A stretch of 30,615 nucleotides of DNA from positions 1 to 30,615 of the IMG/VR virus record IMGVR_UViG_3300042987_000147. The stretch is one strand, 5' to 3'. The position numbers and the translations under genes were made by a program. Each line of letters starts with the position of its first letter. The first letter of the stretch is position 1. The notes under the pieces are model-generated. The model worked only from the letters and a program-made list of their open reading frames with translations. It was not told where the DNA came from and did no database searches. Below, in pieces: positions 1 to 30,615 of the stretch. The stretch is from a virus.

Positions 1-2
1 CC

Positions 3-539
3 GTCATCGTGGTCAGACAAGGCCGCGACCTGGTGGCAATCCGTCGCTACCAAGGCGAAGACACGATGGCAACGGTGGGCCGCGTCATTGACGCCATCGA
101 AGAATTCCAACCCGCACTTGTAGTCCTCGACGAAGGGGGCTTGGGATACGGCATCCTTGACCGCCTAAAAGAGCAGCGGTATAAGGTCGTTCGGGGCGTG
201 AATTTTAGTTGGAAGTCGAAGACCCCGGCGATGTACGCCAACAAACGCGCTGAACTCTGGGGTTTGATGCGTGAATGGCTGCAAACGGCGTCTATCCCGC
301 AAGACCGACAACTGAAAGCCGACCTCACGGGGCCACATCAGAAACCGAATTCTTCGGGGTCGATCCAGTTGGAAGCCAAGAAAGACATGAAAGCGCGTGG
401 CCTCGCCTCACCGGATGCCGCTGACGCCTTGGCCTGTACGTTTGCGTACCCTGTGGCAAGCCGCGAATACCGCGAGAAACCCCGCCGCGTCACCTCTTAC
501 GAGGGCGGCACCATGCATAACTCTTGGTTGGGTGCTTAA
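3..539 (+). CDS. terL: Terminase large subunit, C-terminal nuclease part (5' truncated)
   Basis: The frame is open from base 3, so only the last ~179 residues are in the window; the ATPase domain lies outside. What remains looks like the RNase H-fold nuclease that cuts the DNA concatemer during packaging. A beta strand ends in VVLDEGGLGYGI, which supplies one acidic metal ligand (Asp ~41 counted from the GTG at base 9). SPDAADALACTF near the C-terminus supplies the later acidic residues (Asp ~136 and ~139), as usual for phage terminases. It lies upstream of the portal gene, the normal order. The GTG at base 9 is not the true start. Confidence in the family is high. Confidence 0.88.
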   Translation, partial: VIVVRQGRDLVAIRRYQGEDTMATVGRVIDAIEEFQPALVVLDEGGLGYGILDRLKEQRYKVVRGVNFSWKSKTPAMYANKRAELWGLMREWLQTASIPQDRQLKADLTGPHQKPNSSGSIQLEAKKDMKARGLASPDAADALACTFAYPVASREYREKPRRVTSYEGGTMHNSWLGA

Positions 540-567
540 TGCCGAGCGTTAGCGAGGTTTTTGGATA

Positions 568-828
568 ATGGCTCGCAAGTCTGTTAGTTTGTCGGTCGGT
601 CGCGGCGAAAAGCAGTCCGTAAAAGCGGGCGCTGGCTTGACGGCGAAAGGCCGAGCTAAATACAACCGTGCGACGGGCAGTAACCTCAAGGCTCCGGCGC
701 CAAACCCCAAAACTAAAGCGGATGCAGGACGCAAAAAATCGTTCTGCGCTCGCATGAAAGGCGTGGTTCGTAACGCTAAAGGCCCAGCCGAACGGGCCAA
801 AGCCTCACTAAAACGGTGGAAATGCTAA
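568..828 (+). CDS. Small basic phage protein (DUF6321-like)
   Basis: This is an 86-residue, Lys/Arg-rich protein with a conserved-looking core: GAGLTAKGRAKYNRATGSNLKAP in the first half, then KKSFCARMKGV and a C-terminal RAKASLKRWKC. I recall this pattern from proteins called DUF6321 that sit beside terminase genes in aquatic phages; the name is from memory. No enzyme motif is visible. GAGG lies about 10 nt before the ATG. The stop overlaps the next start by one base (TAATG), which suggests coupled translation. The charge and the place between terminase and portal allow nucleic-acid binding in packaging, but that is only a guess. Confidence 0.75.
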   Translation: MARKSVSLSVGRGEKQSVKAGAGLTAKGRAKYNRATGSNLKAPAPNPKTKADAGRKKSFCARMKGVVRNAKGPAERAKASLKRWKC

Positions 829-986
829 TGAGCAGTCATAAAAAGGGTTTGTACGACGCAATTCATGCTAAACGGCGTAGAATCGCTGCAGGCAGCGGCG
901 AAAAGATGCGAAAGGTAGGTGCCAAAGGCGCACCCACGGCTAAAGCGTTCCGTGAATCGGCCAAAACGGCCAAAAAGAGGAAGTAA
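828..986 (+). CDS. Tiny basic conserved phage protein, 52 aa
   Basis: The ORF begins with the ATG that shares one base with the upstream TAA and encodes 52 residues. It is very basic, with KRRRIAAGSGEKMRKVG and a C-terminal tail KTAKKRK. The GEKMRK..GAPTAKAF pattern is one I associate with small proteins beside terminase and portal genes in other phages. There is no cysteine, no membrane segment and no enzyme motif. The TAATG coupling, the continuous open frame and the next start three bases after its stop all support a real gene despite the short length. Function is unknown; nucleic-acid binding is possible. Confidence 0.7.
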   Translation: MSSHKKGLYDAIHAKRRRIAAGSGEKMRKVGAKGAPTAKAFRESAKTAKKRK

Positions 987-988
987 TC

Positions 989-1189
989 ATGGCTAAATAC
1001 GATTATGCGGGCGTAATGCCGGGGTCAGTCACCGTTGGCGACATGATCCAGAACACCCGTGCGCTGCAAAAGCCCTCGCGGATGCAGCGTCCTGCCATGA
1101 TGGCGCGTAAGCGGCCTATGCAACCGGACGCTGTCCGGACAACCGTGGACTTTCAGTCCACCCCGATGAAGACGCGGGGGATGCGCTGA
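989..1189 (+). CDS. Small hypothetical phage protein, 66 aa
   Basis: This encodes 66 residues rich in Met, Arg and Pro, with no recognisable domain. GAGGAAG, overlapping the end of the upstream gene, gives a good ribosome-binding site about 6 nt before the ATG. Its stop overlaps the next start (TGATG). It belongs to the run of four tiny genes between terminase and portal. The protein is probably largely unstructured ([19 protein letters not shown]). I do not recognise a function. Confidence 0.6.
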
Positions 1190-1329
1190 TGCCGCTCGTT
1201 AGATCGGCCTCCAAAGGCGCATTTCGCAAGAACATCAAGGCGGAAGTGAAGGCAGGCAAGCCTGTGAAACAGGCCGTTGCCATTGCGTACTCCGTCAAGC
1301 GTAAGGCGCAAGGTAAAAAGCGCAAATAA
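1189..1329 (+). CDS. Tiny basic protein, 46 aa (DUF6496-like pattern)
   Basis: The ATG shares its A with the upstream TGA, and the ORF encodes 46 residues. The sequence has [19 protein letters not shown] followed by [18 protein letters not shown]. The pattern of a short basic helix, then GKP.KQAVAIA(Y/L)S, matches small basic proteins I know as DUF6496-like; that name is from memory and tentative. One base separates its stop from the portal ATG. Too small for an enzyme; the basic charge suggests contact with nucleic acid. Confidence 0.65.
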
Positions 1330-1330
1330 C

Positions 1331-3511
1331 ATGGCCCAAGACCCGACAGGCATGAAAGGGGCGGCGCAAGTCGCCAACTCCCCGCAGTCGCGTAAAACCC
1401 GCGATGCGGCAGACGTATTGGCGCGGATGCGCGACCGTCTGGAGCAGTCCCTGTCGGCGTATAGCGACTCGCGTGACAGCGAACTCGATGACCTGCGCTT
1501 TATGGCAGGCTCGCCTGATAACCGCTGGCAGTGGCCGCAAGAGGTCTTGGCGACCCGTGGCGCAGTGCAAGGGCAGACGATTAACGCTCGGCCTTGCCTC
1601 ACCATCAACAAACTCCCGCAGCACGTTCGTCAGGTCACGAACGATCAGCGCCAGAACCGCCCGGCGGGCAAGGTCATTCCGGTCGATGACCAAGCGGACA
1701 TTGAAGTCGCCGAAGTGTTCGACGGTATGGTTCGCCATATCGAATACATCTCAGATGCCGATGTCGCCTACGACACCGCCTGCGATAACCAGGTGACTTT
1801 TGGCGAAGGGTACGTCCGCATCCTCACCGAATACTGCGACGACGATACTTTTGACCAAGACATCCGTATCTGCCGTATCCGTAACAGTTTCAGCGTCTAC
1901 ATGGACCCGCACATTCAAGACCCGTGCGGCTCGGACGCTGAGTACTGCTTTATCACGGAAGATATGCCGAAGGATGAGTTTGAGCGGCTGTTCCCTAACG
2001 CCGAGCCGATCTCATCGATCAGCACTCGCGGCGTCGGCGATGAGCAACTCTCGCAGTGGATACGCGAAGATTCTGTACGGATCGCAGAGTATTTCTACGC
2101 TTATTACGACAGCGTAAAACTGCACCTTTATCCCGGTAACGTCACCGCTTACGGCGGCTCGCCCGAAGCCAAACAGATGGAAATGATGGGCCTTAAGCCC
2201 ATTCGCTCGCGTGATGTTGAAATCCGCCGCATCAAGTGGATGAAGACCAACGGCTACGAAATCCTTGAAGAGCAGGAGTGGCCGGGTAAGTGGATTCCGG
2301 TCGTGCGCGTGGTCGGCAACGAGTTTGAGGTCGATGGGCGCCTTTACATTTCGGGCTTGGTGCGTAACGCCAAAGATGCCCAGCGGATGTACAACTACTG
2401 GGTGAGCCAAGAAGCAGAGATGCTTGCGCTCGCCCCGAAAGCCCCGTTTATTGGCTACGGCGGTCAGTTTGAAGGCTACGAACACCAGTGGAAAACGGCC
2501 AATACGAGCAACTGGCCATACCTTGAGGTCAACCCCGATGTGACCGACGCGCAGGGCGGCGTATTGCCGCTTCCGCAGCGTGCGGCACCGCCTTTGCCGC
2601 AGACTGGCTTGATTCAGGCCAAAATGGGCGCGTCTGACGATATTAAGGCGACGACCGGACAATACGATTCGAGCTTGGGCGCGACCTCTAACGAGCGCTC
2701 TGGCCGAGCCATCTTGGCGCGTGAACGGCAAGGCGACACAGGCACCTACCATTACGTTGATAACCTGGCTCGCGCCATTCGCTATGTGACGCGCCAACTT
2801 GTTGACCTGATCCCGAAAATTTACGACACGCAGCGCATTGCTCGCATCATCGGCATGGACGGTAAGACTGACACCGTGAAGATTGACCCGATGCAGCCTG
2901 AACCTGTCCGCAAGATCGTGGATGAGGCGGGTATTGTCATTCAGAAAATCTACAACCCGTCCGTGGGTAAGTACGACGTTGCGGTCACAACTGGCCCCTC
3001 GTACTACACCAAGCGCCAAGAGGCGATGGCGGCGATGGGTGAGATTCTGCAGGCCAACCCGCAGTTGTGGGCCGTGGCCGGTGACTTGTTCGTCAAGAAC
3101 ATGGACTGGCCGGGCGCACAGGAAATTGCCGAGCGGCTCGCCAAGACGATTGATCCGAAGTTGCTTGAAGCCTCTGATGAGTCGCCTGCGCTACAGGCCG
3201 CGCAGCAGCAGATTCAAGCAATGGGCGCGGAGATGGAGCAGATGTTCAATATGCTCCAGAACGTACAGAACTCTATGGAAGCCCGCGAAGTGCAGGTCAA
3301 GGAGTTTGAGGCGCAGGTCAAGGCGTACCAGGCGGAGACGGATCGCATTAAGGCCGTTGAGACGGGCTTGAATGAACAGCAAGTTCAGGACATTATCGCA
3401 GGCACATTGGCAGGCATGATGTCAAGCAATGACCTCGTTGCGCCGATGGTTCCACGTGAAACCCCCATGATGACCGAGGAAATGCCCATGCAGGGCGGAG
3501 AGTTGCAATGA
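1331..3511 (+). CDS. Portal protein, P22 gp1-like
   Basis: This forms the dodecameric DNA portal at one capsid vertex. The start is taken as the ATG at 1331, just after the upstream stop, because an earlier in-frame ATG at 1277 lies inside that gene. The length of 726 aa is close to P22 gp1 (725 aa). Family-type segments near the N-terminus include RPCLTINKLPQHVRQVTNDQRQ, followed by a VFDGMVRHIEY...AYDTACDNQVTFGEGYVRI stretch and SVYMDPHIQDPCGSDAEYCF. The C-terminal ~100 residues are Gln/Glu/Met-rich and likely coiled-coil, like the portal barrel. The stop overlaps the next start by ATGA. The fold assignment is firm. Confidence 0.92.
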   Translation: MAQDPTGMKGAAQVANSPQSRKTRDAADVLARMRDRLEQSLSAYSDSRDSELDDLRFMAGSPDNRWQWPQEVLATRGAVQGQTINARPCLTINKLPQHVRQVTNDQRQNRPAGKVIPVDDQADIEVAEVFDGMVRHIEYISDADVAYDTACDNQVTFGEGYVRILTEYCDDDTFDQDIRICRIRNSFSVYMDPHIQDPCGSDAEYCFITEDMPKDEFERLFPNAEPISSISTRGVGDEQLSQWIREDSVRIAEYFYAYYDSVKLHLYPGNVTAYGGSPEAKQMEMMGLKPIRSRDVEIRRIKWMKTNGYEILEEQEWPGKWIPVVRVVGNEFEVDGRLYISGLVRNAKDAQRMYNYWVSQEAEMLALAPKAPFIGYGGQFEGYEHQWKTANTSNWPYLEVNPDVTDAQGGVLPLPQRAAPPLPQTGLIQAKMGASDDIKATTGQYDSSLGATSNERSGRAILARERQGDTGTYHYVDNLARAIRYVTRQLVDLIPKIYDTQRIARIIGMDGKTDTVKIDPMQPEPVRKIVDEAGIVIQKIYNPSVGKYDVAVTTGPSYYTKRQEAMAAMGEILQANPQLWAVAGDLFVKNMDWPGAQEIAERLAKTIDPKLLEASDESPALQAAQQQIQAMGAEMEQMFNMLQNVQNSMEAREVQVKEFEAQVKAYQAETDRIKAVETGLNEQQVQDIIAGTLAGMMSSNDLVAPMVPRETPMMTEEMPMQGGELQ

Positions 3512-3870
3512 AGGCGGCAGACTTTGTAGGCCATCTGTTTCTAGCGCGGGATGTCGCTCACAGCGTGCATCTGAATACGCGCTCGTATGCCAAACACAAG
3601 GCGCTGCAAGAGTTTTACGAAGGCGTCGTAGGCTTGGCCGACGACTTTGCCGAAGCCTATCAGGGCCGTCATGGTTTGATTGGCCCGATCTCGCTGCAGA
3701 CGGCCAAGAAGAACACCAACATCATCGAGTTCATTCAGGACTCGCTTGATGAAGTTGAAGCAAGCCGCTACAAGGTTTGCGAAGAGAAAGACACCGCAAT
3801 CCAAAACATTATCGATGAGATTGTGGGACTGTATCTTTCGACCCTTTACAAGCTCAAATTCCTCGCGTGA
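3508..3870 (+). CDS. Small helical phage protein (DUF5856-like)
   Basis: This encodes 120 residues, nearly all predicted helix: ADFVGHLFLARDVAHSVHLN, then KALQEFYEGVVGLADDFAEAY and a long C-terminal helix with ATAIQ...IVGLYLSTLYKL-type spacing. Histidines and acidic residues recur along the helices, so a four-helix ferritin-like bundle is possible. I recall similar proteins labelled DUF5856 near portal genes of aquatic phages. GGAGAG lies within the portal C-terminus, ahead of an ATGA overlap, so it is translationally coupled to the portal. Role unknown; metal binding is only a thought. Confidence 0.7.
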   Translation: MKAADFVGHLFLARDVAHSVHLNTRSYAKHKALQEFYEGVVGLADDFAEAYQGRHGLIGPISLQTAKKNTNIIEFIQDSLDEVEASRYKVCEEKDTAIQNIIDEIVGLYLSTLYKLKFLA

Positions 3871-3879
3871 GGTTAGACC

Positions 3880-4176
3880 ATGCAACTTCTGAATCCCCTT
3901 GACGCATATCCGGCCTTTACGGCCTCTTACACGGGCACGGCAGGTGTGACCTCCGCGTGGGCACCCGGCCCCGAGGGCGTCGTGGTGTGGTCTACGACCG
4001 CCGCGTACATCAAGGTCGGCGAAGGTGTGACCGCGACGACTGCGGACACCCCGATTCCCGCCAACACCCCGATCCCGTTCATCGTGCCGAGCGGCACGGG
4101 CGCTCCGTGGCGGGTGTCGGCTATTCAAGTGGCCTCTGGCGGCTCGGTGTATGCCAAGCCGATTAACCAAAACTGA
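3880..4176 (+). CDS. Small probable virion protein, 98 aa
   Basis: The protein is rich in Thr, Ala, Gly and Pro, with short alternating hydrophobic stretches (GVVVWSTTAAYIKVGEGV, PFIVPSGTGAPWRVSAIQV) that read as a small beta barrel or sandwich. There is no Cys and little charge, as in many capsid decoration or tail-surface proteins. It is the first gene of the accessory virion cassette after the portal, and its TGA overlaps the next ATG. I do not recognise a named family. A structural role is inferred from composition and place. Confidence 0.6.
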   Translation: MQLLNPLDAYPAFTASYTGTAGVTSAWAPGPEGVVVWSTTAAYIKVGEGVTATTADTPIPANTPIPFIVPSGTGAPWRVSAIQVASGGSVYAKPINQN

Positions 4177-4343
4177 TGCCTTTTTACGGCGTACCCATCA
4201 ACAATGGCATAGCCGTCGGGCTAGGGTCATCTATTGCGTTAGGGGTGCCGCCGTCGTCTCCTCCTGCAGGAGCGTCCTATCTTTTGCTTGAAGACGACTC
4301 GTTTGTGCTGCTCGAAGACGACAGCAAAATCGAACTGGAGTAA
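4176..4343 (+). CDS. Short protein with repeated LLEDD motif, 55 aa
   Basis: The ORF starts in the TGATG overlap and encodes 55 residues. The N-terminal half is Gly/hydrophobic (GVPINNGIAVGLGSSIALGV). The C-terminal half repeats an acidic unit: YLLLEDDSFVLLEDDSKIELE. Similar YLLLEDG-type repeats occur in small phage tail-associated proteins, as far as I recall. Its last codons contain the GGAG that serves as ribosome-binding site for the following fibre gene. The tight junctions on both sides support a real gene. Function is unknown; a small virion or linker protein is likely. Confidence 0.55.
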   Translation: MPFYGVPINNGIAVGLGSSIALGVPPSSPPAGASYLLLEDDSFVLLEDDSKIELE

Positions 4344-4346
4344 ATC

Positions 4347-5135
4347 ATGGCCGACACAAAGATCAGCGCATTAAGTTCTGGCGCTCCAGCGCAAGCGGGC
4401 GACGAGTACGTTATTGCCCGAAGCGGGTCTAACTTTAAGTTGACCGGCACTAACCTGCTCGGCCTAGTAACCGGCACGGCAAACACCTTTACCGCCGCGC
4501 AGACGTTCCGCGCTGCAAATGCGGTGCGCTCTGAAGTGGCTGCCACACAAGATGCCGTGGTGGTCGCAGGTCGCGCTGGCGGCACAAACTCGTATGCCGT
4601 CACGCTGACCCCGGCTACGCTGTCGTCCAACACGACGCTGACTTTGCCGAACGTGACCAGCACGGTTGCCGTGTTGGGCGCCGCGCAGACGTTTACTGCC
4701 GCCCAGACCTTTGCGTCGGGCGATGTCAAGATGACCGGCTCCTCGTCCGGCACCATCACCTTTGCGGTTCCTGCTGCGGCTGGCACCAATACGGTGACGT
4801 TCCCGGCAGAGACGATGACGGTTGGTTTCCGCAACATTCCTGCGGTCGGCACCAAGACGGGTAGTTATTCGCTCGCCACCGGCGATGTCGGCAAGTATGT
4901 GCAGGTTGGCACTGGCGGCAGTATCACGATCCCCGATGCGACCTTTGCGGAAGGCGATGTCATCTCGATCTTCAACAACACCACGGGCGCTATCACCATC
5001 ACCTGCACGATCACGACTGCCTATATTGCTGGCACCGATGCAGACAAAGCGACCGTTTCTCTAGCAACGCGAGGTGTGGCGACCATTTTGTTCATTAGCA
5101 GTACGGTCTGCGTGATCTCCGGCAACGTGAGTTAA
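4347..5135 (+). CDS. Tail fibre-like protein with KISxL N-terminal adaptor
   Basis: This encodes 262 residues. It begins DTKISALSSGAPAQAGDEYV, a start shared by many phage fibre proteins and resembling the first 35 residues of the large fibre at 9449. The middle carries a short repeat AAQTFTAAQTF and an AATQDAVVVAGRAGGTNSYAVTL segment typical of thin beta-rich shafts. The last ~90 residues (GSYSLATGDVGKYVQV...TLF/ISSTVCVISGNVS-like end) resemble a compact beta tip. A ribosome-binding site GGAG lies ~8 nt upstream, inside the previous gene. It probably attaches to the virion through its N-terminus. Confidence 0.75.
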   Translation: MADTKISALSSGAPAQAGDEYVIARSGSNFKLTGTNLLGLVTGTANTFTAAQTFRAANAVRSEVAATQDAVVVAGRAGGTNSYAVTLTPATLSSNTTLTLPNVTSTVAVLGAAQTFTAAQTFASGDVKMTGSSSGTITFAVPAAAGTNTVTFPAETMTVGFRNIPAVGTKTGSYSLATGDVGKYVQVGTGGSITIPDATFAEGDVISIFNNTTGAITITCTITTAYIAGTDADKATVSLATRGVATILFISSTVCVISGNVS

Positions 5136-5138
5136 GCC

Positions 5139-7598
5139 ATGTCAGGCATTATGAGTCTGCTGCTGGGCCAAGTCGTCAGCGCAGCGGCATACACAGAATA
5201 CAAAATTTTCACCGCATCCGGTAACTGGACTTGTCCGACCGGCGTGACGGAGGTGGAATACCTTGTCGTCGCGGGTGGTGGTGGTGGTGGCGGTGTTTCT
5301 GGCGCAGGTGGCGGGGCTGGTGGCTTTCGCACAGGCACAGGGTTTTCTGTTACTGCCGGAACAAATTACAGCATTACGGTCGGTGGCGGCGGCGCTGGAT
5401 CATCGCTCAACACCCGAGGCGTAAGCGGTAGCGATTCGGTATTCAGTACCATCACCAGCACCGGCGGTGGTGGCGGCGCATCAAGCAATACAGCGCCAAA
5501 CTCAACCGGAGCAAATGGCGGTTCTGGTGGCGGCGGCGCATACACATATTCAGCGCCAAACTTTACTTCTGCCCCCGGCGGTTCTGGAAATACTCCGTCG
5601 GTCAGCCCTTCGCAGGGATCAAACGGAGGCGCGGGTTCTGCATCTGGCCCGAACTATGGCGCTGGCGGCGGCGGTGGTGCATCGGCTACTGGCAGCGGCG
5701 GCACATCCACGGCAGGTGGTAATGGCGGCGACGGCACGGCCTCAAGCATTTCTGGCGCATCTGCAACATACGCGGGCGGCGGCGGCGGCGCAGGACAAGG
5801 CGGCGGCACGGGCGGCAATGGGGGCGCAGGCGGTGGCGGCGCAGGCCAACCTATTGCCGACGGCACGGCTGGCACGGTCAATACCGGCGGCGGTGGTGGC
5901 GGTGGCGGTCAAACTGCGGCTCCGGGCTTCGTAAACAAAACGGGCGGCGCAGGCGGCTCCGGCATCGTCATCCTTAAGTACACCGTACCCGTGCAGTCTG
6001 TCGTCGCCACGTTCACATCAAGCGGCACATGGACTGCTCCGAGCGGTGTCACCGAGGTTGAGTACCTTGTGGTGGGCGGTGGCGCGGGTGGTGGCGGTGG
6101 CAGCGGTGGTGGTGGCGGTGCTGGTGGATTCCGTACTGGCACGGGATTATCTGTTACGGCAGGAACTGACTACACCGTAACGGTTGGCGGTGGTGGCACC
6201 GCTGGCGGCGTAAATGGGTACGGCGGCAACGGCAATAATTCCGTTTTTAGCACTATCACCAGCACAGGTGGCGGTGGTGGAGCAACTTATGTTGGGGTGC
6301 CGGGCAACGCCAACGGCAACAATGGCGGTTCTGGTGGCGGCGGTTCATATCAATTTACGCCGGGGCCGGGTGCGCCGTATTCCGATAGCACAGGCGGCAG
6401 CGGCAATACTCCAAGCGTTGCGCCGTCTCAAGGCAATAATGGCGGCGCTGGCAAAGGGGCCGTGCCTAACTTTGGCGCTGGTGGCGGTGGCGGCGCGTCG
6501 GCTGTAGGTGCTGCCGGAACGACTACTACAGGCGGCAACGGCGGCAACGGTACGGCTTCATCCATTTCTGGCGCATCTGCAACCTACGCAGGCGGTGGTG
6601 GTGGCGGCACAACATTCGGTGGCACAGCAGGCACTGGCGGCTCTGGCGGTGGAGCAAATGGCTCAACCAGCAACACAGCTCCATCTGCTGCTACGGCTAA
6701 TACTGGTGGTGGCGGTGGTGGTGGTGCTTACGCATCTGCCCCCGGTGGTGCTGGTTCCGCAGGCGGCTCCGGCATCGTCATCCTGAAATACAACATCGGC
6801 TCTGCCACGATCTTCACCTTCAAGTCCTCGCAGAAGTGGACTGCCCCTGCTGGCGCGGTGAGCGTTGACTATTTGGTGGTGGCCGGTGGCGGTGGGGGTG
6901 GTGCCGGTATCGGCGGTGGCGGCGGTGCAGGCGGTATGCGTACCGGAACGGCGCTGTCTATCACGGCAGGTAGCGAATACACCATAACGGTTGGAGCGGG
7001 CGGTAGTGGCGCTACATCGGAAGGAACCAAAGGCAGCGACGGGTCTAATTCAGTATTTAGCACGATAACCTCTACTGGCGGTGGCGGCGGTGGCGGCACA
7101 ACAGGTGTCTCTAGCGCAAACGCAACGGGTCGTACGGGCGGCTCCGGTGGCGGTAACTCTCACCAAGGCAACGGTGCTGGCGGAGCCGGGAACACCCCAT
7201 CTACATCTCCTTCGCAAGGCAACAATGGCGGCTCGGGATTGGCGGCAGGAACGCCTTACGGTGCCGCAGGTGGCGGCGGTGGCGCATCTGCAGTTGGAAG
7301 CAATGCCGCAAGCACCAATGCAGGCGGCGGTGGTAACGGCACAGCCTCATCTATTTCCGGCGGTAGCGTCACTTATGCTGGCGGTGGTGGCGGTTCGGTC
7401 GGCGGTAGCGGGTTTGGCTCCGTAGGTAGCGGAGGCACAGGCGGTGGCGGTGCTGGTGGCCCATCAGGCGGTGCGGGCGTTGCGGGAGGAACTAATCTTG
7501 GCGGCGGTGGCGGTGGTGGATTTGGTTATGCCCCAAGCGTCACAAACGGCGGTGCAGGCGGCTCCGGCATCGTAATTCTAAAGGTCAACTTCACATGA
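5139..7598 (+). CDS. Giant glycine-rich virion protein with three tandem modules
   Basis: This 819-aa protein is about one third or more glycine. It consists of three copies of one ~268-270 residue module. Each opens with a beta strand (VTEVEYLVVAGG at residue 36, again at 304, AVSVDYLVVAGG at 574), then GGAGG(F/M)RTGT, SVFSTITSTGGGGG, (G)NTPS.SPSQG.NGG, SSISG.S.TYAGGGGG, and closes with GGSGIVILK. Such Gly-rich domains occur in phage fibres and adhesins; in the gp38 adhesin of phage S16 comparable stretches form polyglycine-II helices. I infer a receptor-binding or surface adhesin. The start follows the upstream stop by three bases; the stop overlaps the next ATG. Confidence 0.8.
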   Translation: MSGIMSLLLGQVVSAAAYTEYKIFTASGNWTCPTGVTEVEYLVVAGGGGGGGVSGAGGGAGGFRTGTGFSVTAGTNYSITVGGGGAGSSLNTRGVSGSDSVFSTITSTGGGGGASSNTAPNSTGANGGSGGGGAYTYSAPNFTSAPGGSGNTPSVSPSQGSNGGAGSASGPNYGAGGGGGASATGSGGTSTAGGNGGDGTASSISGASATYAGGGGGAGQGGGTGGNGGAGGGGAGQPIADGTAGTVNTGGGGGGGGQTAAPGFVNKTGGAGGSGIVILKYTVPVQSVVATFTSSGTWTAPSGVTEVEYLVVGGGAGGGGGSGGGGGAGGFRTGTGLSVTAGTDYTVTVGGGGTAGGVNGYGGNGNNSVFSTITSTGGGGGATYVGVPGNANGNNGGSGGGGSYQFTPGPGAPYSDSTGGSGNTPSVAPSQGNNGGAGKGAVPNFGAGGGGGASAVGAAGTTTTGGNGGNGTASSISGASATYAGGGGGGTTFGGTAGTGGSGGGANGSTSNTAPSAATANTGGGGGGGAYASAPGGAGSAGGSGIVILKYNIGSATIFTFKSSQKWTAPAGAVSVDYLVVAGGGGGGAGIGGGGGAGGMRTGTALSITAGSEYTITVGAGGSGATSEGTKGSDGSNSVFSTITSTGGGGGGGTTGVSSANATGRTGGSGGGNSHQGNGAGGAGNTPSTSPSQGNNGGSGLAAGTPYGAAGGGGGASAVGSNAASTNAGGGGNGTASSISGGSVTYAGGGGGSVGGSGFGSVGSGGTGGGGAGGPSGGAGVAGGTNLGGGGGGGFGYAPSVTNGGAGGSGIVILKVNFT
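5187..7593 (+). repeat. Three in-frame DNA repeats of ~804-810 bp inside the glycine-rich gene
   Basis: The same codon in the VEYLVV motif lies at 5244, 6048 and 6858, giving periods of 804 and 810 bp. Copies run roughly 5187-5987, 5988-6791 and 6792-7593. The 3' end of each (GGCGGCTCCGGCATCGT) is identical or nearly so at the DNA level, around 5952, 6765 and 7558. The middles have drifted. This pattern fits duplication followed by divergence and offers sites for homologous recombination. Confidence 0.8.
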
Positions 7599-7843
7599 AG
7601 ACATATCAGTTAATGGGCATAGATACCGCGATGCATCTCTTGCGGCCCGGTGCAAGGTGGGAAATCAGCAATACTGAAATCACGCGCTGGGAAGACCCGA
7701 GGCCGAAACCCAGTTGGGACGAGATTATGTTTACGATTGAAAAGATCAAGGAACTTGAGGACGCGGTGCCGACGATCTTGCTGCCTGAGCAGGCAAAGGC
7801 GTTTGAGGATTACGTCGCGCAACTTGAACAGGCGGTCGCGTGA
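7595..7843 (+). CDS. Small tail-associated protein (XkdW-like pattern), 82 aa
   Basis: The N-terminal half has MGIDTAMHLLRPGARWEISN followed by Trp and Pro residues (TEITRWEDPRPKPSWDEI). The second half is a helix with heptad-like spacing. A short beta part with a HLLRPGA pattern, then PTW/PSWDEI and a helix, recurs in proteins encoded after phage tail-fibre genes, and some are called XkdW-like; I hold that name loosely. It overlaps the glycine-rich gene by ATGA and the oxygenase by GTGA, so all three are probably co-translated. It may act as a small chaperone or cap for the fibre. Confidence 0.55.
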   Translation: MKTYQLMGIDTAMHLLRPGARWEISNTEITRWEDPRPKPSWDEIMFTIEKIKELEDAVPTILLPEQAKAFEDYVAQLEQAVA

Positions 7844-8457
7844 ATCTCTACAGCATCTTCCCGACGGCGGTGGCCAAGTTTGAACTCGGTCGTGAGTACA
7901 CCGCCGAGGAAACTGCCTTTGTGGACTCGCAGGAAACGCACAAAAACCAAGGCAACACCACGAGCAACGACCGCTATGTGCTGCAGCACGACACGATGGC
8001 CAACCTCAAAGCGTTCGTCGAGGCCAGCGTGTGCGAGTATCTGCGAAGTATCTACGCGCCGAAAAACGAAGTCGGCTTACGCATCACGCAGTCGTGGCTC
8101 AACTACTGCAAGCCCGGTGAGTGGCACCACAAGCACGCGCACCCCAACAGTTTTATCAGCGGCGTTCTCTACATGAAGGCCGCACGCGAGCGCGACAAGA
8201 TTTACTTTTACCGCGACGGCTACCAGCAGATCAAAGTCCCGACGAACAACTGGAACCTGCACAACTCAGAGTCATGGTGGTTCGAGGTCGGCGCAGGCGA
8301 TTTGATGCTGTTCCCGTCTAGCCTCACGCACATGGTGGAATCCGTGCAGCAGGAGCGGGTATCGCTATCGTTCAACACTTTCCCAGTCGGCTATGTTGGG
8401 GAAGAAGAATCGCTGACGGCGTTGCATCTTGAAAACACTCAAGGCACAGCGCAATGA
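7840..8457 (+). CDS. 2-oxoglutarate/Fe(II)-dependent oxygenase family protein
   Basis: This encodes 205 aa from a GTG that overlaps the previous stop. The double-stranded beta-helix hallmarks of the 2OG-FeII_Oxy_5 type are present: WHHKHAHPNSFISGVLYM (residues 96-112), in which His100 and His102 align with the usual H.H iron ligands, then GDLMLFPSSLTHMVE with His164 as distal ligand, and ERVSLSFNT with Arg173 as probable 2-oxoglutarate ligand. All key residues are kept, so it should be active. The substrate is unknown. It sits among fibre genes, so hydroxylation of a virion protein is possible; such oxygenases are also widespread in aquatic phages in other contexts. Confidence 0.85.
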   Translation: MNLYSIFPTAVAKFELGREYTAEETAFVDSQETHKNQGNTTSNDRYVLQHDTMANLKAFVEASVCEYLRSIYAPKNEVGLRITQSWLNYCKPGEWHHKHAHPNSFISGVLYMKAARERDKIYFYRDGYQQIKVPTNNWNLHNSESWWFEVGAGDLMLFPSSLTHMVESVQQERVSLSFNTFPVGYVGEEESLTALHLENTQGTAQ

Positions 8458-8806
8458 CTTTGCGGAGTTTTATGCAGAATACGCACTTGATGATCTAGGA
8501 ATCTTCATGCACAAGCTGCCGGTCGCCTTTTTGCCAGTCATTAAGGCCGACATTGAGCAGCGCGGCATGGTTCATCCGATCATTATTTTCAGTCCTTACG
8601 AGCAGTACCAGACCGACCCGAATCCGGTGCTGCCCGCAAAGACAAGTTGGAAACGAGAGATACTGAGGGTGTACATGGGACACAAAAGGGTGTGGGTAGC
8701 GAGAGACTTAGGCTATACGCACATTTCTGCGTACCATGTACGGAAGGACAAACAGGCCCGAGCGTTATGCGGGCATACGACGATTAAAGAGTTTTGCCCA
8801 AATTGA
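8429..8806 (+). CDS. ParB/sulfiredoxin-like small protein
   Basis: The open frame allows a TTG start at 8429 inside the oxygenase gene (125 aa) or an ATG at 8507 with TAGGA a few bases upstream (99 aa). The second half reads VYMGHKRVWVARDLGYTHISAYHV, which resembles the G(H/N).R...A..LGYT.I.a.V signature of ParB-like domains. An earlier LPVAFLPVIKADIEQRGMVHPIII resembles their first strand and helix. ParB-like folds can bind CTP or DNA, or act as nucleases, but no catalytic claim can be made here. The start is uncertain; the longer form reads like protein throughout. Confidence 0.5.
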   Translation: MKTLKAQRNDFAEFYAEYALDDLGIFMHKLPVAFLPVIKADIEQRGMVHPIIIFSPYEQYQTDPNPVLPAKTSWKREILRVYMGHKRVWVARDLGYTHISAYHVRKDKQARALCGHTTIKEFCPN

Positions 8807-8816
8807 GGATTTAGAT

Positions 8817-9179
8817 ATGGCGCACTTTGCAGAGATTGATTCAAACGGCGTGGTGCAGCGCGTCATCGTTGTCGCCAACAAGGATACGGCTGACGCTAAT
8901 GGCAACGAGATTGAAGCCATCGGCGTTGCCTTTTGCCAGAACCTGCTCGGCGGGAACTGGAAGCAGACGAGCTACAACGCAACCATCCGCAAGCACTATG
9001 CTGGCATTGGCTACAAGTACGATGCCGCCCGCGATGCCTTTATCCCGCCAAAGCCCTATCCGTCATGGGTGCTCGATAGCGATTGCAACTGGCAAGCGCC
9101 GGTGCCGATGCCGGATGACGGCAAGATGTACACTTGGGATGAAGCCGCACAGGCGTGGGTCGCAAGCGAGGCAGCATGA
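8817..9179 (+). CDS. Conserved small virion-cassette protein, 120 aa
   Basis: The start is set at the ATG at 8817, since TTGAGGAT lies just upstream and a longer reading would overlap the previous gene. The protein begins MAHFAEIDSNGVVQRVIVV and continues with KDTADANGNE, QTSYNATIRKHYAGIGY and YPSWVLDSDCNWQAPVPMP. It is rich in Tyr and Trp. I recall this layout (short beta strand, then Trp/Tyr-rich loops) from proteins common next to fibre genes of cyanophages and other aquatic phages, without a known role. Its stop overlaps the next ATG by four bases. Confidence 0.7.
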   Translation: MAHFAEIDSNGVVQRVIVVANKDTADANGNEIEAIGVAFCQNLLGGNWKQTSYNATIRKHYAGIGYKYDAARDAFIPPKPYPSWVLDSDCNWQAPVPMPDDGKMYTWDEAAQAWVASEAA

Positions 9180-9448
9180 ACTGGAAAGTCACCAAACTGC
9201 GTGTGATTGATGTCGGCGATCTCGCCGATGTTGTCATGGCCGTGAGCTATGAGGTCGGCAAAATCACTGGCACGGTGACGATCAAGCCGCCGGGTGCGAC
9301 CTTTATTCCATTTGCCGACCTGACTGAAGATCAGGTACTCGGCTGGGTTTGGGCCGAAGTCGATAAGGCAGGCATCGAGGCGCGAGCGATTGCAGCGGCA
9401 GTGCCTATTGTTGAGTCGGCTGAAAAGCCATTGCCGTGGAGTGAATAA
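9176..9448 (+). CDS. Small protein preceding the large fibre (DUF7936-like), 90 aa
   Basis: The chosen start is the ATG in the ATGA overlap with the upstream gene. The sequence MNWKVTKLRVIDVGDLADVV, then a GTVTIKPPG strand and DLTEDQVLGWVWAEVDKAGIEA, reads as a small alpha/beta domain. The DLTE.QVLGWVW part is a pattern I associate with DUF7936-type phage proteins (name from memory). Its stop codon touches the ATG of the 744-aa fibre with no gap, so it may assist or cap that fibre. Function unknown. Confidence 0.65.
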   Translation: MNWKVTKLRVIDVGDLADVVMAVSYEVGKITGTVTIKPPGATFIPFADLTEDQVLGWVWAEVDKAGIEARAIAAAVPIVESAEKPLPWSE

Positions 9449-11683
9449 ATGACGCAGGGCGTAATCAAGATTTCCGAGTTGCCGGTTGCTACGGCCCCTT
9501 TGAGCAACTCCGATGTCACTGTGGTGGTGCAAAACGGCGTCACCAAGAAAACGTCTGTTTCCAACATTAACCCTGACCCGGTTAACGTCAAAGCGTTGGG
9601 CGCTACGGGCGACGGCGTAACGGACGATTCCGCTGCTTTCAACGCAGCATGGCAAGCCATCAAGCTGACGGGCGGGAGTATCTTGGTGCCGCCTGGGACT
9701 TACCTCCTTAACGCCCAGTGGCTTTGCGACATTGATACCAACGCCCCGCACAACTACGAGATCACAGGTTACGGTGCCACGCTCAAGGCTGGCTCTGCGG
9801 TGACGGGCTGGGCCATCAAGGTGTTGGATGGCTTCAACAACTTTGGTCTTAAGATTGAGGGTTTGGGGTTTGACCACCGTAACAACACGACGGTCAACGG
9901 CTGCATTCAGGGCATGGGTACGCGAAACCTGCGTATCGTGAAATGTTCTGTGGAAGCCTCGCTCACTAAAGCGGGGTGGGCGGCGGTGCAGCTGCAGAAC
10001 GCCACATCAGGCGTGGCAGACACCGGGTGCCAGTGGACGACCATCGACGGATTCACTACTCGCGCTCGGCAGGGCGCAAATACGTTTGTCGCGCAGACAA
10101 CGGCGACCACTACGCTTACCTCCGGCAGTACCTCGATGACGGTCGCTGCGGTTACGGGAACGATTCAAATCGGGCAGACCGTGTTTGACATTGCGGGCAT
10201 TCCTGTCGGCGGTCAAAACCTTTTGCCGCTTGGCACCATCGTGGTTGCACAGGTCTCTGGCACCACGGGCGGCGCTGGCGTTTACACGCTCTCCAATACC
10301 GCGCTCGGCAGCAGCACTACCGACACCGTGGCATTTGCTCAATACAACAGTTATGGCGTGCGAATGATTGGCAGCCAGAACGCGACCAAGATCATCAACT
10401 GCTCATTCGCTACGGTGATTGATGCGGTGCGTCTTGATGTCGATGGCGCTGGCAATCCGGCATTTCCGAACGCGGTACGCATCGAGCGCAATGACTTTGA
10501 AGGCGTCACCAACGCAATCAAGATTAACTGCGTCAGTCCCGCCACCATCATGCCGTCTGGCCTGATTTGCAACAGCAACCGGGTGGAGTCGGTCTACAGT
10601 TATCTCAACATCGGCGGCAATGACACGATCACGGCTGATGCTGCGTCCTTTACAGGGTCAATCACGGCAGGCACAAAGATTCTGACAGTGACAGGCTGCA
10701 CAGGAACGATTGCGGCAGGTTCGACAATCCGTGGCGCTGGCGTAAACAACCCGTCGGTCATCGCAGCTTATGGCACAGGTGGCACCACAGGCGTGGGCGG
10801 CAATGGTACCTATGAAGTCAGTCTGACCGCGCCCGTCACGCTGACCTCTGTGGCAATGACGGTGAGCGGCGTTCCGACGATACTCAATCACTCGAACCCG
10901 CCAGTGCTTGGCCCTGACTATGCGGTGGTTGAATCGACGTCGGATCGTTACGTCATCAACCCCAACTATCAGATCGTCTACGGAATGCAGTCAACCTATT
11001 ACGCTGCATCACTCAGCAAGGCAGGTGGCCCGAACAACTACACTATCATTGCTGAAGGGACGGGTAACAACGTCATCATCAGCAATCTGTCCAATCTTTC
11101 TGCATGGAATAGCGCGCATTTAGTGTTGGGCCAGTACCACTATTGGACAGATGCGAGTGGCGTCCTGCGTTCAAAACTCGGAGCGCCATCAAGCGACACC
11201 GATGGAACGCCCTACACCAACAACATCAATGCACCTTCGCCGAATGAAGGCAATTTCTTGTATTACGACGCTACGACTTCAAAATGGGTCAATACAGGAA
11301 ACCTTAGTTTCAATGACAGCACAAACAGCACTTCTGTTGTTGGTGGAAATTTTATCTGGGGCAACGGCAGTACCATCGCGGGCCGTCTGAGTTACGATGC
11401 CAACGGCGTTTACGTTGGTGGCTCGACCAACCACCCCATCGTGTTCGATCCCAACAACGTCGAGAGGGCGCGTATTGCGACCGACGGTAACGTGGTGGTC
11501 GGAACTGCAGCGGTGCCTACAACGGCGACCTCTGCGTTCTTGTGGATAACGTCCTGTGCTGGCGCGCCGACCGGAGCGCCGACAGCGCCCTATACGAACG
11601 CTGCGGCACTTGTGGTTGATACGACAAACGAACGACTGTACGTCCGCGTCGGTTCGACTTGGAAATATGCGACCTTAACGTAA
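9449..11683 (+). CDS. Large tail fibre/tailspike with pectate-lyase-like beta-helix
   Basis: This 744-aa protein starts with a KISELPVATAP...VVQNGVTKKTSV adaptor (residues 7-36). It then has GATGDGVTDDSAAFNAAW (51-68) and GGSILVPPGTYLL (75-87), the entry of a pectate_lyase_3-type right-handed beta-helix. Two copies of an inserted beta domain follow, at about 216-295 and 396-477, both with S.T.LTV..(V/C)TGTI..G and GTGG..G.G.Y (T/E) patterns. The C-terminal end (ALVVDTTNERLYVRVGSTWKY) looks like a trimer tip. It probably binds or degrades host surface polysaccharide. Enzyme residues could not be assigned. Confidence 0.82.
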   Translation: MTQGVIKISELPVATAPLSNSDVTVVVQNGVTKKTSVSNINPDPVNVKALGATGDGVTDDSAAFNAAWQAIKLTGGSILVPPGTYLLNAQWLCDIDTNAPHNYEITGYGATLKAGSAVTGWAIKVLDGFNNFGLKIEGLGFDHRNNTTVNGCIQGMGTRNLRIVKCSVEASLTKAGWAAVQLQNATSGVADTGCQWTTIDGFTTRARQGANTFVAQTTATTTLTSGSTSMTVAAVTGTIQIGQTVFDIAGIPVGGQNLLPLGTIVVAQVSGTTGGAGVYTLSNTALGSSTTDTVAFAQYNSYGVRMIGSQNATKIINCSFATVIDAVRLDVDGAGNPAFPNAVRIERNDFEGVTNAIKINCVSPATIMPSGLICNSNRVESVYSYLNIGGNDTITADAASFTGSITAGTKILTVTGCTGTIAAGSTIRGAGVNNPSVIAAYGTGGTTGVGGNGTYEVSLTAPVTLTSVAMTVSGVPTILNHSNPPVLGPDYAVVESTSDRYVINPNYQIVYGMQSTYYAASLSKAGGPNNYTIIAEGTGNNVIISNLSNLSAWNSAHLVLGQYHYWTDASGVLRSKLGAPSSDTDGTPYTNNINAPSPNEGNFLYYDATTSKWVNTGNLSFNDSTNSTSVVGGNFIWGNGSTIAGRLSYDANGVYVGGSTNHPIVFDPNNVERARIATDGNVVVGTAAVPTTATSAFLWITSCAGAPTGAPTAPYTNAAALVVDTTNERLYVRVGSTWKYATLT

Positions 11684-11760
11684 GTTGCAGCGCCGCAACA
11701 GTTAGAGTATTGTTTTTACCGTACTGGCCCGGATGACCAGGGTTCCAAAAAGGAACACAA
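11684..11760 (+). promoter_or_regulatory. Leader before scaffold: hairpin covering the ribosome-binding site
   Basis: The 77-bp gap between fibre and scaffold is the longest in this part of the genome. GTTCC (11742-11746), five A, and GGAAC (11752-11756) form a hairpin whose 3' arm contains the AAGGA ribosome-binding sequence of the scaffold ATG at 11761. Just upstream, CTGG (11724-11727) and CCAG (11737-11740) can form a second weaker stem. The layout would let translation be tuned by RNA folding or by a bound protein. Confidence 0.5.
11685..11713 (+). promoter_or_regulatory. Weak candidate sigma70-type promoter for scaffold/capsid
   Basis: TTGCAG (11685-11690) and TATTGT (11708-11713) are 17 bp apart. 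Matches to consensus are 3 of 6 and 4 of 6. The placement before the highly expressed scaffold and capsid genes is sensible, but matches this weak occur by chance. The -35 part also overlaps a small GTTGC/GCAAC inverted repeat. Confidence 0.25.
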
Positions 11761-12543
11761 ATGGCTGACGAAAATCAGTTGGTTGAGCAAGTAGCGGCAG
11801 AAGCCGCGCCGGAAGTGGCGGTCACGGCGACCCCACAACCCGAAGTCGCTGCCCAAGAGGCGGCATCGCCGGAGGAAAAGCCTGCCAAGACGTTTACTCA
11901 AGAAGAGTTGGACGCGATGGTCGGCAAGAGGCTTGCACGGGAACGTCGCAAGTGGGAACGAGAGCAAGCGCTGAAGGCACCGGCTGAAAGGTCGGCATCG
12001 GAAGCCCTGCCGGATAAGGAAGTAGACCCTGACGCCTACGCGGAAGCCCTAGCGGTCCGTAAGGCCGAAGAACTCCTTGCCAAGCGGGAAGCCGAGCGCC
12101 AGCAGCACGAACTCTTGAGCGCCTATCACGAACGCGAAGAGGCGGCACGGGATCGGTACGATGACTTCGAGCAAGTCGCGTACAACCAGAGCCTGCCAAT
12201 TACGACCGTGATGGCGCAGACGATTCAGGCATCGGATGTTGGGCCAGACGTAGCGTACTACCTAGGCTCCAACCCCCGAGAGGCTGACCGTATTTCCCGC
12301 CTGTCGCCCTACCTTCAGGCCAAGGAGATCGGCAAGATCGAGGCCAAATTGGCTGACAATCCGCCGGTCAAAAAGACAACCAGCGCACCGCCCCCGCTGA
12401 AGCCGGTAACGGCTAGAGGCACGGCGAACGGCTCTTACGAGACGACAGACCCACGGTCGGTAACGGCTATGAGTACGTCGGAATGGATTGAGGCCGAACG
12501 TCGTCGCCAGATCAAGCAGTGGGAAGCGGCGCAGAGACGTTAA
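11761..12543 (+). CDS. Capsid scaffolding protein
   Basis: This encodes 260 residues of mostly charged helix. It opens with a long Ala/Glu/Pro-rich flexible region (to ~40), then FTQEELDAMVGKRLARERRKWERE, a signature I know from scaffold proteins of P22-like phages, followed by extended coiled-coil to ~130. ISRLSPYLQAKEIGKIEAKL follows, and the basic C-terminal end (EAERRRQIKQWEAAQRR) would bind coat protein. It acts inside the growing procapsid and leaves on maturation. P22 gp8 is 303 aa. Gene order scaffold-coat is the standard one. Translation may be modulated by the hairpin at 11742-11756. Confidence 0.85.
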   Translation: MADENQLVEQVAAEAAPEVAVTATPQPEVAAQEAASPEEKPAKTFTQEELDAMVGKRLARERRKWEREQALKAPAERSASEALPDKEVDPDAYAEALAVRKAEELLAKREAERQQHELLSAYHEREEAARDRYDDFEQVAYNQSLPITTVMAQTIQASDVGPDVAYYLGSNPREADRISRLSPYLQAKEIGKIEAKLADNPPVKKTTSAPPPLKPVTARGTANGSYETTDPRSVTAMSTSEWIEAERRRQIKQWEAAQRR

Positions 12544-12570
12544 CCATTTTTTAAAACAGGAGTATTTAAC

Positions 12571-14539
12571 ATGGCCAATACCCTTCTGACGATCGATATG
12601 ATCACTCGGAAGGCGCTTGAGATTAATTTCAGTCTCACTCGGGAGTAATCCCGAGACCAAATAACCGTGTGAATTCGGTGAAACCCATGTAAGATGATTA
12701 CATGGAAACACCGAGCCAAGGTTTGAGGCGGAAACGACGAGACGACTGCGAACTGGACGAAACGGAACTCGCTCAACGGCGACGGGAAGAAAAGTACAGA
12801 GAGCAGAATCGAGAGAAGATTCGGCAACGGATGCGTGACTGGCGAGCTGCAAACCAAGACAAGATCAAGGGTTACAGCAAAAGGTTACGAGACCGGAAGT
12901 TTGCGGAGGCAACTCCAGAAGAAGCGGCTCAGATAAGGGCTGCTGAAGCGGAGAAAACCCGAAGACTTCAACGCCAAGTCAAGGATTTGGTTTATGCAGC
13001 GTATGGCGGATATATCTGCAAATGCTGCGGCGAAACCGAGCCGATGTTTCTTTCGATTGATCATATAGAGAACAACGGGGCTGCCGAAAGGCGATCCGGC
13101 GTGTACAAAGGCGGTGGTAGTGCGTTTTACGCATGGCTAAAGAAGCAAGGCTTCCCGCCCGGATACCAAGTTCTCTGCATGAACTGTCAAGTCGGCAAAC
13201 ACAAAAACAAAGGTGTTTGTCCGCATCATTCAAGGTGTAACGACTAGGGCGAAAGCCCGTACAGCCAAGCGGCTGGAAGCGCACGGCCCCTCCGAAAGAG
13301 GGTGAAGAGATAGTCTGCTCTGCAGGGTGACCTGCAGCAGCCCGAAAGGGCGGTCTAGGAAGTAGCGAGCCTAGGCGAACACAAGGTCTGGAAAACAATT
13401 TGGTTATTACCCGGAATGTCAATCGCCAGTACGACAACAGTTACGCTGTGGAAGGCGCCAAGATCGGCACTACCCTGCGTATCCGTCTGCCGGACCGCGC
13501 CCTTGTGACTGACGGTGCCGCCCTGCAGGTGCAGGACGACAACGAGCAGTTCACCACGCTGACCGTTGCTTCGCAGAAGCACATCGGCGTGAACTTCACG
13601 ACTGCCGAAATGACGATGCAGTTGGACGACTTCGCCGAGCGTGTTCTCAAGCCGCGTATCTCGCAGCTTGCGGCCTCGATTGACGCGGACGTTGCCAACA
13701 GCTTCAACAGCATCTTCCAGTCGGTCGGCACCCCCGGCACCACGCCGAGCAGCACCCAAGTTCTGCTCGCCGCACAGCAGAAGCTCAACGAAGCCGCCGC
13801 TGTGATGCAGCCGCGTTATGTCACCGTGAACCCGGCTGCTAACGCCGCGCTCATCGAGGGCATGAAGGGTCTCTTCAACCCGGTCAGCACCATCTCGGCG
13901 CAGTTCAAGAACGGTATGTTCGGCGAAGGCATCCTTGGTTTTAACGAGCTGAATATGTCGCAGTCGATCAAGCAGTTCACGACCGGCAGCCGTGCGGCAA
14001 CCACCACGGTGAGTGCCACGGTGTCCACGCAGGGCGCGACCACGATTACCCTCGTGGGCGTGGACGGACAGACCTTGAAGAAGGGCGATGTGTTCACGGT
14101 GGCGAACGTGTTTGCGGTCAACCCGCAGACCCGCGAGTCCACCGGTTCGCTTCAGCAGTTTGTGGTGACTGAGGACATTACTGCGGCCAGCAGCTTGTAC
14201 ACGAACGTGAAGATCAGCCCGGCGATCTACACTTCGTCGCACGCTCTGGCAACCGTCAACTCGTTCCCGCAGGCCGCTGCGGCGGTGACGTTCTTGGGCG
14301 GCGCGTCCACGCAGTACCCGCAGAACCTTGTGTACCATCGCGATGCAATTGCCTTCGCCACGGCAGACCTTCTCATGCCGCAGGGCGTTGACATGGCTTC
14401 GCGCCAGGTTCACAACGGCATCTCCATGCGCGTTGTTCGTCAGTACGACATCAACAACGACCGTATGCCGTGCCGTATCGACGTGCTGTATGGCTACTCG
14501 GTGATTCGTCCGCAGATGGCCGTGCGCCTCTGGGGCTAA
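12571..14539 (+). CDS. Major capsid protein, P22 coat-like, split by a group I intron
   Basis: The reading is join(12571-12623, 13387-14539), 401 aa. Exon 1 gives MANTLLTIDMITRKALE and the first two bases of Ile18. Exon 2 supplies the third base and continues LENNLVITRNVNRQYDNSYAVEGAKIG, the continuous N-terminal signature of P22 gp5-like coat proteins. Later family-type segments include VNFTTAEMTMQLDDFAERVLKP and the C-terminal YGYSVIRPQMAVRLWG. AGGAG (12558-12562) lies 8 nt before the ATG. Without splicing, translation ends after 25 codons at TAA 12646-12648. The protein is slightly shorter than P22 coat (430 aa). Splice sites were chosen from the U.G pair in P1 and the terminal intron G. 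Confidence 0.9.
12624..13386 (+). ncRNA. Group I self-splicing intron, subgroup IA-like, in the capsid gene
   Basis: All core helices can be drawn. P1: exon 12618-12623 with 12632-12637, ending in U.G at the 5' splice site. P2: 12638-12644/12649-12655, perfect. P3: 12665-12671/13280-13286. P4: 12675-12680/12709-12714. P5: 12685-12690/12700-12705. P6: short, about 12715-12717/13234-13236. P7: GACTA 13242-13246/TAGTC 13311-13315. Two extra hairpins between P7 and P3 (13247-13258 and 13262-13275) match the P7.1/P7.2 of subgroup IA. P8: 13288-13292/13298-13302. P9: 13320-13326/13331-13337 with a GTGA loop. P9.1: 13340-13351. P9.2: 13355-13359/13370-13374. The intron ends in G13386. The P7-P9 stretch resembles the T4 td intron as I remember it. 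Confidence 0.9.
12702..13247 (+). CDS. HNH homing endonuclease encoded in the intron
   Basis: This encodes 181 aa. The first ~95 residues are highly charged helix (RRREEKYREQNREKIRQRMRDW), likely for DNA binding. The C-terminal half is a zinc-ribbon HNH domain: YICKCCGE with Cys106/108/109, FLSIDHIENNG with Asp120-His121 and Asn124/125, FYAWLKKQGFP, then VLCMNCQVGKHKN with Cys159 and Cys162, and VCPHH. All residues expected for activity are present. Such enzymes cut intronless alleles so that the intron is copied in; here the expected target is the capsid gene around codon 18. The ORF lies in the P6 loop: its ATG is in the P5 stem and its TAG in P7. Ribosome-binding signal is weak. Confidence 0.88.
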   Translation: METPSQGLRRKRRDDCELDETELAQRRREEKYREQNREKIRQRMRDWRAANQDKIKGYSKRLRDRKFAEATPEEAAQIRAAEAEKTRRLQRQVKDLVYAAYGGYICKCCGETEPMFLSIDHIENNGAAERRSGVYKGGGSAFYAWLKKQGFPPGYQVLCMNCQVGKHKNKGVCPHHSRCND

Positions 14540-14566
14540 CCCTTTAACTCACAGGAGTAACTACTC

Positions 14567-14962
14567 ATGTCTCTTCCGAACGGTACTAGTGGGTATCAGT
14601 TTAATGCGGGCAACGTCGGCGAAGCCCTGCTGTTTCCGCAGGGCGCCCCGACGGCGCTGACGGCTGCGGCAACGGCAACGGCTGCCCAGTTGGCGAATGG
14701 CCTCTTCACGTTCAACGGCACGGCGGGCGATTTGACTCTCCCGACGGTTGCTGACCTTGAAGCGGTCGTCAACGTGGACAAGCCGGATGTGGCTTTCGAC
14801 TTTTTTGTTATCAACATCGACGCAACCACGGACGACATTACTGTCGCCACGAACACGGGTTGGTCGCTTGTGGGCAACATGAAGGTTGACGAGGCCACCT
14901 CGGGGCACTTCCGCGCTCGCAAGACCGGCAGTGGCACTTGGACCTGCTACCGCATCTCGTAA
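14567..14962 (+). CDS. Probable capsid decoration/fibre protein, 131 aa
   Basis: It starts after CACAGGAGTAACTACTC, a strong ribosome-binding site, 27 nt after the capsid stop. It has low charge and many Thr/Ala/Gly residues in alternating beta patterns. FTFNGTAGDLTLPTVADLEAVV is followed by FDFFVINIDATTDDITVA, a GWSLVGN motif, and FRARKTGSGTWTCYRIS at the end. I recall this TLPT...F.F.VIN...GW..VGN...F..R.T....TCYR.S order from small proteins coded next to capsid genes, and it fits a jelly-roll-like decoration or head fibre. Head association is inferred from place and strong translation signal. Confidence 0.7.
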   Translation: MSLPNGTSGYQFNAGNVGEALLFPQGAPTALTAAATATAAQLANGLFTFNGTAGDLTLPTVADLEAVVNVDKPDVAFDFFVINIDATTDDITVATNTGWSLVGNMKVDEATSGHFRARKTGSGTWTCYRIS

Positions 14963-14969
14963 TGGCAAC

Positions 14970-14997
14970 GCCCTCGGCGGGGCAACCCGCCGGGGGC
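14970..14997 (+). terminator. Strong 12-bp hairpin with GCAA loop between two head genes
   Basis: The arms 14970-14981 and 14986-14997 pair over 12 bp, with one G.U pair and the rest mostly G-C, closed by a GCAA tetraloop. It lies 8 bases after the decoration gene stop and 22 bases before the next start. No T-run follows, so it is not a textbook intrinsic terminator. It may be a partial terminator or a block against 3' exonuclease that protects the upstream capsid messages. Confidence 0.5.
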
Positions 14998-15018
14998 ACT
15001 ACCTAAAGGGGTATTGAT

Positions 15019-15504
15019 ATGCCTAATACACAGGCGATTGGTGTTGCCTACGCTGACCCGGAGTTCCAAAGCGTTGCCGTCACGGGCGCTGTTTCGGCGG
15101 CCAGTGCGTCCGTTACGGGCGCGGTGTCGGCGGGCAGTGTTTCTGCGACGAGCGTGACGGGCACTACGGTCACGGCGAGCGGCAGCCTTGTCATCAAGTC
15201 GGCTACGGTCGCGGCGGCAGGCAGCAACCAAGGCACGGCGGCGGCGGTTACGGCGGGCTTTACGCTCGTGACGGGCGCTGACGCAACCAAGGGCGTTGTT
15301 CTTCCGGCGGCTTCTGCGGGCCTTGTGGTGATTATCAAGAACGCCGACGCGGCGAACGCGGTCCTCAAGGTCTATCCGGCCTCGGGCGATGCGATCAACG
15401 CGCTGGCGGCGAATGCGTCCTACGACATGGCAGCAAAGACCTCGATGCTGCTCGTGGCGTATGATTCGACCACTTGGTACACCGTACCGCTGCTGGCTTC
15501 GTAA
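15019..15504 (+). CDS. Second probable head decoration/fibre protein, 161 aa
   Basis: AAAGGGG lies ~9 nt before the ATG. The N-terminal ~60 residues carry short repeats of the form VTGAVSA(A/G)S.S(V/A)T (DPEFQSVAVTGAVSAASASV and on), which suggest a thin beta shaft. The C-terminal ~90 residues form a compact domain with TKGVVLPAASAGLVVIIKNA, VLKVYPASGDAINAL and YDMAAKTSMLLVAYDSTTWYT. This domain layout (KGV.LP....G....I.N......V.VYP..GD.IN) is common in small phage fibres and head proteins. It sits after the MCP and first decoration gene. Exact role unknown. Confidence 0.65.
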   Translation: MPNTQAIGVAYADPEFQSVAVTGAVSAASASVTGAVSAGSVSATSVTGTTVTASGSLVIKSATVAAAGSNQGTAAAVTAGFTLVTGADATKGVVLPAASAGLVVIIKNADAANAVLKVYPASGDAINALAANASYDMAAKTSMLLVAYDSTTWYTVPLLAS

Positions 15505-15505
15505 T

Positions 15506-15706
15506 ATGCCGAATATCTACCTGCGACATCCCAAGCATGGCGCCAAAGTCGCTATTTCTTGGAACGAAGCACAGGAAGATATGCAGCAGGGCTGGGAGGA
15601 GTTTGACCCTTCCGACCCGGATGATTCAGAATCTCCGGCGTCTCCAGAAATGGAGGCGTCGGAGACTTCTGGCAATGCATTACGGCGTCGTCGCCGCAGG
15701 GAGTAA
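15506..15706 (+). CDS. Small conserved head/tail protein, 66 aa
   Basis: The ATG lies one base after the upstream TAA. The N-terminal part MPNIYLRHPKHGAKVAISWN then EAQEDMQQGWEEFDP is a pattern I know from small proteins encoded between coat and connector genes. A Ser/Pro/Glu-rich linker follows, and the end is strongly basic, LRRRRRRE. The last codons contain the AGGGAG ribosome-binding site of the next gene. It may be a short connector-region or DNA-contacting protein; nothing catalytic is visible. Confidence 0.6.
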   Translation: MPNIYLRHPKHGAKVAISWNEAQEDMQQGWEEFDPSDPDDSESPASPEMEASETSGNALRRRRRRE

Positions 15707-15709
15707 CTC

Positions 15710-16423
15710 ATGGCTACCACCGCTTTCGACCAGATCAACGGTGCGCTGCGCTTGATCGGTGTCCTAGCGGAAGCCGAAGCGCCCTCAGCAGCGATGGCGC
15801 AGGATGCCCTGACAGCGCTGAATCAGATGATTGATTCGTGGAGTACCGAACGCCTTTCGGTATTCTCCACCATCGACCAAGTGTTCAACTGGCCGCCCTC
15901 AACGCGTAGTCGCACGCTCGGGCCTACCGGCGATTTCGTCGGCCAACGTCCCGTTGAATTGGACGATGCCACCTATTTCCGTGATGCCTCGACCAACGTG
16001 TCGTATGGCATCAAGATGATTAACCAAGAGCAGTACAACAACATCGCGGTTAAGACGGTAACGTCTACCTATCCGCAGGTGCTGTGGTACAACGCGACCT
16101 ACCCCGACATTGAGATTTACATTTATCCGGTGCCCTCGCGGGTGCTGGAATTCCACTTTGTGTCGGTGCAGCCGCTTTCTCAGCCTGCTGCGCTAGACAC
16201 CGTGCTGGCGTTCCCGCCGGGCTATCTGCGAGCATTCCGTTACAACTTGGCCTGTGAGTTAGCGCCGGAGTACGGCGTCGAGCCGTCGCAGCAGGTGCGC
16301 CGTATTGCGATGTACAGCAAGCGCGATCTCAAGCGCATCAACTTCCCAGGCGATGTGATGGCGATGCCTGCTGCGCTGATGGTCAATCGTCCGCGCTTTA
16401 ACATTTACACCGGCAACTTCTGA
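15710..16423 (+). CDS. Head-tail connector, P22 gp4-like tail accessory factor
   Basis: This encodes 237 aa, beginning ATTAFDQINGALRLIGVLAE followed by ALTALNQMIDSW, the usual first helices of the gp4 family that bind the bottom of the portal. A variable beta region follows, then a conserved FPPGYLRAFRYNLACELAPEYG near residues 165-185, which is the family hallmark. P22 gp4 is shorter (166 aa). AGGGAG lies 7 nt before the ATG. Its TGA shares a base with the next ATG. It should bridge portal and tail after packaging. Confidence 0.85.
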   Translation: MATTAFDQINGALRLIGVLAEAEAPSAAMAQDALTALNQMIDSWSTERLSVFSTIDQVFNWPPSTRSRTLGPTGDFVGQRPVELDDATYFRDASTNVSYGIKMINQEQYNNIAVKTVTSTYPQVLWYNATYPDIEIYIYPVPSRVLEFHFVSVQPLSQPAALDTVLAFPPGYLRAFRYNLACELAPEYGVEPSQQVRRIAMYSKRDLKRINFPGDVMAMPAALMVNRPRFNIYTGNF

Positions 16424-17946
16424 TGAAGTCCCCGATTCTGGGTAGCAGCTACGTTATTCGTAGCATTAACGCTGCCGACAATCGGATGATTAACTTGTAC
16501 CCCGAGGTCATTCCCGAGGGCGGCAAGGAGCCTGCGTATTTGCAACGCTGCCCCGGTTTAACGCGAGTCGTTACAGTCGGCAGCGGCCCGATTCGCGGCC
16601 TTTATAGCCTCTACAACATTCTCTATGTGGTCAGCGGCACCGAGTTCTACAAAGTCAGCGCAAGTTACGTTGCGACCAAGATCGGCGATGTGACAGGCAC
16701 TGGCCCCGTGTCGATGGCTGACAACGGTACGCAAATTTTTGTTGCGTGCAATCCTGACTCGTACATCTACAACACCGACACGCTCGCGTTCGCGCAGATT
16801 ACGGACGAGGACTTTCCCGGCGCGGTAACGGTCGGCTACCTTGATGGCTACTTCGTGTTTAACGAACCTGATAGCCAGCGCGTATGGGTCACGCAGTTAC
16901 TTGATGGCCTCTCCATTGACCCACTTGACTTTGCCTCCGCTGAAGGTTCGCCTGATGGTTTGGTGTCGCTCATCATCGACCACCGTGAAGCGTGGCTTTT
17001 TGGCACCAACAGCGTCGAGGTCTGGTACAACAGCGGCGAGGCGGACTTTCCGCTTTCTCGTATTCAAGGCGCGTACAACGAAATCGGCTGCATTGCGCCG
17101 TACTCCGTCGCCAAGATGGATAACAGCGTCTTTTGGCTTGGCGCCGACGCTCGCGGCCAAGGCATCGTCTACCGGGCACAAGGCTACCAAGGCGTTCGCA
17201 TTTCTACGCACGCCGTCGAGTTTGCCATTCAGCAGTACGCCGACCTCTCAGATGCCACGGGCTACACCTATCAGCAGGACGGCCATACGTTCTATGTGCT
17301 GAACTTCACGGGCGCGGATACGACCTGGGTGTATGACGCCGCAACCGGCTCATGGCATGAGCGTTCAGGATTTGTGAACGGTGATTTCACGCGCCATCGC
17401 GGTAACAATCATGCTCGCTTCAACGGCCAACCGCACGTTGGGGATTACCAAAGCGGCAAGATTTATACCTTCAGTTTGGATGTCTACGCAGACGACGGCA
17501 ACGTGCAGAAATGGCTTCGATCATGGCGTGCGTTGCCCACGGGGTCTAACACCTTAAAGCGCACGACGCATCACTCGTTGCAGATCGACATGGAAACGGG
17601 CGTCGGCCTTGCAGGCTACGGGCAAGAGGACTACCAGTATCTTGGCAGCGAAGAGAATTTGGTACTCGAAACCGAAAGCGGGCTGGACTTGATTTTAGAA
17701 TTTACGCCGACCGTAGGCGCGGTGCCGCAGATTATTTTGCGATTTAGTGATGACGGCGGCCATATGTGGAGCGAAACGCGGCAAACCTCACTTGGTCGCA
17801 TTGGCAGAACCGGCACTCGCGCTATCTTCCGTCGCCTTGGCATGACGACGCGTTTGCGCGACCGCGTGTACGAAATCAGCGGCACCGACCCTGTAAAAAT
17901 CGCCATCAATGGCGCTGAACTCCATGTTTCGGAGACGGCGTACTAA
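16423..17946 (+). CDS. P22 gp10-like tail accessory (DNA stabilisation) protein
   Basis: The 507 residues (P22 gp10: 472) start SPILGSSYVIRSINAADNRMINLYPE, then the PGLTRV segment and G.IRGLYSLYNILYVVSG, which are the family opening. The body looks like repeated beta blades: VTVGYLDGYFVFNEP, HREAWLFGTNSVEVWYNSGE, CIAPYSVAKMDNSVFWLG and QQDGHTFYVLNF. The C-terminal part holds HSLQIDMETGVGL and RFSDDGGHMWSETRQ. The gene follows gp4 directly (TGATG), as in P22, where gp10 binds below gp4 to plug and stabilise the packaged head. Confidence 0.88.
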   Translation: MKSPILGSSYVIRSINAADNRMINLYPEVIPEGGKEPAYLQRCPGLTRVVTVGSGPIRGLYSLYNILYVVSGTEFYKVSASYVATKIGDVTGTGPVSMADNGTQIFVACNPDSYIYNTDTLAFAQITDEDFPGAVTVGYLDGYFVFNEPDSQRVWVTQLLDGLSIDPLDFASAEGSPDGLVSLIIDHREAWLFGTNSVEVWYNSGEADFPLSRIQGAYNEIGCIAPYSVAKMDNSVFWLGADARGQGIVYRAQGYQGVRISTHAVEFAIQQYADLSDATGYTYQQDGHTFYVLNFTGADTTWVYDAATGSWHERSGFVNGDFTRHRGNNHARFNGQPHVGDYQSGKIYTFSLDVYADDGNVQKWLRSWRALPTGSNTLKRTTHHSLQIDMETGVGLAGYGQEDYQYLGSEENLVLETESGLDLILEFTPTVGAVPQIILRFSDDGGHMWSETRQTSLGRIGRTGTRAIFRRLGMTTRLRDRVYEISGTDPVKIAINGAELHVSETAY

Positions 17947-18647
17947 TGGCTAACATCACCAACATTCCCGCCCCTCGCGTGCCGTTCATTGACGAGCGGA
18001 CGGGCCTCATTTCGCGTGAGTGGTTTCGGTTCCTCAATAACCAGTTTGTGCTAACGGGTAGCGGCACGACCGCGACCAGTATTGCAGACCTTGAAGTCGG
18101 TCTTGGGTTATCACCTGATACGGACGATGTGACGGCAGTGCTGCAGTCGGAGATACAGGCGCTGAATTTGCATCCGCCGCCGGAGCAGCGCGTTTTTGCC
18201 GACTATGCGATGGTGTACGACACCACGAACCATACGGCGGTTGCCATCAATACGGCGTATGCGGTGACGTTTAACACGACTGCCTATGCCCGTGGCATCC
18301 GCATCGGCTCGCCGACTTCGCGTATCCTTTGCAATCGTCCGGGCGTTTATAACTTTATGTTCTCTGCCCAAATCGACAAGACCTCAGGCGGCACGGGTAA
18401 CATATGGCTGTGGGGTCGCAAAAACGGCACCGATATTGCGGATTCTGCGTCCCGCATACAGATTCAAGGCAATAACGCTGAACTTGTCGCTACGGTCAAT
18501 TTCTACGTTGAAATGAGCAACGGCGACTACTTTGAATTGATGTATGCCGTCGATGACACGTCGGTCCTTATCTTGGCCGAAGCCGCGACGGCGTTTGCCC
18601 CGGCTGTCCCGTCAGTCATTCTTACTGTGAACCAGGTGAATATATGA
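17946..18647 (+). CDS. Tail/virion protein with C1q-like jelly-roll C-terminus
   Basis: TAATG coupling joins this to the gp10-like gene. The N-terminus APRVPFIDERTGLISREWFRFLNN is a motif I know from short-tailed and other aquatic phages, likely an anchor to the tail. A linker rich in helix (to ~85) follows. The C-terminal ~140 residues alternate beta strands (YAVTFNTTAYARGIRIGSPT, RPGVYNFMFSAQIDK, ELVATVNFYVEMSNGDYFEL) like a C1q/TNF-type jelly roll, which often makes trimeric tips. A receptor-contact or tail-tip role is inferred. Confidence 0.65.
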   Translation: MANITNIPAPRVPFIDERTGLISREWFRFLNNQFVLTGSGTTATSIADLEVGLGLSPDTDDVTAVLQSEIQALNLHPPPEQRVFADYAMVYDTTNHTAVAINTAYAVTFNTTAYARGIRIGSPTSRILCNRPGVYNFMFSAQIDKTSGGTGNIWLWGRKNGTDIADSASRIQIQGNNAELVATVNFYVEMSNGDYFELMYAVDDTSVLILAEAATAFAPAVPSVILTVNQVNI

Positions 18648-19453
18648 CCGTCAACCTTTCAGCGTTTGCGGGTGCAGGCGCACAGTTTTTCACCGACGAT
18701 GGCGAAGTGCTGTCGGGCGGCAAGATTTATAGCTACAACGCAGGCACAACGACGCCGCGCACAACCTATACGTCTTCTACAGGCACGCAGGCAAACCCTA
18801 ATCCAATCATCTTGGATTCAGGCGGCAGACTGCCCGAGGATATGTGGCTGACGGCAGGGGCAACGTATCGTTTCGTGTTGGAAGATTCCACCAACGTACA
18901 GATTGGTGCTTACGACAACATTCCCGGCATCAACGATGGCTCTGTTATTTCAGTGCCGTTCTCGTCGATTACCGCCAAACCCACCACGCTCGCGGGCTAC
19001 GGCATCACCGATGGCATCACGGCGGCAACGGCTGCAGCAACCTACGCGCCCAAAGCCTCGCCCACGTTTACCGGCACGCCGTTGATCCCTGACAACGCTG
19101 CGAGCAGCACTGATTACCCAGTCGGCTATCGAGAAGCGCCGCGTAACGCGCAGACGGGCAACTACACACTCGTTCTCGCAGATCGCGGCAAATCGGTCGT
19201 CATGGGCGATGGCACGGCGACGGCAATTACGGCCACAATTCCGGCAAATAGTTCGGTTGCGTTCCCGATTGGCACCGTCATTATCTTCGTCAACATCAAC
19301 ACCGTCGGCCTCTCGATTGCCATTACGACCGACACGCTGACGCTGGCGAATAGCACGACGACCGGCACCCGTACCTTGGCGCGTAATGGCCTTGCCACCT
19401 GCGTCAAAATCAATACGACCTCGTGGCTCATCAGCGGGGCAGGGCTGACCTAA
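18644..19453 (+). CDS. Tail fibre protein, 269 aa
   Basis: The gene overlaps the previous one by ATGA. The N-terminal ~100 residues, FTDDGEVLSGGKIYSYNAGTT...ILDSGGRLPEDMWL..GATYRFVLEDS, are a recognised tail-fibre head domain of short-tailed phages. Then come the classic fibre repeats SITAKPTTLAGYGITD and YAPKASPTFTGTP. The C-terminal half (NYTLVLADRGKSVVMGDG..ITATIPAN) is a beta tip similar to other fibres in this window. It is probably trimeric and attached under the gp10 ring. Confidence 0.78.
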   Translation: MTVNLSAFAGAGAQFFTDDGEVLSGGKIYSYNAGTTTPRTTYTSSTGTQANPNPIILDSGGRLPEDMWLTAGATYRFVLEDSTNVQIGAYDNIPGINDGSVISVPFSSITAKPTTLAGYGITDGITAATAAATYAPKASPTFTGTPLIPDNAASSTDYPVGYREAPRNAQTGNYTLVLADRGKSVVMGDGTATAITATIPANSSVAFPIGTVIIFVNINTVGLSIAITTDTLTLANSTTTGTRTLARNGLATCVKINTTSWLISGAGLT

Positions 19454-20106
19454 TGGGTGGCGCTACGCTTGCAGCCGCGATTGCAGGCACGACCGGCGGA
19501 GCCGGTGCGGGCGTCTTTGACCTATCCGAAGGCGCGGGCACCATTAGCATCCCGTCAGGATTTACCTCGCTTTCCATTGAGGTATGGGGCGGGGGAGGCG
19601 GTGGCGGCTTTGGCACCGTGACCTACTCAGGCTTCCCTGAGTTTGAGCCGCAGGACGCGCCGGGAGGCGGCGGCGGGTCGGGCGCCTATAGCCGCACAGT
19701 CGTTGCGATTGTTGTCGGCGATGTCGGCAAAACGATTGCGTATGGCGTCGGCGCTAAAGGCGCAGGAGGCGTTCTCGGCAACCCGACGGGCTACGCAGGG
19801 GGCACCTCTACGGCCTACTCTGGCACGTTTACCATTGACGAGATGATCTGTACGGGCGGCAACGGCGGCTATGGCGGCCTTGGCGTGAACGGCGGTCGGC
19901 AGGGTACGGGCGGCACGGCGACGGGCGGTAACACGACCAATACCAACGGCAACGGCGGAGCGGTCTACGACCAGTCAGGCGCAGCGGCGGTTGCGGGAGT
20001 AAACTCGCTCACGGGCGGCGCGGGCGGCAACGGCGGCGACCCCGAAGTCGGCGGCAGCGCCGGTAGCGATGGCGTCAACGGGCGCGTCAGATTCGTATTC
20101 AGTTGA
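19453..20106 (+). CDS. Glycine-rich virion protein, 217 aa
   Basis: The start is the ATG in TAATG, because a longer reading would run into the fibre gene. The middle opens with a beta strand, FTSLSIEVWGGGGGGG, corresponding to VEYLVVAGGGGGG in the 819-aa protein, and then has many GG.GG blocks (GGNGGYGGLGVNGG and similar). The end GRVRFVFS resembles GIVILK as a closing strand. It is therefore a single module related in design to the three-module adhesin, although the sequences between Gly blocks differ. It follows a fibre gene, so a tip or adhesin role is likely. Confidence 0.7.
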   Translation: MGGATLAAAIAGTTGGAGAGVFDLSEGAGTISIPSGFTSLSIEVWGGGGGGGFGTVTYSGFPEFEPQDAPGGGGGSGAYSRTVVAIVVGDVGKTIAYGVGAKGAGGVLGNPTGYAGGTSTAYSGTFTIDEMICTGGNGGYGGLGVNGGRQGTGGTATGGNTTNTNGNGGAVYDQSGAAAVAGVNSLTGGAGGNGGDPEVGGSAGSDGVNGRVRFVFS

Positions 20107-20113
20107 GGTCACT

Positions 20114-20449
20114 ATGGCAGTTCAAGTCAAAGTCCTGATACCGGCAAAAATTGCAGAGTCCTCGCAGACCGCGCAGTACACCGCGACCAATGTGACTACC
20201 ATTATTGACAAGTTTACGGCGACGAATTACGACACTGTAGCGCGGACGATCTCGGTCAACCTTGTGACCATCTTGGACACCGCCGGTAACAACAACCTTG
20301 TCGTCAAGACCAAAACCCTGCTGCCCTCGGAAACGTACACGTTCCCTGAGATTGTCGGGCAGGTGCTAGCGCCTGGGGGCTATATCTCGACGATTGCCTC
20401 GGCGGCAACGGCGATTAACATTCGCTCGTCGGGGAGAGAGATTTCGTGA
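20114..20449 (+). CDS. Small beta-rich virion protein, 111 aa
   Basis: The ATG at 20114 has GAGGT a few bases upstream. The protein alternates beta strands: VQVKVLIPAKIAESSQTAQY, NVTTIIDKFTATNYDTVART, KTKTLLPSETYTFPEIVGQVL and LAPGGYISTIAS. KF.A.N....ARTISVNLV resembles a small immunoglobulin-like or sandwich fold. I recall similar proteins after fibre genes of aquatic phages, without a function. The stop overlaps the GTG of the cupin-SET gene. Confidence 0.6.
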   Translation: MAVQVKVLIPAKIAESSQTAQYTATNVTTIIDKFTATNYDTVARTISVNLVTILDTAGNNNLVVKTKTLLPSETYTFPEIVGQVLAPGGYISTIASAATAINIRSSGREIS

Positions 20450-21318
20450 CGGAATTGATGACAAAAGCAATGTCAGCACTTGCGGCGATTGAATCGCCAG
20501 AGCAAGCCGAAATTGCTTTGCTTGAATTGCCTCAAGCTGAGTGTCCGGTAACACACTACTTCGGTCCCGGCGTGGCAATCCGCGAGGTACGGCTTGCCGC
20601 AGGCACTCTAGCCGTGGGGCACCACCAAAAACATCCGCATTTGAATGTTTTGGTCAAAGGCAAGGTAGCCATGCTTCAAGCCGACGGGATGCTGCGTACT
20701 ATTGAAGCGCCGTTAATTTATACGGCCGAGCCGGGGCGTAAAGTCGGGTACGTACTAGAAGACACAATATGGCAAAACGTCTACAACACCGATCTCACAG
20801 ACGCCGCGGCGATTGAAGATTGTTTTATCGAAAAAAGCGAATACTGGCAGCAGAAAGAGCTTGCCGCGCACGCAGAGCGCCAGTTTTCGCGAGCGGTAGA
20901 TCGGCAAGACTTTGAAGTGTTGTTGACCGAGTTAGGCGTGTCTGCTGACGCAGTGCGGGCGCAAACCGAAAACGCAGACGATCAGCAGTGGGTAGATTGC
21001 GGAATCGTTCGCGTCGCGTCTTCGGACATCGAGGGGCAAGGGCTTTTTGTTACCGCCCCTGCTTCGGCTGGCGAAGTCATTTGCGCCGCCCGAGTCGATG
21101 GCAAACGCACTCAAGCCGGCCGATATGTAAACCATTCAGTTACGCCAAACTGCCGTATGGTGCTGCGGGAGACTGGCGATATTGACCTCGTAGCGTTGAT
21201 AGACCTTGACGGATGCCTAGGCGGTAGCGTAGGGCAAGAACTTACTATAGATTATCGGCAAACTTTGGCGCTTTCTGGCGTCGAATTGCCGACGCAGGAG
21301 CTTGTATGTCAGCCATAG
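20446..21318 (+). CDS. Two-domain protein: cupin-like plus SET methyltransferase-like
   Basis: The 290-aa protein uses a GTG in a GTGA overlap. Residues ~45-105 hold a cupin motif, GHHQKHPHLNVLVKGKVAML, with His59/60/63/65 as possible metal ligands. Residues ~185-275 look like a short SET domain: IEGQGLFVTAPASAGEVI contains the GxG motif (197-199), RYVNHSVTPNC (226-236) the NHS motif, and ELTIDY (265-270) the catalytic Tyr end. SET enzymes methylate lysine with S-adenosylmethionine. No post-SET cysteine cluster is seen. It sits between virion and ejection genes, so a virion or host protein may be the substrate. Function untested. Confidence 0.72.
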   Translation: MTELMTKAMSALAAIESPEQAEIALLELPQAECPVTHYFGPGVAIREVRLAAGTLAVGHHQKHPHLNVLVKGKVAMLQADGMLRTIEAPLIYTAEPGRKVGYVLEDTIWQNVYNTDLTDAAAIEDCFIEKSEYWQQKELAAHAERQFSRAVDRQDFEVLLTELGVSADAVRAQTENADDQQWVDCGIVRVASSDIEGQGLFVTAPASAGEVICAARVDGKRTQAGRYVNHSVTPNCRMVLRETGDIDLVALIDLDGCLGGSVGQELTIDYRQTLALSGVELPTQELVCQP

Positions 21319-21980
21319 CAGCAGCAATCGCAACCAGCGCAGTAGTCGGTGCCTATTCTGCAAAGAAGGGGGCGCAAGCTCAAGCCGATACCAGCAGAGA
21401 AGCCGCGCAGGTACAACGCGAAATTTTCCAAAAGCAAACGGAATTGGCGGAGCCATTTCGCCAAGCAGGAATTATTTCGCAGAACGAGCTAATGCGTTTG
21501 CTCGGTATTGGCGGCGATACGACTGCGCCGGATTACGGAATGCTGACTCGTGGTTACCGGCCGGAAGATTTGCAGATGGACCCTGGCTACCAGTTTCGGC
21601 TTGGCGAAGGCATGAAAGCCTTAGAGCGCAAACTGTCTGCCGGCGGTCGAATGTTTTCTGGCGGTGCTTTAAAGGCCGGCCAACAGTACGGCCAAGAACT
21701 TGCGTCACAGGAATACATGAACGCTTTTAACCGCGCTCAAGCTCAGCTTGGAACGCGGCTTGGAACTCTAGGTAGCTTGTATGGCGCAGGCCAAGCGGCG
21801 GCGCAACAGGTTGCAGGGCAGGCGGGCCAGTACGGCGAAAACGTCGGAAACTTGTTGATGGCGGGCGGCGCTGCTCGCGCCTCTGGTTACGCCGGGGTAG
21901 GCAATGCGCTCAATCAAGCGCTTGGTCAATACCTTAACTATCAGCAAGGTCAGAACGTGCTGAAAGCATTGAAGGGGTAA
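21306..21980 (+). CDS. Probable internal virion / DNA-ejection protein (224 aa)
   Basis: The gene overlaps the SET gene by 13 bases. An Ala-rich helix opens it (AIAAAIATSAVVGAYSAKKG) and may insert in a membrane. Further motifs are REIFQKQTELAEPFRQAG, then DPGYQFRLGEGMKALERKLSAGG and FSGGALKAGQQYGQE, a set I know from proteins next to the ejection genes of P22-like and other short-tailed phages. The C-terminal half is Gly/Ala/Gln-rich helix. The place (after tail, before two long Ala-rich proteins) matches P22 gp7/gp20/gp16. Identity with one of these is not shown. Confidence 0.62.
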   Translation: MSAIAAAIATSAVVGAYSAKKGAQAQADTSREAAQVQREIFQKQTELAEPFRQAGIISQNELMRLLGIGGDTTAPDYGMLTRGYRPEDLQMDPGYQFRLGEGMKALERKLSAGGRMFSGGALKAGQQYGQELASQEYMNAFNRAQAQLGTRLGTLGSLYGAGQAAAQQVAGQAGQYGENVGNLLMAGGAARASGYAGVGNALNQALGQYLNYQQGQNVLKALKG

Positions 21981-21983
21981 TGT

Positions 21984-23282
21984 ATGCCAATTAATCCGCA
22001 GATTGTTGTGCCGCAAGTTCAAGGCATACAGCTAGAAAACCCGCTTGCACTAGCCCGAAACGCGATGGCGATTCAAGAGGCTAGATCGACTATTGCCACC
22101 AATCAGTTAAAGTCTAATCGGGCGGCACTAGCAACGTCTATTTTCAAGCAAAACGCAGGCAAACCACCAGAAGAAATTGCTAACGCGTTATTTGCGGCCG
22201 GCCTTCCCGACGAAGCCGAAAACGTAATGAAATATCAAACGGCAGGCGGGCAATCAACCAAGGCACGCCGCGAAGCAGAAGTAGCCGGTTTGCAACTGCT
22301 TGGCAGCGAAGCCGGTGCTTTTGCAAACGATCCCGCATCGCTTAACAAGGCATCAATCCTGCCTTGGGCCACAGCTGCCGTAGATCGCGGATTGTTGTCA
22401 AAGGATGCTTTGGCGCGATTCCAAGCCATGCCCGATGACCCGCAAGCGCTATCTGCCGCCATGCGCCGTTTGCAGGTGCAGGCGCTGACGCCTATTCAAC
22501 AATTAGATACACAGATTATTCAGCAAGACTTGGGCGGCAGTACGCGAGCGATGCGTGTACCAAAATTGGGCGGGCCGGGTGAAGTGGTGCCGGGATCGGA
22601 GGCGACGGTGACGCGTTCACCAAATGCACAAACTCTAAATGTTAATTTGCCGCCGCTTGAAAAAGAGGAAAAAGGCGCAAAAGGAAAGTTAAACGTAAGC
22701 ATATATGAAGAAATCCGGAATCGCGCTTCTTCGGCAGCTCGATTGTTGCCGAAAATTCAAGCGTCAAGAGCAGTGCTTGATAAAGGATTTGAGACAGGAT
22801 TTCTTGCGCCTGCTAAAGCAGAAGCTGCGCGATTTTTGTCGGCAATCGGCGTTCAAGATGCAGCAAAATTTGCTGCGGACGCTCAAACTTTCAAAGCAAC
22901 CGCACAAGAACGCGTGCTTGAACGTCAATTGGAACAAAAGGGCGTTCAAACAACGTCTGACGCGGCTCGAATGGAGCAGACGTTTGTGCGGCTTGGAAAT
23001 GAAACTGAAGCAAACAGATTTTTGTTTGACGTTGCTGAAGCGCAAGCCAAGTACGAAATTGAAACTAGAAAGTTTTGGGATAGTTATTGGAACAAAAACG
23101 GCACTTACGAAGGTGTTGAGGATGCTTGGGACAAGGCCGGCGGATCACGCTCGTTGTTTGACGATCCTAAATTGAAAAAGTATGTTCAACCTGCCGTTAC
23201 TGTAACAGCACCAGACGGAAAAACTTATACATTCCCAAATCAAGCAGCAGCAGACAAATTCCGTAAAGACGCGGGGTTGTAA
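21984..23282 (+). CDS. Probable internal virion / DNA-ejection protein (432 aa)
   Basis: The protein is almost entirely helical. The N-terminal ~200 residues are Ala/Gln-rich (ALARNAMAIQEARSTIATNQ). A central disordered stretch is followed by charged helices, RNRASSAARLLPKIQASRAV and ETGFLAPAKAEAARFLSAIG. The C-terminus is a small separate motif, VTVTAPDGKTYTFPNQAAA. AAGGGG-type ribosome binding precedes the ATG. No signal peptide or clear membrane helix. Codon use is more A/T-rich than in the head genes. Likely injected with DNA through the envelope, by analogy with P22 ejection proteins; homology unproven. Confidence 0.58.
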   Translation: MPINPQIVVPQVQGIQLENPLALARNAMAIQEARSTIATNQLKSNRAALATSIFKQNAGKPPEEIANALFAAGLPDEAENVMKYQTAGGQSTKARREAEVAGLQLLGSEAGAFANDPASLNKASILPWATAAVDRGLLSKDALARFQAMPDDPQALSAAMRRLQVQALTPIQQLDTQIIQQDLGGSTRAMRVPKLGGPGEVVPGSEATVTRSPNAQTLNVNLPPLEKEEKGAKGKLNVSIYEEIRNRASSAARLLPKIQASRAVLDKGFETGFLAPAKAEAARFLSAIGVQDAAKFAADAQTFKATAQERVLERQLEQKGVQTTSDAARMEQTFVRLGNETEANRFLFDVAEAQAKYEIETRKFWDSYWNKNGTYEGVEDAWDKAGGSRSLFDDPKLKKYVQPAVTVTAPDGKTYTFPNQAAADKFRKDAGL

Positions 23283-23284
23283 TT

Positions 23285-24865
23285 ATGGCGGTTGATTACG
23301 AAGCGTTAGCAAAAAAGCATGGCGGTCAAGGCGTTGCTGCGCCAGAGAAGGTTGACTATTCAACGCTAGCGCAACAGGCTGGAGGAACGCTTGTCAGCGA
23401 AATCCCGCAACGCACCGGACTTGATTTAGCTGCGCAATACGGGGGCGTTATAAACAGGGCAGTAGCGCCGTACCTTATTGCATCACGCGTTCCTTACGGC
23501 GCGCCAGCGCTTGCGGCAACCGATTTAATTACAAGTCTTGTTAATGTTGGCGCTCAAGCAATGGGCAAAGAGCCGCCGTTGATGACTGGATCGCAAGCGA
23601 TTCAGTCGATGTTGCCAGAAATAGCTTTTCGAGAGCCAGAAACCAAGCCCCAGCGAATTATAAGTGCGGGCGCGGAAGCGGCAACTGGCGGAAAAGTAAT
23701 AGCGAACAAATTATCTGAATTGACAAGCATATTAGGTCCAAGCCGGACAAAAAATGTCCTCACAGAACTTGGCCGAAAAGAAGACGTACAGGCTGCTGTT
23801 GCTGCGGGAAGCGCAATAACGCCTCAAACTGCGTTTGAGTATTTCGGCGTTACCGATCCCACGCAGTTAGCATTGCTTGGCGTTGCGGGTGGCGTTACGA
23901 CTGCTGGAGGTGCCGCTGCCATTCGCGGCAAGCCGCTCACTTCTACGCAATTACGAGAAACTTCAACTAAACGGTATGGAGAGGCGGAAGCAAGTGGCGT
24001 TATATTTGCTCCTCAATCTTACGACAATGTGGTGGCGACGATTAGACAGAGATTGGCAGATTCGGCATACAACCCTCGATCTGAGTCGCCAATCAAGAAT
24101 GTATTAGCGGCTTTAGATGAGAAAAAAGGAATGCCGCTCGACGCAAAAGAGTTTGATAAGTTGCGTCAAATTTCAAACGATGCTGCCGCAAGCAATGATC
24201 GGGCAACTAAGCGGCTTGCTAAAATAGTTATTAAAGAACTTGATAATTTTGTTGATAACGCAAAACCAAATGACATTGTGTCTGGAAACCTCGCGCAATA
24301 TCAAGGAGCAATTAAATCTGCTCGGGATGCTTATGCGCGTGCGATGCGTGGAGAAGAGGTAGAAGAACTTATACGCCGAGCACAACTTGCCGGAGGTTCA
24401 ACGGCAGATTACCGTCGTGAATTTCGTAATTTCCGCAATAGCCGCGATTTTAGAAAACGGATTAAATCGTTTACGCCAGAACAAATTGCCGCAATCGAAA
24501 AAACAGCAGAAACGGGCGGATACATTGATATTTTAGATAGGATTGGTGAGTTGTCGCCGATAGCGCGACATGGGTATGGTTTGCCTGCAAATGTAATCGC
24601 TGCGCTTGGCACTTCAGTAGCGGCGGACATAACGCCGCAGTCATACCTTAACCCCGAAAACTTTTTGTACTTAACGGGAGCAAGCACTGCGTCAAGACTT
24701 GCGGCAAATCAATTAGCGGCTCGTCGCGCTCGCATCGCGGGTGAATTGATGCGCGATCCGCTAGGCACGCGTCAAAACGTACTTAGCGGGCCGCAAATTG
24801 CGTTTCCAACTGGCGTTAACGTAATTGAGCAATCGCCAGTTCTTAACTATCTGGCAGGGCAATAA
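23285..24865 (+). CDS. Probable internal virion / DNA-ejection protein (526 aa)
   Basis: The N-terminus has two copies of VDY(E/S)(A/T)LA(K/Q)(K/Q).GG (residues ~3-15 and ~23-36), a short repeat known from ejection-type proteins. Hydrophobic stretches at ~62-92 (APYLIASRVPYGAPALAATD) and ~196-216 (LALLGVAGGVTTAGGAAAI) could cross a membrane. Long charged helices follow (AKEFDKLRQISNDAAASND; RREFRNFRNSRDFRKRIKSF). No lysozyme motif is visible. It begins two bases after the 432-aa gene and is clearly more A/T-rich than the flanks. It is likely the largest of the three injected proteins. Confidence 0.58.
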   Translation: MAVDYEALAKKHGGQGVAAPEKVDYSTLAQQAGGTLVSEIPQRTGLDLAAQYGGVINRAVAPYLIASRVPYGAPALAATDLITSLVNVGAQAMGKEPPLMTGSQAIQSMLPEIAFREPETKPQRIISAGAEAATGGKVIANKLSELTSILGPSRTKNVLTELGRKEDVQAAVAAGSAITPQTAFEYFGVTDPTQLALLGVAGGVTTAGGAAAIRGKPLTSTQLRETSTKRYGEAEASGVIFAPQSYDNVVATIRQRLADSAYNPRSESPIKNVLAALDEKKGMPLDAKEFDKLRQISNDAAASNDRATKRLAKIVIKELDNFVDNAKPNDIVSGNLAQYQGAIKSARDAYARAMRGEEVEELIRRAQLAGGSTADYRREFRNFRNSRDFRKRIKSFTPEQIAAIEKTAETGGYIDILDRIGELSPIARHGYGLPANVIAALGTSVAADITPQSYLNPENFLYLTGASTASRLAANQLAARRARIAGELMRDPLGTRQNVLSGPQIAFPTGVNVIEQSPVLNYLAGQ

Positions 24866-24867
24866 CC

Positions 24868-25071
24868 ATGCTCAAAGGCGCACTCAAATCCAAAACCGTA
24901 TGGTTCAACGTGCTGCTGGCGCTGCTCGGCGGCCTCGAACTAATGGGCGCACATCTGACGACGCTGTTCGGCTCGCAAGTTGCTGCCGCCATCATGCTTT
25001 CTGGCGCCGTAGCCAATCTCGCGCTGCGGGCTATTACTACGCAGTCATTGCAGGAGAAGGGCGGTGGATGA
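24868..25071 (+). CDS. Holin-like membrane protein, 67 aa
   Basis: A short basic start (MLKGALKSK) is followed by two hydrophobic segments, about residues 11-27 (VWFNVLLALLGGLELMG) and 38-56 (VAAAIMLSGAVANLALRAI), and a polar tail. Size, two membrane spans and place directly before spanin and endolysin genes fit a class II-type holin. AGGG lies upstream of the ATG. The next gene starts inside its last codons. The holin assignment is inferred from topology and context; the next gene is an alternative candidate. Confidence 0.65.
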   Translation: MLKGALKSKTVWFNVLLALLGGLELMGAHLTTLFGSQVAAAIMLSGAVANLALRAITTQSLQEKGGG

Positions 25072-25288
25072 GGCGCAGGTGTTATTCAACGTCATTGTCG
25101 GCGTGGCCGGAATGTTTGGCGGCTGGATACTGAACAACATTAGCCGCTCGATTGAGCGTCTGGATGCCGACGTTCGTGAGATGCCGCACACCTACGTCTC
25201 CAAGGCTGACTATAAAACCGACATCGCCGACATCAAAGAGATGCTCGGCAAGATATTCGACCGCTTAGAGACTAAGGCCGACAAATGA
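25064..25288 (+). CDS. Single-span membrane protein in lysis cassette, 74 aa
   Basis: The start is a GTG (VDEAQ...) overlapping the holin-like gene by 8 bases, with AGGAGA ~10 nt upstream. Residues ~6-23 (VLFNVIVGVAGMFGGWIL) are one membrane span, and the rest is a charged coiled-coil (ISRSIERLDADVREM, then IADIKEMLGKIFDRLETKAD). This layout, a short N-terminal anchor plus a cytoplasmic or periplasmic coiled-coil, occurs in lysis-cassette proteins of several phages, some called holins or antiholins. The stop overlaps the Rz-like ATG. It might be an antiholin. Confidence 0.58.
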   Translation: MDEAQVLFNVIVGVAGMFGGWILNNISRSIERLDADVREMPHTYVSKADYKTDIADIKEMLGKIFDRLETKADK

Positions 25289-25755
25289 TCAGTGCTATCG
25301 TGTGGCGTGTGGCGCCATACGCACTTGGCCTTATCATCATTGTCGTAGGGGCGATGGGGGCGCTACATAACGCAAAGGAGTCTGGTCGTGCCGAACTCAA
25401 ACCGCAGGTTGAACGACTGGAGGCCACGCTCGCCGCTGAACGCGTTGATCGAGCGCGTGCTGAAAAAGCTGCGGATGCGTACCGATCCGAAATGGATGCT
25501 CTTCGCAGTCGTCCTGTTCCTCGTACTCCTGTCCGGCTGTGCGTCGAAAAGCGCATTGATGTGCCCACCCAGTTCACTCCCGCCGACCGTGCTACTCGAA
25601 CCACCGCCCCCGCCGGGCGCTATGACGAAACGGCTGGATCAAATCTTGAAGCAGGGCCAGACATCAGCGCCGACCTCTACGACCTCGCCGGACGCTGTGA
25701 CGCCGAAATAGCCAAACTCCGCGCTTTGCAGGGATGGGTTAATGACGTTCGATGA
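25285..25755 (+). CDS. Rz-like inner-membrane spanin (i-spanin)
   Basis: This encodes 156 aa. An N-terminal membrane anchor (residues ~10-27, APYALGLIIIVVGAMGAL) is followed by a long periplasmic coiled-coil rich in Glu/Arg/Ala (LEATLAAERVDRARAEKAAD). Rz proteins span the periplasm and, with an outer-membrane Rz1 lipoprotein, fuse the membranes in the last lysis step. An Rz1-like frame is nested inside this gene, which supports the call. The 3' end overlaps the endolysin start by 14 bases. Topology and pairing make the assignment fairly firm though sequence conservation of Rz is low. Confidence 0.75.
   Translation: MISAIVWRVAPYALGLIIIVVGAMGALHNAKESGRAELKPQVERLEATLAAERVDRARAEKAADAYRSEMDALRSRPVPRTPVRLCVEKRIDVPTQFTPADRATRTTAPAGRYDETAGSNLEAGPDISADLYDLAGRCDAEIAKLRALQGWVNDVR
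25475..25711 (+). CDS. Rz1-like outer-membrane lipoprotein spanin, nested in Rz
   Basis: In the +1 frame relative to Rz, an ATG at 25475 opens MRTDPKWMLFAVVLFLVLLSGC: a basic start, a hydrophobic core, and a lipobox LLSGC with the lipidated Cys at residue 22. The mature part is proline-rich (PPSSLPPTV, EPPPPPG), the usual trait of Rz1, and short (78 aa in total). A second start at 25496 is possible. Full nesting inside Rz is one of the known spanin gene arrangements, as in lambda. Upstream ribosome binding is weak, which fits translation coupled to Rz. Confidence 0.78.
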   Translation: MRTDPKWMLFAVVLFLVLLSGCASKSALMCPPSSLPPTVLLEPPPPPGAMTKRLDQILKQGQTSAPTSTTSPDAVTPK

Positions 25756-26218
25756 AGCCTTTACCGCGCTGATGAAGCATGAGGGCGGCTACAGTGACCA
25801 CGCCGCTGACCCTGGCGGCAAGACGCGTTTTGGCGTCACCGAGGCGGTAGCGCGGCAGGAAGGCTACCGCGGTGAGATGCGCGACTATCCCTTCGAGGAG
25901 GCCAAGCGCGTCTACAAGAAACTCTATTGGGACTCCATGCGTCTCAATGACGTTCGCCCTGAATTGCGGTTCGACCTTTTTGACTTTGCGGTGAACTCTG
26001 GCGTCGGTACTGCCGTGCGTCACGCGCAGCGAATCTTGGCAGTCAAAGACGACGGCGTACTCGGCACCGTGACGCTAAACGCGATGGCGACCGCAAACTC
26101 CGCAAGGTTTGCCGCGAAGCTAAATGGTCAGCGCCTGCTTTTGATGACTTCGCTCCCGACCTGGAACGCTTTTGGACGCGGGTGGGCGCGTCGGATCGCC
26201 GAGAATCTAACCCGCTAG
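25742..26218 (+). CDS. Endolysin, GH108 muramidase family
   Basis: This encodes 158 aa. The N-terminus AFTALMKHEGGYSDHAADPGGKT has the family EGGY motif with the catalytic Glu14, followed by RFGVTEAVA. The second part, ~residues 78-158, resembles the peptidoglycan-binding half (DLFDFAVNSGVGTAVRHAQR, DGVLGTVTLNAM), with ARRIAENLTR at the end. It cleaves the glycan chain of murein. No signal peptide is seen, so export needs the holin. The gene overlaps Rz by 14 bases and ends tail-to-tail, overlapping by 12 bases, with the minus-strand nuclease gene. Confidence 0.88.
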   Translation: MTFDEAFTALMKHEGGYSDHAADPGGKTRFGVTEAVARQEGYRGEMRDYPFEEAKRVYKKLYWDSMRLNDVRPELRFDLFDFAVNSGVGTAVRHAQRILAVKDDGVLGTVTLNAMATANSARFAAKLNGQRLLLMTSLPTWNAFGRGWARRIAENLTR

Positions 26219-26521
26219 GGTTGCCGCAAGGTACATCGCCTGTAGCGCTGCGACCGCATCAGCGGCATCTCGCGCCTCGTACCACTCGCCCCGTGGCTGC
26301 ATGATCGCCTGAAACCGCTTCTGGCCCTCTGAGAGCCGCCCGCCCTTAGCCTTGACCTCGACCCAGCAGGCCCACGCTAAACCGTCCCGCATGGGCTTTA
26401 CGGCAAGAAGATCAGGGATGTCGTGGCCCGCCGAAGCAAAGTCGATGACCTCAAACCCTGCCTGACGCAGGGCATGGACTATTTCCGCGTGGTTGGTGTC
26501 TCGACGTTTGGCGTAGCGCAT
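26207..26521 (-). CDS. VRR-NUC-type nuclease / resolvase-like protein
   Basis: The 104-aa protein carries the PD-(D/E)xK layout: GFEVIDFASAGHDIPDLLAV with Asp37, then WVEVKAKGGRLSEGQKRFQAI with Glu55, Lys57 and Gln67. This is the VRR-NUC pattern, found as small stand-alone nucleases in phages and proposed to act on branched DNA such as Holliday junctions. It is the last gene of the minus-strand operon and overlaps the gene before it by 43 bases. Its stop overlaps the endolysin stop region. Confidence 0.8.
   Translation of the reverse strand: MRYAKRRDTNHAEIVHALRQAGFEVIDFASAGHDIPDLLAVKPMRDGLAWACWVEVKAKGGRLSEGQKRFQAIMQPRGEWYEARDAADAVAALQAMYLAATLAG
26209..26222. other. Small inverted repeat across the two convergent stop codons
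   Basis: AACCC (26209-26213), loop GCTA, GGGTT (26218-26222) forms a 5-bp hairpin on either strand. It straddles the endolysin TAG (26216-26218) and partly the nuclease TAG (26207-26209). No T-run is present on either side, so any terminator role would be weak. With no gap between the convergent genes, transcription from both sides must run into the other gene unless something stops it here. Confidence 0.25.
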
Positions 26522-26826
26522 GAGGCTACCTTATCACGCAAGCGTGTCACGCCGCGCTCAGTAAAAAGTTCCCTGACCATCCCGCACAGATTTGGGTCGC
26601 CGAGAACGTCTTTGGGGTCTGCCTCGCGGATCAGCGGGCCGACCTGACCTTTCAGCCAATCTTTGCGTATCTCGCGGTCGCTCCACTCGCCAACCCCGAT
26701 GCGGGCAAGGTAAGCCGCCGCAAGATGCAACTTGCCGAGCGTCGTGCCGATGCGCTCATCCCAATGCCGGATGCAGGACTGCGTGGGATAGGTGATGTCG
26801 CTACTTGTCGTGAGAGGCTGATTCAT
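26479..26826 (-). CDS. Unknown protein in the minus-strand operon, 115 aa
   Basis: This encodes 115 aa and begins with an ATGA overlap with the repressor gene. HWDERIGTTLGKLHLAAAYLARIG is an amphipathic helix, followed by EWSDREIRKDWLKGQVGPLIREA and DLCGM-like and ELFTERGVTRLRD segments. No known family comes to mind; it reads as a small helical protein, perhaps DNA-binding. The last 43 bases overlap the start of the nuclease gene. Position between repressor and nuclease suggests early regulatory or anti-host function, but nothing in the sequence proves that. Confidence 0.5.
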   Translation of the reverse strand: MNQPLTTSSDITYPTQSCIRHWDERIGTTLGKLHLAAAYLARIGVGEWSDREIRKDWLKGQVGPLIREADPKDVLGDPNLCGMVRELFTERGVTRLRDKVASCATPNVETPTTRK

Positions 26827-26984
26827 TTACCGAGTCGCTCCAACATCTCGCGTGCCTGGTACGCACGCAACGGCGGCACCGTGTCCGCCTTGATCCACTT
26901 CGCCACAGCCTGTCTGCTGACGCCAAACCGGCGTGCGATCTCAGAGGCTGACCCAAACGCTTTTAGCAATGTCTTGATGTCCAT
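26823..26984 (-). CDS. Cro-like helix-turn-helix repressor, 53 aa
   Basis: A start at ATG 26984 gives MDIKTLLKAFGSASEIARRF, then GVSRQAVAKWIKADTVPPLRAYQ and a final REMLERLGK. This is the layout of P22 Cro/YdaS-type regulators: a first helix, the turn (ASEIARRFGVSRQAVAKW, ~13-30), then a VPP.RAY. motif. A longer start (TTG at 27020) is unlikely because the promoter -35 lies there. The probable target is the inverted repeat at 27009-27020. It presumably controls both divergent transcripts. It heads the minus operon. Confidence 0.72.
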   Translation of the reverse strand: MDIKTLLKAFGSASEIARRFGVSRQAVAKWIKADTVPPLRAYQAREMLERLGK

Positions 26985-26991
26985 GTAGCGG

Positions 26992-27020
26992 ACGATACGC
27001 AACGTGAGTTGACAAGTCAA
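26992..27020 (-). promoter_or_regulatory. Minus-strand promoter for the repressor operon, nearly leaderless
   Basis: On the minus strand TTGACT (27020-27015) and TATCGT (26997-26992) are 17 bp apart, with 5/6 and 4/6 matches to consensus. The expected start of transcription, ~7 bases after the -10, falls at about 26985, next to the A of the repressor ATG (26984). No room is left for a ribosome-binding site, so the mRNA is probably leaderless. Confidence 0.55.
27009..27020. promoter_or_regulatory. Inverted-repeat operator formed by the two -35 boxes
   Basis: TTGACAAGTCAA is an inverted repeat with TTGAC/GTCAA arms and a 2-bp centre. The two arms are the -35 boxes of the plus and minus promoters, back to back. 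One bound dimer of the Cro-like protein (or another regulator) would cover both. I saw no second clear copy nearby. Confidence 0.5.
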
Positions 27021-27036
27021 ATATCATGCGTATGAT
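27009..27036 (+). promoter_or_regulatory. Strong plus-strand early promoter
   Basis: TTGACA (27009-27014, perfect) and TATGAT (27031-27036, 5/6) are 16 bp apart. The predicted transcript starts near 27043. Its leader begins with a short GGGG/CCCC hairpin (27044-27047/27053-27056), then CACGGAG as ribosome-binding site for the ATG at 27069. It should drive the recombination genes to the right. Confidence 0.65.
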
Positions 27037-27068
27037 TGCTCTCGGGGATTGGCCCCACGGAGATAAAC

Positions 27069-27284
27069 ATGAGTGAACAGCAAGAAGGCCGTGACCTTCA
27101 AGAAATGTCTGAAGCCTATGCCGAAGCGCAAGTCCGCGCTGAGATTGCCGCCTGGCAATGCCTCGTCGGCATCCAAGAGTTAAACCGCATCGAGCAGGAA
27201 ACCGCGACCGCATGGTCGAATGGTCTGCGTGAAATCATTGACGCCATCGACAAGGCGCGAGCCGAACTTGGGAGAACACAATGA
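27069..27284 (+). CDS. Unknown small early protein, 71 aa
   Basis: The start is the ATG at 27069, with CGGAG 7 nt upstream, rather than an earlier in-frame ATG that overlaps the -10 box. The protein is acidic and helical, with QQEGRDLQEMSEAYAEAQV and ELNRIEQETATAWSNGLREI. No family is recognised. It is the first gene under the early promoter, and its stop overlaps the ERF start by four bases. First-gene position and small acidic character would suit a host-takeover protein or a recombination helper, but this is speculation. Confidence 0.55.
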   Translation: MSEQQEGRDLQEMSEAYAEAQVRAEIAAWQCLVGIQELNRIEQETATAWSNGLREIIDAIDKARAELGRTQ

Positions 27285-27826
27285 GTCAGTCAGATTCTAT
27301 TGCTGAACTTGCATACGCGTTAGCCAAAGCGCAGGCCAACATTACAGGTGCGCTCAAAGACAGTAGCAATCCTTTCTTCAAGTCCAAGTACGCTGACCTT
27401 GCAGCGTGCTGGGATGCGTGCCGCAAGCCGCTTACCGACAACGGCCTCGCCGTCATCCAGACCATCGAAATCGGCGAGAGTCACGCAGTGCTGGTGACGA
27501 CGCTCGCTCACTCAAGTGGTGAATGGATTAAGTCGTTCTGCCCGATTCTCACCAAAGACGACAGCCCGCAGGGGCAGGGCAGCGGCATTACCTACGCACG
27601 GCGCTATGCGCTCGCAGCGATGGTTGGCCTCGCGCAGATTGACGATGACGCAGAAGCCGCGCAGGGCCGCAACAAGCCTGCGCCGCAGCAGGATGCGGGA
27701 TTGCTCGCCAAGATCGCTGCGACGACGACGGCAGAGGAACTGAGCAAGCTTTACAACAGCGTTCCGCAGGACGTGCGTGAGGCGCACATCGAGGTCTTCA
27801 AGGCTCGCAAGAAGGCACTTGCATGA
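27281..27826 (+). CDS. erf: ERF-family single-strand annealing recombinase
   Basis: This encodes 181 aa. Hallmarks of the ERF family are clear: NPFFKSKYADLAACWDACRK, LTDNGLAVIQTI near residues 50-62, and the GSGITYARRYALAAMVGLAQ (~100-120) then DDDAEAA. P22 Erf promotes annealing of complementary single strands and circularises the infecting genome. The C-terminal ~55 residues form a small separate helical part. With the YqaJ-type exonuclease and the SSB-like protein downstream, it makes up a phage recombination set. Coupled to neighbours by ATGA overlaps at both ends. Confidence 0.9.
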   Translation: MSQSDSIAELAYALAKAQANITGALKDSSNPFFKSKYADLAACWDACRKPLTDNGLAVIQTIEIGESHAVLVTTLAHSSGEWIKSFCPILTKDDSPQGQGSGITYARRYALAAMVGLAQIDDDAEAAQGRNKPAPQQDAGLLAKIAATTTAEELSKLYNSVPQDVREAHIEVFKARKKALA

Positions 27827-28047
27827 GCATCCACTACTACAGCCAGATGACCGAAGGGGAATTGGTGGGGCACGTCTTGGCACTTGCTGACGATGCCTCC
27901 GAACTCTCGCAAGTGCTGGCGCTGCGGCTACGGTCGCAGACCAAACTGCGTGCCGATGCAGAGATGCGGGCGCAGATTGCACAGGAGCGTATCTATCGCT
28001 TAGAGCGCGAGATACGCGAACTTAAAACTTTGGCAGAAAGAGAATGA
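27823..28047 (+). CDS. Small coiled-coil protein, 74 aa
   Basis: This encodes 74 aa with an ATGA overlap to ERF. The body has MTEGELVGHVLALADDASEL, then a long coiled-coil of Arg, Glu, Ala and Gln (ADAEMRAQIAQERIYRLERE). No motif for an enzyme or DNA-binding fold is visible. It is followed by the first pentamer tract rather than directly by another gene. A partner or regulator of the recombinases is a reasonable guess; I do not recognise a family. Confidence 0.55.
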   Translation: MSIHYYSQMTEGELVGHVLALADDASELSQVLALRLRSQTKLRADAEMRAQIAQERIYRLEREIRELKTLAERE

Positions 28048-28055
28048 TTTTGCAC

Positions 28056-28115
28056 GGCTGGGCTGGGCGCGGCAGGGCGAGGCATGGCGGGGCGTGGCAG
28101 GGCGAAGCAAGGCAT
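28056..28115 (+). repeat. Pentamer tract A: 12 in-register GGCNN units
   Basis: From 28056 every fifth base starts a GGCNN unit (GGCTG, GGCTG, GGCGC, GGCAG and so on), with one AGC variant, up to GGCAT at 28111-28115. No insertion or deletion breaks the phase over 60 bases. It is followed by GG, a run of T's and TAGGAG, the ribosome-binding site of the TTG-start gene at 28142. This 94-bp gap has no other feature. Confidence 0.85.
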
Positions 28116-28141
28116 GGTTTTTTTCATAGGAGTGAACTAAA

Positions 28142-28708
28142 TTGAAAACGATTAACGTAGAAATTCGCGGCAACACGCCGCTGTTGATTCACCGTTTTGC
28201 GGAGCAAGCAGAGCAAGCAAAGGCTACTCGGCGCGTCGTCGTAGACAGTTACGACCCGCGAGCCGAAGCGACAAAAAATGCTTACATTGCAGCAGACGGC
28301 ACGTTTTATTTTTCGGCGTTTGCGATTCCGAACGCGATGGCGTCGGCAGGCAGCAATCACAAGATGCGCGGCTCTCGCAAGACGTTGCGATTCGTGGTGC
28401 CGAGCGCAGTGCGCGTGACGGCAGACACCGTAACAATCTTGAATGGCTCCGGCCCCGCGCAGAACTTTGAGGTAGATGGTCGGCCTGTGACGATCCCGGC
28501 GACCAAGGGGCGCATCATGCGATACCGCCCTCGATTCGATTGTTGGGGTGCAGAATTTTCGTTAGTGGTAAACGACCAGATGTTGTCCCTTGAGGATGCC
28601 CAACGCTTGCTTACTGAGGCAGGTGAGTCTATCGGCATCGGTGATTTTAGACCTGAGAAGCGCGGCCCCTTTGGCACATTTCGGGTGACGAGGTTTGAAG
28701 AGGTTTAA
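28142..28708 (+). CDS. Recombination-module protein with glycine-rich loop, 188 aa
   Basis: The start is a TTG, the first codon in frame, with TAGGAG ~9 nt before it. It opens with a beta strand and loop, INVEIRGNTPLLIHRF, then ARRV-like segments and HKMRGSRKTLRFVVPSAVRV, a VDGRPVTIPATKGRIMRYRP stretch, and IGIGDFRPEKRGPFGTFRV at the end (165-182). I know this pattern from uncharacterised phage proteins beside ERF and exonuclease genes. A strand-start plus Gly-rich end also recalls Cas7/RAMP-like folds, but that is a weak resemblance. Flanked on both sides by pentamer tracts. Confidence 0.6.
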   Translation: MKTINVEIRGNTPLLIHRFAEQAEQAKATRRVVVDSYDPRAEATKNAYIAADGTFYFSAFAIPNAMASAGSNHKMRGSRKTLRFVVPSAVRVTADTVTILNGSGPAQNFEVDGRPVTIPATKGRIMRYRPRFDCWGAEFSLVVNDQMLSLEDAQRLLTEAGESIGIGDFRPEKRGPFGTFRVTRFEEV

Positions 28709-28716
28709 CTAGATAC

Positions 28717-28866
28717 GGCACGGCAAGGCCAGGCTAGGCATGGCAAGGCCAGGCTAGGCATGGCAGGGCGAGGCGAAGCATGGCAAGGCTTGGAGTGGCA
28801 GGGCGAGGCAAGGCTGGGCTACGCGGTGCTTGGTGGGGCATGGTAAGGCTCGGCATGGCATGGCAT
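28717..28866 (+). repeat. Pentamer tract B: 30 in-register GGCNN units
   Basis: The phase is unbroken over 150 bases: GGCAC at 28717, through to GGCAT at 28862-28866. About five units depart from GGC (AGCAT, GGAGT, CGCGG, TGCTT, GGT-types) but keep the 5-base step. A 20-base block, GGCAA GGCCA GGCTA GGCAT, occurs twice in a row (28722-28741 and 28742-28761). The tract ends in GGATTTTTTT, AGGGAG and the exonuclease start. The 180-bp gap holds nothing else that I can see. Confidence 0.88.
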
Positions 28867-28888
28867 GGATTTTTTTAGGGAGACAAAA

Positions 28889-29503
28889 ATGGATCAGCGA
28901 ACACCAGAATGGTTTGCCGCACGCTGCGGCAAGGTGACGGCCTCGAAAGTTTCTGAGATTGCAGCAAAGGTGAAGGGCGGCAAAGCGGCTGCATCTCGTA
29001 AGAATTACATGGCTCAATTGGTTTGCGAAAGGCTCACGGGTAAACCCAAGGAAGGGTTTACTGATGCAGCAATGCAGTGGGGAACGGATCAGGAACCGTT
29101 TGCCCGTGATGCCTACTCCGCAAAGACGGGCGAGTTGGTGACAGAAATCGGCTTTGTGCAGCACCCGCGCATTGCTATGGCAGGCGCGTCACCAGATGGC
29201 ATTGTGTCACCGAGTGGCATAGTTGAGATTAAATGCCCAAACACGGCAACACACATTGAATACTTGCTCGATCCCGAGCCGCCACAAGAATATTTTTATC
29301 AAATGCAGTGGCAGATGGCGTGTTGCATGGCGGACTTTTGCGATTGGGTGTCCTACGACCCGCGTATGCCCGCGCACTTGCAGTTGCTGATCGTTCGCAT
29401 ACCGCGTGACGATGACACCGTGCGAATGCTCGAACACGAAGTAGAGACGTTTTTGGCAGAGTTGGATGAAAAGGTCAAAGCATTGCAGGAGTTGAAAGTA
29501 TGA
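28889..29503 (+). CDS. YqaJ / lambda-exonuclease-like recombination nuclease
   Basis: This encodes 204 aa from the ATG at 28889, 8 nt after AGGGAG. It has RTPEWFAARCGKVTASKV, then AMQWGTDQEPFARDAY with Glu69, and the nuclease core GASPDGIVSPSGIVEIKCP with Asp103, Glu113 and Lys115, then YFYQMQWQMACC with the usual Gln. This is the alkaline exonuclease that resects 5' strands so that ERF can anneal. All active residues are present. An earlier in-frame ATG at 28865 lies in the repeat and is not used in my view. Confidence 0.92.
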   Translation: MDQRTPEWFAARCGKVTASKVSEIAAKVKGGKAAASRKNYMAQLVCERLTGKPKEGFTDAAMQWGTDQEPFARDAYSAKTGELVTEIGFVQHPRIAMAGASPDGIVSPSGIVEIKCPNTATHIEYLLDPEPPQEYFYQMQWQMACCMADFCDWVSYDPRMPAHLQLLIVRIPRDDDTVRMLEHEVETFLAELDEKVKALQELKV

Positions 29504-29808
29504 AGTACGAACAGAAACCAAACACCGCAACCGTCTTCAAAAACGAAGACAAGCGGCCCGACCAGGTGATGAAGAACCCTGACGGCAGCGAGTGGGTACG
29601 AAAGGATGCCGATTACAAAGGCAGCGGTATTTTCAACGGCATGGCCTGCTGGGTCGATGTCCACGAAAAAGTCAGCAAGAAAGGCGAGACGTATTTTTCG
29701 ATTAAGGTCAAGCCCAAAGGTCAGCCTGCGCCTGCGAAGAAAGCCGCGAGCGGCGGGATGACCGAAGAGAACTGGGCGACCTTTAAAGACGACGAAATCG
29801 ACTTCTGA
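29500..29808 (+). CDS. SSB-like small protein with acidic tail, 102 aa
   Basis: This encodes 102 aa and overlaps the exonuclease by ATGA. The N-terminal part MKYEQKPNTATVFKNEDK, then DYKGSGIFNGMACWVDVHEK and GETYFSIKVKPKG, reads as a compact beta domain. A Lys/Ala linker leads to an acidic end, FKDDEIDF, that resembles the SSB tail DDDIPF used to recruit partners. I recall similar small proteins in phage recombination modules. A single-strand-DNA-binding role beside ERF and exonuclease is likely but not proven. Confidence 0.65.
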   Translation: MKYEQKPNTATVFKNEDKRPDQVMKNPDGSEWVRKDADYKGSGIFNGMACWVDVHEKVSKKGETYFSIKVKPKGQPAPAKKAASGGMTEENWATFKDDEIDF

Positions 29809-30602
29809 TGAAACGCATACTCTCATTAGGCGCCGGGGTGCAGTCATCGACGCTTGCGCTGATGATTGCTCGCGGCGAACTTGAGCCGATTGATGCCGCG
29901 ATTTTTGCGGACACCGGCTGGGAGCCGCCGAAGGTCTACGACTGGCTGAATTGGTTGGAGACGCAGTTACCGTTTCCCGTTTATCGGGTTCAGCGAGGAA
30001 ATCTGCGCCAGGATGCAATCAATCGCAGCAAACACACCTCCGGTCGTGTTGCTGCGATTCCTTGGCATATGGTGATGCCGAACGGTGACCGAGCGATGGG
30101 GCGCAGGCAATGCACTAAAGAGTACAAGCTTGAACCCATCACGAAGAAAACCCGTGAGTTGGTCGGCCTTGTGCCACGGCAGCGTGCGAAAGCAATTCTT
30201 TGCGAAATGCTCATCGGCATCAGCACCGATGAAGCCATGCGGATGAAGCCTGCCCATGAGAATTGGAAGCGTCACCGTTGGCCGCTGATTGAAAAAGGCA
30301 TGAGCCGGTGGGACTGCCTGCGATGGATGGAGCGTAACGGCTACGGCGAGCCGCCAAAGTCAAGTTGCATTGGTTGCCCGTATCATTCCGACCATGAATG
30401 GCGGTCAATCAAAGCAGACCCGGTATTGTGGGCTGATGCCCTTGAAGTAGACGCTGCGATCCGTTCGCAGCCAAAGATTCGAGGGCAACAGTTTATGCAC
30501 CGCTCTTGCGTGCCGCTTGCAGAGGCCGACCTTTCCACTGCTGCGGATCATGGGCAGGTTGATATGTTCAACAACGAATGCGAAGGGATGTGCGGCGTAT
30601 GA
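29808..30602 (+). CDS. PAPS-reductase-like PP-loop protein with cysteine pairs
   Basis: This encodes 264 aa, starting in a TGATG overlap. ILSLGAGVQSSTLALM (4-19) is a PP-loop nucleotide motif, and FADTGWEPPKVYDWLNWL (33-50) is the second family motif. RRQCTKEYKLEP has Cys102, SCIGCPYHSDHEWRSIK has Cys187 and Cys190, and CEGMC (258-262) closes the protein, so an Fe-S cluster or zinc site is plausible. Such phage proteins belong to the adenine-nucleotide alpha hydrolase group that includes PAPS reductase and DndC. Sulfur or base modification of DNA or RNA is possible. No dnd partners are seen in the window. Confidence 0.75.
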   Translation: MKRILSLGAGVQSSTLALMIARGELEPIDAAIFADTGWEPPKVYDWLNWLETQLPFPVYRVQRGNLRQDAINRSKHTSGRVAAIPWHMVMPNGDRAMGRRQCTKEYKLEPITKKTRELVGLVPRQRAKAILCEMLIGISTDEAMRMKPAHENWKRHRWPLIEKGMSRWDCLRWMERNGYGEPPKSSCIGCPYHSDHEWRSIKADPVLWADALEVDAAIRSQPKIRGQQFMHRSCVPLAEADLSTAADHGQVDMFNNECEGMCGV

Positions 30603-30615
30603 TTAGCGAAGAGCG
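30599..30615 (+). CDS. Start of another gene, truncated by the window end
   Basis: An ATG overlapping the previous TGA (ATGA) opens MISEE and a sixth codon that is cut. The overlap style matches the rest of the operon, so a gene probably continues beyond the window. Nothing can be said of its product. Confidence 0.45.

What the first reader, a model, noticed from the sequence alone, without database searches (positions are those of the whole stretch)
28056..28866. Two unbroken arrays of GGCNN pentamers flank a recombination gene
Tract A (12 units) and tract B (30 units) keep exact 5-base phase with no indel, although the last two bases vary freely and a few units depart from GGC. Free variation in NN with strict spacing implies selection on the GG(C) period, not simple slippage. 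They are not coding and not CRISPR. I know of no named element like this. They may be protein-binding arrays, recombination sites for the phage ERF/YqaJ system, or RNA structures.
Basis: partly seen in the sequence, partly recalled or inferred. Interest (0 to 1): 0.85.

Follow-up and report, generated by a model that had tools for sequence, protein, structure and literature searches.

The report
Phage VIPR guide-RNA arrays around vipr
The two five-base-period tracts are very probably guide RNAs of a phage-borne VIPR system, a small CRISPR-like RNA-guided system first described in a 2026 preprint, placed either side of the gene for its Vipr protein; the kind is known, but this copy has an unusual layout.

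Summary
In detail: tract A (28056-28115, 12 units, 11 exact GGC) and tract B (28717-28866, 30 units, 24 exact GGC) keep perfect 5-nt phase, far beyond chance. The gene between them is not a recombination gene. It is a 188-aa Vipr: a profile of its relatives matches the solved SUSP1 Vipr (PDB 36pp) full length at E=1.6e-21, and its predicted fold matches Csm3/Cas7 RAMPs (Z up to 11.9). The tracts fit the vrRNA code of VIPR systems (GGY/NN; preprint PMC13142463). Across 173 distinct arrays beside vipr homologues, NN carries 3.86 of 4 bits. 87 of 90 vipr loci have same-strand arrays nearby; 85 of 120 loci found by the array pattern alone encode Vipr, against 0 of 111 control loci. Relatives show the A-vipr-B cassette with different NN content, absent (empty site), or reduced to one array without vipr. 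Not settled: no natural target was found for A or B, and no hairpin tail or vap gene was recognised. The arrays run straight into the next gene's ribosome-binding site. Verdict: a new member of a known, very recent kind, with a leader-embedded layout.

The parts
27009..27036 (+). sigma-70-like promoter (TTGACA-16-TATGAT), the only + strand candidate found upstream of the operon in 26900-29000
   Evidence: consensus scan only; not evidence of function
27281..27826 (+). ERF-family single-strand annealing protein (context, not part of the VIPR cassette)
   Evidence: Pfam ERF E=2.4e-24, PHROG 2324
27823..28047 (+). 74-aa ORF of unknown function (orf74), last gene before the cassette
   Evidence: conserved next to yqaJ in relatives with and without the cassette
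28053..28117 (+). tract A: candidate vrRNA, 13 YNNGG repeats (12 GGCNN units at 28056-28115)
   Evidence: same place in L129-L131 with different NN
28118..28124 (+). T7 run ending tract A, just before the vipr ribosome-binding site; short candidate tail
   Evidence: sequence; same in L129
28142..28708 (+). vipr: 188-aa Vipr, single-domain Cas7-like RAMP (TTG start)
   Evidence: PDB 36pp SUSP1 Vipr E=1.6e-21; AF2 pLDDT 86; Csm3 Z 11.9
28714..28868 (+). tract B: candidate vrRNA array, 31 YNNGG repeats (30 units at 28717-28866); longer than the published 9-16, so perhaps two or more overlapping guides
28869..28876 (+). AT7 run ending tract B, just before the yqaJ ribosome-binding site; short candidate tail
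   Evidence: sequence; same in L129 and L332
28889..29503 (+). YqaJ-like exonuclease (context)
   Evidence: Pfam YqaJ E=5.7e-29 for 28865-29500

Best explanation
The tracts are the guide-RNA (vrRNA) arrays of a phage VIPR system and the gene between them is its effector, Vipr. Shown here: homology and fold of the protein, the repeat code, the linkage of the two across phages, and gain, loss and turnover of the cassette at one site. Inferred from the preprint: the tracts are transcribed, Vipr subunits assemble along the RNA holding each GGY, and the NN pairs read double-stranded DNA with one skipped base between pairs, blocking transcription of a rival phage, prophage or satellite. Inferred and specific to this clade: the arrays lie inside the early message directly before ribosome-binding sites, so the guide must be cut out of, or used within, the mRNA, and Vipr binding may also limit translation of its own gene.
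For: Vipr identity: profile hit to PDB 36pp over 184 positions; full-length alignment with the SUSP1 protein including the glycine-rich loop; Csm3/Cas7 fold. SUSP1 homologue flanked by GGY arrays. Linkage both ways: 87/90 vipr loci have same-strand arrays, 85/120 array-selected loci have vipr against 0/111 controls. NN entropy 3.86 of 4 bits in 173 arrays. Relatives with 96% identical Vipr have wholly different NN series in phase. Code and mechanism: PMC13142463.
Against: No natural target of A or B found. No hairpin tail, unlike SUSP1 vrRNAs. Tract B has 31 repeats, beyond the published 9-16. No vap gene recognised beside vipr. Expression not tested.
Confidence: 0.92

Rival explanations
1. 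The arrays act mainly in cis as mRNA leader elements: Vipr binds the GGY repeats on the message and represses translation of vipr and yqaJ, so the NN variation is neutral and there is no DNA target.
For: The arrays end directly at ribosome-binding sites; 146 of 227 array clusters have an ORF start with a ribosome-binding site within 80 nt of the 3' end, against 42 at an arbitrary offset. No target found for A or B.
Against: Tested VIPR systems use NN for DNA targeting (PMC13142463). Whole NN series are replaced between relatives with 96% identical Vipr while only GGY persists. Many clades have long or multiple arrays, more than a leader switch needs. A cis role could coexist with a guide role.
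Confidence: 0.05
2. The tracts are recombination sites of the phage ERF/YqaJ system.
For: They sit beside ERF and yqaJ; L332 looks like the product of recombination between A and B.
Against: Only 4 of 80 yqaJ loci have arrays, whereas arrays follow vipr in phages with other neighbours. The L332 event needs only sequence similarity between the tracts.
Confidence: 0.01
3. A pentanucleotide microsatellite grown by replication slippage, with no function.
For: Part of B repeats a 20-nt block, so some growth by duplication is likely.
Against: GGY fixed with near-random NN, strict phase, and linkage to vipr in widely divergent phages.
Confidence: 0.01

Closest known systems
VIPR system of Escherichia phage SUSP1 (type II; PMC13142463; PDB 36pp)
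   Same: Homologous Vipr of about 20 kDa with RAMP fold and glycine-rich loop; intergenic GGY/NN pentamer arrays on both sides of vipr; phage-encoded
   Different: About 25% protein identity and a separate clade; mostly GGC instead of GGT; arrays inside the operon with only a T7 run before the next ribosome-binding site; tract B of 31 repeats; no vap recognised
Class 1 CRISPR-Cas effector backbone (Csm3/Cas7)
   Same: RAMP fold of the protein, Z up to 11.9 over 163 residues; proposed subunit assembly along a guide RNA
   Different: No repeat-spacer array and no cas operon; guide read through gapped dinucleotides
TRAP-bound leader RNAs (GAG/UAG repeats; from memory, an analogy only)
   Same: About 5-nt periodic triplet repeats in an mRNA leader bound by a repeating protein
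   Different: Different triplet and unrelated protein; not tested here

Membership tests
VIPR | Vipr protein homologous to known Vipr | tested here: met
   PDB 36pp SUSP1 Vipr, E=1.6e-21, profile positions 1-184
VIPR | RAMP fold (RRM core) with glycine-rich loop | tested here: met
   AF2 pLDDT 86; Csm3 matches Z up to 11.9; conserved GIGDFRPEKRGPFGTF loop
VIPR | GGY/NN (YNNGG) tandem repeats in gaps flanking vipr | tested here: met
   13 repeats in A, 31 in B, directly on both sides of vipr
VIPR | NN hypervariable while GGY is conserved | tested here: met
   Relatives L129-L131 and 173 arrays near vipr homologues; arrays were selected on GGY
VIPR | 9-16 repeats per vrRNA | tested here: inconclusive
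   A fits (13); B has 31 and may hold more than one guide; transcript ends unknown
VIPR | Structured 3' tail after the repeats (as in SUSP1) | tested here: inconclusive
   Only a T7 run before the ribosome-binding site; clade relatives L133, L137 and L148 have hairpin-like tails
VIPR | Accessory vap gene beside vipr | tested here: inconclusive
   SUSP1 vap1 has no tblastn match in the window record; the neighbours are ERF, orf74 and yqaJ; the models of vap2-6 were not available
VIPR | DNA target matched by NN with 1-nt skip | tested here: inconclusive
   No credible target in IMG/VR scans, held loci or 398 genomes; host unknown
VIPR | vrRNA expressed and bound by Vipr | not testable with these tools
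   Needs RNA sequencing or pull-down
CRISPR-Cas | Repeat-spacer array with cas genes | tested here: not met
   Pentamer arrays only; no cas family among the ten operon proteins scanned with Pfam and no PADLOC match for the five tested

The most novel reading that the evidence does not exclude
In this clade the guide arrays are mRNA leaders: loading of Vipr on them both makes the guide complex and shuts off the message that carries it; and recombination between the two look-alike arrays can delete vipr, leaving an orphan array (as in L332) that could borrow another phage's Vipr or act as a decoy for it.
Probability: 0.25. Interest if true: 0.65.

Novelty: new member of a known kind. Interest (0 to 1): 0.5.

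Why it matters
VIPR is proposed as a relative of CRISPR RAMPs that branched before them. Here an intact locus, an empty site, relatives with exchanged NN series and an array-only relative all occur at one position, a natural series for asking how guides are acquired, replaced and lost. The leader-embedded layout raises a directly testable question: how vrRNAs are processed and whether Vipr regulates itself.

Tried and rejected
Target searches (1-nt skip, exact 8- or 9-unit windows, viral contigs): A units 2-10 gave 0 hits; A 4-11, A 6-13, B 9-16 and B 20-27 gave 16-38 hits each, whose extension beyond the seed was at about chance level and never near full length; the rest of B was tested only against held loci. 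Comparison of 0-3 nt skips for all held arrays against held loci: an excess at skip 1 comes largely from low-complexity guides and appears with reversed NN order too, so I do not count it as evidence. The best L129-A hit, in L360, is AT-rich low complexity. 398 genomes of one phylum for A: none. Two scripts failed or were wrong (a timeout; zeros from a counting bug) and were redone. Literature search by repeat letters found nothing relevant. Rfam, PADLOC and NCBIfam gave nothing useful for vipr. RNA folding: A no more stable than shuffles (z -0.3), the two halves of B z -3.2 and -2.4, probably in part from the internal 20-nt duplication; not taken as a functional structure. SUSP1 Vipr did not appear in the fold search, whose library ends in April 2026; it was found by sequence.

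Full report
Observation. The window holds 32 four-unit matches against 0.54 expected; shuffling the tracts' own bases never gives an in-phase GGC run above 3, while 10 and 12 are seen. The record is a 30.6-kb IMG/VR virus contig whose portal is most like those of P22-like phages, the two nearest from a lake and a spring.

How widespread. A literature search for pentanucleotide repeats in phages led to the VIPR preprint (PMC13142463): vrRNAs of alternating GGY/NN, a RAMP protein called Vipr, and DNA recognition in which the NN pairs are read with one skipped base.

The protein between the tracts. The 188-aa ORF has no Pfam family and falls in PHROG 4652, function unknown. tblastn finds it in Felixounavirus-type phages, SUSP1, mycobacteriophages, and Gordonia and Pseudomonas phages. 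In SUSP1 the homologue ALH47069 is followed by a 147-aa gene, and the non-coding gaps on both sides hold GGY arrays, as published. A profile of 37 relatives hits PDB 36pp 'SUSP1 Vipr protein' at E=1.6e-21. The AF2 model (pLDDT 86) matches Csm3/Cas7-type RAMPs. The loop motif GIGDFRP..FGTF of the window is GVGDWRP..FGRF in SUSP1. In a tree the window sits in a clade apart from SUSP1 and the Pseudomonas phages; which of the seven published types this is could not be decided.

Linkage. Of 90 loci with vipr, 87 have same-strand arrays within 1.5 kb; one array in all lies on the opposite strand. Conversely 85 of 120 loci fetched only by the array pattern encode Vipr, and 0 of 111 control loci do. 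The loci are not all independent, since several contigs come from the same lineages. Across 173 distinct arrays (2841 units) the G, G and pyrimidine positions are 94.5%, 98.3% and 98.5% conserved, while the two N positions have 1.91 and 1.98 of 2 bits. Arrays were selected on GGY, so its conservation is partly by construction; the near-maximal NN entropy is not.

A comparison series at one site. L129/L130/L131: both tracts in the same places, vipr 96% identical in protein and 87% in DNA, but tracts of 18 and 14 units with a different NN series; L131 differs from the other two in tract A by a single base, an NN base. L334, L341 and L345: no cassette; orf74 is followed directly by yqaJ, with a TGATG stop-start overlap in L334 and L341. 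L332: yqaJ 99% identical in protein, no vipr, one 8-unit array whose 5' flank resembles that of A and whose 3' flank is that of B, as expected if A and B recombined and deleted vipr; a single-array ancestor is also possible. So the cassette behaves as a removable unit, and arrays follow vipr rather than yqaJ (4 of 80 yqaJ loci have arrays).

Layout. Tract A begins a few bases after the orf74 stop and ends in T7 and the vipr ribosome-binding site; B begins just after the vipr stop and ends in T7 and the yqaJ ribosome-binding site. The only + strand promoter-like site in 26900-29000 is at 27009-27036. Over 227 array clusters, 146 have a ribosome-binding site and ORF start within 80 nt of the 3' end, against 42 at an arbitrary offset and 15 beyond the 5' end on the other strand. 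In L151 and L155 the last GG of the array forms part of the likely ribosome-binding site. This suggests, without proving it, that many vrRNAs are made from mRNA leaders and that Vipr may repress its own message.

Targets. Decoding A and B with the one-base skip gave no credible target. The host is unknown and the collections are incomplete, so this neither supports nor excludes the guide role. That the tracts guide DNA recognition here therefore rests on homology to the tested VIPR systems.

Judgement. What it works like: an RNA-guided, RAMP-based interference system. Whether it is a VIPR: yes on the protein and the repeat code; undecided on tail, vap and target. It is a new member of a recently described kind, with a layout that deserves experiments.

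Noticed in passing
L332:2637-2690: Solo 8-unit array between orf74 and yqaJ with no vipr; 5' flank like tract A, 3' flank like tract B. Possible excision scar or orphan guide; the contig is only 4.3 kb, so vipr elsewhere is not excluded.
   Followed up: partly
L211:3130-3400 (Listonella phage phiHSIC): Beside a Vipr homologue the pentamer arrays read GCANN instead of GGYNN, a different consensus; the preprint mentions related consensuses.
   Followed up: no
L007:6311-7010: A 700-nt in-phase array of about 140 GGCNN units, far beyond single-guide length.
   Followed up: no
L133:1364-1770 and L137:1078-1744: Multi-array loci in the window's clade in which most arrays end in a repeated hairpin-like tail (TTTCTCTGGCGAGAAATTTTTAT), while the last one ends at a ribosome-binding site.
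   Followed up: partly
35 of L001-L120 (e.g. L009, L075, L081): Array-selected loci without a Vipr profile hit in the stored stretch; a few (e.g. L017, L026) are low-complexity pattern hits, others may be orphan arrays, truncated contigs or more distant Vipr types.
   Followed up: partly
window 5139-7598: 819-aa very glycine-rich protein with internal repeats, probably a tail fibre or adhesin.
   Followed up: no
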